Assembly: GCF_000337515.1 (NCBI RefSeq)
Contig: NZ_AOIQ01000009.1
Coordinates: 62,001-126,000 of the forward strand
Source of the DNA: Halovivax asiaticus JCM 14624
GTDB taxonomy: Archaea > Halobacteriota > Halobacteria > Halobacteriales > Natrialbaceae
Direction: 5' to 3'
Length of the DNA: 64,000 nucleotides
Positions 1 to 64,000 of this stretch are shown here, piece by piece. The notes beneath the pieces were generated by a model. That model was not told where the DNA came from and did no database searches. It was given only the letters and a program-made list of their open reading frames with translations. Each line of letters starts with the position of its first letter. The stretch's first letter is position 1. Position numbers and translations under genes: made by a program.

Positions 1-2
1 CC

Positions 3-1937
3 GATCGCACCACCGGACTCGTCGTCGGATTCGCTCAGGCCGGCCTCTGGCTGGTCACCGTCGGGCTGATCGCCGGAAACACGTTCGGGCTCGAAGGAAT
101 CGGCTGGCTCGTCGCCGTGCCGGCGGGTGCGCTCGCCGGCATCGCGACGGTCGCCGCGCGCGAGGACGTGGGAATCACGGTCCCCACGGCCGCGTTCGTG
201 TGTTTCGTCGGCCTCGTCGTTCTCTCGGGGACGATCACGCCCGCGTGGGCCTGGACGCCCGCGGCGTTCGACGCCAGCATCCCGGGGACGGTCGTGATTC
301 CGTTACTCGCGATGGTCGCGAGTTTGCTCTCGGGATGGGCCGGCGCCGCGGCCCACCAGGGGTTCGGCGCGCGCGGCAGGCAGAACGGCGCGTTCATGCT
401 GATCTCGCTCGTCGTCGTGCTCGTCCTCTCCGTCCTCGTCTACCTCGTCGCCTTCGTGTTCGAACGAGGATACGCGGCCGTTCTCGAAAACCTCACCGTC
501 GGCGCCGGCACGGTGGGACTGCTCCTTTCGACCGGACTCGTCCTCCTCATCACGTTCGGGCGGGTCCGACCACGAACGGCGCACGGCACCGATCGGATCG
601 TCGCGTTCGTCAACCTGGCCGCGGCGATCGCGCTCGGGCTCGTCGGAAGCTGGCTCGGCTACGCGATCGTGACCGGCAGCACGCTCGCCAGCGGGGCGGT
701 CACGATCGAGCCGACCGCGACCGTCGGTTCGCTCCCCGGACTCCTCGCCGGCGCGGCGTTGCTCGCCGCGCTTCGAGTGACGGACACGTCGTGGCATCCG
801 GCGACGGCCGCTGGCGAGCGCGTCGCCAAGGCTCTCCGGATCGGGACGGGCGCCCTGTGTCTGGTCGGCTTCGCCGAAGTGCTCGTGGGACTCCCGTTCA
901 CCGTCGGCGGCGTCGCGATCGTCTCGCTGATGGCAGCGCTGGGCTGCCTCCTCGCCGCCGGGCTAGCGCTCCCGAGAGTCGCGGCATCACTCTCGGAGAC
1001 GGTCGACGTACCCGCGTGGACGCCGCCGCTCTCGCGATCGACGACCGTGGCACTCGTCGCGTTCACGGTCGCGTGTCTCCACGTCGTCGTCACCGGCCTC
1101 CCCATCGACTGGGGACCGACCGGCGTCGTCGCCGGCGGGGCGATCGACTGGCCGTTCGTGATGAACCCGTCGAAGGGGCTCGGGATTCAGAAAGGAGTGA
1201 TGCCGGCGCTGTTCGGGACGGTCTGGATCGTCCTCGGGGCGGTCGTCTTCGCGGTCCCTCTGGCCGTCGGCGCCGCCGTCTACCTCACCGAGTACGCCGA
1301 GAACAGCGTCTTCACCAGCGCGGTGGACGTCGCGACGAACGGCCTCTGGAGCACGCCGAGCATCGTCTTCGGCCTGTTCGGGCTCGCGTTCCTGGTCCCG
1401 CGATTCGGCGGCGGCCCCTCGATATTCGCGGCGCAGTTCGTCCTCGGCTTCATGCTGCTCCCGCTGGTCCTCATCACGAGCCGGGAGGCGATGAAGAGCG
1501 TCCCCGACGAGTACCGGGACGCGAGCGCCGCCCTCGGCGTCTCGAAGTGGCAGACGATCAGAAGCGTGGTGATTCCCGCCGCGATACCGGGGGTCACCAC
1601 CGGGATCATCCTCGGTGTCGGCCGAATCGCCGGCGAGACGGCGCCACTCTTGCTCGTCCTCAACGGACCGGTGTCTCCGACTTCTTCGCCGGGGATCCTC
1701 TCTAGCTTCACGGTCGAACTGGGGTCCCAGCCGCCGTTCGTTCACGTCACCAACCCCGCGCTGTTAGAGCGAGCGAGCGCCCTCCCGTACCAACTGTACG
1801 CGATCATCACCGCCGGCGTCGATGCCGAGGAGTCTTTCGGCTGGGGGACGACGCTCGTCCTCCTCGGGGTCGTCCTCGCGTTCTTCGCGATGGGGATCCT
1901 CACCCGCCGATACTTCAGGAGGAAACTGTACCAATGA
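3..1937 (+). CDS. pstA: Phosphate ABC transporter permease PstA (5' end outside window)
   Basis: Membrane permease of the high-affinity phosphate importer. The frame is open to the left edge and the residues before the GTG at 117 are also hydrophobic and protein-like, so that GTG is taken as internal and the gene as truncated by the window. About 644 residues are visible. The last ~260 form the classical permease domain, with the cytoplasmic EAA-type loop at about 1505-1660 ([19 protein letters not shown], then [12 protein letters not shown]). The first ~380 residues are an extra membrane region with many hydrophobic segments not found in ordinary ~290-residue PstA. The stop overlaps the pstB start (ATGA). 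The sequence cannot show whether the extra part is a fused PstC-like module or a lineage-specific extension. Confidence 0.9.
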
Positions 1938-2920
1938 CCGAATCACGCACGACACCCGCGACAGCGGGCGAGGCGGATGCACAGAGCGGCGAATCTATCG
2001 GCGACGGGAGAACCGGGCGCGTCGAAGGCACCACCCCCGAACCGGTCGGCGACGACGGCCGCGAAACGACCGCCGGGGAAAGCGCCGAACGGCCGCGCGA
2101 AACCTGGCGCGAACACACGTTCGAGGGTGAGGCGATCCTCTCGGTCGACGATCTGAACGTCTGGTACGGCGACGATCACGCGTTGCGAGACATCTCGATC
2201 GACATTCCACGGGAGAGTGTGACCGCACTCATCGGGCCGTCGGGCTGTGGCAAGTCGACGTTTCTCCGGTGTCTCAACCGAATGAACGACCGGATCAGGG
2301 CCGCACGCGTCGAGGGAACGGTGTCGTACGACGGGCAGGACATCTACGCCGACGAGGTCGACCTCGTCGAACTGCGCAAACGCATCGGGATGGTGTTCCA
2401 GCAGCCGAATCCGTTCCCGAAGTCGATCCGCGACAACGTCGCCTACGCCCCGCGAAAACACGGTGATATCGAACGCGGGCTGCTTCCGAAACTGCTCGGT
2501 CGCGACGACACGGACTCGGAGGACGAACTGGTCGAGCGATGTCTCCGAGACGCCGCCCTCTGGGACGAGGTCGCGGATCGGCTCGACGACAACGCCCTTG
2601 GGCTCTCGGGCGGCCAGCAACAGCGCCTGTGTATCGCTCGCTGTCTCGCGGTCGACCCGGAGATCATCCTCATGGACGAACCCGCGTCCGCGCTCGACCC
2701 GATCGCCACCGCGAAGATCGAGGAGCTCATCGACGAGCTCGCCGAGGACTACACCGTCGTCATCGTCACGCACAACATGCAACAGGCCGCGCGAATCTCC
2801 GACCAGACGGCGGTGTTCCTGACCGGCGGCGAGCTCGTGGAGTACGGCGCCACCGAACAGGTGTTCGAGAACCCACAGAGCCAACGCGTCGAGGAGTACA
2901 TCACGGGGAAGTTCGGGTAG
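1934..2920 (+). CDS. pstB: Phosphate ABC transporter ATP-binding protein PstB
   Basis: ATPase that powers phosphate import through PstA/PstC. Walker A (GPSGCGKST) lies near residue 101, the Q-loop ([12 protein letters not shown]) near 155, the ABC signature ([12 protein letters not shown]) near 222, and Walker B (IILMDEP) near 244. An acidic, low-complexity N-terminal extension of about 60 residues precedes the conserved start of the domain ([13 protein letters not shown]). It fits a halophilic tail but may mean that translation starts later. The gene overlaps pstA by 4 bases and is followed 3 bases later by phoU, so the three form one operon. Such operons are usually induced by phosphate starvation. 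Confidence 0.95.
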
Positions 2921-2923
2921 ATC

Positions 2924-3601
2924 ATGGCACGACACGAATACCAGGCCGCCCTCGAGGAGCTCCGAACGGACGTCGCAGCGCTCGGCGACGACGTCCTCGC
3001 ACAACTCGACCGGAGCTTGCACGCGCTCGAGCACGACGAGACGGCCGCCGCGAACGGCGTCATCGAGGGCGACGCCGAGATCAACGATCGCTACCTCGAG
3101 CTCGAAGCGGCGTGCATCGATCTGATCGCACTGCAGCAGCCGGTCGCGAGCGATCTCCGCTTCGTCGTCGCCTCGTTCAAGATCCTCACCGACATCGAGC
3201 GGATCGGCGACCTGGCGACGAACCTGGCCGGCTACGCGATCGGAACGGACGGCGAAGCGATCGCGGACGTCACCCTGTTCGAGATCGGCGCCGCGGCGCA
3301 CGACCTGGTCGAGGACGCGCTCGCAGCGTACGAGACCGGCGACGCGGACGCGTGCCACCGGATCGCCGAACGCGATGACGAGATCGATTCGCGCTGTCAC
3401 CGAGCCAGCGAGCGCGTCGTCCGCGACCTCATCGAGCAGGAAGCGGGTGCCGTCGATCCCTGGGAGGTCGAAGCGGCGATCGACGACGTCTCGAGCGTGT
3501 TACTGACGATACGCGATCTCGAACGTGTGGCCGACCACGGTGTCAACATCGCGGCGCGAACGCTATATCTCACGGAAAACGATCCGGCGTTGCTGTACTG
3601 A
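2924..3601 (+). CDS. phoU: Phosphate uptake regulator PhoU
   Basis: A 225-residue all-helical protein with two PhoU repeats (about 1-105 and 110-215). Metal-binding E/D-rich motifs are visible, such as DIERIGDLATNLAGY and DLERVADHGVNIAART. PhoU restrains the Pst importer and links it to phosphate signalling. It is the last gene of the pst operon, starts 3 bases after pstB, and converges with arcS, whose stop lies 10 bases away. The length is normal for the family. Confidence 0.93.
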   Translation: MARHEYQAALEELRTDVAALGDDVLAQLDRSLHALEHDETAAANGVIEGDAEINDRYLELEAACIDLIALQQPVASDLRFVVASFKILTDIERIGDLATNLAGYAIGTDGEAIADVTLFEIGAAAHDLVEDALAAYETGDADACHRIAERDDEIDSRCHRASERVVRDLIEQEAGAVDPWEVEAAIDDVSSVLLTIRDLERVADHGVNIAARTLYLTENDPALLY

Positions 3602-3611
3602 AAAGAGGTTG

Positions 3612-5381
3612 CTACCGTTCCTCGACGTGACGGACCGCCACGGCCTCGCCGCGGGTGCTCTCAGTCATCTCGCGGCCGAACATCTCCGCGCGACCGACGG
3701 CGAACGCCTTCGGTCCCTCGACGATCACCTCGTCGCCGACGCGAATCTCCTCGTCGGCGTCGACGATGCCCGGCGCGAGGACGCTGCCGTGCGGAACGAA
3801 GCCGTCGATCTCGACCCGCTTGGTCGGCGCGTCGCTGTCGGCCCACAGTCGCGCGCCCTCGAGGGTGAACGAGAGCGTCCCGTACTGGGGAACCATCGTC
3901 GCGAGTTGGGTCTCCTCGCCGTCGCGCACCTGGATCTTAGGATAGCGGCTCGTCGTCCGCAGATCGACGTCCGCGAAGAGGGCGTCGCCGGCCCCATCGC
4001 CGAGCAGGTAGTCGGCGATGGCGCGAACGGTGTTGTGCTCGCGCTCGCGTTTCGAGTACTTGAGTTCGCCGTCGAGGGCGCCAGACAGGTTCGAGAGCGA
4101 TTCGTCGTCGGTCGGGTGGCCGCCCTCGGGGACGGTGTAGGTGACGCGATCGTCGAGGTCGAGTTCGGTCTCGACGCGCTCGACGACGTCGCGATAGCCC
4201 TCGTCGGGGACGTGGGCGACGATCTTCGAGTACTCGTTGCGTTCCAGATAGCGACGGAGGACGCTGGCGACGAAGTCGATCTCCTCGGCGCTCCAGCGGC
4301 CGGTCACGACGGTGTCGTAGTGCTGGGCCGGATAGGTCGTCTCGAGTTCCTGCGGGACGACGCCGATCGGACTCGTCATCGAGACGAGATGGGCGCGCCA
4401 CTGGATGGCGTCGTGGAACTGGCCGTGGCTCTGTGATTCGCTGTATGGCTTTCTGGCCGAGCAGGGGACGAGAACGAGCGGATTCTTGAACCGATTCCGG
4501 TATCGGCTCGTCACCCGGTCGGCGTAACGCTGGATCTCGGCGCGTCGGAGCGTATCGCTCGTCGTGGCTGCGATGTCGGCCTCCCGGAGGATCGGTGCGC
4601 GCTCCTCGACGTAGGTCCACTGGTCGTCGAGTTCGCGCATCGCGGCCGTGAGCCACTGGTCGTGGCGTGCTTGCCCCTCGATGTAGTCCCGCAGCCGGCC
4701 CGATCGGATGCGCTGGCGGACGGTCGCGAGTTCCGCGGCGAGGGCGTTCCGATTGTGTTTGGCACAGTCCGCACGCGTGAACGCGTCTCGCGGCCCCTGG
4801 CAGGCCGGACAGGCACAGGGCAATTCGTCGAGTTCGTCGAGGAGGTAGTCGCCCTCGGTCGTCAGGTAGCGTCCGCGAGTGCCCTCCGCGGTCGCGCGTG
4901 CTGCGTCGACGCCATCGACACCGGCGTACGCGAGCACGGCGACGTTGCGCGGCGTGGCGACACCGGAGCAGATCACGGCCGCGTCCGTCGCGACCGCCTC
5001 GCGGACGGCGACGACGGCCGCGGCGAACGCGGCGCCGTGGCCCCGGATCGACTGGGCGTCGGAGACGACGTACGCGTCGGCTCCGTAGTCGACGGGCGAC
5101 TCGCTCGAGATTACGGCTGCGCTCGGATAGTCGACGTCGGGGTGGGAAGTCGCGAACGAGTCGCGAACCTCGGCCGCCGTCCCGCCCGGAAACGCACGGT
5201 GGGGAAGGACGGTGAGTTTCGACGCGTCCCCGTCGGGGAGGTCGCGGTCGGCGCGCCACTCGGAGCCAGCATCCGTGAGGCGGTCGCCCACGAGCGCCGG
5301 CGTCGCGCGCGACTCGGCCAGGCGAAGTTCGCCGAGGCGTGCCGCGCCGTCGCGCTCGTGGATCTCGAAGTACTCGGTCAT
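3612..5381 (-). CDS. arcS: Archaeosine synthase ArcS (TgtA2)
   Basis: Converts preQ0 at position 15 of archaeal tRNA to archaeosine after TgtA has inserted preQ0. The 589-residue protein has a TGT-like N-terminal half that keeps a CACPACQ cysteine cluster (about residue 189) but is divergent. It also has the ArcS-type motif PCSARKPYSESQSH near residue 306 and a C-terminal PUA RNA-binding domain (about 510-589). The ATG at 5381 (MTEYFEIHERDG) is chosen because the longer in-frame extension is Arg/Ser-rich and looks like shadow translation. Its partner tgtA lies 1.2 kb upstream on the same strand. Confidence 0.92.
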   Translation of the reverse strand: MTEYFEIHERDGAARLGELRLAESRATPALVGDRLTDAGSEWRADRDLPDGDASKLTVLPHRAFPGGTAAEVRDSFATSHPDVDYPSAAVISSESPVDYGADAYVVSDAQSIRGHGAAFAAAVVAVREAVATDAAVICSGVATPRNVAVLAYAGVDGVDAARATAEGTRGRYLTTEGDYLLDELDELPCACPACQGPRDAFTRADCAKHNRNALAAELATVRQRIRSGRLRDYIEGQARHDQWLTAAMRELDDQWTYVEERAPILREADIAATTSDTLRRAEIQRYADRVTSRYRNRFKNPLVLVPCSARKPYSESQSHGQFHDAIQWRAHLVSMTSPIGVVPQELETTYPAQHYDTVVTGRWSAEEIDFVASVLRRYLERNEYSKIVAHVPDEGYRDVVERVETELDLDDRVTYTVPEGGHPTDDESLSNLSGALDGELKYSKREREHNTVRAIADYLLGDGAGDALFADVDLRTTSRYPKIQVRDGEETQLATMVPQYGTLSFTLEGARLWADSDAPTKRVEIDGFVPHGSVLAPGIVDADEEIRVGDEVIVEGPKAFAVGRAEMFGREMTESTRGEAVAVRHVEER

Positions 5382-5532
5382 ACAACTACTGTGTACGGGA
5401 GGCGAAAGAGCGTATCGAAACGGGGAGACCCGACGGGCCGCCCGCGACCCCCGCCGGGCCGCAGATCGGCGAATACGTACAGCCACCCGTTCGCTACCGA
5501 CTACCGACGTGTTGCGACCGGCCGATACAGCG

Positions 5533-5991
5533 TTACTCGAGGTCGACCGTGACCTGGCCGTCGAAACCGAGGATGACGGCCTGCGCGACGTTCCCGAAGA
5601 GAGCCTTACCCGTCGGCGAGCGCTTTTGGCCAACGATGAAGATGTGATCGCACGCGAGTTCCTCGGCGACCTGCAGGATCTCGTCGGCCAGCGAACCGTC
5701 GCCGATCACACGGGGGGCGATCTGGTAATCGACGTCCATGTCGACGATCGTGTCGTTGACGATCTTCTGGGCGGCCCGCTCTAGTCGCTCCTCGGTCGCG
5801 TCGATCCCGTAGGTCGCCCCCTCGATCTCCTCTAAGCTCTTTAACGCGTTTCGGTCGTCCTCGTACTCCGTTTCGGTCAGTGTCGAGAGTAAGACGAGTT
5901 CCGCATCCGAACCGCTGGCGAACTCGCCCGCCGTTTCAAGCAGTGCTCGGTGCCGATCGGTGTTGGCGACGACGACTAATCCTCGGTTCAT
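5533..5991 (-). CDS. Universal stress protein (UspA family)
   Basis: A 152-residue single Usp domain beginning MNRGLVVVANTDRHRALLE. The C-terminal part GDGSLADEILQVAEELACDHIFIVGQKRSPTGKALFGNVAQ carries the usual nucleotide-binding pattern G-x2-G-x9-G(S/T), here degenerate as GQKRSPTGKALFG. Usp proteins bind ATP or AMP and are stress-linked; the specific role is unknown. The start at 5991 is supported by a T-rich TATA-like element at about 6013-6022, 26 bases upstream, which suggests a leaderless message. The longer frame to 6018 would overlap this promoter. Confidence 0.9.
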   Translation of the reverse strand: MNRGLVVVANTDRHRALLETAGEFASGSDAELVLLSTLTETEYEDDRNALKSLEEIEGATYGIDATEERLERAAQKIVNDTIVDMDVDYQIAPRVIGDGSLADEILQVAEELACDHIFIVGQKRSPTGKALFGNVAQAVILGFDGQVTVDLE

Positions 5992-6010
5992 GGAGCCACC
6001 AACCAACCGG

Positions 6011-6024
6011 ACCATCAAAAATTA
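6011..6024 (-). promoter_or_regulatory. TATA-like element of the Usp gene
   Basis: On the minus strand this reads TAATTTTTGATGGT and is centred about 26 bases before the ATG at 5991. That spacing is typical of leaderless haloarchaeal transcripts. Called by eye. Confidence 0.45.
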
Positions 6025-6052
6025 CGGGGTTCCACACCAGAACGTGGCCGGT

Positions 6053-6481
6053 TCAGGCCCGCCCGAGAAATCTCGCCGTCGCTGAGGTCTTCCCGCGATT
6101 GAACGAGAGAATCGAGATGCGAATCGTGTCCGCCGGATCGACGTCCGACGGGACGTCCGTAACGAACACGACGAACCCCTCGACCTTCGCGACCGCGTGG
6201 CGCTCGCCGGAGTGGTGGTGGGAGAACTCCTGGACGCCGACGGTGTACTCCTCACCGACCGACACCGGTGGCTCGCGATTCTGCGCGCGCTCGTGACTCG
6301 TTCGGGAGCGGCGAACGTCGCGTCGGACGCGCCACCAGCGCCGAAGGCGGCGGATGGCCACGAACCCGACGATCACCAGTACGACCGCGCCGATTACGCC
6401 ACCGGCTATCATCGGTTGCTCGAGCGCGGCCTCGATGCCGGCCCCGACGACCTCGCGAACCGTTGCGACCCCTTCGTCCAT
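6053..6481 (-). CDS. Membrane-anchored TRAM-domain protein
   Basis: A 142-residue protein. A short N-terminus is followed by one strong membrane helix (about residues 24-43), a basic RRLRRWWRVRRDVRRS stretch, and a C-terminal TRAM domain (about 75-142: VSVGEEYTVGVQEFSHH, then DTIRISILSFNRGKTSATARFLG). TRAM is a small beta-barrel RNA-binding fold found in tRNA-modification enzymes and in stand-alone archaeal proteins proposed to act as RNA chaperones. Anchoring a TRAM domain in the membrane is less usual. It sits between arcS/usp and tgtA on the same strand, so a link with tRNA modification is possible but unproven. Confidence 0.8.
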   Translation of the reverse strand: MDEGVATVREVVGAGIEAALEQPMIAGGVIGAVVLVIVGFVAIRRLRRWWRVRRDVRRSRTSHERAQNREPPVSVGEEYTVGVQEFSHHHSGERHAVAKVEGFVVFVTDVPSDVDPADTIRISILSFNRGKTSATARFLGRA

Positions 6482-6580
6482 CGTTCCGAGAAATCGAGCG
6501 CTCCCTCTTCGGTGTTTCCACTTCGGACGGACACACGACGCGTACCACCAGCGGGTTGTGCAACAGCCCCGTTGAGCGGA

Positions 6581-8053
6581 CTACGACTCGCCGTCGAACA
6601 GAGCCAGTTCGTCGGGCAGCGATTCGATGATCGCCGGCGGCCAGCCACGGTGGGCGAGGCCGAACGACGTCTCGGGGTGGGCGTCGACCAGTCGAGAGAC
6701 GCCCCTCGCTGCCGCTTCGAGCGCCGCGCGATCGGGTCGCGTCGGCACCTCCGCGGTGAGCGGATAGGTCCGCGAGAGCGCGCTCGGCACCGGGCCGAAC
6801 GGCGGGACGACGCGCCAGACGTCGTCGTACTCGTCCGACGGCGGATCGGGTCCCTCCGTCAGGAACAGCGCGTCCGGGACCGACAGCCGGTCGAGCCGGT
6901 CGTGGTGGCGAACGACCTCGGGGCGGCGAGCGCTCTCGGCGGAGGTGACGAAGAACGTGCCCTTCGAGGACGGGTCCTCGCGTTCGAGCTGATCGGCGTG
7001 GGCTAACAGGGCGCGGTAGCCGTCGAGCATGGCCGGGTGGCTGCGGGCGCGCTCGTCGACGAGTTCGAGCAGCGACCCCTCGCGGATCGCCGCCTTGATG
7101 CGTCTAATCTCGGCGAAACTGACGTGGAGGTTGTGCGCCGCGAGCGCCGTCTCGCGGCGGTCGTCGGGCAGATCGCGCAGGCCCGCGGCGCCGTGATCGA
7201 CGCAGATCGGACAGGAACAGGGCAGGTGATCGAGATCGTCGAGGTGGCGAGTGCCGCGGACGGTGAGGTAGCGGTCGTCTCGCGCGTAGATCGCGTAGGC
7301 CGCCGAGTCGAACAGGTCACAGCCGAGCGCCGCGGCGAGGGCGAACATCATCGGATGGCCGGCGCCGAAGAGGTGAACCGGCGCGGCGGGGCCGAGGCCG
7401 CGTTTCGCCGCCGCGACCGCGTCGACGACGTCGGCGTAGCGGTACTCGTTCAGCAACGGGACGACCGCGCCGATCGGGAAGACGTCGAGGCCGGTTTCGG
7501 CGGCGTGTGCGCCCGCCCGCTCCCGGAGGTCGGAGTGGGTCGACCCCTGAACCGGGGCGGAGACGAGCATGTCGCCGGTGTCGATCGAGGCCGCGAGTTC
7601 GAGACGCTCCTGCGTGGTTTCGAGTTCGGCTTCGGCCGTCTCGCGGGAGACGCCGGGCTCGGTCGGGATGTCGACCGGCGTCGCGATGTCCGAGCCGATG
7701 TCGAACTGGAACTGCAGGATCTCCTCGGTGGTGACGTCGATCTTGCCGTACTCCGCCAGCTGGAACGAGCCGGAGTCGGTCATGATCGCCCCCGGGAAGT
7801 CGAGCAGGTCGTGGAGCCCCTCGTCTATCGCGCGCTCGCGATAGTCCTCGGAGCCGTGGAAGATGTAGGCGTTCGTGATGAGCGCCTCGGCGCCGAACTC
7901 GTCGGCGAGCCGACGCGGCGCGATCGTGTCCAGGTGCGGGTTGATCACCGGCAGCAGCGTCGGCGTCTCGACCGTGACCCCGGCCCGGGGTACCGTGAGT
8001 TCGCCGATCCGGCCGGCGGCGTCCGCAGTCTGGAGTTCGAAGCGCTCACCCAT
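6581..8053 (-). CDS. tgtA: tRNA-guanine(15) transglycosylase (archaeosine pathway)
   Basis: Exchanges guanine 15 of archaeal tRNA for preQ0, the first tRNA-level step of archaeosine formation; ArcS completes it. The 490-residue protein has a TIM-barrel with the DSGSFQ active-site motif starting at Asp93, nucleotide-pocket motifs ([29 protein letters not shown]) and a zinc site CSCPIC near residue 277. The start ATG at 8053 is preceded by a TTTACC TATA-like element about 26 bases upstream. The C-terminal PUA-containing half seen in some archaeal TGTs appears to be replaced by a short C-terminal region of about 150 residues, as in haloarchaea where the PUA part resides in ArcS. Confidence 0.94.
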
Positions 8054-8125
8054 CGCGTTGGGCTTCGTGGCCGCGTCGGTAAACGTTGCGTTCCGGCGGC
8101 CGGGAAACCGGCCCCGGGATGGGCG

Positions 8126-8680
8126 TCAGTCCGCAGGCCCCGCCAGTTCGTAGTACGAAACGGCGAGAACCGGGCGCCCGTCGCGGATCTCGCCGTCGAT
8201 GACGGCCCGTTTGAGGTCGTCGTACGGGCGCTCACGGGCGCGGATCGTCTCGTCGCGGTCGAGGGACTGATCGACAGTCGGGCGACAGCCCCGGGCGACG
8301 AACAGGTGCAGGAGGCTGTCGGCGAGGCCGTTCGCCGGTTCGACGGTACAGAGCGGGTCGATCGTCTCGGCCTCGTACCCGGTCTCCTCGGCGAGTTCGC
8401 GGCGGGCGGCAGCCGACAGATCGGCGTCGCTCGATTCGACGCCGCCGACCGGCACGCCGGTGACCCACCGCTCGACGGCCTGACGCCACTCCTGGGTCGT
8501 CACGACGGCGCCGTCCGGAGTGAACGGCAAAATCGCCACACTGGGCGGCTCCGAGAGGTAGTCGAAGTCGGTTTCGGTGCCGTCTGGCAGGCGAACGGTC
8601 TGCGTAATCACGTCGAAGCCGGGACAGGAGTACGCTACCGATTCGTCGCGGGTTTCCCACCGACGCGGCGGCTCGGGCAT
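8126..8680 (-). CDS. Nudix hydrolase (ADP-ribose pyrophosphatase-like)
   Basis: A 184-residue Nudix protein resembling ADP-ribose or nucleoside-diphosphate-sugar hydrolases. The Nudix helix core RELAEETGY lies at residues 94-102. The first conserved Glu of the G-x5-E-x7-REU-x-EE-x-G-U signature falls on Ala86, flanked by Asp85 and Asp87, so the box is slightly non-canonical. The start at 8680 (MPEPPRRWETRDES) is chosen because the upstream extension is shadow-like and would run into the divergent promoter region of the PadR gene. Substrate unknown. Confidence 0.85.
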   Translation of the reverse strand: MPEPPRRWETRDESVAYSCPGFDVITQTVRLPDGTETDFDYLSEPPSVAILPFTPDGAVVTTQEWRQAVERWVTGVPVGGVESSDADLSAAARRELAEETGYEAETIDPLCTVEPANGLADSLLHLFVARGCRPTVDQSLDRDETIRARERPYDDLKRAVIDGEIRDGRPVLAVSYYELAGPAD

Positions 8681-8886
8681 GGCAGGCGGTACGATAGGCC
8701 CCCACAAAAGCGCCGCGTCCGGCGGGGACGGTCGGTCGCGACCGACGGCCGATTTGCCATCGAACGACGCCGACGGCCGCCGAGAACGGGAAACCCGGCG
8801 ACGTGGTCGGTTCGGACCCGTTATCAGGACGTACCAGTCACATAACAAAGCCCCAGATTCCGATACAGTCACTCTCAGAGGGAACC

Positions 8887-11068
<2,182 letters not shown>

Positions 11069-11069
<1 letters not shown>

Positions 11070-11986
11070 TGGTCGACGTCGACTCCTTCGTTCCGGAGGC
11101 GATCGACGAGATCGGCGACGAGATCGGCGATGAGAACGCCGTCATCGCCCTCTCTGGCGGCGTCGACTCCTCGGTCGCCGCGGCGCTCGCCTACGAGGCC
11201 GTGGGCGCGCAACTTACGCCCGTTTACGTCGACACCGGCCTGATGCGCAAGGGCGAGACCGACCAGATCCGCGAGACCTTCGACTACATGGAGAGCCTCC
11301 GGATCGTCGACGCCAAAGACCGCTTCCTCTCGAAACTGTCCGGCGTCACCGATCCCGAGGCAAAGCGAGCCGTGATCGGCGAACAGTTCATCCGCGAGTT
11401 CGAGCGCGAGGCGAAATCGGCCGACGCGGACTACCTCGTCCAGGGGACGATCTACCCCGACCGCATCGAGAGCGAGGGCGGGATCAAGTCCCACCACAAC
11501 GTCGGCGGCCTCCCGGACGTCGTCGACTTCGACGGCATCGTCGAACCGGTGCGCGACCTCTACAAGGACGAGGTTCGCGAGGTGGCCCGCCACCTCGATC
11601 TCGACGAACTCGTCGCCGAGCGGATGCCGTTCCCCGGACCCGGACTCGCCGTCCGGGTGATCGGCGAGGTCACCGAAGAGAAACTCGACGTGGCCCGCGA
11701 AGCCTGTCACGTCGTCGAGGACGAACTCGAGGAGTACGACCCCTGGCAGGCCCTCGCCGCCGTCATCGGCAAGGCGACCGGCGTGAAGGGAGACAACCGC
11801 GTCCACGGCTGGGTCGTCTCGGTTCGGTCGGTCGAGTCTCGCGATGGCATGACCGCCCGCGCCCAGGAGATCGACTGGGAGACCCTCCAGCGCATCCAGT
11901 CACGAATCACCGGCGCGAACGAGAACGTCGCCCGCGTCGTCTACGACGTCACGCACAAACCACCGGCGACGATCGAGTACGAATGA
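11069..11986 (+). CDS. guaAb: GMP synthase subunit B (ATP-pyrophosphatase)
   Basis: The ATP-PPase half of a two-subunit archaeal GMP synthase that aminates XMP to GMP. The P-loop-like [18 protein letters not shown] is near residue 27, and the dimerisation/XMP-binding region contains the conserved [25 protein letters not shown] and [18 protein letters not shown]. The 305 residues carry no amidotransferase domain; the glutaminase subunit (guaAa) must be elsewhere. It overlaps pyrG by one base and the next ORF by four, so the three are co-transcribed. Confidence 0.95.
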
Positions 11987-12333
11987 GCGCCGACCGCGAG
12001 GCGCCGGTCGCAATCGTTTCCGGCCCCGACGAGGACGACATTGCCACCGCACTGGAAGCCGAAGGGCAGTCGGTCCGACGAATCAGCGACGTCGCGACCC
12101 GACCGGCGCTCGAGTCGGCCGGCGTGCACGAGGCGTCGCTGTTCGTCCTCACGGACGCCGCCGACGCGACCGCCGTTCCCATCGTTCGCGACCTGACCGA
12201 CGAGATTCGGATCGTCAGCTACACACGCGATTCGCTTCCCGAGTTCGTCAGCGGTCAGCTCGATCTGGCCGTCGATCCGCAGCTGCTGGACGCCGCGATC
12301 GTCGCCGACGAACTGACGACGACCGACGACTGA
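11983..12333 (+). CDS. Conserved haloarchaeal protein in the pyrG-guaAb operon
   Basis: A 116-residue acidic protein with a short Rossmann-like pattern: [57 protein letters not shown]. It resembles the N-terminal part of RCK/TrkA NAD-binding domains without the glycine-rich loop. It overlaps guaAb by four bases (ATGA). Genomic position suggests a role in nucleotide metabolism or its regulation, but no catalytic residues are visible and function is unknown. Confidence 0.8.
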
Positions 12334-12668
12334 CCGGTCCGCCTCCGTTCGGCACCGATCGCAGTAATCGACCGTTCTCCCCGGCGAGGGGGCCGATTTA
12401 ACCGAATTAAATCCAGTTCAATCCCGGTTGAGTATCCGCAATCGCGCTGGACGGTCGGTTGCCTTGAAGGGGGAACCGACCATCGAAGTGATTGGAGGCA
12501 GCGGGCACCGACAACGAATCTACGTTCGATACCCGTGGCTTCCAGCATCCACCACAGCACCGTTCAGCAGTGCCACGTCGTCCGGGCCGGGCCTAGCACC
12601 TCCCGGCTCCGGACTCGTTTTTCATCAAAACCTGCCGCGTTGTACAGAGACACCTCTGAGTCGGGCCG
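12334..12668. other. Convergent intergenic region without a gene
   Basis: About 335 bases between two converging genes. There is a locally AT-richer patch at about 12395-12425 (TTTAACCGAATTAAATCC) and a T-rich GTTTTTCATC at about 12619. No convincing ORF, tRNA or perfect hairpin with a T-tract was found. Confidence 0.5.
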
Positions 12669-13451
12669 TCACGGCTGTAGTTGCGAGAGAACGGGGATCT
12701 CCTCGATCCGATCGGCGGAGAGGCGATCCCAGTCGAGGCCGTCGGGACGGGAGACCGTCTCCGGTCGAACGGTCCGGTCCGGGGTGACGAGCAGGGAGAG
12801 ACCGACGTCGTGGGGAGCTGCGTCGATCGCGTCGACCAGTTGCCGCTCGTGGACGGTGGTCGCGACGGGCGTGTCGGCGTCGACGCAGTCGTGTTCGACG
12901 AGGATGGCGTACTCGAGATCGCTGTATCCCTCGCCCTTGCCGATCCGGTCGCCAGCCGTCGTGACGGCGACGCTGCCGGAGACGATGAGATCGATCCCGG
13001 GGAGCGAGTCGACCGTCACTGGGGTTCCGTACTCGGAGATTCCCGAGACGGTCGTCGCCGCGTCGTAGTCGTCGATTACCGCCGGATCGAGTTCGAGGAA
13101 CGGCGCGTCGGATCGAAGCCGCGGGACGGCCACGAGGAGGCGTTTTCCGTCCCGTAGGGCCCGCCTACGGACGGGTAATTGCGGCGCGTCGGGGTTGGCC
13201 TTGATCGTCGCCGCGTCTCGCCACTCCGGCTGGTCGGCCAGCCGCGCCGCCGCCTCCGACGCGCCGGCGACGTTCGGAATCCGGCCGTGAGGCGGAAACG
13301 GAAAGCGCGCCACTCCCTCGGCCTCGAGGGCGTCCCAGACGCACTCCCGAATGGCGTCTTTCTCCGGCGCCCGGTCCCCGTCGACGTCAGCCGACGTCTC
13401 TGAGGCCTCGTCACCATCGTCGGTCGCCGAATCGGTCGTGTCGGATGGCAT
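12669..13451 (-). CDS. 5-formyltetrahydrofolate cyclo-ligase family protein
   Basis: A 260-residue protein with the 5-FCL/MTHFS layout: an N-terminal basic substrate region (TIKANPDAPQLPVRRRALRDGK), a middle AVPRLRSDAPFLELDP, and a glycine-rich ATP-binding motif GDRIGKGEGYSDLEYA instead of the usual GxRLGxGxGYYD. The changed motif (EGYSDLE) is also seen in archaeal family members whose reaction is not settled, so the folate activity is inferred. The first ~30 residues are an acidic, low-complexity tail. It follows the MoaB-like gene with a 24-base gap on the same strand. Confidence 0.8.
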   Translation of the reverse strand: MPSDTTDSATDDGDEASETSADVDGDRAPEKDAIRECVWDALEAEGVARFPFPPHGRIPNVAGASEAAARLADQPEWRDAATIKANPDAPQLPVRRRALRDGKRLLVAVPRLRSDAPFLELDPAVIDDYDAATTVSGISEYGTPVTVDSLPGIDLIVSGSVAVTTAGDRIGKGEGYSDLEYAILVEHDCVDADTPVATTVHERQLVDAIDAAPHDVGLSLLVTPDRTVRPETVSRPDGLDWDRLSADRIEEIPVLSQLQP

Positions 13452-13475
13452 GTCTGAAACGGTCGCCGGCCGGGA

Positions 13476-14246
13476 CTACGTGTGTTCCGCATCGTCGTCG
13501 GAGCCCGCAGCCGGCGGACTCGCGAGCGAGACCACACGTGGCAGCTGGGGAGCGACGAGTTCCGACATGGCGAACGTCGCCGTGTCCACGTCGGCGGGGA
13601 GACAGAAGACCGGGACACCCGCGATGACACCGGCGAGCGGACGCACACTCAGGACGTCCGTCCCGACGCGCTCGGCGACTCGGGTCGTAAACAGCGTCTC
13701 GAACGCGGACAGTTCGGCGTCTAGCAACTGGCCAACGGCCCCGACGGTCGCGTCGTCGGGCTCGATGCCGATCCCACCGGCCGTGAGGACGACGTCGACG
13801 TCGTCGCGGTCGGCCAGCCGCGACACCGTCGCCTGCACGGTATCGAAGTCCCCTGCGACCCGTTCCCGTATTGCGATCTCGTGCTCGATCCCGTCGATCG
13901 AGGCCGCGAGTGCAGCCAGCACGTCCGTCGCTTCGGTCGGCGCTTCGTCCGTCACCTCGTTTACGTCCTTCTCCGTCACCTCGTTCACGTCCTCGTCCGT
14001 CTCCGTGTTCTGCTCCGAGTCCGTCTCCCCGTCCGATTCCTCGGTCGCCTCTTCGCCCGTCAGACCGACGCCGATCGAAACCACGGCGACGCCGAGCACC
14101 GCTTCGGCGTCCGCGACCCGAGACTGACCGTCGGTCCCAGGTTCGTTCCCATCAGTCCCCGGCCCGGCCCCATCGGCCCCCGATGCGGTTCCGTCAGACT
14201 CCGACACGGACCCATCTGTCCCAGGTCCGGCCTCGTCGCCGTCCAT
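13476..14246 (-). CDS. MoaB/MogA-like molybdopterin-binding domain protein with acidic insertions
   Basis: The 256 residues include a divergent molybdopterin-binding (MoCF) fold. The first strand is GVAVVSIGVG (about 51-60), followed after an insertion by IREREVAGD-like and LADRDDVDVVLTAGGIGIEP. In active MoaB the last motif reads TTGGTG. The C-terminal part AGVIAGVPVFCLPADVDTA fits the family. A ~40-residue acidic/Thr-rich insertion splits the first strand from the rest, and about 45 Gly/Asp-rich residues precede it. A CATAAAGG TATA-like box about 26 bases upstream of the ATG supports this start. Molybdopterin adenylation is doubtful because the key Thr/Gly are altered. Confidence 0.7.
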   Translation of the reverse strand: MDGDEAGPGTDGSVSESDGTASGADGAGPGTDGNEPGTDGQSRVADAEAVLGVAVVSIGVGLTGEEATEESDGETDSEQNTETDEDVNEVTEKDVNEVTDEAPTEATDVLAALAASIDGIEHEIAIRERVAGDFDTVQATVSRLADRDDVDVVLTAGGIGIEPDDATVGAVGQLLDAELSAFETLFTTRVAERVGTDVLSVRPLAGVIAGVPVFCLPADVDTATFAMSELVAPQLPRVVSLASPPAAGSDDDAEHT

Positions 14247-14294
14247 ACGCCCGACTAGACCGGTGGAACCTTTATGGCTTGGTCGCGGGTCAGA

Positions 14295-14597
14295 TCACGC
14301 CGAGCCGTCGTCGGAATCGATCTGGTCGATGAGCGACTCGAGCGACTCGATGTGAGATTCGAACAGCGCTTCCCCACGGTCGGTCAGTTCGTACGTCGTC
14401 CGAGGTTTGCGGTCGACGAACGTCTTCTCGACGGTCACGCAGTCGGCGTCTTCCATCCGCTCGATGTGGCTGGCGAGGTTCCCCTCCGTGAGGTCGAGCG
14501 CGGACGCCAGCGCGGAGAACGTCGTCTCGCCGTTCGCGTAAAGGTGGGTGAAGATTTGCAACCGGGTCGGCTGGTGGACGAGTTTGTCGAGTTCCAT
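14295..14597 (-). CDS. Winged-helix transcriptional regulator of the ABC exporter operon
   Basis: A 100-residue winged-helix protein of the MarR/ArsR-like HTH_27 type: LVHQPTRLQIFTHLYANGET, FSALASALDLTEGNLASHIE (recognition helix), RKPRTTYELTDRGEALFESH (wing). The start at 14597 is used because the longer frame lies over the neighbouring membrane gene. It is the last gene of a four-gene operon, two bases after the membrane protein. It may autoregulate the operon through the inverted repeat at 17197-17226; that pairing is inference. Confidence 0.85.
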   Translation of the reverse strand: MELDKLVHQPTRLQIFTHLYANGETTFSALASALDLTEGNLASHIERMEDADCVTVEKTFVDRKPRTTYELTDRGEALFESHIESLESLIDQIDSDDGSA

Positions 14598-14599
14598 CG

Positions 14600-15274
14600 T
14601 TAGCGACGGGCGAGGACGACGTACGCGACGACGCAGTACAGGCCGTAAGCGAGGCCGAGAGTCGCGAACGACCAGTCTTCTATGGCCGGGATCCACGGCA
14701 GTGCGGCCGAGACGGCCAGCAGCCAGAACCCGCCGACGTAGAACGCGTACTGGTCGGCCGCCCTGATGTCGTAGGCGCCCAGCAGCTGACCCATATAAAC
14801 GAAGGCGACGCCCATCACGATGCCGGCACCGACCCAGATCAGCGGCGTCTCGGCGATACCCTCGACGCTGCTTTGAACCGGCCAGAATCCGACGATCCAG
14901 GCCAGAAGGCCGGCGTAGACGCCGACGTGCCAGCGTCCCCAGCCGGGCACGCCGGTCGTGGGTTCCTCGTAGGAGCGCTGGACGCGAGAGAGGACGTACT
15001 GGTGGCCACCGAAGACGGCGATCAGTCCGACGATGACGGGAATCGAAAAGCCGTACACGAAGCCCACGTTGAACAGCGTGAATCCGAGCGCGACGCCGAC
15101 GCCCTCGACAAGCCACCAGCGCCACCAGTAGGGGGCGGACTCGTGGAGGCCGACGGCCCGTTTGATCTGATCAAGTTCCTCGTGAAGCGCCGCCGGATCA
15201 GGTCCGTCGTCGCTCGCGGGGTCGGTCGCGGACGACGGTTCCGATCGATCGGCGTTGTGGTTCGAGTCGGTCAT
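14600..15274 (-). CDS. Membrane protein of the ABC exporter operon
   Basis: A 224-residue protein with about 40 acidic N-terminal residues, an amphipathic stretch (LHEELDQIKRAVGLHESAPYW) and six hydrophobic segments. No known family motif is recognised. Its start overlaps the ATP-binding protein's stop by four bases (ATGA) and it is followed by the regulator gene. Such proteins often accompany haloarchaeal ABC-2 transporters and may be a sensor or accessory subunit; this is inferred only from position. Confidence 0.75.
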   Translation of the reverse strand: MTDSNHNADRSEPSSATDPASDDGPDPAALHEELDQIKRAVGLHESAPYWWRWWLVEGVGVALGFTLFNVGFVYGFSIPVIVGLIAVFGGHQYVLSRVQRSYEEPTTGVPGWGRWHVGVYAGLLAWIVGFWPVQSSVEGIAETPLIWVGAGIVMGVAFVYMGQLLGAYDIRAADQYAFYVGGFWLLAVSAALPWIPAIEDWSFATLGLAYGLYCVVAYVVLARR

Positions 15275-16158
15275 GGATCGTGGGCCGTCGTCGGAACCAC
15301 TCGCGTGTAATACGTAAAGAGATCGGTGTACGTCGGCCGATCGACCAGTGAGACAGCCGACGGCAGCGACGATGCGACGCCGGCAGGTGCCGTCTCACCG
15401 TCCGCATCCGGAAGGAAAGCACGAACCGCGCCGTCGGCCGGATACACTTCGTCGGCGAGGGCGAGTTCGCTCAGCGCATCGGCGTTCGAGAGGCGCGTCT
15501 CGACGACCGTCGGAACGTCGTCGAAGAGCGTCTCGGGCGTGCCGGTCGCGACGACGCGTCCGTCGGCGACGAACGCGATCCGGTCGGCGAGGTCGGCGTC
15601 CATCGGCTGGTGACTCGAGAGCACGATCGTCCGCCCCGCGTCGCGTTTTTCCCGCAGGAGTTGATGGACCACCTGGATCGTGGAGAGGTCGAGCGCCGCT
15701 GTGGGCTCGTCCAAGAGGTACAGCGGGACGTCGATGGCGAGTGCGATCGTGAGTTCGAGCTTGCGTGTCATTCCGCCGGAGTAGTCCTCGACGCGCTTGT
15801 CGAGCGCGTCCAGGCCGAGTCGGTCGGCGTAGCGTTGCCAGTCGTCGGTGAACGCCGGATGGAGTCGCTCGAAGTAGCGGACGTTCTCCCGGCCGGTGAG
15901 TCGCTCCGAACACAGCGCGTCCTGCAAGAGGAAGCTGGTCGTGTCGGAGCGGTCTGTCGGATCCGCCCCGAAGACCGTCACGTCGCCACCCGACGGGTGC
16001 GTGCTCCCGGCGAGGCAGGTGAACAGCACCGACTTGCCGACGCCGTTCGGGCCCATCACGGCGAGCACCTCGCCCTCATCGACGGTCAGATCGACGCCCG
16101 AGAGAACGGGCCCGTCGTCGAAGGACTTCGACAGGTTCGTCACCTCGATGCAGCTCAC
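15271..16158 (-). CDS. ABC transporter ATP-binding protein (ABC-2 type exporter)
   Basis: A 295-residue ATPase. Walker A is MGPNGVGKSVL (Ser-Val replaces the more usual Ser/Thr-Thr), the Q-loop region FLLQDALCSERLTGREN, signature YSGGMTRKLELTIALAID, Walker B LYLLDEPTAALD, and the H-loop LSSHQ. The start is the GTG at 16158, which overlaps the permease stop as GTGA and precedes the conserved SCIEVTNLSKSFDDG; the longer frame is a shadow of the permease gene. The fold matches DrrA/CcmA-like export ATPases. Substrate unknown. Confidence 0.9.
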   Translation of the reverse strand: MSCIEVTNLSKSFDDGPVLSGVDLTVDEGEVLAVMGPNGVGKSVLFTCLAGSTHPSGGDVTVFGADPTDRSDTTSFLLQDALCSERLTGRENVRYFERLHPAFTDDWQRYADRLGLDALDKRVEDYSGGMTRKLELTIALAIDVPLYLLDEPTAALDLSTIQVVHQLLREKRDAGRTIVLSSHQPMDADLADRIAFVADGRVVATGTPETLFDDVPTVVETRLSNADALSELALADEVYPADGAVRAFLPDADGETAPAGVASSLPSAVSLVDRPTYTDLFTYYTRVVPTTAHDP

Positions 16159-17168
16159 GGCCACCACCCTCGTTCGTAGAGGATGCGGTTCGTGACGACC
16201 GTCCCCGCGACGAGGACGACGATCGCGTACGCGACCAGCAGGAGGACGTACTCCGGCCCGACAGGCGGCCCCGGCGGTCCCAGCCCCGCTTCGGCCCACT
16301 CACCCGTCGGGACGAGGTGGTAGATCAACAGGCGCGTCGAGAGGGTGTTCGGCAGGTAATTCAACACCTCTCCCTGCAGGGGCGAGATCGCGACGTTCGC
16401 ACCGTTGAATCCGGTGAGCATGTACCCGAGGACGGCGATCATCGGCACCCCGTACTCCGCGAGGCGCTCGTTCGCCGCCGTCGCGATGACGGGGAGGGCG
16501 ACGAGCATCCAGAAGAGGCAGGTGACGACGAACGCGAGCACCACGACGGGAATCGACGCGAGGCTCCGGAGCGCGAAGGTACCCCCGGTCACGACGCCGG
16601 CGACGAGTGTCAGGGCGAAGGCGACGGCGGCGAGGGCCCCGGCGGCGACCATCCGACCGGTCAGGTCGGCCGAGGCCGCGATCGGCATTGACCGATAGGC
16701 TTCGTATCGTCGGTCCTCCAGGTCGCCGGCGAGCAGGTATCCGAAGGCGTACAGACAGACGTAGATGGCCCCGAACATCCCCGTTCCGATGGCGGCGCTC
16801 GCGATCATCGCGGCCGACATCTCCTCCCAGAGCGAACCGTAGAAGAGCTGCATCCCGGCCGCCGTGCCGACGAGTGTCAGAAGCATGGTCGTGCCCGTCG
16901 AGAGCTCGCGTAGACAGCGTTCTGCGAACGCGCGGACCTGACTCGCCCAGACGGCCGTCCCGGCGTCGGGCGTCGGTGCCGACACCCTCACCTCTGACGT
17001 TGGGGCTCCGTTCGACTGCGCGGACGGACCGGTTCTAGTCGTGGAGTCGGCGTCCGGCGCCCCGACGCCACCGTCGGTCGCGATCGGCCGAGAATCGGTG
17101 CTTTCGAGCCGTTGTGTCGCTTCTTTCCCCCTGGACGGTCCCTGGTCGCGGGGAGTACGTCGTCCCAT
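16155..17168 (-). CDS. ABC-2 family transporter permease
   Basis: A ~337-residue permease with about 90 polar, acidic N-terminal residues followed by six membrane segments starting at STGTTMLLTLVGTAAGMQLF and ending IVVLVAGTVVTNRILYERGW. ABC-2 permeases export drugs, lipids or polysaccharides; nothing here tells which. The ATG at 17168 is preferred; a GTG two codons earlier (17174) is possible. First gene of the operon permease-ATPase-membrane protein-regulator, with a TATA-like AGTATTTTG about 30 bases upstream inside an inverted repeat. Confidence 0.88.
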   Translation of the reverse strand: MGRRTPRDQGPSRGKEATQRLESTDSRPIATDGGVGAPDADSTTRTGPSAQSNGAPTSEVRVSAPTPDAGTAVWASQVRAFAERCLRELSTGTTMLLTLVGTAAGMQLFYGSLWEEMSAAMIASAAIGTGMFGAIYVCLYAFGYLLAGDLEDRRYEAYRSMPIAASADLTGRMVAAGALAAVAFALTLVAGVVTGGTFALRSLASIPVVVLAFVVTCLFWMLVALPVIATAANERLAEYGVPMIAVLGYMLTGFNGANVAISPLQGEVLNYLPNTLSTRLLIYHLVPTGEWAEAGLGPPGPPVGPEYVLLLVAYAIVVLVAGTVVTNRILYERGWWP

Positions 17169-17196
17169 TGTCACTCGGCGTACACTGCAGTCAGCG

Positions 17197-17226
17197 AGTA
17201 CAAAATACTTTCCTTAAGATTGTACT
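17197..17226. promoter_or_regulatory. Inverted repeat overlapping the ABC operon promoter
   Basis: AGTACAA (17197-17203) and TTGTACT (17220-17226) are perfect inverted arms separated by 16 bases. The region is AT-rich and, read on the minus strand, contains AGTATTTTG, a TATA-like box suitably placed for the permease start at 17168. Arrangement fits a dimeric winged-helix operator. Confidence 0.5.
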
Positions 17227-17374
17227 TTGTGTCGCAAACCAACCGCAATTCGCTCCGAAGCCGGGATCGGTTCGCCGACAGAATAGCCGGGACCGAAGAG
17301 TCGGAACGATTCGATTCGCCGTCGACGCTCCCGACATACCAATCGTTATCCCGATTCTCGTCCATCGGGCAGAC

Positions 17375-18415
17375 ATGGACGCAGTCACCTTCAGCGCTCA
17401 CGGCGATCGGGATGTTATCGAGTACGGCGAGTACCCCGACCCGACGGTCGGCGACGACGAGGTACTCGTCGACGTGAAGGCCGGCGCGCTCAACCACCTC
17501 GACGTGTGGACGCGGGGCGGCCTCCCGACGATCGATCTCGAGTTACCACACGTGCCGGGAAGCGACGGCGCGGGCGTCGTCGAGGCCGTCGGCGACGACG
17601 TCACACGGTTCGATGTCGGCGACCGGGTGGCGGTCACGGCGGGCGTCAGTTGCGGCGAGTGCGAGTTCTGTCGCGACGGCGATCCGACGCGCTGTGTCTC
17701 CTATCACATCCTCGGCGAGCACGTCCCCGGCGTCCACGCGGAGAAGGCGGCGGTCCCCGAGGACAACCTGATCCCCGTCCCCGACGGCGTCGACTGGACC
17801 GTCGCCGGCTCGACGAGTCTCGTCTTCCAGACGGCCTGGCGGATGCTCGTCGACCGGGCGGACCTCGGACCCTCGGAATCCATCCTGGTCCTCGGTGCGA
17901 GCGGCGGCGTGGGCCACGCGGCGGTCCAGATCGCCGATTACGTCGGCGCCGAGGTGTACGCGACCGGTTCGACGGAGGCCAAACTCGAGGCCGCTCGTGA
18001 CTATGGCGCCGATCACGTCTGCAACTACGAGGACGCAAACTTCGCCGACTGGATCCGCGCCGAGACCGGCAAGCGCGGCGTCGACGTCGTCGTCGACCAC
18101 GTCGGCGCGGCCACCTGGCGCGACTCGATCAAGAGCCTGGCGAAGGGCGGCCGGCTGGTCACCTGCGGCGGGACGAGTGGACCGAATCCCGAGACGGACA
18201 TTCCACGGATCTTCTGGAACCAGCTCCAGATCATCGGGTCGACGATGGCGACGCCCGGGCAGGTCGACGACGTCATGGAACTCGTCTGGGACGGCACCTT
18301 CGAGCCGGCGATCCGCGAGGTGCTCCCGATGAGCGAGACCGCCCGCGCACACGAACTGCTCGAAGAACGCGAGGGGTTCGGCAAGGTCGTCGTCGTCCCC
18401 GACAGTGAATACTGA
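17375..18415 (+). CDS. Zinc-dependent alcohol dehydrogenase family protein
   Basis: A 346-residue medium-chain dehydrogenase/reductase. GroES-like domain: LNHLDVWTRGGLP, LPHVPGSDGAGVVEAVGDDV. Structural-zinc cysteines are in SCGECEFCRDGDPTRC. The NAD(P)-binding fold has LVLGASGGVGHAAVQIA. The catalytic-zinc Cys is replaced in LNHLDV, as in the NADPH:quinone reductase-like/zinc-binding branch, so the precise redox substrate is uncertain. The ATG at 17375 gives the conserved MDAVTFSAHG; the longer frame lies in the divergent promoter. Single gene with its own promoter region. Confidence 0.9.
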   Translation: MDAVTFSAHGDRDVIEYGEYPDPTVGDDEVLVDVKAGALNHLDVWTRGGLPTIDLELPHVPGSDGAGVVEAVGDDVTRFDVGDRVAVTAGVSCGECEFCRDGDPTRCVSYHILGEHVPGVHAEKAAVPEDNLIPVPDGVDWTVAGSTSLVFQTAWRMLVDRADLGPSESILVLGASGGVGHAAVQIADYVGAEVYATGSTEAKLEAARDYGADHVCNYEDANFADWIRAETGKRGVDVVVDHVGAATWRDSIKSLAKGGRLVTCGGTSGPNPETDIPRIFWNQLQIIGSTMATPGQVDDVMELVWDGTFEPAIREVLPMSETARAHELLEEREGFGKVVVVPDSEY

Positions 18416-18511
18416 GAGAGTCGCCAGGGCGTCCCACGCGCGGGGACGAACGGCCACGTCGCGCCGGCGGAAAACGGAGTGCACTTATCCGATCGAGCGA
18501 AACGATCGCAC

Positions 18512-18820
18512 ATGAGCGACGACCAGGGGTACGTTCACGATCCGGCGGCGTTCGACGAGGATGGTGATCGAACCGACGGCGCATCCGAGGAGTCGGACGA
18601 CACACTCACCGGTGTTCATCCCACCTCCATCGACCGGACGTTCGACTGGCGTGGCTGGGTACTCGTCGGAATCATCGCACTGGCCTTCATCGTCGCCCCT
18701 GCCGGCATCTACCTGTTTCCGCCCGGGGCCGAGGGCTACCGATTCGCGCTCATCCTCCTGCCGCTCTTTCCGGCACTGCTGCTCGCATCGGGTGCCGTGT
18801 GGGCGACGACGCGCCCGTGA
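18512..18820 (+). CDS. Small two-helix membrane protein
   Basis: A 102-residue protein with an acidic N-terminal half (about 45 residues, Asp/Glu-rich), then two membrane helices (GWVLVGIIALAFIVAPAGIY and FALILLPLFPALLLASGAVW) joined by LFPPGAEGYR. Start ATG at 18512. No family is recognised with certainty; similar short proteins are common in haloarchaea. Function unknown. Confidence 0.75.
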   Translation: MSDDQGYVHDPAAFDEDGDRTDGASEESDDTLTGVHPTSIDRTFDWRGWVLVGIIALAFIVAPAGIYLFPPGAEGYRFALILLPLFPALLLASGAVWATTRP

Positions 18821-18838
18821 GGGCGTCGCACCGTCTCT

Positions 18839-19141
18839 CTACGGATAAATAGTCGGAAGCTCGTCGATGAGCGCCGCCGCGACCCGTTCGTCGTCGGCCG
18901 GCGTCTCGGTGTCCTCGACGTAGTCAGCGAGGAGTCGCTGGAGCTCCGCGGCCTGTCGACCTGTAATCGAATCCGCACCGGTCTCGAGCCGTTCGAAGAG
19001 GTCGACGAGCCATTCCGGCGGTTGCGATCCCGCGTCGAGCGACTCGTCGACCTGTGTGACGACCCGGTGGTGGGCGATCCACGCTTGTTCCCTGGTGAAA
19101 TCAACGTCGTACGTCTTCGCTTTGCTCGGACTGGAACTCAT
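18839..19141 (-). CDS. Conserved haloarchaeal hypothetical protein
   Basis: A 100-residue, mostly helical acidic protein (DVDFTREQAWIAHHRVVTQV, then EWLVDLFERLETGADSITGR). No catalytic or DNA-binding motif is seen. It converges with the small membrane protein. Its upstream region holds a TATA-like TTTATGAG and two striking palindromes (19151-19167, 19173-19184), so it appears specifically regulated. Confidence 0.7.
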   Translation of the reverse strand: MSSSPSKAKTYDVDFTREQAWIAHHRVVTQVDESLDAGSQPPEWLVDLFERLETGADSITGRQAAELQRLLADYVEDTETPADDERVAAALIDELPTIYP

Positions 19142-19150
19142 GTGGGAACG

Positions 19151-19200
19151 GAGCCGGACACCGGCTCACACGTCGTACGTACGAAAGTCGCCCTCATAAA
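19151..19200 (-). promoter_or_regulatory. Promoter with two palindromes upstream of the 18839-19141 gene
   Basis: Reading toward the gene: TATA-like TTTATGAG (19193-19200), then the 12-base perfect palindrome TCGTACGTACGA (19173-19184) near the expected transcription start, then GAGCCGG-ACA-CCGGCTC (19151-19167), a perfect 7-3-7 inverted repeat ten bases before the ATG. The last could form a hairpin in the 5' leader. No gene is seen in 19201-19415. Confidence 0.5.
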
Positions 19201-19415
19201 CCTTGTTGCTTGTTACCACGCCCCCAGAAGTGGCGACGTGAGGGCTCACTTCGGAACAGCGAATCCGTCCGACAACCAGTCCCCCTAACCAGGATCGAGA
19301 GAGTAAATGACAACCACGTCGACCGGCGTCGATCACACTGGAGAAACGGACAGTAATTCAACGCGGCGGTGTACGGTCGGCCTTCGAGACCACCACCGTC
19401 CCGCACCAGTTGGCC

Positions 19416-19976
19416 TCAGTCGTCGCGCTGCATCGCAATTTCGAACCAGGGGCAGAGTCGGAGTTGTCGATACCACTCCGGATGATCCTGTAGTCGGTCG
19501 TAGGGCACCCACATGAGTCCCGCGACCTCCGACTCGTCCGGATCGAGTTCGCAGTCGTCGAGCGTGAGTTGCAGGACGGCACAGACCTCGTGTTCGAGCC
19601 CCGCGTTCTCGAAGTGGCGCCTGTACTCGAAGCGGTCGGTGAGTTCGACGTCGTCGTACTGCTCGGGCGTAATTCCCAGTTCCTCCTCCAGGCGCTCTCG
19701 CGTGGCGGCCTCCTGGCTCTGGCCTTCGACGGGATGCGAGGCGACGGTGCCGTCCCAGTAGGTCCCCCAGAGACGCTTCTCGGGAGCGCGCTGGGCCAGC
19801 AGGATGTTCCCGTCCCCGTCGAAGACGAGTGCGGTGAAGGCTCGGTGGCGGATACCGTCACCGGTGTGCGCCTCGAGTCGGTTGACCGGTCCCTGCTCGG
19901 TGTCGTTCTCGTCGACGGCGATAACGTCCTGGCCGGCATTCGGGTGCGGTTCGGCCGCGTCAGGATCGGTACTCAT
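19416..19976 (-). CDS. Idi-like Nudix protein (type 1 IPP isomerase family, catalytic Cys absent)
   Basis: A 186-residue protein aligning along its length with type 1 isopentenyl-diphosphate isomerase: HRAFTALVFDGDGNILLAQR, WGTYWDGTVASHP, the Nudix-like helix EAATRERLEEELGI, and LEHEVCAVLQL. In bacterial Idi the segment around the catalytic cysteine reads SVCGHP; here it is TVASHP, so the cysteine is Ala. The catalytic Glu of the second motif (HEVC) is kept. It may be a Nudix hydrolase rather than an isomerase, or use a different mechanism. The start at 19976 gives MSTDPDAAEPHPNAG. Confidence 0.8.
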   Translation of the reverse strand: MSTDPDAAEPHPNAGQDVIAVDENDTEQGPVNRLEAHTGDGIRHRAFTALVFDGDGNILLAQRAPEKRLWGTYWDGTVASHPVEGQSQEAATRERLEEELGITPEQYDDVELTDRFEYRRHFENAGLEHEVCAVLQLTLDDCELDPDESEVAGLMWVPYDRLQDHPEWYRQLRLCPWFEIAMQRDD

Positions 19977-20087
19977 ACACCCAACGTGGCGAAGGGAGCC
20001 CAAACCAGTATCGACTCGGTACGACGTGAGATGGAGTCACCGTGACAGAAACGGGTGAATAGTGGATAATAGCATCACTGATGTGAC

Positions 20088-21008
20088 TCAGTCCGCGTCC
20101 GGATCGGGACGGTAGCCGTCGCCAACCAGGACTGAAAACGAATCGGATGCGGCGTCCAGTTCCAGGCGCTCGGCAGCGAGCAATTCGCCGTCGAGACTGT
20201 ATTCGACCGGTCGTTCGTCACAGGCGATGCGGACCGAGGGCGTCCGATGGCGGACGATCGACTCGCCGTCGCGATCGAACAGACGGCCCAGTGCCGCCTC
20301 GCCGACGAGTTCGGACGGCGGCGCCCGCTCGATGACGACCACCTCGAACAGGCCGTCCTCGACGTTCGCCTGAGCCGTCCGCGTGCCCGAGAACCGGCGT
20401 GCGTTGCCGACGAACACGAACAGCGCCTCGCCGTGCCAGTCGGGACCGTCGGTGACCCCGCCACCAACGTCGACTGACAGCGGCGGGGCGTCGAACGAGG
20501 CGACCTGTTCGAGCGTGTTGACGACGTAGGCGAGGACGCCGAGCGAGGCCTTCTGTTCCGAGGACGTCTCCGTGCTCGCCTGGGCGGTGACGCCGCCCAC
20601 ACAGGAGTTGACGAACACGCGGTCGTTCGCGAGGCCGAGATCCAGGGCCCGTCGACGACCACCGTCGACGACGTCGAACGCGTCCGCGATCCCCTCGACG
20701 CCGATGTTCGCTGCGAAGTTGTTCCCGGTTCCGGCCGGGACGACGGCGAGCGTCGTCGAATCCAGTGCCGACCCCTCCACGATCCCGTTCGCCACCTCGT
20801 TCACCGTCCCGTCGCCCCCGGCGGCGACGAGCAGGTCCGCGTCGGCGGCTTCCTCGCGGGCAAATCGGCGCGCGTCGCCCGCTTGCTCGGTCAGTCGCAT
20901 CTCCAGTCCGCGCTCACCGGCGCGTTCGACGACGGAATCGACGTGATCGCCGCTTCCACTTTCGGGATTCACCACGACGACCCCTCGATCGAACCCGGTA
21001 GCTGCCAT
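20088..21008 (-). CDS. Diacylglycerol kinase / YegS-like lipid kinase family protein
   Basis: A 306-residue protein with the DAGK catalytic domain: VVVNPESGSGDHVDSVVERA at the N-terminus, AAGGDGTVNEVANGI (GGDGT nucleotide motif, about residue 65), VVPAGTGNNFAANIG, and the C-terminal double-glycine fold with VFVGNARRFSG. Such enzymes phosphorylate diacylglycerol, archaeol-type or sphingoid lipids; the haloarchaeal substrate is not evident. The start at 21008 (MAATGFDRGV) is preferred to an upstream in-frame Met. Divergent from the PHP gene. Confidence 0.88.
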   Translation of the reverse strand: MAATGFDRGVVVVNPESGSGDHVDSVVERAGERGLEMRLTEQAGDARRFAREEAADADLLVAAGGDGTVNEVANGIVEGSALDSTTLAVVPAGTGNNFAANIGVEGIADAFDVVDGGRRRALDLGLANDRVFVNSCVGGVTAQASTETSSEQKASLGVLAYVVNTLEQVASFDAPPLSVDVGGGVTDGPDWHGEALFVFVGNARRFSGTRTAQANVEDGLFEVVVIERAPPSELVGEAALGRLFDRDGESIVRHRTPSVRIACDERPVEYSLDGELLAAERLELDAASDSFSVLVGDGYRPDPDAD

Positions 21009-21064
21009 GAGAGTCTCACACGCGGAGAAAGTGCAAAAGTCCCTGGCCAGCATACTACCCTGAC

Positions 21065-21859
21065 GTGTACGCCGTCGACCTCCATACGCACACGCGATTC
21101 TTCCACGGGCGCCGAGCGCTCGGCGACCGATTCGACCCCGTCGGTCACCGCTTGCTCACCTACAGTGCCGCCGGACGGGGACTCGACGGGCTCGCGACGA
21201 CCAACCACGACTACTACACGCCGTTTTCGGTGGGCCGGGTCGTGACTATCCCGGGGATCGAGATCTCGACCGATCGGGGCCACGTCCTCGTCGTGGGACC
21301 GGATCCGCCGTCGGAGACCACCCCTGGGGCACTGACGCCCGCCGAGGCGGTGGAACTGGCCCACGACCGCGACTGTGCCGCGATCGTCGCCCACCCGTTT
21401 CGCAACAGCACCGTCCGCGAGGTCGACGACGTGGCCTTCGACGCCATCGAGGTCAACGGGAAGCACCCGCGATCGCTCCCGCTGGTCGAGAAACTGGCCG
21501 AGACGTGGGACCTCCCGCTCGTCGGCGGGAGCGACGCCCACTATCCGTTCGAAGTCGGTCGCGCGTACACGCGGATCGACGCCCCGGAACTCAGCCCGGA
21601 CGCGGTGGTCGAGGCGATCCGGGACGGCCGCGTCGAGTATCGGATCGACCGCGGCCCACTGGACCGATTCGTCCGGCGACTCTATCGGCGCGTCCACGAG
21701 CGAAAAGGCGTCACCCGTGCGTTCGAGCGCCTCGACACCGGACCGACGCCAGGCGTGGGGACGCCGCCGGAAGAACCGACGACCGAATCGACAACAGCGT
21801 CGGCGGATGGAGACGGTGACGCGGGATCGTCCTCCAACGGCGAGGATCGGTCCCAGTGA
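21065..21859 (+). CDS. PHP-domain metal-dependent phosphoesterase
   Basis: A 264-residue PHP protein. Metal-site motifs: DLHTHTRFFHG (residues 5-15), TTNHD, IPGIEIST, AHPF and GSDAHYP. It has a GTG start at 21065. Known relatives hydrolyse phosphoesters such as nucleoside 3',5'-bisphosphate or histidinol phosphate. The C-terminal ~45 residues are a Thr/Ser/Asp-rich disordered tail. Divergent from the lipid kinase gene; no operon partner. Confidence 0.87.
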   Translation: MYAVDLHTHTRFFHGRRALGDRFDPVGHRLLTYSAAGRGLDGLATTNHDYYTPFSVGRVVTIPGIEISTDRGHVLVVGPDPPSETTPGALTPAEAVELAHDRDCAAIVAHPFRNSTVREVDDVAFDAIEVNGKHPRSLPLVEKLAETWDLPLVGGSDAHYPFEVGRAYTRIDAPELSPDAVVEAIRDGRVEYRIDRGPLDRFVRRLYRRVHERKGVTRAFERLDTGPTPGVGTPPEEPTTESTTASADGDGDAGSSSNGEDRSQ

Positions 21860-21916
21860 GCGACCGATCACCGCCAGTGGGCGGAAACGTACCTGCCCCA
21901 GTCGAGAACAGCGTGC

Positions 21917-22330
21917 TCAGCCGCGCTGTTCGTCGAGAATCAGGCGGGTCTTCGTGTCGACGACCTCGTCTTGCTCCCGTGCGCGCGTGATGAGGCTATT
22001 GATGCCGCGCGTGTCGGCCGCGTCGACCACGAGAACGATGTCGTCCTCGCCGGAGACCTGCCAGGCGTAGTCGACCTCGTCCCACTCGGCCATCCGTGCG
22101 GTCGTCTCGCGGGCGTCGACGTCGACGGCGACACCGATCTCGAGCATCGCTTTCACGTTTCCTGTGCGCGTGGCGACGGTGAAGCGCTCGATGACGCCGT
22201 CTTCGGTCATCCGATCGACGCGGTTTCGGACCGTTCCTTCGCTGGTCCCCACCGTCTCGGCGATCTCGGTGTAGGGCGTCCGCGCGTCTCGTCGCAAGAC
22301 GGCGAGGATTTCTCGGTCGAGGTCGTCCAT
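21917..22330 (-). CDS. Lrp/AsnC family transcriptional regulator
   Basis: A 137-residue regulator. The HTH lies at residues ~1-60 (LDREILAVLRRDARTPYTEI, VGTSEGTVRNRVDRM), followed by a RAM effector domain (DVDARETTARMAEWDEVDYA, SGEDDIVLVVDAADTRGINS). Lrp-family proteins sense amino acids or nucleotides. It is divergent from carA, with the palindrome 22366-22382 in the shared 102-base region, so it probably regulates itself and carbamoyl-phosphate synthesis. Confidence 0.93.
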   Translation of the reverse strand: MDDLDREILAVLRRDARTPYTEIAETVGTSEGTVRNRVDRMTEDGVIERFTVATRTGNVKAMLEIGVAVDVDARETTARMAEWDEVDYAWQVSGEDDIVLVVDAADTRGINSLITRAREQDEVVDTKTRLILDEQRG

Positions 22331-22365
22331 TGAGATGCGACGATAGGGCGGGGCCGCACTTGATG

Positions 22366-22382
22366 ATTACGAAAATCGTAAT
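22366..22382. promoter_or_regulatory. Probable Lrp-type operator between lrp and carA
   Basis: ATTACGA-AAA-TCGTAAT is a perfect 17-base palindrome (7-3-7). It lies about 19 bases upstream of the carA TATA box and 36 bases upstream of the divergent Lrp start. A third TCGTAAT copy overlaps the carA start (22428-22434). Lrp proteins bind sites of this size and symmetry; occupancy is inferred. Confidence 0.6.
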
Positions 22383-22400
22383 TCAGCTTCGAAGACAACA

Positions 22401-22406
22401 TTTATA
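22401..22406 (+). promoter_or_regulatory. carA TATA box (leaderless transcript)
   Basis: TTTATA centred about 29 bases before the carA ATG (22433). That distance places the transcription start at or next to the ATG. An imperfect repeat ACGAG-N7-CTCGT (22415-22431) lies between TATA and ATG. Confidence 0.6.
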
Positions 22407-22432
22407 GCCGTGGCACGAGTTCGTATCTCGTA

Positions 22433-23509
22433 ATGCCACCGGCCTACGTCGCACTGGAGGGCGGCCACGTGATCGAGGGGCGTGGACGTTCACCGGGTAC
22501 GGCTCGCGGGGAACTGGTTTTCACGACAGCCTACACGGGATACGAGGAGAGTCTGACGGATCCATCGTACGAAGAACAGATCCTGACGTTCTCCTACCCG
22601 CTCATCGGGAACTACGGCGTCCGCGAGGAGCGCCTCGAATCCGAGCGCGTCCACCCGCGGGCCGTCCTCGCACGCGAGTTGACCGACGATGTCGCCGACT
22701 GGCTCGCCGCGGAAGGCGTGCCGGCCGTCGACCACCTCGACACCCGTGACGTCGTCACCGACATCCGCGACGGCGGCGCAATGAAGTGCGGGATCGCCGT
22801 CGGGAAAGCCGCGACACCCGAGGACGCCCTGGCCGAACTCGATCGCTGCGTGGGCATGAGCGATCACACCGAGATCGGCGCCCAGGTCAGCGTCGAGTCG
22901 ACCGAGGTCTACGGCGCCGAGAACGACGGCGAGACGATCGCCCTCGTCGACTGCGGCGTCAAGTTCTCGATGATCGAATCGTTCGTCGAGCGCGGCGCGA
23001 CCGTCCACGTCCTCCCTCACGACGCGACGCCGGCCGACGTTCGCGACGTCGACCCCGACATCCTGTTCATCTCGAACGGTCCCGGCGATCCGGAAAACTA
23101 CGGCGAAGCCGTCTCGCTCGTGCAGGACCTCGTCGACGAGTACCCCGTCGCCGGCATCTGTCTCGGCCAGCAGATCGTCTCCCTCGCCCTAGGCGGCACG
23201 ACCGAGAAGATGGCGTTCGGCCACCGCGGCGTCAACCAGCCCGTCATCGACCTCGAGTCGGGCCGCGTCGTCATGACCACGCAAAACCACGGCTACACGG
23301 TCGACGACCCCGGCCCGCGCCTCGAAGTCGCCCAGCGCAACGTCAACGACGAGACGCCGGAAGGCCTCACCGGCGTCGACTGTGACGTCATCACTCGCCA
23401 GTACCACCCCGAAGCCAACCCCGGCCCCGAAGACACCCTCGACTTCTTCGACGAAGTCCTCTCGATGACCGACGCACCCTCATCGCGCGCGATCCCCTGC
23501 GACGACTGA
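22433..23509 (+). CDS. carA: Carbamoyl-phosphate synthase small (glutaminase) subunit
   Basis: Supplies ammonia from glutamine to CarB for carbamoyl phosphate, the precursor of arginine and pyrimidines. The 358-residue protein has an N-terminal CPSase_sm domain (TAYTGYEESLTDPSYEEQIL) and a class I amidotransferase domain with nucleophile Cys in GICLGQQ (about residue 240-246), TTQNHGYTVD and the RQYHPEANPGP His/Glu. The C-terminus ends in a short extra SSRAIPCDD tail. No carB follows; the next gene is on the opposite strand. Confidence 0.96.
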   Translation: MPPAYVALEGGHVIEGRGRSPGTARGELVFTTAYTGYEESLTDPSYEEQILTFSYPLIGNYGVREERLESERVHPRAVLARELTDDVADWLAAEGVPAVDHLDTRDVVTDIRDGGAMKCGIAVGKAATPEDALAELDRCVGMSDHTEIGAQVSVESTEVYGAENDGETIALVDCGVKFSMIESFVERGATVHVLPHDATPADVRDVDPDILFISNGPGDPENYGEAVSLVQDLVDEYPVAGICLGQQIVSLALGGTTEKMAFGHRGVNQPVIDLESGRVVMTTQNHGYTVDDPGPRLEVAQRNVNDETPEGLTGVDCDVITRQYHPEANPGPEDTLDFFDEVLSMTDAPSSRAIPCDD

Positions 23510-23603
23510 CGCAACACGCACAGCGCACCAATCGCAGCAGGTTTCTTCTCCGTAGGTCGAATCGAAGTACCCGTCGAGCGCACCAGCCGAGCGAGCGTCG
23601 TGG

Positions 23604-24182
23604 CTACCGAACGTCCGGCGCCGTGACCCGTCGCGTCTCGTCTCCATCGACGAGGACGGCGACTGGGAGGACGAACGCATCGCGCAACTGCACCGCCATC
23701 GTCGTCGGCTCGGTGTCGGCCGGACAGCGACACACGACCTGTTCGGCGGGGCCATCGACGGGAGTGATCGCCGCCACCTCGATGTCGAGTGCGTTCGCGA
23801 TCGCGTCGCGAGCCGTCGGACCAGGGGGATCGGGGACGATCAACGACTCGTCTCCGAGTTCCCACGCCACCCTGGCGCTGTCCAGCGTCGCGCGATGGGA
23901 AACCAGGTCCCGCGCCTCCGCCGCCGACGCCGACGACGGCAGGTGCTCGGTCAACACGCCCGGCGTCGACGCGAGCAGGTAGCGGATCGCCGCGTCGACC
24001 GACGTCGTTTCGACGTCGAAGTACCGGTGCCCACGTTCCAGCGTGTAGAATCGAACCGAATCACCCTCGTCGACAAGAAAGACGCCGTCTCCGGCACCCG
24101 GCGTGGTCGATACCCAGGACAAGCAATCGGGAGAATCGATAGTACCGGCCGCCGCGTCGACGAAGTCTCGGAGCGTATTCAT
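23604..24182 (-). CDS. Hypothetical protein
   Basis: A 192-residue acidic soluble protein. The N-terminus (MNTLRDFVDAAAGTIDSPDC) is followed by a beta-rich segment (DGVFLVDEGDSVRFYTLERG), a helical middle and VVCRCPADTEPTTMAVQLRD. No known motif is recognised. The start at 24182 is supported by GTACTTATCC (minus strand, 24211-24220), a TATA-like element about 33 bases upstream. The upstream extension of the frame is not protein-like. Confidence 0.7.
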   Translation of the reverse strand: MNTLRDFVDAAAGTIDSPDCLSWVSTTPGAGDGVFLVDEGDSVRFYTLERGHRYFDVETTSVDAAIRYLLASTPGVLTEHLPSSASAAEARDLVSHRATLDSARVAWELGDESLIVPDPPGPTARDAIANALDIEVAAITPVDGPAEQVVCRCPADTEPTTMAVQLRDAFVLPVAVLVDGDETRRVTAPDVR

Positions 24183-24486
24183 CGGTTGTCGCCTCAAGAT
24201 ACACGCTCCCGGATAAGTACACTTTCGCGTCTCCGACCCGAAGTCACGGCACACCGGCCGGTCGCCTGCTCAGAATCGCCGACGGTTCAGCGCCGGGTCC
24301 TCACCAGTCGATGCGAAGGGGCCTCGAAGGCAGCCTTCGCGAGAGTGTCGACGGCGAACGAGCGAAAGCGGAATACTCAGTACAACCACGGTCGATGGAG
24401 CGGACCGACGGTTTCACAGTATGACTACGCGAGGAGTGGGCAGCGCGGCAGGAACAGCGTCTACGCGAATATTGTCTGGGCCGGTT
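24183..24486. other. Intergenic region
   Basis: About 300 bases holding only the TATA-like element of the 23604-24182 gene (24211-24220). An imperfect repeat GCCTCGAAGGCAGCCTTCG at about 24331-24349 contains a short GAAGG/CCTTC hairpin. No ORF with halophilic protein character was found. Confidence 0.4.
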
Positions 24487-24969
24487 TCACTCGGTCCTCG
24501 ACTCGTTCCATCGTGCCCAGTTTTCGTAATCGCTCTGGGCGTTCTTACAGAACGACGGTGAAGTGCCAGTAAACCAGCGTATCACGGACGCTGAGCGGAT
24601 CGTTCCCTCGGCCGTATAGCAGTCCGGATAGTCGCGGTCTGCGGGATTGAGCGTGATCCACTCTTCGTCGTTTAGCTTCCCCGAAATGGTGAATTGGGCC
24701 GGTTCGTCCGGCCAGACACGCTCTACTGCCACACCGGGCTGCCTGTCCTGGTCAGGTCGATCCGGCGGGATATCGTACGTGCGATCGAGAATCCGTTCGC
24801 CCTCCCAGTCGAGGCGGATAGCAACTGTATGAGCAGCCCCTTCACCGTTAGCAATACCAATATTCGCAAGCCGAGAGTCGGCAGTCTCGTCGTCGCTCGA
24901 CAGGACAGAACAACCGCTTAGCAGCGCTATTGTGCTCGCGGAGAGGGCAGCGCGGCGGGGACAGGACAT
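24487..24969 (-). CDS. Predicted lipoprotein, tandem paralogue 1
   Basis: A 160-residue protein with a signal sequence containing RR and a lipobox (MSCPRRAALSASTIALLSGC), so predicted to be exported and lipid-anchored at Cys20. The mature part has a beta-sandwich look: NIGIANGEGAAHTVAIRLDW, VERVWPDEPAQFTISGKLND, and paired cysteines later. It is over half identical to the next gene, with ends WARWNESRTE and WSRWNESRTE. The start at 24969 is chosen for the signal peptide. No function is recognised; it may be a cell-surface binding protein. Confidence 0.75.
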   Translation of the reverse strand: MSCPRRAALSASTIALLSGCSVLSSDDETADSRLANIGIANGEGAAHTVAIRLDWEGERILDRTYDIPPDRPDQDRQPGVAVERVWPDEPAQFTISGKLNDEEWITLNPADRDYPDCYTAEGTIRSASVIRWFTGTSPSFCKNAQSDYENWARWNESRTE

Positions 24970-24992
24970 AATCGGATTATGGGTTGGCACGT

Positions 24993-25475
24993 TCACTCGG
25001 TCCTCGACTCGTTCCATCGCGACCAGCTATCGTAATCGCGCTGAGCGGTTTGACAGAAATCCTGGTTGAGGCCAACGAACCAGCGGACAGTCGATGCAGA
25101 CATGATATAGCCATAGGGGGAGTAACAATCCGGGTAGTCGCGATCTGCCGGGTTCAGCGTGGTCCACGCTTCGTCGTTGAGCTTGCAGGAGACAGTAAAC
25201 TGGCCCGGTTCGTCCGGCCAGACACGTTCTACTGACACACCGGGCTTCCTGGTTTGATCAGGTTGTTCGGCAGGGACTGTGTACGTACGATCGAGAATCC
25301 GTTCGCCCTCCCACTCGATACGACAGGCGAACGTGTGGGATGATTCTAGGTTGTTGGTGACGAGGATGTTGGCAAGTCGTGACTCACCAGCAGTATCTTC
25401 ACTTGATAGTACCGAACAACCACCTAGCAGGGGGACTGCACTCGCAGAAAGGGCGGCGCGGCGGGCACATGGCAT
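24993..25475 (-). CDS. Predicted lipoprotein, tandem paralogue 2
   Basis: Close paralogue of the preceding gene: signal and lipobox MPCARRAALSASAVPLLGGC, then SVLSSEDTAGESRLANILVT, VERVWPDEPGQFTVSCKLND and AWTTLNPADRDYPDCYS. The two copies lie head-to-tail with a 506-base period, visible as the same CTCGGTCCTCGACTCGTTCC at both 3' ends. Base composition is less GC-rich and codon use less uniform than in flanking genes. A Met two codons earlier (25481) is also possible. Confidence 0.75.
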   Translation of the reverse strand: MPCARRAALSASAVPLLGGCSVLSSEDTAGESRLANILVTNNLESSHTFACRIEWEGERILDRTYTVPAEQPDQTRKPGVSVERVWPDEPGQFTVSCKLNDEAWTTLNPADRDYPDCYSPYGYIMSASTVRWFVGLNQDFCQTAQRDYDSWSRWNESRTE

Positions 25476-25481
25476 ACACAC

Positions 25482-25763
25482 ATACTGTTCCCGCCTGCAA
25501 AATACCTAACTACTATACGAGACAGATAAATCTGAATGTGTCACCGCCAGGCATAATCGCTTAATTCCTAACGGGTCTTAACAAGTAGCAGACGTCACTT
25601 GGGTAGGTGAACTCATATTTCCCCACTCGATCGGTTCCTTGATTCTCGGCTTTACGCCGGCCAATTTCACACATCGGAAAGGGGTGTTCCCCCCTAGTTT
25701 GGTGGTGACCTCGAAAGAGTGACCAAACGGATCGGGAAGAATACCGAATACGCACTTCCGAAG
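25482..25763. other. AT-richer intergenic region
   Basis: A visibly less GC-rich stretch (for example around 25500-25570) between the lipoprotein pair and the short VOC gene. A 64-codon minus-strand frame (25561-25755) has no recognisable domain and is not called. The first ~70 bases probably contain the promoter of the 24993-25475 gene (AT-rich CAAAATACCTAACTACTATA). Confidence 0.4.
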
Positions 25764-26093
25764 TCAGTCACGTTTCGTGGCGCCCGCGTCGATATTTGGA
25801 ATCTCCGCCAAGCGCTCCCGGAACCGCAGGAAGTTCTCCCCTGACGTTTCGAAGGCTATGCGTTGAAATCCGCCATTCCCGTTCGAAGGACCTCCTTTGA
25901 ACAGGGCGAGCATCGTGTTGCCGTCGTCGCTGGACATCATCAGTGGATACGAACCCAGGTCTGCCCAGTGTTCGAACTCCTCGACGATCTCGAATCCCAG
26001 CGCCTCGTTGTGCCAGTCTGCCAACTCATAGCGGTCGGGTACCGACAGCTCGACGTGGTCAATACTACCAACCTGGAATCCGTCGTCAATCAT
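25764..26093 (-). CDS. VOC/glyoxalase-like protein, apparently C-terminally truncated
   Basis: A 109-residue protein with a VOC-type first module: DHVELSVPDRYELADWHNEA, LGFEIVEEFEHWADLGSYP, NTMLALFKGG, then FQRIAFETSGENFLRFRERL. It stops soon after with IDAGATKRD, before the final strands that normally carry the last metal ligand (typically FxDPDGN followed by E). The gene overlaps the oxidoreductase stop by 8 bases, which suggests an operon. It may be a truncated pseudogene or a half-size dimeric form. Confidence 0.7.
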   Translation of the reverse strand: MIDDGFQVGSIDHVELSVPDRYELADWHNEALGFEIVEEFEHWADLGSYPLMMSSDDGNTMLALFKGGPSNGNGGFQRIAFETSGENFLRFRERLAEIPNIDAGATKRD

Positions 26094-27051
26094 CGGTTCC
26101 CTCCGTGATATCGACCACGAGCTTGCCACGAACGTGACCGTCTGCGTTCCTGTCAAGCGCGTTCTGTACCTCGAATAGTGGATACGTATCACTGACCAGG
26201 GGTGCAACGACTCCGGATTCGACGTGGGCGGCGACCTGCCGAAGCGCCACCGGATCCGAATCCATAATGACGTCGAAAAAGCGGACGGCAACATTGTACT
26301 CGTCGTGGTATCGTTCGACCGCCTTCTCCAAGGGCGGCTCCGGGAGCGTAACGACGACGCCCCCGGGCTGGACGACCTCGACCGACCGTTCGAGGACATC
26401 ACCACCAACAGCATCGAGGACGAGATCAACGTCGTCCAGTACGTCTTCGAATCGTTCTTCTCGGTAGTTGATGAATTCGTCGACCCCCAGTTCGTGGAGG
26501 AACGCCTCGTTGCGGCCGGAGGCAGTTCCGATTACGTAAGCTCCCGTATTCGCCGCGAACTGGACGGCCATATGACCGACGCCACCAGCCGCTGCGTGGA
26601 TGAGAACGTGTTGTCCGGAATCGAGGTTCCCTTCCTCGTAGAGTGCGTGGAAGGCAGTCTGTCCTGCCATGGGGACGCCCGCAGCTTCGAGATGAGAGAG
26701 CGACCCAGGCTTGGCCGTGATTTCGTCGCTCGTCACCGTGATGAATTCGGCGAATGCACCCCCGGAACCGGGAAGACGTGCCATTCCGCAGACGACATCG
26801 CCAGGAGCAAACTCGGTTACGTTGTTCCCAACCGATTCGACAACGCCCGACACGTCCCAGCCGGGAGTCCACGGTACCTCGCTGTCGAGCAAGTGTGGGA
26901 GCTGCCCGCGGCATGTGAGCCAGTCGATGGGGTTGATTCCAGCCGCGTGTACCCGAATGAGGAGTTCGTCCCGTTCTGGTTCGGGACGGGGGACATCGTC
27001 GTAGGCCAGTGCCTCGATACCATCGGTTTCTTGGAGCTGAATCGCTTTCAT
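26086..27051 (-). CDS. NAD(P)H-dependent quinone-type oxidoreductase (zinc-free MDR)
   Basis: A 321-residue medium-chain reductase: MKAIQLQETDGIEALAYDDV, AGINPIDWLTCRGQLPHLL, VPWTPGWDVSGVVESVGNNV, cofactor motif IHAAAGGVGHMAVQFAANTG. No structural-zinc cysteine cluster is present, which places it with NADPH:quinone reductases. It sits between the FMN reductase (10-base gap) and the VOC gene. The three probably respond together to redox or electrophile stress. Confidence 0.9.
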   Translation of the reverse strand: MKAIQLQETDGIEALAYDDVPRPEPERDELLIRVHAAGINPIDWLTCRGQLPHLLDSEVPWTPGWDVSGVVESVGNNVTEFAPGDVVCGMARLPGSGGAFAEFITVTSDEITAKPGSLSHLEAAGVPMAGQTAFHALYEEGNLDSGQHVLIHAAAGGVGHMAVQFAANTGAYVIGTASGRNEAFLHELGVDEFINYREERFEDVLDDVDLVLDAVGGDVLERSVEVVQPGGVVVTLPEPPLEKAVERYHDEYNVAVRFFDVIMDSDPVALRQVAAHVESGVVAPLVSDTYPLFEVQNALDRNADGHVRGKLVVDITEGTDD

Positions 27052-27061
27052 ATGTTTTGGG

Positions 27062-27658
27062 TCAGTGGTTGGTTGTACAGTCAGTTGCTACGGCAGTCCG
27101 TGGGATCCTCTCCGGATATTCCGCTACACCAGCGTACAATGCGAGTTCGCGCCCGAGTCGGTGCGTCCGCTCGGCGATGCTCGAATCTTTGATTCGATTC
27201 TCGTCCACAAGTGAGGATGAATCAGGAATTGCGACCTCTGTTGGTAGCGCCCACGCGCGTAATGTCCGGCTGACCGTCCGGAGGTGAATGAGGGCTGACC
27301 CGGGGAACTCCCCAGCAGCGACCTCTAGTAGGCCGACAGTTGTTCCCGCGAACTCACCTCGACCGCAGTAATCGAGTGCGTTTTTCAATGCTCCCGAATA
27401 GGACCCGTGGTAATTTGGGGTACCGAGCAGGATGCTATCGGCCTGGTCAACGGTCTCTCGTAGATTTTTCGCGTCCGGCACGTTAGTATCCACGGCGTTC
27501 AGACTCGGCAACTCGTAGTTCCGAAGGTCAACAAGTTCGGTCGTTGCACCGGCTTCTTCGGACGCTGCTAGCGCCTCCTTCAGCGCGACCCGTGTCCGAC
27601 TACTGTCACGCAAACTTCCACAGATTGCAACCACCCCTGGTTCGATTCGGGTTGACAT
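27062..27658 (-). CDS. NADPH-dependent FMN reductase family protein
   Basis: A 198-residue flavodoxin-like protein: VVAICGSLRDSSRTRVALKE (phosphate loop), TTELVDLRNYELPSLN, ADSILLGTPNYHGSYSGALK, NALDYCGRGEFAGTTVGLLE. Members reduce FMN, quinones, chromate or azo dyes with NAD(P)H. First gene of the minus-strand set FMN reductase - quinone-type reductase - VOC. An inverted repeat 50-70 bases upstream is a candidate operator. Confidence 0.9.
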   Translation of the reverse strand: MSTRIEPGVVAICGSLRDSSRTRVALKEALAASEEAGATTELVDLRNYELPSLNAVDTNVPDAKNLRETVDQADSILLGTPNYHGSYSGALKNALDYCGRGEFAGTTVGLLEVAAGEFPGSALIHLRTVSRTLRAWALPTEVAIPDSSSLVDENRIKDSSIAERTHRLGRELALYAGVAEYPERIPRTAVATDCTTNH

Positions 27659-27977
27659 AGCTCGTTCACACGTTTAGCCACTACAAAAAAACCTCCCAAA
27701 TTGATATTTTGTAATGGCATTTACAAAAATTAGTTTTGGGGAGTGAAGCGGGATACCGGGTTTACCTGTCACAAATAGTTCAAAATTAAGAGAAGGTTTA
27801 GAACGCCTGGAAACGAGCACAAGATATGAACAGGCTGAAAACTGAAACTCGCCCAAGAATCGGAACACTGTCTCAGGCCTGCCAAGACGTTTTCACTGAT
27901 TAGCAATGAGATTCGCGTAGAAATTTTTGGGCCACTGGCCCGCCGACGGGCGTGTGGTTGAGCAGACAGGTGAGACG
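27659..27977. other. AT-rich upstream region with candidate operator
   Basis: The most AT-rich stretch of the window. It contains TTTTGTAA (27707-27714) and TTACAAAA (27721-27728), perfect 8-base inverted arms with a TGGCAT spacer, and a related TACAAAAAAA at 27682-27691 nearer the FMN reductase start (27658). A short minus-strand frame at 27674-27868 has no recognisable domain. No intact divergent regulator is seen. Confidence 0.5.
27707..27728. promoter_or_regulatory. Inverted repeat upstream of the FMN reductase operon
   Basis: TTTTGTAA-N6-TTACAAAA is a perfect 22-base palindromic element located 49-70 bases upstream of the FMN reductase ATG. It borders a TATA-like AAAATATCA on the minus strand. 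Dimeric redox-responsive regulators use sites of this shape; which protein binds here is unknown. Confidence 0.5.
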
Positions 27978-28353
27978 ATGACCGCGGACCGCCTGCTCGT
28001 GCCCGTCGCCAATCCCGAGACGGCCCTCGACATCGCGCAGAATCGTGCCTCGAACTGCTCGTCGTGTACGTGATCGACGTCCCTTCGTGACTGGCGGTGC
28101 GGACGCCATCTGGCCCGCCGACGAACTCGCAGGCGTCGCGATCGAGCGCCTCGACTCACACGATCACCCGTGGCCGTACGAAAATCGCGTCTACGCCGAC
28201 GCCGGACACGCCATCCGGACTCCGTACCGATTCGACGGCGAGGAGCCCACGGCAGACCACCGGCTCGGCGGAACGATCGAGGCGAACGCGCGGGCATCCG
28301 CCGACGCCTGGCTCCTAGCGCTCGACTATCTCGACACTGGACTCGAGCGGTGA
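27978..28353 (+). pseudogene. Composite remnant: UspA N-terminus plus BAAT acyltransferase C-terminus
   Basis: The frame at 27978 starts like a universal stress protein (MTADRLLVPVANPETALDIA) but shifts and stops at 28073; in another frame LELLVVYVIDVPS continues the Usp pattern to a stop at about 28089. From 28087 a third frame reads VTGGADAIWPADELAGVAIE, then YADAGHAIRTPYRF and LGGTIEANARASADAWL. This matches the C-terminal part of bile-acid-CoA:amino-acid acyltransferase (BAAT)-type hydrolases. Neither part is complete, so this looks like a deletion joining two decayed genes. Confidence 0.65.
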
Positions 28354-28627
28354 GGAACTGCGCGGCTCGCGGGTCGCTGTTCACGGCTCCCGTTGGTCGC
28401 CGTTCACTACCCGGGCCTCGCTATCACTCGGCCTCGCCATCCCTCCCCGCTCGCTTCTCCGAGGGTCTCGGCCTCCGACCCTCGCTGCTCGCGGGTCACA
28501 TGCGTTCCCCGTTCGCGCTTCCGAGGCCTCACTTCGTTCGGCCTCGCACGCTCCGAATCGGGCTGCTCGCGGCTTCGCCGCTCGCCATTCCCGCGGTTCT
28601 CACTCGCTTCGCTCGTTCCGAACCGCG
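28354..28627. other. Low-complexity intergenic region
   Basis: C/T-G-rich sequence with recurring short words such as CGGCCTCG and CTCGCTTC between the remnant and purH. Overlapping open frames on the plus strand are compositionally driven and show no domain. No hairpin-plus-T-tract terminator was found. Confidence 0.4.
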
Positions 28628-30277
28628 CTAATCGTGCTTGAACGACCGTTGCCCTGTAAAGGCCATCGCCATCCCGTGCTCGTCGGCGGCCGCGATCACG
28701 TCGTCGTCGTTGACCGATCCGCCGGGTTGCACGACAGCCTCGATGCCCGCCTTCGCGGCCTCCTCGATCCCGTCCGGGAACGGGAAGAAGGCGTCCGAGG
28801 CCATCACGGCGCCCTCAGCGTCCTTGCCCTCGGCGTGTTCGTCGGCCTTCATCGCGGCGAGGCGGACGGCGTCGACACGGGAGACCTGTCCCATCCCGAC
28901 GCCGACCGTCTCGGTGCCGTCGGCGAAGAGGATACCGTTGGACTTGACGTGTTTCAGGGTCTGCCAGGCGAAGACCATCGTCTCCAACTCGTCGTCGGTC
29001 GGCTCGCGCTCGGTGACGACCTCGAGGTCGTCGACGGTGACCGACTGGAGGTCGCGCTCCTGAACGAGGCGGCCGCCGACGAGGGATTTTTCGGTAAAGT
29101 GGTCGGAGTGGACACCGTCGCCGGTATCGAATTCACCGACGTCGAGGACGCGCAGGTTGTCCTTCTCGAAGAGGACGTCGAGCGCATCGTCGGTGTAGCC
29201 CGGCGCGACGACGACTTCCTTGAAGGAGTCGATGATCTGTTCGGCGGTGGCGGCGTCGCACTCGCGGTTGAGCGCGACGATCCCGCCGAAGGCGCTCATC
29301 GGGTCCGTCGAGAGGGCGTTCTCGTAGGCTTCGGCGAGGGTATCGGCCGTGGCGCAGCCGGCCGGGTTGGTGTGCTTGATGACCGCCGCGGCAGGTTCGT
29401 CGAACTCCTTGATCAGGTTCAGCGCACCGTCGGCGTCGTTGTAGTTGTTGTACGACAGCGCCTTCGCGCCCTCGTTCAGCTGGTCGGCGTGGACCACGCT
29501 CGCCTCCTCGCAGGTCCGGTCGGCGTAGACGGCCGCGTCCTGGTGCGGGTTCTCGCCGTAACGGAGGGTATCGAGCTGGTCGTTCGAGACGAGGCGGCGG
29601 GCGGGGAGTCCGTCGTGGTCCGCGTCCGCGACCGTGGCCGCGTCGGCTTCGACGGTCACCTCGCCAGCCTCCACGTCGATATCGACTGCTCCCTCGGCGA
29701 ACCACTCGATGGCACGCGGATACGCCCGGAACTCGCCCTCGTAGAGGACGCGCTCTTTGAGCGTCGCCTCGTCGTCGCCCTCGTAGATCGGCACCGGCTC
29801 CTGCGTCACGATCGGGCCGGCGTCGATCTCCTCCTCGATCACCGCGCCGTCGTCGTCCGTCGCGTCGGTGACAACGTGGACGGTACAGCCCGTCACCGAG
29901 ACGCCGGCGTCGAGCGCGTCACCCCAGGCGTCCATGCCGGGGAACGCCGGCAGCAGCGAGGGGTGGACGTTCAGCGTCGTCGGCATCACGTCGAGGAAAG
30001 TCTCCGAGAGGATGCGCATGTAGCCGTCGAGACAGACGAGGTCGACGTCGTAGTTTGCGAGCGCGTCGAGGACTGCTTCCTCGTGCTCCTGTCGATCCAT
30101 TCCGTCCGCCTGCGGAACGACCTCGGTCGGGATTCCGCGGTCGGCTGCCGCTTCCAGCACCGGCGCGTCCTCGGCGTTCGTGAGGATAACCGCGACCTCG
30201 GCGCCGCCCGGTTGCCGATCTGCGATGTTCAACAGGTTTCGCCCCCGATTGCCCGCCATGCCGGCGATGCGCGTCAT
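28628..30277 (-). CDS. purH: Fused formyltransferase PurN-like / AICAR transformylase
   Basis: A 549-residue purine enzyme with two modules. Residues ~1-200 are a GAR-formyltransferase-like domain (IAGMAGNRGRNLLNIADRQP, CLDGYMRILSETFLDVMP, LNVHPSLLPAFPGMDAW). Residues ~225-549 are the AICAR transformylase domain of PurH (LRYGENPHQDAAVYADR, VIKHTNPAGCATADTLAEAY, PFPDGIEEAAKAGIEAVVQP). The MGS-like IMP cyclohydrolase domain that normally begins PurH is missing, so the last step of IMP synthesis should be done by another enzyme (PurO in haloarchaea). The start at 30277 begins the conserved fold. Confidence 0.92.
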   Translation of the reverse strand: MTRIAGMAGNRGRNLLNIADRQPGGAEVAVILTNAEDAPVLEAAADRGIPTEVVPQADGMDRQEHEEAVLDALANYDVDLVCLDGYMRILSETFLDVMPTTLNVHPSLLPAFPGMDAWGDALDAGVSVTGCTVHVVTDATDDDGAVIEEEIDAGPIVTQEPVPIYEGDDEATLKERVLYEGEFRAYPRAIEWFAEGAVDIDVEAGEVTVEADAATVADADHDGLPARRLVSNDQLDTLRYGENPHQDAAVYADRTCEEASVVHADQLNEGAKALSYNNYNDADGALNLIKEFDEPAAAVIKHTNPAGCATADTLAEAYENALSTDPMSAFGGIVALNRECDAATAEQIIDSFKEVVVAPGYTDDALDVLFEKDNLRVLDVGEFDTGDGVHSDHFTEKSLVGGRLVQERDLQSVTVDDLEVVTEREPTDDELETMVFAWQTLKHVKSNGILFADGTETVGVGMGQVSRVDAVRLAAMKADEHAEGKDAEGAVMASDAFFPFPDGIEEAAKAGIEAVVQPGGSVNDDDVIAAADEHGMAMAFTGQRSFKHD

Positions 30278-30421
30278 GTGCGATACTCCGGCCACCCGAA
30301 TCAAAGGGGTTCTGATTCGGCGGATGGACTGACACGAGTCACCACTGGGCGCCTGCCCAGCACCGACTGCGATCCGATCGGTCGCTGCTGCCAGTCGGCC
30401 CGACTGGTCGCCCAAACGATA

Positions 30422-30432
30422 CGCTTTTTCGG
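30422..30432 (+). promoter_or_regulatory. purB TATA-like element
   Basis: CGCTTTTTCGG centred about 27 bases upstream of the purB ATG (30454), implying a leaderless message. Called by eye. Confidence 0.35.
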
Positions 30433-30453
30433 GTTCGCGGGCGAGTCACGGGT

Positions 30454-31842
30454 ATGACAACTGTGGATTCGCTGTATGCCGTCTCGCCGCTCGACGGGCG
30501 GTACGCCGGGCGAACCGAGCCCCTCCGACCCTACGCGAGCGAGGCGGGCCTGATGCAGGCACGCGTTCGCGTGGAGGTCGAGTACCTCCTCGCGCTCGCC
30601 GATCTCGAGGCGACGCCGCTTTCCATAGACGAGGAAACTCGAGTTACCCTCCGGGCGGCCTACGAGGAGTTCGACGCCGAGGACGCCGCCGTCGTCAAGC
30701 GAATCGAGACGACCGGGCACGGCCCGTTCGAGGCGACCAACCACGACGTCAAGGCCGTCGAGTACTTCCTCCGGCTCCGGCTCCCCGACGAACACGACGC
30801 CGTTCCGTGGATCCACTTCGGCCTGACCAGCGAGGACGTCAACAACCTCGCCCATCGGCTGAACGTGCGCGACGCCGTGCGCGAGGTCCTGCTCCCCGCC
30901 CTCGAAGACGTTCGCGAGGCCCTCGCCGACCAGGCCCGCGAGTACCGCGACCGACCGATGCTCGCTCGCACCCACGGCCAGCCCGCCACGCCGACCACCT
31001 TCGGCAAGGAGATGGCTGTCTACGCGAGCCGGCTCGACACCGCCATCGACCGCATTTCGGACGCGACCGATCGCCTGCGCGGGAAACTCGGCGGGGCGTC
31101 TGGCACCTACGCCGCTCACCACGCCGCCTACCCGGACGTCGACTGGCCCGCCTTTGCCCGAGCGTTCGTCACGGATCTCGGCCTCGACTTCGAACCCCTG
31201 ACCACCCAGGTCAACCCCTGCGACGACCTCGCGGCGCTGTTCGACGCGTTCCGTGGCGCGAACCAGATCGTCCTCGATCTCGATCTCGACGACTGGCTCT
31301 ACGTCTCCGACCGGTACCTCGGCCAGGAGGCCGCCGCGGGCGAGACGGGCTCCTCGACGATGCCCCACAAGGTGAACCCGATCGACTTCGAGAACTCGGA
31401 GGGCAACCTCTCGAAGGCCAACGCGGACCTCCAGTTCCTCGGTGAGTACGTAACCACCTCCCGCCTCCAGCGCGACCTCTCGGACTCCACGGTCAAGCGC
31501 AACATCGGGGCCGCCTTCGCTCACTGCCTGATCGGCTACACCAAGGTCGAAGACGGCCTCGCGAAGGTCACCCCGACCGAGCAGGTGATGGACGACGAAC
31601 TCGCGAACACGCCCGAAGTCATCGGCGAGGCCGTCCAGACCATCCTCCGCCGGGAGGGCCGCGACGACGCCTACGAACAGGTCAAAGCACTCACTCGCGG
31701 GAAACGCGTCACCATCGAGGACTTCCGCGACCTCTTCGCCGACTTGGACGTCGACGAAGGCGTCCGCGAAGAGCTGCTGGCGCTGACCCCGGCCGGCTAC
31801 ACCGGCGTCGCGGCGGAGCTAGTCGACGAACTCGACGAGTAA
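30454..31842 (+). CDS. purB: Adenylosuccinate lyase
   Basis: Cleaves SAICAR and adenylosuccinate, releasing fumarate in purine synthesis. The 462-residue protein belongs to the fumarase/aspartase superfamily: YAVSPLDGRYAGRTEPLRPY, RTHGQPATPTTFGKEM (catalytic His), and the signature GSSTMPHKVNPIDFEN near residue 299, followed by DSTVKRNIGAAFAHCLIGY. Divergent from the purH fusion, so two purine genes share a regulatory region. Confidence 0.96.
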   Translation: MTTVDSLYAVSPLDGRYAGRTEPLRPYASEAGLMQARVRVEVEYLLALADLEATPLSIDEETRVTLRAAYEEFDAEDAAVVKRIETTGHGPFEATNHDVKAVEYFLRLRLPDEHDAVPWIHFGLTSEDVNNLAHRLNVRDAVREVLLPALEDVREALADQAREYRDRPMLARTHGQPATPTTFGKEMAVYASRLDTAIDRISDATDRLRGKLGGASGTYAAHHAAYPDVDWPAFARAFVTDLGLDFEPLTTQVNPCDDLAALFDAFRGANQIVLDLDLDDWLYVSDRYLGQEAAAGETGSSTMPHKVNPIDFENSEGNLSKANADLQFLGEYVTTSRLQRDLSDSTVKRNIGAAFAHCLIGYTKVEDGLAKVTPTEQVMDDELANTPEVIGEAVQTILRREGRDDAYEQVKALTRGKRVTIEDFRDLFADLDVDEGVREELLALTPAGYTGVAAELVDELDE

Positions 31843-31906
31843 CCGCCAGACTCGATCCACCGTCGAATCAGCAACGCTTTGCCATCGGAACGCGAACGGC
31901 CCGGTA

Positions 31907-32050
31907 ATGACCGGAGACGCCATCGCCGGCGCGTTCGCGACCCCGGCGTTGATCGATCAACTCTACCCCGAGATCGCGACGATCGCCATCTTTCTCGTCG
32001 CGATCGTGTGCATGATCGCGCTGGTGTACATCTCGATGACGTGGGACTGA
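31907..32050 (+). CDS. 47-residue single-helix membrane microprotein
   Basis: ATG at 31907, TGA at 32048. The peptide has a short polar start (MTGDAIAGAFATPALIDQLY), a charged turn (PE), a strong membrane helix (IATIAIFLVAIVCMIALVYI) and a short SMTWD tail. G/C-ending codons match neighbouring genes, which supports real coding. It begins 64 bases after purB and ends 17 bases before the converging gene. No homology is recognised; it could be an accessory subunit of a membrane complex. Confidence 0.6.
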   Translation: MTGDAIAGAFATPALIDQLYPEIATIAIFLVAIVCMIALVYISMTWD

Positions 32051-32067
32051 CCAGTCGCCGAGCCGAT

Positions 32068-32535
32068 TCAACGCGGTCGCTTCGGCAGTTTCCTGACCGT
32101 TTCGTCGTTGAGGTTGCGCGCGAGCAGCGGGATGTCCGCCTCGTAGAGCCAGCGCGAGACGAGCGAGTGGTGGACGCCGCACTCGACCCCGATCCACCAG
32201 AGGGTCCGTTCCTCGTCGTGGAACAGTTCGCGGAGGCGCTCGTCGTCCGGCTTTCGATCGAGCAGTGAGCCGCCGAACGCGTCCGTGTCGTCGAGGTGGA
32301 TCACGCCGCGGTGTTCGAGCAGGTACGCGATCAGGTACGCCGCGCCCTGATCGTCGAGCGTTCGTTCGTCGCCGAGGGTCTCTTTCCAGTCGTCGTAGAC
32401 GACTTTGACCGCCTCGGCGGGCGAACGACCATCCAGATCGGGGGCGTCGCGCTGAACGAAGGGCTGGAGTTCCTCGCCGGGGACGCCGCGAACGGCGATC
32501 ACGTCCGCCCAGGGGACCGACTCCGTGGAGTCCAT
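32068..32535 (-). CDS. Conserved haloarchaeal hypothetical protein
   Basis: A 155-residue acidic helical protein. The C-terminal part DEERTLWWIGVECGVHHSLV then SRWLYEADIPLLARNLN has the spacing of a helix-turn-helix and may bind nucleic acid. The N-terminus (MDSTESVPWADVIAVRGVPG) has no signal peptide. A minus-strand CTTTACC about 26 bases upstream of the ATG suggests a leaderless promoter. Function unknown. Confidence 0.72.
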   Translation of the reverse strand: MDSTESVPWADVIAVRGVPGEELQPFVQRDAPDLDGRSPAEAVKVVYDDWKETLGDERTLDDQGAAYLIAYLLEHRGVIHLDDTDAFGGSLLDRKPDDERLRELFHDEERTLWWIGVECGVHHSLVSRWLYEADIPLLARNLNDETVRKLPKRPR

Positions 32536-32665
32536 ACCCGGAATACGGGCCGAGACTGGTAAAGTTGTTAGGGTGTTGGCGGCGATTCGAGCCCCTCGCC
32601 GCGAGCCGCCACGGTGGTGGCGACGGTGACGGGGAGTGCGAACGAAAAGACTGAGGAACGGCCGA

Positions 32666-33994
32666 TCAGGTGTCGTACGGCCAGTCGCCGATGATCTTCA
32701 TTCCCTCGGCGAGGTTCGCGTCTTCCAGGTCGTCGGCGATGGTATCGGGGTCGTGGTGGGCCACCGAGAATTCGTCGTCAGCGAGCGAGACGGCGAGTTC
32801 CGTGAGGACGATCGCCTGTTCGCGGTGGTTTCGCCGGTCGAGTTTCTCGAACGTGTCGGCGAAGGTGTGGCCCCAGCCGCGGCCGCTGTCGCCCGTCTCG
32901 CTCATCATCATGTAGCCGGGGACGCCCCACTGGACGTAGGGCCAGTGGTCGCTGTGGGGCTGGGGCGTGGGATCGACCGAAGCTGGGTGGGAAAATTGCT
33001 CGCAGACGTCCTCGGCCAGGTCGGCCAGTTCGTCGAACCCGTTCGGATAGACCGCGAGATTCCGGCCCCTGGTGACGCCGTCGCTGTTGAGAATCGCTTT
33101 GACGGTGTCGTGGTCTCGCCGCTCGGCGTCGACAGCCGACCCGACGAGGCCGATCTCCTCGGAGCCGAAGGCGACGAACTCCACCCGGGTGTCGAGTTCG
33201 TCCTCGCGCGTCGCCAGGGCCTTCGCGATCTCGACGACCATCGCGGTGCCGGCGGCGTTGTCCATCGCCCCCTCGGCGATGTCGTGGGCGTCGACGTGGC
33301 TCGTCACGAGGACGCGCTCGTCGGTGTCGGGCCCGAGTTCCGCGTGGACGTTCTGACTCGTCGCGTCGTGGACGTCGGCGTCGACGGTGACGGTGACTGG
33401 CTCGCCCGTACCGTCCCCATCGCCGGCGAATCGCCGCGCGAGCCGCGACCCGACTTCCGAACTGATCCCGAGCGCCGGAACGTCGCCGATCGGGTCCTCG
33501 GGCGTCCCGACGCTCCCGGTCGGCGGCAGGCAACCCTCGACGTGATTCCGGTAGAGGAAGGCGTCGGCGCCCGCCTCGACGGCGTGATAGTACTTCTCCC
33601 GACGGTGGATGTACCGGTCGAAGGAGTCGGGGACGTCGCTTCGCGCCATCGCCACCTTTCCGTCGAGATCGGCGTCCGCGAAGTCCACGGGACGGCCGTA
33701 GCCGACGTCGACGAGCTCCGTGGTCACCGAGCCGGACGGACTCCGCGGGAGGGCGATACAGTCCTGGTCAGTTCCATCCGCCGTCAGGCTGCTCGATCCG
33801 CGCGTCCAGCCCTGGATGTCGAACGCCTCGAGTCGGGCGTTTCGTGCTCCCACCGCCGCGAGTGCGTCCCGGGTCAGTTCGGCGCCCTCGCGTTCACCCT
33901 CGCTCCCCGCCATCCGATTGCCGATATCGACTAGGTCTTCCAGTAACGACCAGCCGGCGTCACTCGTGTACGTCTCCGCGATCCACGCTGTCAT
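32666..33994 (-). CDS. M28 family zinc peptidase
   Basis: A 442-residue aminopeptidase/carboxypeptidase-like protein with an inserted PA domain (DLDGKVAMARSDVPDSFDRY) and an M28 catalytic core. Zinc ligands appear in SHVDAHDIAEGAMDNAAGT, FGSEEIGLVGS and HSDHWPYVQWGVPGYMM; the catalytic Glu pair is in SEE. No signal peptide is present, so it is probably cytoplasmic. The start ATG at 33994 gives MTAWIAETYTSDAGWSL. Substrate unknown. Confidence 0.9.
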   Translation of the reverse strand: MTAWIAETYTSDAGWSLLEDLVDIGNRMAGSEGEREGAELTRDALAAVGARNARLEAFDIQGWTRGSSSLTADGTDQDCIALPRSPSGSVTTELVDVGYGRPVDFADADLDGKVAMARSDVPDSFDRYIHRREKYYHAVEAGADAFLYRNHVEGCLPPTGSVGTPEDPIGDVPALGISSEVGSRLARRFAGDGDGTGEPVTVTVDADVHDATSQNVHAELGPDTDERVLVTSHVDAHDIAEGAMDNAAGTAMVVEIAKALATREDELDTRVEFVAFGSEEIGLVGSAVDAERRDHDTVKAILNSDGVTRGRNLAVYPNGFDELADLAEDVCEQFSHPASVDPTPQPHSDHWPYVQWGVPGYMMMSETGDSGRGWGHTFADTFEKLDRRNHREQAIVLTELAVSLADDEFSVAHHDPDTIADDLEDANLAEGMKIIGDWPYDT

Positions 33995-34113
33995 GTGTGA
34001 GTTCGTGACGCGGGTGTGGGCCTAAGGGTTCGGGTTCCGGCACGCGGGCGACCGCCGCCGCAGTCCAGTTTGACCGGTAGTCACTTGTCACAGCCGTCGA
34101 AATCTGGACGTCG

Positions 34114-35454
34114 ATGACGGCACCGAGACTCCTCCACCTCGCGGATCTCGAGACGATTTACGACGATCCGGAGCGGGTCGGTCGGCTCGCCGGCGCGATC
34201 GACCGGGTCAGGGATGACCGAACCCTCGTCGTGGGATCTGGTGACACGAGCGCACTCGGGGCGCTCGCGTTCGAGAGCGACGACAGTCGCGCAATCGCCC
34301 GCCCGTTTTACGATCAGATTTCCCTCGACGTGGACACGCTCGGTAACCACGAGTTCGACCACGGGGCCAGCGAGGCCGCCGAGTGGGCTCGATCGACGGC
34401 AGCGACGCACCTCGCCGCGAACGTCGATGGACCGACGTCGCTCGAGGACACCACACGGTCCGACGAGACCGATCGATGGGACGGCCTCGAATCGAGTACC
34501 GTCGTCTCCGCCGCCGGACACCGAATCGGGCTGATCGGCATCGTCCACCCGGAGACCGTCGAGCTGAGCGGGCTGGAGCTCGACGTGACGATCACGGATC
34601 CGGTCGACGCCGTCCGGATCGAGGCGAAGCGGCTCCGCGACCGGGGCGCCGACTGGGTGGTCATCCTCTCGCACGCGGGGCCGATCGACGAACGGATCGC
34701 CGCCGAAACCGACGCGGACGCCGTCCTCGGTGGACACGATCACGACGCGGTCCGCGAGCGGATCGACGGGACCCTCGTCAGTCGGACGGAGGGTGGCCAA
34801 GCCGGCGTCTATCAGTTCGTCGAACTCGGTGAGTCACCCACCGACCACGGCGGTTCGATCGAGGCCGTCACGCACTCGATCGACGAGGCACCGCGCTCCG
34901 AGTCCGTCGAGTCGACCTATCGAGACCTGGCTGCCGACCTGGGGCTAACCCGCCGGCTGGGTCGGTTGCCGGAGCCACTCGACCACACCGAGGCGGCCGA
35001 ACTCGTCGCGACTGCGTATCGCGTCGGCGGCGACGCCGACGTCGGCCTCGTCGCGGCGGCGTCCGTCCGTGACGGCCTTCCGGGTCGAGTCACCAGGGGT
35101 GACGTCGTCGGGATCGTTCCTTTCGGCTCGAAACTCGACGTGCATCGCCTCCCGGGCGAGACGCTCCAGGCCGTGGCCGAGCGATGTACGGACCCGCTGG
35201 ATGCGACCCACGGTGGCCTGATCGCCGCCGGCATCGAATTGGGAACGGACGGCACGGTGCGGATCGACGGCGTGCGAATCGACCCGGAGGGCGACTATCG
35301 CCTCGGCTGTATGAGCTACCTCACCGTCGTCGACGCCGTTCCCGAACTCGACGCGAGCACGCGCGTCGAATCGCGAGGCCCCCAGCACGAGCACGTACTT
35401 GCGCGCGTCGCGAACCGCGTCGACGAACCGGCCGGCGGTGGCACGAACCGATAA
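34114..35454 (+). CDS. 5'-nucleotidase / UDP-sugar hydrolase-like metallophosphoesterase
   Basis: A 446-residue calcineurin-like phosphoesterase plus 5'-nucleotidase C-terminal domain. Metal motifs: LLHLADLETIYDD (the usual DxH His is changed), DTLGNHEFDHG, ILSHAG and GGHDHDAV. The C-terminal substrate domain contains RGDVVGIVPFGSKLDVHRLP. No signal peptide is present, unlike secreted bacterial 5'-nucleotidases, so an intracellular nucleotide or cyclic-nucleotide substrate is likely. Confidence 0.87.
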   Translation: MTAPRLLHLADLETIYDDPERVGRLAGAIDRVRDDRTLVVGSGDTSALGALAFESDDSRAIARPFYDQISLDVDTLGNHEFDHGASEAAEWARSTAATHLAANVDGPTSLEDTTRSDETDRWDGLESSTVVSAAGHRIGLIGIVHPETVELSGLELDVTITDPVDAVRIEAKRLRDRGADWVVILSHAGPIDERIAAETDADAVLGGHDHDAVRERIDGTLVSRTEGGQAGVYQFVELGESPTDHGGSIEAVTHSIDEAPRSESVESTYRDLAADLGLTRRLGRLPEPLDHTEAAELVATAYRVGGDADVGLVAAASVRDGLPGRVTRGDVVGIVPFGSKLDVHRLPGETLQAVAERCTDPLDATHGGLIAAGIELGTDGTVRIDGVRIDPEGDYRLGCMSYLTVVDAVPELDASTRVESRGPQHEHVLARVANRVDEPAGGGTNR

Positions 35455-35556
35455 CGCCTGTCGATAGCTCTGGCTCGACGCCGCTGGCACCGAGAACTCC
35501 CTCTTCAGGGCACGGTGTCGGAAGAATTACCGTCTTCGTTCCGGCAAGATTACGGT

Positions 35557-36492
35557 ATGAATCGACGGTCGGTCCTCGCTCTCGGCGGAGTCGCGTGTCT
35601 CGGTGGCCTCGCTGGCTGTCTCAGTTCGCTCGGTCTGGACGACGAATCGAACGACGATGGAACGGACGAAACAGACGATGGGCCAACCGACGGCTACGGT
35701 CTCGACGAATTCGGTCGGTGGATTCCCGTCCCGGACGCGCTCGATGCGAATCCGGTCACCGTCACCGGCATGGCTCCCGCCGCGCTCGCGGCGACGGTGG
35801 GTGAGACTCCCCAGGGATTCGGGCCAGGCAGCCAGATCGCCGACCAGCCGATCGAGTTGCCATCGGCCGCGGACATCGACTACCTCGTCGGCACCCGGTT
35901 CGGCGCCAACGAGACACAGACCGTCCACTCCGGCGGGTTGGTGGCGATTCGTGGCGATCTCGATGCCGAGACGGCGGCTGCCGACCTGGAAGCGGGCGGG
36001 TTCGAACACGACTCGTCCGTCGGCGGGTACGAGTGCTACACGGACGGCGGCTTTGCCTGGGGGCTCGGATCCGAGGCGTTCGTCGCTGCGAGTTTTCCCG
36101 AAGAACCCATGGAAGGCCTTCGACAGATCATCGCCGCCGACGCCGGCGACGAGCCGCGGGTCGTCGAGGAACGCGAACGATTCCGGACGCTGCAAGCAGC
36201 ACAACCCGCGGGCGAGATCGTCTTCGCCGAACACGCGACGGGCTCAGTCACGCCCGTGCTGGCGGGGACCCGATCTGACGCGGTCGTCGCCGCGGGCGAG
36301 TCGTTCGACGTTCACGCGGACGAAACGACGATCACGACGACGCTCGTCTTTACGAGTACCGATGCAGCCACCGAATCACACCTCGAAGCCTACGTTGCCG
36401 ATTCGAACGCCGACCCGGAGAACGCGACCTACCGACTCGACGGCGACGTCGGCGAGATCGAAGTGACGCGACCGACGGACGAACTTCTGTAG
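35557..36492 (+). CDS. Predicted Tat-type lipoprotein, surface cluster copy A
   Basis: A 311-residue protein with MNRRSVLALGGVACLGGLAGC: twin Arg, hydrophobic core and lipobox, Cys21 predicted lipidated. An acidic Asp/Thr linker of about 30 residues follows, then a folded domain of alternating strands and helices (LVAIRGDLDAETAAADLEAG, GYECYTDGGFAWGLGSEAF). The same layout occurs in the 38067-39059 lipoprotein, so they look like distant paralogues. Function unknown. The ATG at 35557 is chosen for the signal sequence. Confidence 0.78.
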   Translation: MNRRSVLALGGVACLGGLAGCLSSLGLDDESNDDGTDETDDGPTDGYGLDEFGRWIPVPDALDANPVTVTGMAPAALAATVGETPQGFGPGSQIADQPIELPSAADIDYLVGTRFGANETQTVHSGGLVAIRGDLDAETAAADLEAGGFEHDSSVGGYECYTDGGFAWGLGSEAFVAASFPEEPMEGLRQIIAADAGDEPRVVEERERFRTLQAAQPAGEIVFAEHATGSVTPVLAGTRSDAVVAAGESFDVHADETTITTTLVFTSTDAATESHLEAYVADSNADPENATYRLDGDVGEIEVTRPTDELL

Positions 36493-36510
36493 TCGCGTTT
36501 CCACAACCCT

Positions 36511-37737
36511 TTACTCGACAGTCACGGACGCCGTGGCTTCGGCGATCGGTCCACCGTTGGATTCGTAAAGCGTCACAGTCACGTCCTGCGTCGAGTCGAG
36601 CGACTCGTCGAGGTCGACGGAACGGTCCGTCACCTCGTCACCGGCGTCGAACGTCACGCCACTCCCACCGATCACGGTATCCGCCTCGTCGAAGACGAAC
36701 AGCGACGAGTCGACCGGCGTACGCAACGAGGCAATTTCGACGGTCGTGCCGTCCGACGTCTGGTCGTCGAACGTGATCGATGCCGACCCACCATCCGAGA
36801 CCTCGACGGTCGCCGTCTCGGTCGCGATCGGTCCACCATTCGATTCGTAGAGCGTCACAGTCACTTCCTGCGTCGATTCGAGCGACTCGTCGAGGTCGAC
36901 GGAACGGTCCGTCACCTCGTCACCGGCGTCGAACGTCACGCCGCTTCCGCCGACGACATCGCCAGACTCGTCGAAGACGAACAGGGACGAGTCGACCGCG
37001 GTCCACAGGTGTGAGACGTCGATCGACGAGCCATCAGACGTCTGTTCTTCGACCGTCAGCGTCGCAGGGCCGGCGTCCTCGACCCGCAGGAACGCCGTCG
37101 TCTCGGCGATCGGGCCGCCGTTCGACTCGTAGAGAACGACACGAACGGACTGACTCCCTTCGAGTGGCGATTCGAGCGGAACGGTCAGCGAGTCGATTTC
37201 CGTGCCACCGACGAACCTGACGCCACTCCCACCGATCTGCCGACCGGTGGCGTCGAAGACGAACAACGACGCGTCGACGTCCGTTCGAAGCTGTGAGATG
37301 TCGACCAACGCCCCGGTTCCCGACTGGTCGCGAACCGTGAGTGTGGAGTCAGCATCGCCGAGCGAGACGGTTGCCACGTCTCCTGCAGCCAGTGTACCAG
37401 GCCGCTCGATCAGGAGTGCGGTGATCTCCTGACGTGCGGTAAGCGAGCGCCGCAGTTCGATCGAATGCGACCCACGACGCACGTTCGCGGACAGTTTCCA
37501 CTCTGCGAGAACGTCGAACTCGTCCGTCAGGAGGTACAGGGTACTCGCCTTCTTCGTACGCAACGTCTCGATCATTACCGAGCCACCACTCGAGCGTTGA
37601 TCGTCGAGCTGAACGGTCGCCCCGTGCGACTGACCGTCTTTACCGCCACCGTGCGCACTCACAGACCCCGCCAATATCGCCGACAATCCGATCGCTCCAC
37701 CAGTCAAGACGTCACGCCGAAAATTATGAATCCCCAT
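36511..37737 (-). CDS. Secreted repeat protein with four DUF7282-like repeats
   Basis: A 408-residue protein with a Tat-like signal (MGIHNFRRDVLTGGAIGLSA, cleavage expected near VSA-HG) followed by four tandem beta-sandwich repeats of roughly 90 residues. The last three are most similar, each with SLFVFD, GGSGVTF and VTLYESNGGPIA or VVLYESNGGPIA; the first is degenerate. Repeats 3 and 4 are nearly identical at DNA level over more than 100 bases with a period of 282 bases. This suggests an adhesive or surface-layer-associated protein. Start at 37737 has a strong TATA box 26 bases upstream. Confidence 0.8.
   Translation of the reverse strand: MGIHNFRRDVLTGGAIGLSAILAGSVSAHGGGKDGQSHGATVQLDDQRSSGGSVMIETLRTKKASTLYLLTDEFDVLAEWKLSANVRRGSHSIELRRSLTARQEITALLIERPGTLAAGDVATVSLGDADSTLTVRDQSGTGALVDISQLRTDVDASLFVFDATGRQIGGSGVRFVGGTEIDSLTVPLESPLEGSQSVRVVLYESNGGPIAETTAFLRVEDAGPATLTVEEQTSDGSSIDVSHLWTAVDSSLFVFDESGDVVGGSGVTFDAGDEVTDRSVDLDESLESTQEVTVTLYESNGGPIATETATVEVSDGGSASITFDDQTSDGTTVEIASLRTPVDSSLFVFDEADTVIGGSGVTFDAGDEVTDRSVDLDESLDSTQDVTVTLYESNGGPIAEATASVTVE
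36542..36945 (-). repeat. In-frame 282-base tandem repeat within the surface protein
   Basis: The segment starting GCGATCGGTCCACC at 36542 recurs at 36824 with very few differences for about 120 bases. That is a 94-codon period that keeps the frame. It indicates recent duplication or gene conversion between the last two protein repeats. Confidence 0.75.
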
Positions 37738-38066
37738 ACAAGTCATAGCTGTTGATATGTTATATAATTTCTCATCGATACGCCAAGTACTGGCGTCCAA
37801 GGGTAGTAATCGATAACCACTTGAGTCGGTTGGAAATCGGAGCATAGCACACCGCACCTCGGTTCGTACAACGATCGTGACGGCGAACGGCACGGGCATG
37901 GGCGCTGGTACCCATGCCGAGGTCTCCGTGAGCGGAGGGAGATCACACCGATGTCGAGACAGTGAGGGACAGATCTGGGAACCGAGACACCAAGCGGCGG
38001 ACCCAGAACTGAGCGTCGACGGTCGTAATCGTTATCGCCCCTAAATTGAAATAAGAGGTCACGAAA
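37738..38066. other. Divergent promoter region with two hairpins
   Basis: About 330 bases between divergent surface-protein genes. TTATATAAC (minus strand, 37759-37767) is a strong TATA box for the repeat protein. Two adjacent perfect hairpins follow: GGCATGGG-N8-CCCATGCC (37895-37918) and CTCCG-TGAG-CGGAG (37924-37937). CTAAATTG at 38041-38048 is a likely TATA box for the 38067 gene. Confidence 0.55.
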
Positions 38067-39059
38067 ATGGATCGTCGAACGCTGTTACAGACAGGGGTAA
38101 CTGTAGGGTGTATGGGGGTCGCTGGGTGCGTCGGCATGCTGGGGGACGGCGGCGCGGAAGACGAGACCGATGACGATGGAACCGACGGGGGCGAGCCCAG
38201 TGGATCGGACACCGCTGAGGACCCGAGTGAAACGCGCTACGAGCTCAGTCGGCAAAGCGGACAGGTTGTGAGCGACTGGCTCCTCCCACCTGAGGCCGTC
38301 GGCGTCGATTCCTACGACGTCGAAGCGTTCACCCCAGCTCGACTCGGCACCCACCGGGCGGAGTTACCGGCGGCACTGACAGAACTGGCCGACCAGATGG
38401 AGTATTACGTCACCGGCGAGCAACAGGCTGGCGACACGTGGGACAGCCTCGGAGTGATCGTGAGCGCGGACTACGGGTGGGACGATGGGACGACGATCGT
38501 CGCCCGAGGCGCGTTCGATGCGACACACTTTGAGCGACTCGTCCGGAGCGACGAGTTGACCCACCGCGGCGAGTACGGCGAGCTAGACGTCTACGAGGGT
38601 GACGGCAACGCCGTCGCCTTCGATCGAACGACCTGGGTCCAGACCTCGGCGAACTGGCCGGTCGAGACGCTCGAACAAACTATCGACGCAGCTGCCAGTG
38701 ACGCGACCCGATACGCGGACGCACACGACTCGTTTGACCGCCTCGTCGCGGCGCTCCCGGACGCTGACGTACTCAAAATCCTCGACGGGGCACCTGCCAT
38801 TCGGCTCATGGACATCGAGGGCGCGGTCGCAAAGAGCGAGGGCTACGCAGTCGACGGCGCCGAGACGACCGCCACCGAGGCGATCCTGTTCGAGGACGAG
38901 ACGGACGCAACCACCGAGGCCGGCAAAACCTATCTGGACGCCCATCGGCTCAGACCGGCCCCCGACCACGAATCCGTCGCCATCACTGTCGATGGGCAGT
39001 TGCTGGTCGTCGAATCGGCGATCGATACCGGCGACGTCCCGAAGATCGGGGCGATGTGA
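38067..39059 (+). CDS. Predicted Tat-type lipoprotein, surface cluster copy B
   Basis: A 330-residue protein with MDRRTLLQTGVTVGCMGVAGC: twin Arg and lipobox, Cys21 predicted lipidated. An acidic linker of about 40 residues follows, then a domain with TTIVARGAFDATHFERLVRS and GELDVYEGDGNAVAFDRTTW, which parallels copy A, and ESVAITVDGQLLVVESAIDT near the end. The leaderless-type TATA is 26 bases upstream. Function unknown; likely on the cell surface together with its neighbours. Confidence 0.78.
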   Translation: MDRRTLLQTGVTVGCMGVAGCVGMLGDGGAEDETDDDGTDGGEPSGSDTAEDPSETRYELSRQSGQVVSDWLLPPEAVGVDSYDVEAFTPARLGTHRAELPAALTELADQMEYYVTGEQQAGDTWDSLGVIVSADYGWDDGTTIVARGAFDATHFERLVRSDELTHRGEYGELDVYEGDGNAVAFDRTTWVQTSANWPVETLEQTIDAAASDATRYADAHDSFDRLVAALPDADVLKILDGAPAIRLMDIEGAVAKSEGYAVDGAETTATEAILFEDETDATTEAGKTYLDAHRLRPAPDHESVAITVDGQLLVVESAIDTGDVPKIGAM

Positions 39060-39095
39060 TTCGTGGCGGGCGCCGATCGGTCCGAAAGTGCGTGA

Positions 39096-40256
39096 TCACG
39101 TCGCCAGCAATGCCGTCGTCGCCGATATGAGTGCCGTAGCCGCCTCGTGGATCTCATCGATCGAAACGTACTCTCGGTCGGCGTGTGCAACGGGACCCAC
39201 AGCATCGGCGAGCGAGCCGGGCCCGAAGACGACGGTCGGCGCCACGCCAGCGAAGTACGAGGCTTCCGTCGCCGCGCCGAACGCGCGAACGTCACCGCCG
39301 CTCGCGGCAGACAGCGTTAGAACGAGCGGATGATCGGGGTCGGTCGACCAGGCGTCGAAGAACGGGGTGGGTCGATCAGTGAAGGAGAACGAGACGTCGA
39401 TCGATGATGGGACGGCCGCATCGAACTGATCCAACAGCGTCGCCTCGAACGAGTCGGGCGTTTCAGGCGGGACCGGCCGACGATCCACTGTGAGTCGGGC
39501 ACTCGCCGGGACCTGGTTCGTCGCCTCGCCACCCTGAACGACCGTCGGGGTGAGCGTGGGGGCACCGAGTTGTGGATGGTCGCCAGGGACGTCGTCCCGG
39601 TCGTCGAACGAGCGGAGCGCGAGGAGGACCTCGGCGAGCGCGTCGACTGCATTGTTCCCCGTGTCGGGTCGGGCCGCGTGCGCGTGTTCACCACCGAGTT
39701 CGATCGTCCCCTCGAAGCGGCCGGGGGCCGCCGGACAGACGTCGAGTCCGGTGGGTTCGCCGACGATCACCGCATCCGCGTCGCGCAGTGGCGAATCGGC
39801 TCGCTCGACGAGGGAGCGTGCGCCCGTGGAGTACACCTCCTCGTCCGGCGTCAGCGCCAGCGTCAGTCGGCCGGAAGTGAGTTCGGTCGTGAGGAACGTG
39901 GCGAGCATCGCGGCGAGCGCGCCGGCCGCGTCGCAGGCACCCCGGCCGGAGAGCCGGTCGCCGTCGGGTCCCCACTCCGGCGGGACGTGCGGTGAGACCG
40001 TATCGAGGTGCGTATTCAGGACAATGTGTGAAACGGCGCGATCGGTGTTGCCAACCGCTGGTTCTCCCGAACCCCGAGTTACGACGAGGGTGCCGGTGGC
40101 GTCGACGGTCGGGTCGTGGCCGTGTGCGCCGAGGATCGATCGAACGTCCTCGCGGAGTTCGTCGACGCGCTCGTGCGTCTCGATCGAGACGGCGCGTTCG
40201 AGGAATTCGATCGGGTCGAAGCCGGTCCGGCTACCGTCCAGGGAGGCACGGTTCAT
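39096..40256 (-). CDS. dapE: M20 peptidase, probable succinyl-diaminopimelate desuccinylase
   Basis: A 386-residue M20 metallopeptidase: HIVLNTHLDTVSPHVPPEW (zinc His/Asp), LSGRGACDAAGALAAML, ALTPDEEVYSTGARSL (catalytic Glu), VGEPTGLDVCP, and a dimerisation domain with EHAHAARPDTGNNAVDALAE. Last gene of the DAP operon, overlapping dapF as ATGA. Position and the succinylase-type dapD support desuccinylation of N-succinyl-L,L-DAP; sequence alone could also fit an ArgE-like deacylase. A start two codons earlier (40262) is possible. Confidence 0.85.
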   Translation of the reverse strand: MNRASLDGSRTGFDPIEFLERAVSIETHERVDELREDVRSILGAHGHDPTVDATGTLVVTRGSGEPAVGNTDRAVSHIVLNTHLDTVSPHVPPEWGPDGDRLSGRGACDAAGALAAMLATFLTTELTSGRLTLALTPDEEVYSTGARSLVERADSPLRDADAVIVGEPTGLDVCPAAPGRFEGTIELGGEHAHAARPDTGNNAVDALAEVLLALRSFDDRDDVPGDHPQLGAPTLTPTVVQGGEATNQVPASARLTVDRRPVPPETPDSFEATLLDQFDAAVPSSIDVSFSFTDRPTPFFDAWSTDPDHPLVLTLSAASGGDVRAFGAATEASYFAGVAPTVVFGPGSLADAVGPVAHADREYVSIDEIHEAATALISATTALLAT

Positions 40257-41206
40257 CGGCATTCGCACTCGCTCACCGGCAACTCGTGATCCGTCTCGTG
40301 GACGACTGGCCCCTCCAGGACCGCCCGGTGGTGGGCGTCGAAGCGGACACGCAGCGTCCCACCTGGCGGATGCAGTTCCCACTCGCCGGACCGGGGTGCG
40401 TACGCGAGCCGGGAGGCCACGGCGGCGATCGCAACCGCGCCGGTGCCGCAGGCGGCGGTCTCGCCCTCGACGCCGCGCTCGTACGTCCGCTGGTCGAACA
40501 CGCACGAATCGGACGACCCTGCCGCGAGGGTCGACGTCGGGCTCGCGAGGGTCACGTTCGTCCCACGCGGGAACGCCTCGGCGTGACGGATCGCAGGACC
40601 GAATCGGTCGAGTTCGACGGAATCGACGTCCTCGACGAAGGCGACGACGTGTGGGACGCCGGTATCGACGGCGGTGATCCGGAGCGGCCCGTCGCCATCG
40701 AGCGAGCGGACCCGGGAGTCGGCGTCGAGGTCGACGACGTCGGATACTGGGCGGTCGACGACCGGCGCGTCCGCCGAGACGGGGACGGAAGCAGGGTCGA
40801 ATGCGGGACGGTTCATCTCGACGGCGATCTGCGCTGGGCCGTCGGCGTCGGCGGAAACACGCTCCGCGGGCCTGGTTCCCGCCTGCGTGTCGATCATGAC
40901 GGCATCCGCGCCGGTTCGTTCCATCGCCCACGCGGCGGCACAGCGGGCGCCGTTGCCACACATCGGGGCGACGCTCCCGTCGGGCTGGACGAGCGTCATC
41001 ACGACGCGTGGCGGGGCGAACTCGGGTTCGAGTGCGAGGAAGAGGACGCCATCGACGCCGAACCCCTCGTCGGGGTCACAGACACGCCGAGCGAACGAGC
41101 GGCGCTTCGGAACCGGCTCGTCGGCGTCCACGAGCAGGAAGTCGTTGCCGGTCCCGTGGTATCGCGAGGCGGCGATCGTCTCGCGATCGACGGCGATCGT
41201 ACTCAT
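40253..41206 (-). CDS. dapF: Diaminopimelate epimerase
   Basis: Converts L,L-DAP to meso-DAP. The 317-residue protein has two mirror domains, each with a catalytic cysteine: APMCGNGARCAAAWAM and ETAACGTGAVAIAAVAS. The N-terminal SRYHGTGNDFLLVDAD matches the family start. It overlaps lysA and dapE by four bases each. Haloarchaea have no peptidoglycan, so meso-DAP here serves only lysine synthesis. Confidence 0.95.
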   Translation of the reverse strand: MSTIAVDRETIAASRYHGTGNDFLLVDADEPVPKRRSFARRVCDPDEGFGVDGVLFLALEPEFAPPRVVMTLVQPDGSVAPMCGNGARCAAAWAMERTGADAVMIDTQAGTRPAERVSADADGPAQIAVEMNRPAFDPASVPVSADAPVVDRPVSDVVDLDADSRVRSLDGDGPLRITAVDTGVPHVVAFVEDVDSVELDRFGPAIRHAEAFPRGTNVTLASPTSTLAAGSSDSCVFDQRTYERGVEGETAACGTGAVAIAAVASRLAYAPRSGEWELHPPGGTLRVRFDAHHRAVLEGPVVHETDHELPVSECECR

Positions 41207-42513
41207 TCGACCACCTCCCGCCCGGTAGCGACCTCCAGGCGCGCCAGATCGGAGAGCGACTCACGCCGACGAGCGAGCCGAGCATCGGACCCATCGACGA
41301 CGACCGTCGCCGGTCGCGGCCTGGCGTTGTACGTACTCGTCATCTCGTAGCCGTAGGCGCCGGCGTTCCCGACGGCGAGCAATTCGCCGCGTTCGACGCG
41401 CGGGAACGATCGGTCCGCACAGATGAGGTCCGCGCTCTCACAGACCGGCCCGGACACCGTCTGCGAGATGGTCTCGCGGTCGGGTGCGTCCGGCGCGAGC
41501 GGGCGGACCGCGTGGGACGCGTCGTACAGGGCCGGCCGAAGGAGCGTCGTCATCCCCGCGTCGACGCCGACGACCCGTGTGGTCGGGGTCTCCTTGACGG
41601 TATTCGCTTCGGTCAGGAGGACGCCGGCGTCGGCGACGAGGTAGCGACCCGGCTCGATCGAGAGGCGCGCATCGACGTCGGCGAGTGCAGCACGGGTCGC
41701 GTTGGCGAGCGCGTCGAGTGCGAGTGGCGTCTCGTCCGAACGGTACGGGACGCCGAAGCCGCCACCCACCGAAACGAGGTCGAGGGAGCCGGTCGCATCG
41801 CAGACTTCAGTCACGAGGTCGGCGACGCGTGCGACGAACCGTCGGTGAGCCGCGCGCTGGTCGGCGTCGAGGACGCCCGAGCCGACGTGGGCGTGGAGGC
41901 CGACGAGGTCGAGGCCTCGATCGACAGCGTCGCGAGCGGTCTCGACGAGTCTGTCCGCCGGGAGCCCGAACGTCGCGTCGCCGCCGGTCCGGACGGCCGC
42001 GTGGTGGCCCGCGCCGACACCGGGAGTGACCCGCAAGCAGAGTCGACCGCCGTAGCCCAACTCGGCGAGGCGACGGACGGTGTCCCAAGCGCCGGCCGTG
42101 ATCGTGAGCGTCGGGTCCTCCCGCCACGCGTCCACGACGTACTCCAGGTCGCGCTCAGGCGGGTTCACGGCGGTGTAGCGGATCAGATCGCCGGGGATAC
42201 CCGCCTCGCGGGCGCGATACACTTCGCCGGCCGAGGCGCACTCGATCGTCGCTCCGTCGGCACAGAGCACGCGGAGGAGGTCGACGAGCCCGTTCGCCTT
42301 CGCCGCGTAGGCGATCTCGGCGTCGGGAAACGCGGCCGCGAGGCGGCGATAGTTCGCCCGGGCGCGATCGAGATCGAGGACGTACAGCGGCGTTTCGAAC
42401 GCGTCGGCGAGCGAGCGGAGACGGGACGCGTCCCAGTCGGCGAGGCGTCGAACGGGCGGCCAGGAACCGCCGTCCCCCGCGCCGCCGGCACCGTCGGCGG
42501 ATCGGTCGCTCAC
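41203..42513 (-). CDS. lysA: Diaminopimelate decarboxylase
   Basis: PLP enzyme making L-lysine from meso-DAP. The 436-residue protein has PLP Lys72 in IAYAAKANG, the barrel motif LVGLHAHVGSGV (His), VSVGGGFGVPY, SIEPGRYLVADAG (PLP phosphate region), and the C-terminal active-site GPVCESADLICAD. The Gly/Ala-rich N-terminal ~18 residues are probably disordered. Fourth gene of the DAP operon, overlapping dapD and dapF by four bases. Confidence 0.96.
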   Translation of the reverse strand: MSDRSADGAGGAGDGGSWPPVRRLADWDASRLRSLADAFETPLYVLDLDRARANYRRLAAAFPDAEIAYAAKANGLVDLLRVLCADGATIECASAGEVYRAREAGIPGDLIRYTAVNPPERDLEYVVDAWREDPTLTITAGAWDTVRRLAELGYGGRLCLRVTPGVGAGHHAAVRTGGDATFGLPADRLVETARDAVDRGLDLVGLHAHVGSGVLDADQRAAHRRFVARVADLVTEVCDATGSLDLVSVGGGFGVPYRSDETPLALDALANATRAALADVDARLSIEPGRYLVADAGVLLTEANTVKETPTTRVVGVDAGMTTLLRPALYDASHAVRPLAPDAPDRETISQTVSGPVCESADLICADRSFPRVERGELLAVGNAGAYGYEMTSTYNARPRPATVVVDGSDARLARRRESLSDLARLEVATGREVVE

Positions 42514-43349
42514 GATCGGAGCACCTCCTCGCGTTCCGTCGCTTCGAGCGTGCGATCCTCGAGCGCCGTCGCGACGACGGCCGGCTTGTAGGCCCCGTCT
42601 TCGAAGAGGTCGTGCTCGCCGACCGAAGACTCGACGAAGCGGGTGAACGCACGCCGTTCGGGCGGCAAGTGACCGTACACGATCTCGTCAGTGACGAGAT
42701 CGTAGACGGGGATTCGGGGCGTCAGGAGCGTGTTCTCCCCGACGACAGCTCCTTCGCCGACGACGAAGCCCGACGTTACGCGACAGCCGGCGCCGAGGGA
42801 GACGCCGTCCTCGATCACGACCGGGGCGTTCTCGACCGGTTCAAGTACGCCACCGACGAGGGTGTTCGCCCCGAGCTTGACTTCGCGGCCGATCTGGGCG
42901 CAGGAGCCGACCGTGTCGCACGAGTCGACGAGGGTCCCGTCGCCGACGTGCGCGCCGACGTTCACGAACGACGGGCTCATCAGGATACAGTCGGCGCCGA
43001 CACATGCACCCCGGCGGACGACAGTTCCGTCGGGCGTGTTTCGCGTTCCGCGTGCCCGGTACGTGTCGGTATCGGCCAGCGAGAGGACGTCGTTGTAGGT
43101 GACGTCGCCGTACTCGCGGGCGCGCGTCTCGCGGAGGGCGAAAGTTAGTAAGATCCCGCGCTTGACCCACTCGATGACCTGCCACTCGTCTCCCTCCTTC
43201 TCGGCCGCGCGGACCTCGCCGGTCTCCAGCGCATCGAGGAAGTCGACGAGAACGGCCAGATCGTCCTCGGTGATCGTCTCGGCGTCGATGTCCCCGATCT
43301 CGTGTCGCGTCCAGAGAGTCTCGACGTCGGCTTCGAGGGCCCCCGTCAT
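42510..43349 (-). CDS. dapD: 2,3,4,5-tetrahydropyridine-2,6-dicarboxylate N-succinyltransferase
   Basis: A 279-residue acyltransferase with a helical N-terminal domain and a left-handed beta-helix of hexapeptide repeats (about residues 120-225: GACVGADCILMSPSFVNVGA, HVGDGTLVDSCDTVGSCAQI, EDGVSLGAGCRVTSGFVVGE). It succinylates tetrahydrodipicolinate and so defines the succinylase branch of the DAP pathway. Overlaps dapB and lysA by four bases. Confidence 0.95.
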   Translation of the reverse strand: MTGALEADVETLWTRHEIGDIDAETITEDDLAVLVDFLDALETGEVRAAEKEGDEWQVIEWVKRGILLTFALRETRAREYGDVTYNDVLSLADTDTYRARGTRNTPDGTVVRRGACVGADCILMSPSFVNVGAHVGDGTLVDSCDTVGSCAQIGREVKLGANTLVGGVLEPVENAPVVIEDGVSLGAGCRVTSGFVVGEGAVVGENTLLTPRIPVYDLVTDEIVYGHLPPERRAFTRFVESSVGEHDLFEDGAYKPAVVATALEDRTLEATEREEVLRS

Positions 43350-44158
43350 GCGTCGATCACCTCGCGAAAGTCGTACCAGCCGGGGTCGCGACCGGCGAGC
43401 CAGGCGGCCGCGTCAAGGGCACCGGCGGCGAAGACGCCGCGATCGCCCGCACGGTGGCACAGCCGGATCTCCTCGTGATTGCCGGCCAACAGAATCTCGT
43501 GCTCGCCGGCGATGGCGCCCGCACGGACGGAATGGACGCCGATCTCGCCTGGTTCGCGTGGCGCGTCTCCCTCCCGGCCGTGGACCCGGTCAGGAATCTC
43601 ATCCTCGCCGGGGTGAGCCGATTCGAGCGTCGCCAGCAAGCGGGTGGTGGTACCGCTTGGGGCATCGCGCTTCCCGCTGTGGTGCGTCTCGACGAGTTCG
43701 ATGTCGTAGTCGGGGAGCCGTCGAACCGCCTCGGCGAGCAGTTCGTCGAGGACGGCGACGCCGCGCGAGAAGTTCGAGGCGTGCAGGACCGGAACCGACT
43801 CGCTCGCTTCGCAGAGTCGGTCGAGCTGCGTCTCGTCCATACCGGTGGTTCCCGTGACGAACGGCACTCCTTCCTCCGCGCAGGTGACGGCGTAGTCGAC
43901 GGCGGCCCCCGCCCCCGTGAAATCGACAACCGCGTGGGGCTCCCGGTCGGCGATCAGCGCGTCGAACGCGACGGCGGGCTCGATCTCGACTCCCTCGACG
44001 GCGTCGGACGCCGGCGACCGATTGACGGCGAAGACAACGTCGCAATCCGGCCGTTCGACCGCCGTGGCGAGGACTACCCGCCCCATGCGGCCGGTCGCGC
44101 CGGTGACGCCGAGCCGAAGCGGCCCCGCCGAATCGAGCGACGATGAGCGGTCCGTCAC
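43346..44158 (-). CDS. dapB: 4-hydroxy-tetrahydrodipicolinate reductase
   Basis: A 270-residue NAD(P)H enzyme: Rossmann motif LGVTGATGRMGRVVLATAV, PHAVVDFTGAGAAVDY, TGTTGMDETQLDRL, catalytic region VETHHSGKRDAPSGTTTRL. The start is taken as the GTG at 44158, which overlaps the dapA stop as GTGA; the longer frame is a shadow of dapA. Second gene of the DAP operon. Confidence 0.94.
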   Translation of the reverse strand: MTDRSSSLDSAGPLRLGVTGATGRMGRVVLATAVERPDCDVVFAVNRSPASDAVEGVEIEPAVAFDALIADREPHAVVDFTGAGAAVDYAVTCAEEGVPFVTGTTGMDETQLDRLCEASESVPVLHASNFSRGVAVLDELLAEAVRRLPDYDIELVETHHSGKRDAPSGTTTRLLATLESAHPGEDEIPDRVHGREGDAPREPGEIGVHSVRAGAIAGEHEILLAGNHEEIRLCHRAGDRGVFAAGALDAAAWLAGRDPGWYDFREVIDA

Positions 44159-45078
44159 GACGCGTTCACCTCCGCAGGTGGCTCGTCGCCCGGGAACGCA
44201 TCGTACGCGTCGAGCACCGATTCCAGGTGATGGCGGTTTTCCGGAGAGAGACGCGTCAGCGGCGAACGCAGGTTCGGCGGCGCGTCCTCGCGGATCGCCA
44301 GCGCCTCCGTGACCGGAATCGGGTTCGTTTCGCAAAAGAGCGCGCGAAAGAGCGGGCCGAGGTCGTGGTGAAGTGCGCGGGCGCGCTCGTAGTCGCCGTC
44401 GAGCGCGGCGTCGACCATCGCGGCCGTTCGCTCCGGTTCGACGTTCGCGGCGACGCTGATCGCGCCGGTCCCCCCGACCGAGCAGATCGGTAGCGTGAGC
44501 GCGTCGTCGCCGGAGAGGACGGCGAAGTCATCGTCTCGGGTACGCTCCACGATCTCGCCGATCGCGTTCAGGTCGCCCTCGGCGGCCTTGTAACCGGCAA
44601 TATTCGAATGGCTCGCCAGCTCGACGACGGTGTCGGGTTCGATCGTCCGGCCGGTCCGCGACGGGACGTTGTAGACGATCTGCGGAAGGTCCACGGCGTC
44701 TGCGATCGTCCGGTAGTGCACGGCGAGTCCTCGCTGTTCGGGCCTGTTGTAGTACGGCGAGATGAGCAAGAGCGCGTCGGCGCCCGCGTCGGCGGCGCGT
44801 TCGGAGAGGGCGAGCGCTTCGTGCGTGCTGTTCGAGCCGCTGCCGGCGATCACGGGCACGTCGACGGCGTCGACGACAGCCTCGATTACCCGGACGTGTT
44901 CGTCGTGGGTGAGCGTCGCGGACTCGCCCGTCGAGCCGACAGGAACGAGGCCGGCGACGCCGGCCGCTTCGAGGCGGCGAGCGTCGGCGCGGAGCGTTTC
45001 GAAGTCGATGCGGTCGGCGGCGTCGAACGGCGTACACATCGCCGGGTAGACGCCGGTGAAGTCGATGTCGTGTGTCAT
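44155..45078 (-). CDS. dapA: 4-hydroxy-tetrahydrodipicolinate synthase
   Basis: Condenses pyruvate with aspartate semialdehyde, the first committed lysine step. The 307-residue TIM barrel has VPVGSTGESATLTHDEHVR, LLLISPYYNRPEQRGL, QIVYNVPSRTGRTIEP (Tyr) and the Schiff-base Lys in NIAGYKAAEGDL. First gene of the six-gene DAP operon. The ATG at 45078 is preceded by a perfect 8-3-8 inverted repeat 15-33 bases upstream. Confidence 0.95.
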   Translation of the reverse strand: MTHDIDFTGVYPAMCTPFDAADRIDFETLRADARRLEAAGVAGLVPVGSTGESATLTHDEHVRVIEAVVDAVDVPVIAGSGSNSTHEALALSERAADAGADALLLISPYYNRPEQRGLAVHYRTIADAVDLPQIVYNVPSRTGRTIEPDTVVELASHSNIAGYKAAEGDLNAIGEIVERTRDDDFAVLSGDDALTLPICSVGGTGAISVAANVEPERTAAMVDAALDGDYERARALHHDLGPLFRALFCETNPIPVTEALAIREDAPPNLRSPLTRLSPENRHHLESVLDAYDAFPGDEPPAEVNAS

Positions 45079-45092
45079 CTGGTCGGTGTGGG

Positions 45093-45111
45093 ACGGGGCA
45101 ACCTGCCCCGT
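45093..45111 (-). promoter_or_regulatory. dapA-proximal leader hairpin
   Basis: ACGGGGCA-ACC-TGCCCCGT, perfect 8-base arms with a 3-base loop, ending 14 bases before the dapA ATG on the minus strand. In RNA it is a very stable GC-rich hairpin next to the translation start. Confidence 0.55.
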
Positions 45112-45151
45112 GGAGCCGGGCCGCGGACCGTCCTCAGTACCGTGCGGACGC

Positions 45152-45172
45152 TACCGACCCGGCAGGTCGGTA
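45152..45172 (-). promoter_or_regulatory. dapA leader hairpin 2
   Basis: TACCGACC-N5-GGTCGGTA, perfect 8-base arms, about 75-95 bases upstream of dapA. It belongs to the series of inverted repeats in the proposed leader. Confidence 0.5.
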
Positions 45173-45191
45173 TCGAGAATCCACATCCCGT

Positions 45192-45217
45192 GGATTCGGT
45201 CGCTGCGTGTCGAATCC
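45192..45217 (-). promoter_or_regulatory. dapA leader hairpin 3
   Basis: GGATTCG-N12-CGAATCC, perfect 7-base arms, about 115-140 bases upstream of dapA. Confidence 0.45.
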
Positions 45218-45276
45218 GGATGCACCCGGGACGGGGGCGCCACGCCCGCCCAGAGCACGCTACAGGGATGTTTTGC

Positions 45277-45293
45277 CAAATTTCCCAAATTTG
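45277..45293 (-). promoter_or_regulatory. 17-base palindrome, candidate dap promoter/operator
   Basis: CAAATTT-CCC-AAATTTG, a perfect 7-3-7 palindrome in the only AT-rich patch upstream of dapA. AAATTT could serve as the TATA element, placing a transcription start near 45262 and giving a leader of about 185 bases. It has the same 7-3-7 geometry as the Lrp-type site at 22366-22382. Confidence 0.5.
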
Positions 45294-45343
45294 AAGAACG
45301 AGGTCGCCTCGGGGGCCGTCGCTGACGACCGATCGACGAGGCT

Positions 45344-45379
45344 GTCACTCACGACAGGCGTCGACGGGCCGTGAGTGAC
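45344..45379. promoter_or_regulatory. 10-base inverted repeat between dap operon and aminotransferase gene
   Basis: GTCACTCACG (45344-45353) and CGTGAGTGAC (45370-45379), perfect arms with a 16-base spacer. It lies between the candidate dap promoter (about 45290) and the aminotransferase TATA (45411-45415), so it could be a shared operator. Confidence 0.5.
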
Positions 45380-45410
45380 TGATCGCACGGCCCAAACAAT
45401 TCCGTCCACC

Positions 45411-45415
45411 TATAT
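45411..45415 (+). promoter_or_regulatory. TATA box upstream of the aminotransferase gene
   Basis: TATAT within CACCTATATGAGC, the best TATA match on the plus strand here. It would start transcription near 45440 and leave a 5' leader of about 110 bases before the ATG at 45548. Confidence 0.4.
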
Positions 45416-45457
45416 GAGCATTGTGCTCAGCCACGGTGGGACGCTCGATCGCGACCC

Positions 45458-45504
45458 CGAGCAGGTGGACCCGAAGCCGGAACGAGGGCCAGTCCACCAG
45501 CTGG
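45458..45504 (+). promoter_or_regulatory. Long hairpin in the aminotransferase 5' leader
   Basis: CGAGCAGGTGGAC (45458-45470) pairs with GTCCACCAGCTGG (45492-45504), 11 of 13 positions complementary around a 21-base loop. It ends 43 bases before the ATG. Confidence 0.4.
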
Positions 45505-45547
45505 CGCGACCGAAACCGGCTACTTGGAGCGCGACCCAGAACCAGGT

Positions 45548-46612
45548 ATGCTGTTTACGCCAGGGCCGACCGCCGTGCCGCCGTCCGTCAGGGAAGCGAT
45601 GGCCGAGCCGCAGCCGAATCCGGACCTCGATCCGGCGTTTCGCGACCGGTACCGTGACCTCTGTGCCAAGCTGGCCCGCGTGTACGACACTGACCACGAC
45701 GTGGTGGTCCTCGGCGGCGAGGGGATCCTCGGGCTCGAGGCAGCGATCGCGTCGCTGGTCGACCCGGGAGATCGCGTCCTCTGCGTCTCGAACGGGCGCT
45801 ACGGAGACGGCTTCGCCGACTTCGTCGGGTCGTACGACGGCGACCCCGAGCTCGTCGGCGGACCGTTCGACGACGGGTACGACCTCGACGCGGTCGAAGC
45901 GACGCTGGAGGACGCCGCGGCGGCCGGCGAACCGTTCGAACTGGCGACGATGGTCCACTGCGAGACGCCGACCGGGACGCTCAACGACCTCGAACCGGTC
46001 CTCGACCGCCTCGACGAGTACGACGTGCTCTCGGTGGTCGACGCCGTCTCCTCGCTCGGCGGAACGCCCGTTCCGACCGAGCGGATCGACATCTGTCTCG
46101 GCGGGTCCCAGAAGTGCTTCTCCGCGCCGCCGGGGCTGACGACCGCCGCGATCAGCGATCGTGCGTGGGAACGCATGGAGGCGCGTGAGCCCACCTCACT
46201 GTACACGAACTTCCTCCCGTGGCGCGACGTCTCCGACGGCTTCCCCTACACGCACCTCGACGCGAACGTGGCCGGCCTCGACGCGGCGGTGGACCTGGTA
46301 CTCGACGAGGGGGTCGAGGCCGTCTACGCACGCCACGAGGCGGCCGCCGAGCGCTGCCGAGAACGTGGCGCCGAACTCGGCCTCGAGCCGTATCCCGACG
46401 CCGAACGGGCATCTCCCACGGTCACCGCCTTCTCGCTTCCAGGCGAGGCCGAACGCGTACAGCAGCGTGTCGCTGCGGAAGAAGACGTCGTGCTGGCGAC
46501 CGGACTCGGCGAGCTGGCGGACGACATCCTCCGCATCGGCCACATGGGCTACAACGCCGACGTCGAGAAGGTCGATCGCGCGATGGACGCCGTCGAAGCC
46601 GTGCGCTCGTGA
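45548..46612 (+). CDS. Class V aminotransferase (alanine-glyoxylate / serine-pyruvate type)
   Basis: A 354-residue PLP enzyme: MLFTPGPTAVPPSVREAMAE (family start), VVVLGGEGILGLEAAIAS, VHCETPTGTLNDLEPVLDRL, SVVDAVSSLGGTPVPTE (Asp), and PLP Lys in CLGGSQKCFSAPPGL. C-terminal Arg region DDILRIGHMGYNA. The ATG at 45548 is preferred to an upstream TTG because it begins the conserved motif. Known members use alanine, serine or glyoxylate. It is divergent from the lysine operon, but whether it serves that pathway (N-succinyl-DAP aminotransferase is not otherwise seen here) is only a possibility. Confidence 0.9.
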   Translation: MLFTPGPTAVPPSVREAMAEPQPNPDLDPAFRDRYRDLCAKLARVYDTDHDVVVLGGEGILGLEAAIASLVDPGDRVLCVSNGRYGDGFADFVGSYDGDPELVGGPFDDGYDLDAVEATLEDAAAAGEPFELATMVHCETPTGTLNDLEPVLDRLDEYDVLSVVDAVSSLGGTPVPTERIDICLGGSQKCFSAPPGLTTAAISDRAWERMEAREPTSLYTNFLPWRDVSDGFPYTHLDANVAGLDAAVDLVLDEGVEAVYARHEAAAERCRERGAELGLEPYPDAERASPTVTAFSLPGEAERVQQRVAAEEDVVLATGLGELADDILRIGHMGYNADVEKVDRAMDAVEAVRS

Positions 46613-46720
46613 GTGTGAGGCGACAGGAAACGGAGGAACAGGCCGTCGCTGGTGAGTGAGCGGCCACGAATTGGTCGATACCCGGTACCGACGCAGATCG
46701 TCCCGCGGAGCCAATTTCGG

Positions 46721-46975
46721 TCAGGTTTTCGACTGTCTTCCGTCAGCCGCCTGAAAGGAGGGTGACCTGCCGAGCATCAGATAGAGGAAGAGTCCAGCGA
46801 TCGAGAGGAGGAAGACGACGACGGTCCACATCATCGGGTGCCGGCCATCCTGCTCCCAACTGAACGCGTCGACGAACGTCCACATCGCCATGACGACGTT
46901 CACAACGAAGATGAGTTGGCCGACAAAACTCCCCAAACTGACGTACTGGGTAGACAGAAAGGTTGTTTCGATCAT
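46721..46975 (-). CDS. Small membrane protein with PLDc_N-like domain
   Basis: An 84-residue protein with two membrane helices (VGQLIFVVNVVMAMWTFVDA and WTVVVFLLSIAGLFLYLMLG). The W-x2-VDA...HP...W-x8-G-x2-LYL-x2-GR pattern is that of the PLDc_N domain found at the N-terminus of cardiolipin synthases and as stand-alone small proteins. No phospholipase domain is attached. Its AT-rich upstream region (46976-47030) contains likely promoter elements. Confidence 0.75.
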   Translation of the reverse strand: MIETTFLSTQYVSLGSFVGQLIFVVNVVMAMWTFVDAFSWEQDGRHPMMWTVVVFLLSIAGLFLYLMLGRSPSFQAADGRQSKT

Positions 46976-47071
46976 ACAATTTATGGATAGTACTGAAGTA
47001 TTAATTTACCGGTAGTAAGGTAACAGTACCAACTGCGTGGCGACTGTCACCGGGCCCGCTGCCGCCGGTGC

Positions 47072-48241
47072 TTAGCGAGCCATCCGTTCGATTGTAAGTT
47101 CATACGGTCCATTTCCCTCCGGAAACGGACCTGGGATGTTCATCAGGACGAGTTCCGATTCGGCAGTCCGAACCGTCCCGGTGAGGGTGAACGGTCCGGC
47201 CTCGCCGGTCAGAGCGTTCATCCCGTATGGGCTAACCATCGCCGCGTCGATCGCCGTCGGAAAGCCGACACGCTCGCCTGCTTCGAACAAGTAGAACCCC
47301 TGGAGACCCTGCCCGCCAGTTCGACTGCCGTCGACGCGCACCCGATCACCGACTGCCACGTCGTCGATCACATAGCGGTGGCCCGGGCTCCCCGGTGGAA
47401 TCTCCGCTGCAATCGACTCCCCTGGAGCTAATCGACCGTCCACTCCTTTCGACGACGATTTCGTCACCCGAGGCGCTTCCATGGTCGTCCGGTCGTCCGC
47501 TCGGTGAGTCACGAGGGAGTGAATCGCCCCAGCGATTACACCGAGATCCCGTTCGCTCACTCCCTGCGCCCCGATGACGATTCCACGAGTCGAATTCGCG
47601 GCGTTCCCACTCCGGACTTCCGGCTCGGCGTCTGGGCCAGTCTGGGCGTCGACAGCCGCATTCGGCGTCGGATTCCCGGCCATCGTCAGGAACGTCGTTC
47701 CCTCGCTCCCACACTGAAACCATCCCTGCGTCAGGAACTCGTATCCCGGCACTCGCGTGTGCTGTCGACCACCGTCCTCGCAAGCCCCACCGTACTGTGT
47801 CAGCTCGTCCAGTTCATCTCCTGGTCTGTCCACGGACTGGCTGCGGACGGAGACCTCGATGCCGGGGACCTCCCAGGAGGTAGCGTACCCATCCAGGTCC
47901 GGCGAGGCGACGAGGAATGGATCGCCTTCGACCGGTGTTCCCAGGACGTCGTCCCAGGCGTTCGGCACCGCAAATCGGATGGTACCCGACTCGTCGGCGA
48001 CGACTCGTTGAACTTCGTAGTCTCGGCTACCACGTCGCGTCGACCCGGCGAGCACGTCGTCGGGTCCGGAATCGGACGACGACACCTGTGCTCGGCCACG
48101 GATCGAGCCGCCGACCCGACCCCAATCGAGGGTCGCAAATGCGACAGCACCAGCGCTCAGGAACGCCCGGCGGCCGACGTGCTCGATCCGGCAGTTCGCC
48201 TCGTCACGCGTCAGTCGGTCCGGGTTCTCGTCGTCACACAT
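47072..48241 (-). CDS. Predicted exported protein of unknown function
   Basis: A 389-residue acidic protein with a Tat-like signal, HVGRRAFLSAGAVAFATLDWG (residues ~26-46), preceded by an unusually long hydrophilic N-terminus. The mature part includes YEVQRVVADESGTIRFAVPN, a GWFQCGSEGTTFLTMAG segment and DRVRVDGSRTGGQGLQGFYL, with three or four cysteines. No family is recognised. A GTTTTTGG element about 28 bases upstream suggests a leaderless message. It shares its upstream region and a complex palindrome with thiD. Confidence 0.72.
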   Translation of the reverse strand: MCDDENPDRLTRDEANCRIEHVGRRAFLSAGAVAFATLDWGRVGGSIRGRAQVSSSDSGPDDVLAGSTRRGSRDYEVQRVVADESGTIRFAVPNAWDDVLGTPVEGDPFLVASPDLDGYATSWEVPGIEVSVRSQSVDRPGDELDELTQYGGACEDGGRQHTRVPGYEFLTQGWFQCGSEGTTFLTMAGNPTPNAAVDAQTGPDAEPEVRSGNAANSTRGIVIGAQGVSERDLGVIAGAIHSLVTHRADDRTTMEAPRVTKSSSKGVDGRLAPGESIAAEIPPGSPGHRYVIDDVAVGDRVRVDGSRTGGQGLQGFYLFEAGERVGFPTAIDAAMVSPYGMNALTGEAGPFTLTGTVRTAESELVLMNIPGPFPEGNGPYELTIERMAR

Positions 48242-48293
48242 CGATCGGACCTACACCGAACGTTGCCAAAAACCACCATCGTGATATGCAAGA

Positions 48294-48358
48294 CCGGCCA
48301 GGACGTGCATCGGCTCACGCGGACCACGGCTATCGTCGATAGCGAGCCTCCTGGCCGG
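48294..48358. promoter_or_regulatory. Nested 65-base palindrome between divergent promoters
   Basis: Outer perfect arms CCGGCCAGGA (48294-48303) and TCCTGGCCGG (48349-48358); middle arms GGCTC (48312-48316) and GAGCC (48344-48348); inner hairpin GCTATCG-T-CGATAGC (48329-48343). On the right side the three segments are contiguous. The element lies between the TATA-like boxes of the two divergent genes. Confidence 0.6.
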
Positions 48359-48405
48359 CGGCCGAATCCACCACGGATTTGTACCACCAGCCGGTAGCCC
48401 TCCGT

Positions 48406-49287
48406 ATGCGACCGCCACAACCCGACGCTCGGCCAGTCGCCCTCACCATCGCCGGTAGCGACTCCGGCGGCGGGGCGGGAATCCAGGCGGATCTGTCGAC
48501 GTTCGCGGCTCACGACGTCTTCGGCACGTCGGCGATCACGGCCGTGACGGCCCAGCACACGCGCGGCGTGGACTCCTCGCACGTCCTTCCACGTTCCGAG
48601 GTCGCCGCCCAGATCGACGCCGTCGTCGGCGACTTCGATGTCGGCGCCGCGAAGACGGGAATGCTCGCCAGCGCCGACCTCGTCTCGCTCGTCGCCGATC
48701 GGGCCGCTGACGCGTCGTTCCCGGTCGTCGTCGATCCGGTCATGGTCGCCACGTCGGGCGATCGGCTCCTCGACCGCGACGCGGAGGCGGCCTACGATGA
48801 CCTGCTCGCCGAGGCGACCGTCGTCACGCCGAACGCGGACGAGGCGGCAGTCCTCACCGGCATCGAGATTACCGGTGTCGACCGCGCAGTGGAGGCGGGC
48901 CGGGGACTGCTAGAGCGGGGAGTCGACGCCGCGCTGGTGAAGGGCGGGCACGTCCCGGGCGAGACGATCACGGACGTGCTCGTTGCCGAGGCGGACACGG
49001 TGGGAGACCGCGGCGCGACGGTCGGCAACGGGGACGAGGCCGGCGAGATCGTCGACGGCGCGTTCGTCGCCACGTTCGAGCACGACCGCGTCGACACCGA
49101 GGCGACCCACGGCTCCGGGTGCACCCTCTCGGCCGCGATCGCTGCCCGGCTGGCCCGCGGGGACGACCTCGTCGACGCCGTCGGCGGCGCTACAGATTTC
49201 GTCGCCCGCGCCATCGAGAACCACTACGATGTCGGAACGGGGCCCGGCGCGGTCAACCCGCAGGCAGACCGGCGAACCGTCGATTGA
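48406..49287 (+). CDS. thiD: Hydroxymethylpyrimidine / phosphomethylpyrimidine kinase
   Basis: Phosphorylates HMP and HMP-phosphate for thiamine synthesis. The 293-residue ribokinase-fold protein has [20 protein letters not shown] (residue ~13), [35 protein letters not shown] and the anion-hole motif [19 protein letters not shown]. The C-terminal ThiN domain that many archaeal ThiD proteins carry is absent. The ATG at 48406 is chosen over an upstream TTG; a GATTTGTA box lies about 27 bases upstream. A central D/G-rich insertion (about residues 205-225) is halophile-like. Confidence 0.93.
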
Positions 49288-49392
49288 ATTGCTCGACCGG
49301 CCGCGAACGAATTTGCCACCTCGAACCGGTACGTCGGCCGACGAGACCCGGTTGCGCGGGAGCTTTTTGTCGTTGCCGGCGAATCCAGTTGC

Positions 49393-49722
49393 ATGGTCGA
49401 GAGTCCGTTCGACACCGAGTTCCGCGTCGGCGAGGTCGTCGACGCCGAGTCGTTCCCCGAGACGAACAAGGACGCGATGACGAAACTGTGGATCGACCTC
49501 GGCGACGAAGAGATCCAGTCTGCGGCCCAGCTCGACTATCACTACAACCCTGACGAACTCGTCGGCCGGCGGGTGCTCTGTGCGACGAACCTGGGTTCGG
49601 TCCGGATCGCCGGGTTCGAGTCCGAGGCACTGACCGTCGGCGTCCCAAGTGACGAGGGCTATCCCGTCCTCGTGAGTCCGGACGACGGGTTCGGCGTCTC
49701 GCTCGGCGCAACGCTGTACTGA
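49393..49722 (+). CDS. tRNA-binding domain protein (CsaA / MetRS C-terminal type)
   Basis: A 109-residue OB-fold protein: TEFRVGEVVDAESFPETNKD, TKLWIDLGDEEIQSAAQLDY, LVGRRVLCATNLGSVRIAGF and VPSDEGYPVLVSPDD. It matches stand-alone tRNA-binding domains such as CsaA and the dimerisation appendage of methionyl-tRNA synthetase. It may bind tRNA or act as a chaperone. The gene stands alone 105 bases after thiD. Confidence 0.88.
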   Translation: MVESPFDTEFRVGEVVDAESFPETNKDAMTKLWIDLGDEEIQSAAQLDYHYNPDELVGRRVLCATNLGSVRIAGFESEALTVGVPSDEGYPVLVSPDDGFGVSLGATLY

Positions 49723-49907
49723 TCCCGGCGGGCAGACAACAACCGGCAAGCGCCAGCGCCGAGACAACTGCTGGCACCGAACCGCCCTGTAGCCACTGGC
49801 CACGAGGACGGCACGTGACCGTTGGTATCGCCGTACGCACCCGGTAGCACTGGAATTCCGCAGATCCGGCCGGTGGCAATTTACGGCTGGCGTCTCAAGT
49901 ATCCCAG

Positions 49908-51710
49908 ATGACCCCGTTGTTCCATCGGGTCTGGTTCGTCCTGCTCGTGGCCGGCGTCGTGGTCACGCTCTCGGTGGCGATTCTGGCACTCAGGAATCGA
50001 GAGACCGATGGTGCAACGGCCCTCGCGGTTACTGCGAGCTCGATTACGATCTGGTTGCTCGGCGATCTGGGGGCGACGCTGGCGACGACGGTGTCGGCGA
50101 GTACACGCTGGGTTCAGTTCCTCTGGATCGGCGCCGCGCTCACGCCGACGGCGATGTTCGTTTTCGTCGTTCGCTACACCGGCCGAACGCGGTTTCTGAC
50201 CGACTGGGTCCGGGCGGGACTCGTTGTCGCAACCGGTCTCGTGATCGCCGTCGTGTTCACACACGGCTCACACACGCTCCTCTGGCGTGAGGTCTACGCG
50301 GCCCCAGCAACGCCGATCGGCATCGCGTTCGACCACGGGCCGGCGTTCTACGCGTATACGGTGTACGCCTACTCGCTCACTGCCGCGGCGACGTTTTTCG
50401 TGGCGCGCTTTTATCACCGCTCGAAAACGATTTATCGCGGCCAGGCGGCCGCCCTCGGCGTCGGCATCCTCGCCCCGTGGATCGCGAGCACGGTGTTCGT
50501 GTTCGGCGGGACGACGTTCGATCCGAGCTCGCTGGCGTTTACCGTCACCGCCGCCGCGTTCGCCGTCGCGATTCTGCGCTACCGGTTCGTGGACGTGATG
50601 CCGGTCGCTCGTGAGACGATCGTCGACGCCATCGAGGACGGCGTCCTCGTCCTCGACCGCCAGGGCCGAATCGTCGACGCCAATCCACAGGCCATTGCCC
50701 TGCTTGGTGTCGACAGTTCCATCATCGGTCGTGACGCTGGCGACGAGTTGCCCGACTCGATCACGAATCGGAATCGATCCGATAGTCACGACCAGGTCAC
50801 CATCCGTGATGACGAACACAGTCGATATCTTGCCATCGACGAGACGGAAATAACGGACCGTCAGGCCCGGCCAATCGGCCGCCTCCTCATCGTTCGTGAC
50901 GTCACCGAACAACGACGTTACGAGCGCGAACTCGAGCGCCAGAACGAGCGCCTCGATCGCTTCGCCAGCGTCGTCAGCCACGATCTCAGGAATCCACTCA
51001 ACGTCGCCGACGGCTATCGCTCGATCCTCGCCGAGCGCTACGACGACACCGAACTCGACGAAATCCAGACCGCTCTCGACCGGATGGAGCACATCATCGA
51101 GGATGTCCTCACCCTCGCCAGACACGGCGATGTGGTCGCCGATCCAACGCTCGTCGATCTGGGGACGCTGGCCACCACGGCCTGGAACGGCGTCGACACC
51201 GCCGACGCGACGCTCCGAATCGAGACCGGCGACCATCGCCTCACCGCCGACGATTCCAGACTCACTCAGGCGCTCGAGAACCTGTTTCGCAACGCCGTCG
51301 AGCACGGCTCGACGAGCCCTCCCTCGTCCACTCGGCAGGACGCCGTCGAACACGGCGGCCCCGACGTCACCGTCACCGTCGGAACGATCGACGTCGACGA
51401 TGTCCCGAATTCGGCCAGCGAGCAGGCAGTCGCTCCCGAAACCGGTGAGAGGGCCGGTTTCTACGTCGCCGACGACGGTGTGGGAATTCCCGAAGACGCC
51501 CGGGAGGACGTCCTCGAGTCCGGTTACTCGACCAACGCGGACGGCACAGGACTCGGGCTCGACATCGTCACGCAGATCGTCGAGGCCCACGGCTGGTCGC
51601 TCGCCGTCACCGAGTCCGCCGACGGCGGCGCACGCATCGAAATCGACTACGAGCTCGATCACGACCCTGCCAAGGCGGGAGCGACCGAACGTCACTCACA
51701 GACGACCTAA
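49908..51710 (+). CDS. Sensor histidine kinase with N-terminal 7TM domain (copy 1)
   Basis: The 600-residue kinase has seven membrane segments (about residues 5-220) of the histidine-kinase 7TM type, a PAS domain (about 230-340: VDAIEDGVLVLDRQGRIVDA), a HisKA helix pair with H-box FASVVSHDLRNPLNVADGY, and an HATPase domain (N-box NLFRNAVEHG, G1 YVADDGVGIPED, G2 GTGLGLDIVTQI). An insertion after the N-box repeats AVEHG. An AATTTACGG box 26 bases upstream suggests a leaderless start. No response regulator is adjacent; a paralogue follows. Confidence 0.92.
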   Translation: MTPLFHRVWFVLLVAGVVVTLSVAILALRNRETDGATALAVTASSITIWLLGDLGATLATTVSASTRWVQFLWIGAALTPTAMFVFVVRYTGRTRFLTDWVRAGLVVATGLVIAVVFTHGSHTLLWREVYAAPATPIGIAFDHGPAFYAYTVYAYSLTAAATFFVARFYHRSKTIYRGQAAALGVGILAPWIASTVFVFGGTTFDPSSLAFTVTAAAFAVAILRYRFVDVMPVARETIVDAIEDGVLVLDRQGRIVDANPQAIALLGVDSSIIGRDAGDELPDSITNRNRSDSHDQVTIRDDEHSRYLAIDETEITDRQARPIGRLLIVRDVTEQRRYERELERQNERLDRFASVVSHDLRNPLNVADGYRSILAERYDDTELDEIQTALDRMEHIIEDVLTLARHGDVVADPTLVDLGTLATTAWNGVDTADATLRIETGDHRLTADDSRLTQALENLFRNAVEHGSTSPPSSTRQDAVEHGGPDVTVTVGTIDVDDVPNSASEQAVAPETGERAGFYVADDGVGIPEDAREDVLESGYSTNADGTGLGLDIVTQIVEAHGWSLAVTESADGGARIEIDYELDHDPAKAGATERHSQTT

Positions 51711-51843
51711 CACGCTGGGCGACTCGACGGAGTGGTGCAAGACGAGGAGACTGCCAGCCGGAGACGCCGCCGCGAATCGATCCAGCGATGGCGGCGTTCC
51801 GACGGACCCACGGCCCTGAGAGACGAGACACGGGCGATCATCG

Positions 51844-53910
51844 ATGGCCACTGGCGTTATACCGGCGGAACCCAATTACGTGATGATGGCAACTCTCGCC
51901 ACCGCGTACATGGTGGCCGTTGCACTCGGGGCTGCCACGAGCGTGGTCATCACGGTACTCGCTCTTCGGAACCCGGACCACGCCGAGACGAAGGCGCTCG
52001 CGTTACTCACCGGCGGAATCGCCCTGTGGACGGGCGGCGATTTCGCGAGTATGCTCGTCGAGAGCCGCGAGGCGACGATACTCGTCACCCAGACGGTTCA
52101 CTATCTGGGCGTGGCCGTCGTCCCGACGACCACCTTCCTCTTTATCCTCGTCTACACCAACCACGACGACCGACTGACGCGCCGTCGGCTCGCTGCACTC
52201 TACGCCGTCCCGGCCGTCCTGTATCTGCTCGCCCTTACCGGAACCTCACACTCGCTGCTGTGGACGGAGATCGTCCCCTCGGACGCGACGCCCGTCGGCT
52301 ACGTGTTCGAAAACGGCCGCGGGTTTTACGCCTACGTGCTGTACGCCTACAGCCTGCTCGCCATCGGAACTGCCCTCCTCGCCAGGTTCATCCTGCAGTC
52401 GAACGATCTCTATCGTGGCCAGTCGACGCTCCTCCTGATCGCCGCCCTGGCTCCGTGGCTGAGCAACATCGTCTACATCCTCAGTGACAGCCGATTCGAG
52501 CCGACCTCGATAGGATTTACCGTCGCGGCGGTCGCGCTCGCCATCGCCGTGTTCCGGTACCGCCTGACCGACCTCCTGCCGATCGCCCGGGACGCGATCG
52601 TCGAGCAGATCACCGACGGCGTCGTCGTCCTCGATCGACGAGGGCGCGTCGTGGACGCCAACCCGCAGGCCGCTCCCTATCTACAGGGAGATGTCGCCGC
52701 AGTGCTCGGTAGCGACGTCACAACCGTGCTACCCGAGGAGATCGGTAACTGGCTCGCGACGGATCCGCTCTCGCCGACGCCCGACGAATCGACAGCCACG
52801 CCGTCGAGTCAGGACGACGAGACCGACGCCGGGGCGGTGCCCGTGGAGCCGTCACCCGACGCGAGCGCGGACGATATCGGGAGCCGGAGCGCATCGACCG
52901 CGGTCCGTCTCACGGCCGATGGCACCCCGACGTACCTCGCCGTCGAGACGACTGCGTTACTGGACGGCGACACTCGAATCGGCCAGTTTCTCATCATCCG
53001 CGACGTGACCGATCGCCAGCGCTACGAGCGCGAACTCGAACGCCAGAACGAGCGCCTCGACCGCTTCGCCAGCGTCGTCAGTCACGACCTCCGGAATCCG
53101 CTCAACGTCGCCGACGGCTATCTCTCCATCCTCGCCGAACGCTACGACGATCCAGAGCTCGACGAGATCGAGACGTCGCTCGACCGCATGGAGGACATCA
53201 TCGAGGACGTCCTCACCCTCGCCAGACACGGTGATATCGTCTCTGACCGGAGCCTCGTCGACCTCTCCGTGCTCGCGAACAGGGCCTGGAACGGCGTCGA
53301 CACCGCCGACGCCACGCTCGCAGTCGAGACCGGCGACCACCGGGTCGCTGCCGACGTGTCGCGGCTGAGCCAAGCCTTCGAGAACCTCTTTCGCAACGCC
53401 GTCGAGCACGGCTCGACGAGCCCTGCCTCGTCCACTCGGCAGGACGCCGTCGAACACGGTGGTCAGGACATCACCGTCACCGTCGGAACGATCGGTGGGA
53501 AGACGGTCGACAACGCGGGATCGAGTGCGGGTGGCGAGTCGACCGAGTCAGCACCCACGAAAACCGACGGGTTTTACGTCGCCGACGACGGCGTCGGAAT
53601 CCCCGAAGACGACCGGGACGCGGTTCTGGAATCGGGCTACACAACGAACCAGGACGGCACGGGCCTCGGCCTCGATATCGTCCGACAGATCGTCGAGGCC
53701 CACGGCTGGTCGCTCGCCGTCACCGAGTCGGCCGACGGCGGGGCCAGGTTCGACATCTACTACGACGGACTCGAAGACAGCCCAGCCGCCGACCACGGCG
53801 ACACCGAACACGGTGAACCCGCCGACGGACACGACCGCTCGGGGACGGACGACGCCGACGATGCAAGTGGGGCGACGACCGACGCCACGTGCGACCCGTC
53901 GCCGTCGTAA
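51844..53910 (+). CDS. Sensor histidine kinase with N-terminal 7TM domain (copy 2)
   Basis: A 688-residue paralogue of the previous gene, with 7TM region (about 15-235), PAS (about 250-400, enlarged by a Ser/Asp-rich insert around 310-345), H-box FASVVSHDLRNPLNVADGY, N-box NLFRNAVEHG, G1 YVADDGVGIPED and G2 GTGLGLDIVRQI. The C-terminal ~45 residues are an acidic tail. The kinase part is nearly identical to copy 1 at DNA level, while the sensor parts diverge. Target regulator unknown. Confidence 0.9.
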   Translation: MATGVIPAEPNYVMMATLATAYMVAVALGAATSVVITVLALRNPDHAETKALALLTGGIALWTGGDFASMLVESREATILVTQTVHYLGVAVVPTTTFLFILVYTNHDDRLTRRRLAALYAVPAVLYLLALTGTSHSLLWTEIVPSDATPVGYVFENGRGFYAYVLYAYSLLAIGTALLARFILQSNDLYRGQSTLLLIAALAPWLSNIVYILSDSRFEPTSIGFTVAAVALAIAVFRYRLTDLLPIARDAIVEQITDGVVVLDRRGRVVDANPQAAPYLQGDVAAVLGSDVTTVLPEEIGNWLATDPLSPTPDESTATPSSQDDETDAGAVPVEPSPDASADDIGSRSASTAVRLTADGTPTYLAVETTALLDGDTRIGQFLIIRDVTDRQRYERELERQNERLDRFASVVSHDLRNPLNVADGYLSILAERYDDPELDEIETSLDRMEDIIEDVLTLARHGDIVSDRSLVDLSVLANRAWNGVDTADATLAVETGDHRVAADVSRLSQAFENLFRNAVEHGSTSPASSTRQDAVEHGGQDITVTVGTIGGKTVDNAGSSAGGESTESAPTKTDGFYVADDGVGIPEDDRDAVLESGYTTNQDGTGLGLDIVRQIVEAHGWSLAVTESADGGARFDIYYDGLEDSPAADHGDTEHGEPADGHDRSGTDDADDASGATTDATCDPSPS

Positions 53911-53954
53911 TCGGCTAGACCGCGGCGGTATTTGGAGGCGGCAGTGAGTCGCAG

Positions 53955-53969
53955 GCGGGTCGAACCCGC
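53955..53969. promoter_or_regulatory. Inverted repeat upstream of mutS
   Basis: GCGGGT-CGA-ACCCGC, perfect 6-3-6, just upstream of a GCGTTTTCCC TATA-like element (53970-53979) that is about 27 bases before the mutS ATG. It could be an operator or part of the terminator of the preceding kinase gene. Confidence 0.4.
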
Positions 53970-54002
53970 AGCGTTTTCCCGGTCGACACCCACCCACCGG
54001 GT

Positions 54003-56912
54003 ATGACCGAGGCGACGGGGATCGTCGGGGAATTTCTCTCGCTGAAAGACGAGACCGACGCGGAGCTACTCGCGATGCAGTGTGGCGACTTCTACGAGTT
54101 CTTCGGCGACGACGCCGAGGTCGTCGGCGAGGAGCTCGATCTCAAAGTCACCTCGAAGTCCTCGCAGGGCCAGTCCTACCCGATGGCTGGCGTGCCGTAC
54201 GACGACCTGACGCCGTACCTCACCGGACTGGTCGAGCGGGGCTATCGCGTCGCGGTCGCCGAGCAGTACGAGACCGAGGGCGGCCACGCCCGCGAGATCG
54301 AACGCGTGGTGACGCCAGGGACCCTGCTCGAGACGCGCGACGCCGACGCGCAGTACCTCGCCGCCATCGTCGCGGCCGACCGGAGCGTCGATCTGGATTC
54401 GAGCGCGAGCGGCGCCCACGCCGAGTGGTCGAGTGGTGACACGAGTAGTCGCTCGGCGACCGACGACGCGGACGTCGCCTACGGCCTCGCGTTCGCGGAC
54501 GTGACGACCGGCCAGTTCCTCGTCGCGAGCGCTGCGGACGTCGACGAGGTGCTGACCGAGTGTTACCGCTTCGGGCCCGTCGAGGTGCTGCCGGGCCCGG
54601 CGGTGCGAAACGACGACGAGCTCCTGGGCGCGTTACGCGAACGCACCGACGCGGCCCTGAGCCTCCACGACGCGGAGGCTTTCGCGCCCAAACGAGCCGC
54701 ACACACCGTGCGCGAGCAGTTCGGCGCGGAACCCGTCGATCGGCTCGCGCTGCCGGAGCCGACGGTGGCGGCGGCCGGCGCCGTCCTCTCGTACGTCGCG
54801 GAGACGGCCGCGGGCGTGCTCGCCTCGATGACGCGCCTGCGGACCCACCACGGCGACGACCACGTGACGCTGGACGCGACGACCCAGCGCAATCTCGAAC
54901 TCACCGAGACGATGCAGGGCGAGCGCGACGGGTCGCTGTTCGACACCATCGATCACACCGACTCGAGTGCCGGCGCCCGGCTGCTCGCCGAGTGGCTCAA
55001 ACGCCCCAGTCGCTCGCTCGACACGCTCGAACGCCGCCAGAAGAGCGTTGCCGCCCTCGCCTCGGCGGCGCTGGCCAGAGACGAGATCCGCGAGGCGCTC
55101 GGCGAGACGGCTGACCTGGAGCGCCTGGCCAGCCGCGCCACCCACGGCAGCGCCGACGCCCGCGCGCTGTGTTCGGTGCGCGACACCCTCGCCGTGTTGC
55201 CCCGGCTCGCCGAGGCGATCGAGTCGGCGCCCGAACTCGCAGATTCGCCGCTCTCCGAGATCGTCGACGAACCCGACCGCGAGGCGGCGGCCACCCTGCG
55301 TGAATCGCTCGCCGCCGCCCTCGCCGCGGAACCGCCCTCGACCATCACCCAGGGCGGGGTGATTCAGCACGGCTACGACGACGAACTCGACGAACTGATC
55401 GAACGCCACGAAGAGTTGCGGGCGTGGCTCGATTCGCTCGCCGACCGCGAGTCGAACCAGCACGGCCTCTCACACGTTAGCGTCGGGCGGAACAAGACCG
55501 ACGGTTACTACATCCAGGTCGGGCGCTCGGCCGCCGACGGCGTCCCAGATCACTACGAGGAGATCAAGCAGCTGAAGAACTCGAAGCGATTTACGACGCC
55601 GGAACTCGACGAGAAGGAACGCGAGATCCTCCGACTCGAGGAACGGCGCCACGACCTGGAGTACGACCTGTTCTGCGAGTTGCGCGAGCGGGTGGCCGAC
55701 TGCGCCGAACTCCTCCAGGACGTCGGCCGGACGCTGGCGACCGTCGACGCGCTCGCCAGCCTGGCGAGCCACGCCGCCGCGAACGGCTGGATCCGTCCCG
55801 ACCTCCACGACGGCGACGGGATCAATATCGAGGCGGGCCGTCACCCCGTCGTCGAGCAGACCACCGAGTTCGTGCCGAACGACGCCAGGCTGGGACGGGT
55901 CGGATCGGTGACGGACGGAGCGGCGGAGTCGTGGGCGGACCGAGCGGCGGAATTGCGAGCGGACGCGAACTCGTCGGGAGCCGGGTCCGGCGACGAACCC
56001 CGCTTCGTCGTGGTGACGGGCCCCAACATGTCCGGGAAATCCACCTACATGCGCCAGGTGGCCTGTATCGTCCTGCTCGCGCAGGTCGGCAGCTTCGTCC
56101 CCGCCCGCGAGGCCGAGATCGGCCTCGTCGACGGCATCTTCACCCGCGTCGGCGCGCTCGACGAACTCGCACAGGGGCGCTCGACGTTTATGGTCGAGAT
56201 GAACGAGCTCTCGAACATCCTCCACGCCGCGACCGAGGATTCACTGGTCATCCTGGACGAAGTGGGTCGGGGAACGGCGACGTACGACGGGATCTCCATC
56301 GCCTGGGCGGCCACGGAGTACCTCCACAACGAGGTCGGCGCGAAGACGCTCTTTGCGACCCACTACCACGAGCTGACGAGTCTGGGCGAGCACCTCCCGC
56401 GCGTGGCGAACGTTCACGTGGCGGCCGACGAACGCGACGGTGACGTCACCTTCCTGCGCACCATCCGCGAGGGGCCGACCGACCGCTCCTACGGCATCCA
56501 CGTCGCCGACCTCGCGGGCGTGCCCGACCCCGTCGTCGACCGCGCCCGCGACGTCCTCGACCGTCTGCGAGAGGAGAAAGCCATCGAGGCCCGCGGCGGC
56601 GGTTCCGCGGAACCCGTCCAGGCCGTCTTCGACCTGGAGAGTGGGACCATGCAGACTGCGTCGGCGTCGGGTGCGCCACCGTCCGGCGGGCCGGGAGCTG
56701 AGGGCGGCAATCGCGACGCGGCGACCACCGACGGCGGGGCGGCGAGCGCCGAGCAGGCCGACGCGCAGCCGGCGGACCCGCCCGCGCTGGATCCCGACAC
56801 CGAGGCCGTCCTCGACGAACTCGCATCGCTCGACGTGAACGGGACGGCGCCGATCGAACTGGCCTCGCGGATTCAGGAGCTACAGGACCGGCTCGACGGC
56901 GCGGAGCAGTGA
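54003..56912 (+). CDS. mutS: DNA mismatch repair protein MutS
   Basis: Recognises mismatches and recruits MutL. The 969-residue MutS1-type protein has the mismatch-binding motif GDFYEFFGDD near residue 24, connector, lever/clamp domains, and the ATPase with Walker A GPNMSGKSTYMRQ near residue 675, Walker B SLVILDEVGRGTATYDGISI and the FATHYHELT motif. It is longer than typical (~850) because of acidic inserts (about residues 135-155 and 640-665) and an Ala/Gly/Asp-rich linker near the C-terminus (about 885-935). Three unrelated genes separate it from mutL. Confidence 0.96.
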   Translation: MTEATGIVGEFLSLKDETDAELLAMQCGDFYEFFGDDAEVVGEELDLKVTSKSSQGQSYPMAGVPYDDLTPYLTGLVERGYRVAVAEQYETEGGHAREIERVVTPGTLLETRDADAQYLAAIVAADRSVDLDSSASGAHAEWSSGDTSSRSATDDADVAYGLAFADVTTGQFLVASAADVDEVLTECYRFGPVEVLPGPAVRNDDELLGALRERTDAALSLHDAEAFAPKRAAHTVREQFGAEPVDRLALPEPTVAAAGAVLSYVAETAAGVLASMTRLRTHHGDDHVTLDATTQRNLELTETMQGERDGSLFDTIDHTDSSAGARLLAEWLKRPSRSLDTLERRQKSVAALASAALARDEIREALGETADLERLASRATHGSADARALCSVRDTLAVLPRLAEAIESAPELADSPLSEIVDEPDREAAATLRESLAAALAAEPPSTITQGGVIQHGYDDELDELIERHEELRAWLDSLADRESNQHGLSHVSVGRNKTDGYYIQVGRSAADGVPDHYEEIKQLKNSKRFTTPELDEKEREILRLEERRHDLEYDLFCELRERVADCAELLQDVGRTLATVDALASLASHAAANGWIRPDLHDGDGINIEAGRHPVVEQTTEFVPNDARLGRVGSVTDGAAESWADRAAELRADANSSGAGSGDEPRFVVVTGPNMSGKSTYMRQVACIVLLAQVGSFVPAREAEIGLVDGIFTRVGALDELAQGRSTFMVEMNELSNILHAATEDSLVILDEVGRGTATYDGISIAWAATEYLHNEVGAKTLFATHYHELTSLGEHLPRVANVHVAADERDGDVTFLRTIREGPTDRSYGIHVADLAGVPDPVVDRARDVLDRLREEKAIEARGGGSAEPVQAVFDLESGTMQTASASGAPPSGGPGAEGGNRDAATTDGGAASAEQADAQPADPPALDPDTEAVLDELASLDVNGTAPIELASRIQELQDRLDGAEQ

Positions 56913-57048
56913 CCGGCGACGTCGACGATTTCTCGCTGTAGTCTCCCCAGACGGAAACGACCTCGTGAGACGTCTCGCCGAACCGTATGAGCCAGCCAGG
57001 CCCGCCGGAAGCGCCACACCTTTCGTCCGGGCCGTCGACGTCCCGACG

Positions 57049-57852
57049 ATGCACGAACCTGACTTCGGCGTGGCGGGCAAGACCGCCATCGTCACCGGTG
57101 CGAGTCGGGGAATCGGGCGGTCGATCGCGGAGACGCTCGCGGCCGGCGGCGCGAACGTCGCGATCTGCTCGCGATCGATGGATCGAATCGGGCCGGTCGC
57201 CGACGCGATCGAGGAGAACGACGTGCCGGGCGAGGCACTCGCCATCGAGTGCGACGTCCGCGATCGCGAGTCGGTCGAGACCTTCGTCGACGAGACCGTC
57301 GACGCCTTCGGCGGCATCGACATCCTCGTGAACAACGCCGGCGGGGAGTTCGTCGCCCCGTTCGAGGACATCTCACAGAACGGCTGGGAGACGATCATGG
57401 ACCTCAACCTGACGAGCGTCGTCCACTGCTCGCAACTCGCCGGCGAGGTCATGCGCGAGGGTGACGGCGGCGTGATCGTCACCCTCTCGAGCGTGAACGG
57501 CCAGCACGCCGCGCCCGGCGAGAGTCACTACGGCGCGGCGAAAGCGGCGATCATCCGCCTGACGGAGACGCTCGCCGCGGAGTGGGCCGGCGACGGGGTC
57601 CGGGTCAACTGCGTCGCGCCAGGACTGGTCCAGACGCCCGGCGTCGCCGAGACCCTCGGCGTCCAGAGCGAGGACATGCCTCCGCGCGAGGAGACGGACC
57701 GACGCATCGGCCACGCCGAGGAGATCGCCGACCTCGTCCAGTTCCTCGTCAGTCCCGCCGCCTCGTTCGTCAACGGTGAGACGATCACGGCGAAGGGCGT
57801 TCCCCCGGTCGGCAACACCTTCTCGCCCGACGAGTTGGGCCTCGACAGCTGA
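57049..57852 (+). CDS. Short-chain dehydrogenase/reductase
   Basis: A 267-residue classical SDR: cofactor motif TAIVTGASRGIGRSIAETLA (residue ~12), DILVNNAGGEFVAP, catalytic Ser in LSSVNGQHAAPGES and Y-x3-K in SHYGAAKAAI. C-terminal VNCVAPGLVQTPGVAETLG and FVNGETITAKG fit the family. Enoyl reductase/2,4-dienoyl-CoA reductase or alcohol dehydrogenase roles are all possible. The ATG at 57049 begins the conserved MHEPDFGVAGKT. Confidence 0.9.
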   Translation: MHEPDFGVAGKTAIVTGASRGIGRSIAETLAAGGANVAICSRSMDRIGPVADAIEENDVPGEALAIECDVRDRESVETFVDETVDAFGGIDILVNNAGGEFVAPFEDISQNGWETIMDLNLTSVVHCSQLAGEVMREGDGGVIVTLSSVNGQHAAPGESHYGAAKAAIIRLTETLAAEWAGDGVRVNCVAPGLVQTPGVAETLGVQSEDMPPREETDRRIGHAEEIADLVQFLVSPAASFVNGETITAKGVPPVGNTFSPDELGLDS

Positions 57853-57942
57853 GCGCGTCGAGCCAGGAATTTCCGCAGGTGGACCACCACTCCACACAGA
57901 CCACCGCACCACCTTTTCCCCGCTCGTCGTCCAACTGACCCC

Positions 57943-59019
57943 ATGAACGTGACCGTTCTCGCGACGGGTGGCACGATCGCGAGTACCGCCGACGAGGGTG
58001 AGACAGGGGCGAACCCGACGAAACGCGGCCGGGAGTTAGTCGACGCCGTCCCGCCGCTTTCGGGCCTGGCCGACCTCACCGTCGAGGACGTCGTCCAGGT
58101 CCCGAGTTACGAGCTGGACGCCGAATCGCTCGAAGCGATCGGTGAGCGCGTGTGCGAGATGGATGCGGACCCGTCGGTCGACGCGGTCGTCGTCACCCAC
58201 GGGACCGACACGATGGCGGAAAGTGCCTACTACGTTGACGTCACCGTCCAGCCCGAGACGCCGGTCCTGTTCACGGGCGCCCAGCGGCGGCCGGACGAGG
58301 TGAGCGCGGACGGCCCGTCGAACCTCCTGACGGCGGTCCAGACTGCACGGGCGTTCCGCGAGCGCGAGGAGTACGAGGGCGCAGACGGCGGTACCTTCGT
58401 CGCGTTCGACGAAACCGTTCACTCGGCGCGTGCGGTTCGGAAGGTCCACACCTCGCGACTCCCCGCATTTCGCTCCCCGGGTCACGGGCCGGTCGCCGTC
58501 GTCGACCGGAATGGAGTCGCGATCCGCCGACAGCCCCAGCGCGAGACGCACCCGATTTCCGCGACCTCGCTCTCGGCTACGGTCGTCACGGTCACGAGCA
58601 CCAGTTGTGCGGACGACACGCTCCTCCGGGCCGCGATCGACCGCGGCGTCGACGGGATCGTCGTGGAGGGGACGGGCCTCGGTAACGTGACCGCCCCGAT
58701 CGGCAACGCGGTCGCGACGGCGATCGAAGCTGGGATTCCTGTCGTCGTCACGTCCCGCTGTCTCGCCGGGCGAACGTCGCCCGTCTACGGCGGTGACGGC
58801 GGTGGGCAGACCCTCCGCGATCACGGGGCGATCTTCGCCGGCGACCTGTCGCCGGGGAAGGCCAGACTCAGACTCTCGCTGGCGATCGCCGCGGCGGCCG
58901 ACCGTGGAATCGACGAGCCGACGGCCACCGGCGAATGGCTCCGCGAGGCGTTCGTCGGTCCTCGTGAAGAGCCGTCTCCGGACGCCACCAGCCTTTCAGC
59001 AGAAACGGGAGAAACGTAG
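57943..59019 (+). CDS. L-asparaginase family amidohydrolase
   Basis: A 358-residue asparaginase: catalytic Thr in VTVLATGGTIASTADEG (residues 3-19), the second motif VVTHGTDTMAESAYYVDVT, GAQRRPDEVSADGPSN, and the C-terminal substrate domain IVVEGTGLGNVTAPIGNAV. It lacks the N-terminal extension of GatD (the Glu-tRNA amidotransferase subunit), so a simple asparaginase is most likely. No signal peptide. A CCTTTTCCCC element about 30 bases upstream may be its TATA. Confidence 0.9.
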   Translation: MNVTVLATGGTIASTADEGETGANPTKRGRELVDAVPPLSGLADLTVEDVVQVPSYELDAESLEAIGERVCEMDADPSVDAVVVTHGTDTMAESAYYVDVTVQPETPVLFTGAQRRPDEVSADGPSNLLTAVQTARAFREREEYEGADGGTFVAFDETVHSARAVRKVHTSRLPAFRSPGHGPVAVVDRNGVAIRRQPQRETHPISATSLSATVVTVTSTSCADDTLLRAAIDRGVDGIVVEGTGLGNVTAPIGNAVATAIEAGIPVVVTSRCLAGRTSPVYGGDGGGQTLRDHGAIFAGDLSPGKARLRLSLAIAAAADRGIDEPTATGEWLREAFVGPREEPSPDATSLSAETGET

Positions 59020-59032
59020 TCGAACGACCGCC

Positions 59033-59932
59033 TCAGACGTAGTCGGTCTCGCTCTCGTAGACCGCCGGGTCGTCGCGGAACTTCTCGGAAATCGTCTCCA
59101 GCGTGACGAACGAGGCGTCGTCGTGGCCCTTCACGTACCGGATGAAGTCCTGGAGCAGCGGGATCATGTGCGGGAGTCCGTGGATGTCGGGGTGGATGGT
59201 GAAGGTGTAGACGCCGGCGCCGCGGCGGTCGGCGAGGAAGTCGAACTGGCGTTTGTAGTACTGTTCGTACATCATCTCGGGGTCCTTGTAGCCGGCGTGG
59301 TAGATCGGCTGCTTGATGAACAGCATCGGCGGGATGTCGTCGCGGTACCAGCTGATCGGGATCTCGACGACGTCGGTCTCCTCGCCGTACTCGTAGGGCG
59401 TCATCCAGGTCTCGGGCGCTTCTTCGTAGCGGATTTTCTCCCAGCTGTCTCCCTCGCGCATCCAGTCCGGCTCGAACATCCGCTCCATCAGGCTGCTGTC
59501 GTAGTCGAATCCGTGCTTCTGGACGAGTTCGGGCGTGTTCTCGCTGAACTCCCACCACGACGCCCGGTGGCCGGCAGGGGCGTCCCCGGTGACCTCCTCG
59601 ATCAGCTCGATCGAAACCTCGAGGATCTCGTCTTCCTGTTCGCGCGAAAGGTCGGTGGGGTTCTCGTGGGAGTAGCCGTGCACCCCGAGTTCGTGGCCGT
59701 CCGCGGCGACCGCCTCGATCTCGTCGCGAAACGTCTCCAGCGTGTGCCCGGGGACGTACCACGACGTGTCGATTCCTTCCTCGGCAAAGAGCGTCCGCAT
59801 CCGCGGGATGCCCTCGTTTCCGGCTGCCAGGCCACGCGAAAGGTCGGCGGGCGAGTCCGCGCCGCCGTAGGACCCGAGCCAGCCGGCGACGCAGTCCGCG
59901 TCGACTCCGATCGCGACGTCGATGTCACCCAT
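59033..59932 (-). CDS. Polysaccharide deacetylase family protein (NodB-like)
   Basis: A 299-residue carbohydrate esterase 4-like protein: DVAIGVDADCVAGWLGSYGG (metal Asp), GHELGVHGYSHENPTDLSRE (H-x3-H metal site), GHRASWWEFSENTPELVQKH, and TFTIHPDIHGLPHMIPLLQD (catalytic His region). It resembles the PuuE/allantoinase-like branch as much as chitin-type deacetylases. No signal peptide, so it acts in the cytoplasm. Start at 59932 (MGDIDVAIGVD). Converges with the asparaginase gene. Confidence 0.88.
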   Translation of the reverse strand: MGDIDVAIGVDADCVAGWLGSYGGADSPADLSRGLAAGNEGIPRMRTLFAEEGIDTSWYVPGHTLETFRDEIEAVAADGHELGVHGYSHENPTDLSREQEDEILEVSIELIEEVTGDAPAGHRASWWEFSENTPELVQKHGFDYDSSLMERMFEPDWMREGDSWEKIRYEEAPETWMTPYEYGEETDVVEIPISWYRDDIPPMLFIKQPIYHAGYKDPEMMYEQYYKRQFDFLADRRGAGVYTFTIHPDIHGLPHMIPLLQDFIRYVKGHDDASFVTLETISEKFRDDPAVYESETDYV

Positions 59933-60062
59933 AGGTCGGGCCACTCTCCCACGACAACGGCTAAAGAGGCACGGGACCGGCTCCCATGACAGTCGTGGAA
60001 TCCGGCTGTTCGGTCGCTGGCCCGCAGGTGTTTTGCCGCCGGGGCACCCAGTGACGGGCGAC

Positions 60063-60113
60063 ATGGACGACGCACGCGCGCCGAAGGACGCGGGGGCGGA
60101 GGTGTCGGTGTGA
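60063..60113 (+). CDS. Possible 16-residue leader ORF overlapping mutL
   Basis: ATG at 60063, stop TGA at 60111 overlapping the mutL GTG start as GTGA, in a different frame. A TGTTTTGCC element lies about 31 bases upstream of this ATG, so it may be the first codon of the transcript. The peptide MDDARAPKDAGAEVSV has no domain. It could serve only to couple translation to mutL. Confidence 0.35.
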   Translation: MDDARAPKDAGAEVSV

Positions 60114-62401
60114 GCGACGCCGGCGACACCGACATCCACCAGCTCGACGAGGACACGGTCGCCAGGATCGCCGCCGGCGAGGTCGTCGAGCGGCCCGCGA
60201 GCGCGGTGAAGGAACTCGTCGAGAACAGTCTCGACGCCGACGCAACGCGAATCGACGTCACCGTCGAGTCGGGCGGGACGGAGCTGATCCGCGTCGCCGA
60301 CGACGGGCAGGGGATGAGCGAGGCCGACCTCCGGGCCGCGGTCCGTCAGCACACGACGAGCAAGATCGCCGATCTGGACGATCTTGAGGGCGGCGTCACC
60401 ACTCTCGGCTTCCGGGGCGAGGCGCTGCACACCATCGGGTCGGTCTCGCGACTCCGGATCCGGAGTCGGCCGCGAGCGAGCGGGTCCGACGGCGAGAGCG
60501 CGGGTGGACGGACCGCAACCGCAGGCGGTGGGGCCGGTGCTGTCGGCACCGAACTCGTCTACGAGGGCGGTACCGTGACGAACGTCGAGCCCGCCGGCTG
60601 TCCCGAGGGGACCACGGTCGAGGTGACCGACCTCTTCTACAACACGCCCGCCCGTCGGAAGTTCCTCAAGACGACGGCGACGGAGTTCGCCCACGTCAAC
60701 CGCGTGGTGACGCGCTACGCCCTCGCGAATCCGGATGTCGCGATTTCGCTGACCCACGACGGCCGCGAGGTGTTCGCGACGACCGGGCAGGACGACCTCC
60801 AGGCCGCGGTGCTTTCGGTCTACGGTCGCGAGGTCGCCGCCTCGATGATAGCCGTCGAGGCGAGCGGCGACGACCTCCCACCGGGGCCCGTCGAGTCTGT
60901 CTCGGGCCTGGTCTCCCACCCCGAGACCAATCGCTCGACGCGAGAGTACCTCGCCACGTACGTCAACGGCCGCGCGATCACCGCCGACGCCATCCGCGAG
61001 GGGATCGTGGGCGCCTACGGCACGCAACTGGGCACCGACCGCTACCCCTTCGTCGTCTGCTTCCTCTCCGTCCCGGGCGAGGCCGTCGACGTCAACGTCC
61101 ACCCGCGCAAGCGCGAAGTCCGCTTCGACGACGCCGACGCCGTCCGCCGACAGGTCGATTCGGCCGTCGAATCCGCGCTGCTCGAACACGGCCTCCTCCG
61201 ATCGGGCGCACCACGCGGCCGGTCGAAGCCGGACGAGACGCAGGTGGAACCCGAGTCACCCGGCCGTCGGGCGGACGAGCGGGGAGCCCCCGCCGCGGAA
61301 GCGAGCGAACGGGACGATGGGGTGACCGGTCGCGGGGATCGGGCCACAGGGCACGAAGACCCCGCGTCCCCGCCCGGTTCGGTCACTGCAGCGGGAGGCC
61401 GCGGCGACGAACGTGACGAGGCGAGCCAGGATCCGGCGGCTGACGGCCGACAGTCGAAATCGACGAACGGGGCGACAGGCGGGCGGGTCGAACCCACAAC
61501 TGACGATGGCGCAGTGGACGCCGGGGAATCGGCCGACAGCGCGACAGCGACCGACGACACAGAATCACCCGACAGTGCCGCATCGACCGAGAGCGCCGCA
61601 CCGGTCGACCCTGAGCGGGCCGGGTCGAGCGACGAATCGGCGGACGTGTCGGCGATCGACGCCGGTCCGACGCCGCCGACAGGCACCAACGGGGGCGGCG
61701 CACGGTCGCTCGCCGATCAGTCCCGCAAGTTCGACGTCGCGACCGACCAGCGGACACTCACCGGCGACGTCGCCGAGATCGAGGGCGAGTACGAGACGCT
61801 CCCGCGGCTGCGCGTCCTCGGGCAGCTCCACGACACCTACTTCGTCTGCGAGACGCCCGACGGCCTCGCGCTGATCGACCAGCACGCGGCCGACGAGCGG
61901 GTGAACTACGAGCGATTGCAACGGGCCGTCGCCGAGAACCCGGCCGCACAGGCGCTCGCCGACCCCGTCGAACTCGAGTTGACGGCGGCCGAATCGGCCG
62001 CGTTCGCCGACGTGGCCGACGCCCTCTCCCAACTCGGCTTCCGGGCCGACCGCGTCGAGGAACGCACGATCGCCGTGACGGCGGTTCCGGCCGTCTTCGA
62101 CGAGACGCTCGACCCCGCCCAGCTCCGGGATGTCCTCGCCGCGATCGTGACCGGCGACGGCGCAAGCGGCGCCGAAACGGTCGACGCGATGGCCGACGAG
62201 TTCCTCGGCGACCTCGCCTGCTATCCCTCGATCACCGGCAACACGTCGCTGCACGAGGGATCGGTCCGTGACCTGCTCGACGCCCTCGACGACTGTCGGA
62301 ATCCCTACGCTTGCCCGCACGGTCGGCCCGTGATCGTCCATATCGACGAGACGGAGATCGAGGACCGGTTCGAGCGGGATTATCCGGGCCACGGCGGGTA
62401 G
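60110..62401 (+). CDS. mutL: DNA mismatch repair protein MutL (endonuclease type)
   Basis: The 763-residue protein has an N-terminal GHKL ATPase (IAAGEVVERPASAVKELVEN, DDGQGM, TLGFRGEALHTI), a transducer domain, an acidic Ser/Thr/Asp-rich linker (about residues 365-545), and a C-terminal domain. The C-terminal domain carries the endonuclease motif DQHAADERVNYERL, exactly DQHA-x2-E-x4-E, and the CPHGRP motif. The gene starts with GTG at 60110. MutL proteins with these motifs nick DNA in methylation-independent repair, as expected outside enteric bacteria. Confidence 0.95.
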   Translation: MSDAGDTDIHQLDEDTVARIAAGEVVERPASAVKELVENSLDADATRIDVTVESGGTELIRVADDGQGMSEADLRAAVRQHTTSKIADLDDLEGGVTTLGFRGEALHTIGSVSRLRIRSRPRASGSDGESAGGRTATAGGGAGAVGTELVYEGGTVTNVEPAGCPEGTTVEVTDLFYNTPARRKFLKTTATEFAHVNRVVTRYALANPDVAISLTHDGREVFATTGQDDLQAAVLSVYGREVAASMIAVEASGDDLPPGPVESVSGLVSHPETNRSTREYLATYVNGRAITADAIREGIVGAYGTQLGTDRYPFVVCFLSVPGEAVDVNVHPRKREVRFDDADAVRRQVDSAVESALLEHGLLRSGAPRGRSKPDETQVEPESPGRRADERGAPAAEASERDDGVTGRGDRATGHEDPASPPGSVTAAGGRGDERDEASQDPAADGRQSKSTNGATGGRVEPTTDDGAVDAGESADSATATDDTESPDSAASTESAAPVDPERAGSSDESADVSAIDAGPTPPTGTNGGGARSLADQSRKFDVATDQRTLTGDVAEIEGEYETLPRLRVLGQLHDTYFVCETPDGLALIDQHAADERVNYERLQRAVAENPAAQALADPVELELTAAESAAFADVADALSQLGFRADRVEERTIAVTAVPAVFDETLDPAQLRDVLAAIVTGDGASGAETVDAMADEFLGDLACYPSITGNTSLHEGSVRDLLDALDDCRNPYACPHGRPVIVHIDETEIEDRFERDYPGHGG

Positions 62402-62468
62402 AACGCCCGACATCGGCCGGCCCGAACGAACCCACACACCGAAGCCGCCCGCCCCCAAACGATCGGCC

Positions 62469-63632
62469 ATGCGCGAACTCGACGGCTCCAACGCCGGCGG
62501 GCAGTTCCTGCGATCGGCCCTGGCACTCGCCACGATCCAGGGCCGTCCCGTCCGGATCGAGAACGTCCGCGGCGACCGATCGACGCCCGGACTGCGCCCA
62601 CAACACCTCGCCGTCGTCGAGACGCTGGCTGATATCTGTGACGCGGACATCGCCGGAGCGGACGGTTCGAGCCCCGACGTCGGGAGCGAGACGGTAACGT
62701 TCGAACCCGGATTCGGCGGCGTCGAGCGTTCGGGCCGTACTCGCTCCTCCGACGATAGCACCGGAAGAGCGGCCAGTACGACCACCGAGGCAGCCATTCC
62801 CAGCGGCGCATACGACATCGACCTGGGGACCGCAGGGAGTCTCACACTGCTGTTCGACGCCGTCCTCCCGCTCGCGACACGGCTCTCGGCCCCGCTCACC
62901 CTCACTGCCACCGGCGGGACGGACGTGAAATGGTCGCCGACACTCGACTACTACCGCCGCGTCAAACTGCCACTCTTGCGGCGATTCGGGTTGCAAGCCG
63001 CTTTGTCGGTCGACCGGCGCGGCTTCTATCCCGCGGGCGGCGGGGACGTGACCCTGCACCTCGCGCCCTCGCGTCTGGATCCGATCCGACTCGACGAACG
63101 CGGAACACTCCGCGGGGTTCGGGTCTACTCGACCGAATCTGCCTCGCTCGCTGACCAGAACGTTGCCGAGCGCCAGTTGCGGGCGGCGATGGAGCGGCTG
63201 GAGGGAGCGGTCGAGACTGAGCGAGACGGCGGTCTCGTCACCGAGCGCGTGGTGACGACCGCCCGGAGCGACTCGCCCGGGTCGGTCATCGGCTGTCGAC
63301 TCGATTTCGAGACCGGGATCGCGGGAACCGACGCCCTCGGCGAGCGGGGGAAGCCGGCGGAGCGCGTCGGCGAAGAGGCGGCAAACGCCGCGATTCGTCT
63401 CGTGGAGGGAGCGGCTCCAGTGGATCGACACCTCGCCGACCAGTTGCTCGTCCCGCTCGCACTCGCCGGCGGACGCGTTCGGATCCCGGCCGTCACCGAC
63501 CACGTCGAGGCGAGCCTGTCGCTACTCGACACGTTCGGGTACGAGATGGCGTGCGAGCCGGCTCCGGCAACCGACGACAGCTCCGAACCCGACGACTCCG
63601 ACAGCACTGACCACCTCGTAACTGCGACGTGA
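62469..63632 (+). CDS. rtcA: RNA 3'-terminal phosphate cyclase
   Basis: Converts RNA 3'-phosphate to a 2',3'-cyclic phosphate using ATP. The 387-residue protein starts MRELDGSNAGGQFLRSALAL with the family NVRGDRSTPGLRPQHLAVV. It has SLTLLFDAVLPLATRLSAPL, the RRGFYPAGGGDVTLHLAPS motif, and the nucleotidylated His in DRHLADQLLVPLALAGG near the C-terminus. A Ser/Thr/Gly-rich insertion at about residues 80-115 and an acidic tail are halophile-type additions. Confidence 0.93.
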   Translation: MRELDGSNAGGQFLRSALALATIQGRPVRIENVRGDRSTPGLRPQHLAVVETLADICDADIAGADGSSPDVGSETVTFEPGFGGVERSGRTRSSDDSTGRAASTTTEAAIPSGAYDIDLGTAGSLTLLFDAVLPLATRLSAPLTLTATGGTDVKWSPTLDYYRRVKLPLLRRFGLQAALSVDRRGFYPAGGGDVTLHLAPSRLDPIRLDERGTLRGVRVYSTESASLADQNVAERQLRAAMERLEGAVETERDGGLVTERVVTTARSDSPGSVIGCRLDFETGIAGTDALGERGKPAERVGEEAANAAIRLVEGAAPVDRHLADQLLVPLALAGGRVRIPAVTDHVEASLSLLDTFGYEMACEPAPATDDSSEPDDSDSTDHLVTAT

Positions 63633-63777
63633 GACGCGAATCGGCAGCCGGCGTGCCACATCGACCGCCAGGGCGGAGTAGACGCGTGCTACCATCAGAC
63701 AGTCACCGCGAGATAGGGGTCGTTGAACCGGCACAAGGGCGGCTATCCGACCTTGTCGACAGTACAGGAAGGCCACC

Positions 63778-63802
63778 ACTTATGACACGTCCTCTCGTGT
63801 CA
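63778..63802 (+). promoter_or_regulatory. Promoter with overlapping inverted repeat upstream of the sugar kinase
   Basis: ACTTATGA (63778-63785) is a TATA-like box about 28 bases before the ATG at 63809. TGACACG-N6-CGTGTCA (63783-63789, 63796-63802) is a perfect inverted repeat that overlaps the 3' side of the TATA box, a position suited to repression. Confidence 0.5.
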
Positions 63803-63808
63803 CCGCCT

Positions 63809-63868
63809 ATGAGCGACCACCACACGCGGACGACGGTGCCCCGCCGGCGGGCACGGAGGGCGCGATGA
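63809..63868 (+). CDS. Possible 19-residue leader ORF overlapping the sugar kinase
   Basis: ATG at 63809, TGA at 63866 overlapping the next start as ATGA in another frame. The peptide is very basic (RRRARRAR near the end), unlike normal halophilic proteins. Its ATG is at the position expected for the first codon of a leaderless transcript. Function, if any, is probably translational coupling. Confidence 0.35.
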
Positions 63869-64000
63869 GCGATCTCGTCACCTTCGGCGAGTCGTTACTC
63901 CGACTTTCGCCGCCGGGGGACAACCGGCTCGAAGCGGCGACCTCCTTCGAGGTGCAGGCGGCGGGCTCCGAGAGCAACGTCGCCGTCGCGGCTGAGCGCC
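63865..64000 (+). CDS. PfkB-family carbohydrate kinase, N-terminus only
   Basis: The first 45 residues before the window ends: [20 protein letters not shown], then [18 protein letters not shown]. The G-E-x-L start and [10 protein letters not shown] (family AGGxxNVA) identify the ribokinase/PfkB fold. 2-keto-3-deoxygluconate kinase (KdgK) of the semi-phosphorylated Entner-Doudoroff pathway is a likely identity in a haloarchaeon, but fructokinase cannot be excluded. Confidence 0.75.

Follow-up and report, generated by a model that had tools for sequence, protein, structure and literature searches.

The lysine operon of the haloarchaeon Halovivax asiaticus is, judging from sequence comparison, very probably controlled by a ribosome-mediated attenuator which senses charged lysyl-tRNA. 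The candidate attenuator lies upstream of dapA in the window, the 64,000-nucleotide stretch of DNA that was analyzed (contig NZ_AOIQ01000009.1, positions 62,001 to 126,000), and comprises a lysine-rich leader open reading frame (ORF), a conserved hairpin, and a further stem around this hairpin. Leaders rich in the matching amino acid were found at other genes as well, and haloarchaea are likely to use leaderless leader peptides for the ribosome-mediated attenuation of several amino acid operons and tRNA synthetase genes (Lys/dapA, Phe/pheS, Trp/trpS, and Ile-Val/ilvB). The initial annotation had proposed a structured leader RNA in front of the lysine operon, and a long, structured regulatory leader is indeed found there, its base pairs showing compensatory changes across species.

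The lysine operon and its predicted leader transcript

The operon and its leader lie on the minus strand and include the following features.

44155 to 45078, minus strand: dapA, first gene of the lysine operon (PF00701, E 1.1e-85)
39096 to 44158, minus strand: remainder of the operon, with dapB, dapD, lysA, dapF, and a dapE-like M20 peptidase gene (Pfam matches)
45409 to 45416, minus strand: TATA-like box CATATAGG of the leader transcript, 26 nt upstream of the leader GTG
45260 to 45388, minus strand: leader peptide ORF of 42 codons, MRSVTHGPSTPVVSDSLVDRSSATAPEATSFFKFGKFGKTSL, with its GTG start at 45388 and its TAG stop at 45260 (conserved in 95 dapA upstream regions)
45272 to 45292, minus strand: three AAA Lys codons of the leader, at 45290-45292, 45281-45283, and 45272-45274 (sequence)

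The upstream regions of dapA orthologues were gathered from about 110 haloarchaeal genomes, giving 95 distinct regions. The haloarchaeal regions have a common layout, in which a TATA-like box is followed by a short ORF, its stop codon, a conserved hairpin, and a spacer leading to dapA, the spacer being CA-rich in most of the genomes compared. In the comparison of these 95 regions, the leader ORF is placed between the predicted promoter and dapA, the first structural gene. A TAAG-type box stands exactly 28 nt upstream of the leader start in 65 of 95 relatives and 26-32 nt upstream in most others, and this spacing implies that the leader ORF is leaderless. Counted from the dapA ATG, the promoter and the transcript start most likely lie about 310 nt upstream, with transcription predicted to begin at about 45388 together with the leader ORF. 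The leader of about 185 nt proposed in the initial annotation would accordingly be too short. That proposal had placed the start just downstream of an AT-rich palindrome at 45277-45293, which is present but is coding sequence (AAA TTT GGG AAA TTT G). As the palindrome belongs to the run that holds the Lys codons (AAA TTT GGG AAA TTT GGC AAA, for Lys-Phe-Gly-Lys-Phe-Gly-Lys), a promoter at this site is rejected.

A predicted lysine-rich leader peptide

The leader ORFs were selected by a stop codon adjoining the conserved element, and their Lys content was ignored. For three members of the same genus as Halovivax asiaticus (L001, L002, and L004), a start further upstream than the script's choice was taken because it fits the distance to the TATA box. 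The leader ORFs of the relatives begin with ATG or GTG, run for 23-42 codons, and stop 1-10 nt upstream of the hairpin. Every one of the 95 distinct leaders carries one to three Lys within its last 10 codons, where Lys makes up 21.3% of the codons as against 0.2% in the remainder of the leader; the corresponding share in the first 100 dapA codons of the 95 orthologues is 0.05%. The Lys codons are mostly AAA, with an AAA:AAG ratio of 192:13 in the leaders versus 5:16 in nine genes of the window. Ten more regions, in which the script found no ORF within its limits, were read by eye and a Lys leader is present in each.

DapA itself is nearly free of Lys at its start, with five Lys in total over the first 100 codons of all 95 orthologues, as if the lysine enzyme avoids needing lysine.

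Conserved RNA structures

Three structures are conserved across species, namely H1 within the leader ORF, the hairpin P1/P2 downstream of it, and the stem P0.

45344 to 45379, minus strand: H1, a perfect 10-bp hairpin within the leader ORF, with arms 45370-45379 and 45344-45353 (fold and covariation)
45222 to 45258, minus strand: P1/P2, the conserved hairpin element (13-pair consensus; covariance-model match E 1.4e-10)
45265 to 45271, minus strand: 5' strand of P0, ACAUCCC, directly 3' of the last Lys codon (minimum-energy fold; P0 covaries across haloarchaea)
45183 to 45189, minus strand: 3' strand of P0, GGGAUGU (minimum-energy fold)

H1 folds better in the relatives than codon-order shuffles do (mean z -2.0), and its arms covary, with a z of -15 against arms swapped between species. 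In the RNAalifold consensus of P1/P2, 10 of 13 pairs show compensatory changes. Of the cells, 95.8% are paired, whereas shuffles reach 87.5% and slid versions 40-56%; double-changed (compensatory) cells number 82 versus 18.6 in shuffles. The loop of P2 is conserved in sequence, with the letters UrGC.

The stem P0 pairs RNA on the two sides of P1/P2. Its strands in the relatives reach -11.07 kcal/mol, compared with -8.44 when swapped between species (z -11.6). The region from -16 to -3 relative to P1 pairs with the region 6-19 nt after P1 (z -10.2), and the signal falls towards zero as the windows are shifted further upstream or downstream. It is retained with one sequence per genus within Natrialbaceae (z -6.0) and with one per lineage from the other families (z -5.3), with 0 of 500 swaps as good in either test. 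Examples of the paired strands are CGGACGCGAU/AUCGCGUCCG, GCGUCGAU/AUCGACGC, CGCGCAGU/ACUGCGCG, and GCGCGUC/GACGCGC. In Halovivax asiaticus, an inserted hairpin (45192-45217) shifts the 3' strand from its usual place, and P0 within the standard test window is no stronger there than with swapped partners; hence, its support in this genome comes from the minimum-energy fold and from the pattern of the family.

The hallmark of an intrinsic terminator, a GC-rich hairpin with a U-run, is missing, as no T/U-run follows the P1 or the P0 stem. An antiterminator formed by the 3' arm of H1 and the 5' arm of P1 fails the swap test across species, and so does an alternative pairing of the 3' arm of P1 with downstream RNA. 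With no U-run and no competing antiterminator found across species, the element cannot be equated with the terminator/antiterminator switch of enterobacteria. A pairing of the leader RNA with the dapA start, which would sequester that start, was likewise not supported.

Spacing of the last Lys codon to the hairpin

In 81 of 95 leaders, 14-16 nt separate the last Lys codon from the base at which P1 begins. When Lys positions were shuffled against stop positions, a mean of 52 and a maximum of 67 of the 95 fell at 14-16 nt (10000 shuffles), figures that are optimistic since the sequences are related. The distance from the stop codon to P1 varies between 1 and 10 nt, and the Lys codon shifts with the stop (r = -0.70), which keeps the Lys-to-P1 distance constant. 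Since the stop varies and Lys follows it, the distance of Lys to the hairpin is what is kept. The shift of the stop is found in several families with different C-termini, for example KKRSY, KKFFS, GKVGT, KRGR, and KRTQ. The front edge of a bacterial ribosome usually lies about 15 nt from the first base of the P site; with this footprint and a spacing of 14-16 nt, a ribosome awaiting Lys-tRNA at the last Lys codon would end just before P1. The P0 strand directly after Lys and the 14-16 nt spacing together fit, in the sequences compared, the geometry expected of a structure whose formation would depend on the position of the ribosome.

In two natural variants among the ten regions read by eye (L117 and L131), the leader stop has changed from TGA to TGC and the frame enters the hairpin; the Lys-to-P1 distance is still 14 nt.

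Genus-specific hairpins in the spacer

The initial annotation had listed three perfect hairpins upstream of dapA, and all three are found where they had been placed. A fourth, absent from that list, shares an arm with the first.

45192 to 45217, minus strand: 7-bp hairpin between P1 and the 3' strand of P0 (sequence and minimum-energy fold)
45152 to 45172, minus strand: 8-bp hairpin within spacer sequence specific to the genus (sequence)
45093 to 45111, minus strand: 8-bp hairpin, 14 nt upstream of the dapA ATG (sequence)
45177 to 45197, minus strand: 8-bp hairpin GAATCCAC/GTGGATTC, sharing an arm with the hairpin at 45192-45217 (sequence)

The hairpin at 45177-45197 is mutually exclusive with P0 and with that at 45192-45217. 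Three other genus members carry the leader, and in all of them the hairpin at 45177-45197 has been preserved with compensatory changes. Perfect short hairpins number seven, against a mean of 0.36 in dinucleotide shuffles (reached by 0 of 2000), and three of at least 8 bp compare with 0.11 in such shuffles (P=0.0035). Taken as a whole, the 184 nt upstream of dapA fold with an ordinary energy (z -0.55). The three listed hairpins do not form the core of the feature; they are limited to the extended spacer of the genus, and what is conserved is H1, P1/P2, and P0.

Distribution across haloarchaea

A covariance model of the element was built and searched in 119 genomes. It matched at E up to 0.1 in 104 of them, once per genome and upstream of dapA, in almost all haloarchaea searched. 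Ten extra weak matches were checked as further copies and rejected, all being inside unrelated genes. The element is absent from lineages with small genomes (f2, f9, and f11). In one member of the genus of Halovivax asiaticus (G003, a genome 99% complete), the dapA orthologue and dapD are missing along with the element, and lysine synthesis has probably been lost. The element is lost together with the lysine pathway.

Leaders at other amino acid genes

Phe, Trp, and Ile/Val are each enriched only at their own gene (pheS, trpS, and ilvB, respectively) in the same genomes. The pheS leaders end in GFGFFFAR before the stop, and 77% of the loci have at least three Phe in the last 14 codons. The trpS1 leader contains ALGWRWRRPSRADS. 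The ilvB leader ends in SIIVGA before the stop, and its hairpin GTAGGGG/CCCCTAC lies directly at the Val-Gly codons. The same scan detected no leader at hisG and trpB, and none that was convincing at thrC. The swap test was also applied to a possible P0-like stem following these leaders (pheS, ilvB, and trpS), and no clear signal emerged from the 8-17 sequences at hand; the ilvB hairpin is obvious by eye.

All three leaders occur in the Halovivax asiaticus genome. The pheS locus (L211, C17:111830-112777) has a leaderless Phe-rich leader, MTSESRRRCVAQKPLQSRTGFAFFFAR, with the conserved sequence CGGTGGA ... GAAACCGTCC downstream. At the ilvB locus (L306, C17:230968-232665), the last codons of the Ile/Val leader VRPNAPAHDFAAVTGAVAAILGGSIIVGA form the 5' arm of the perfect GTAGGGG/CCCCTAC hairpin, which is followed by a pyrimidine-rich tract and looks terminator-like. 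The Trp leader of the trpS1 locus (L237, C15:36119-36979), MRPALGWCWRRPSRADSVAVDGVAA, is followed by a conserved GCTCCCTTCGTTCTC tract.

The mapped transcripts of Haloferax volcanii contain upstream ORFs (uORFs) of 26 amino acids before pheS and 23 amino acids before a tryptophan--tRNA ligase gene (Babski et al. 2016, PMC4983044), and these lengths match the leaders found here. The same study does not list dapA in its uORF table and makes no mention of attenuation or leader peptides.

Proposed mechanism and alternative explanations

The leader, its Lys codons, their fixed distance to P1, H1, P1/P2, and P0 with its position are all established at the level of sequence comparison. From these, we infer that the leader is translated, that ribosomes stall in it on lysine starvation, and that P0 is the 'off' structure. 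Transcription would start on the initiation codon of the leaderless Lys-rich ORF or immediately beside it. When lysine is present, the ribosome would pass the Lys codons, reach the stop, and leave. The 5' strand of P0 would then be free to pair with its partner strand 3' of the P1/P2 hairpin, and P0, P1, and P2, stacked into one stem, would lower the expression of dapA-dapB-dapD-lysA-dapF-dapE. When lysyl-tRNA is scarce, the ribosome would halt when its A site holds the last Lys codon, its leading edge then being at the base of P1. Because the 5' strand of P0 directly follows the last Lys, the halted ribosome would cover it, P0 would not form, and the operon would be expressed. The output may be premature transcription termination rather than RNA decay or translation control, probably with help from the archaeal factor FttA/aCPSF1 or from the hairpin itself. 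A hairpin motif terminated 59% of transcripts in a Haloferax volcanii reporter (PMC7237163), and FttA is held to be the likely cause of polarity in archaea (PMC12548453, review), which together make transcription attenuation plausible.

The initial annotation had suggested a riboswitch or a translational attenuator, maybe of a new archaeal class; an attenuator and a new class agree with the present reading, and sensing of Lys by a translating ribosome fits better than a riboswitch. A metabolite-binding riboswitch, in which the P0/P1/P2 stem binds lysine or DAP and the short ORF is incidental, would account for a conserved, covarying RNA before a biosynthetic operon and for the conserved letters of the P2 loop, but it explains neither the presence of Lys codons in all leaders, nor their constant distance from P1, nor the Phe, Trp, and Ile-Val leaders. 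For an aptamer, one stem closed by a 9-nt loop would also be very small, and no Rfam family matches. At the gathering threshold, Rfam gave no match in the whole window, including the lysine riboswitch (RF00168) and the T-box, and at E up to 10 only one chance miRNA match was obtained in 44900-45600; a tRNA gene was looked for and none was found. The absence of a bacterial lysine riboswitch agrees with the initial annotation, and a riboswitch for lysine or DAP is considered highly improbable here.

There is similarly little probability that the leader is an operator or a protein-regulated RNA, with H1 or the palindrome near the start binding a transcription factor (e.g., of Lrp/AsnC type) or with a protein binding the P1/P2 loop. 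H1 covers roughly +5 to +45 of the transcript, and this position, like the sequence conservation of the P2 loop, would suit such a role. H1, however, is kept by compensatory change and has no fixed sequence, which argues for RNA, and the Lys codons would be unexplained; a protein may possibly read the P2 loop in addition to sensing by the ribosome. The peptide could also act through its basic C-terminus (nascent-chain arrest at KKR/KRKR) or as a small protein, with no codon-specific sensing of Lys, and Arg is indeed also enriched (19% of the last 10 leader codons). Leaders such as KFGKFGKTSL, GKFYTR, and FVKFFGKVGT, however, have only Lys in common, the constrained feature is the position of Lys relative to P1, and leaders with Phe, Trp, or Ile-Val stand at the matching genes, which makes this explanation most unlikely as well.

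Significance

According to a 2021 study (PMC8448881), neither transcription attenuation nor antitermination was known from any archaeon. A full-text search of mainly open-access journal articles retrieved no later report of archaeal attenuation. Attenuation as a principle is familiar from bacteria; its archaeal form, with the anatomy described here, appears to be new. If true, ribosome-mediated attenuation of the lysine operon would be an archaeal example of this kind, with a leader kept across the haloarchaeal families examined and with the Phe, Trp, and Ile/Val leaders at the matching genes as parallels. It would imply that archaeal ribosomes serve as amino acid sensors close to RNA polymerase, and would be a direct sign of functional transcription-translation coupling in haloarchaea. 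Reading them as leader peptides may explain some otherwise unexplained haloarchaeal uORFs and long 5'-UTRs, and the leader offers a ready genetic test in Haloferax volcanii.

Comparison with known systems

Ribosome-mediated transcription attenuation controls trp, his, thr, leu, ilvGMEDA/ilvBN, and pheST in enteric bacteria. Like these attenuators, the haloarchaeal leaders have a short ORF with cognate codons (tandem codons in bacteria) between the promoter and the first gene, and an RNA structure placed such that a stalled or terminating ribosome would decide its formation. The genes are also of the same kinds, namely amino acid pathways, pheS, and ilvB. The archaeal ORF differs in being leaderless, and the structure is a composite P0/P1/P2 stem around a hairpin with a conserved loop, in which neither a U-tract nor a conserved competing antiterminator was found. 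The lysine riboswitch (L box, RF00168) likewise sits before lysine biosynthesis genes, whereas the haloarchaeal fold is much smaller and contains a Lys leader ORF. As in the Rho-dependent tnaC/tna system of E. coli, factor-dependent termination within an untranslated spacer that has no U-tract terminator could be governed by where the ribosome stands on the leader ORF. The stall, however, is expected at cognate codons on starvation, unlike that of tnaC, which occurs at the stop codon with the inducer, and archaea have FttA/aCPSF1 in place of Rho, which they lack. The closest archaeal parallels are the uORFs in the long 5'-UTRs of Haloferax volcanii, which include leader ORFs upstream of pheS and of the tryptophan--tRNA ligase gene (PMC4983044).
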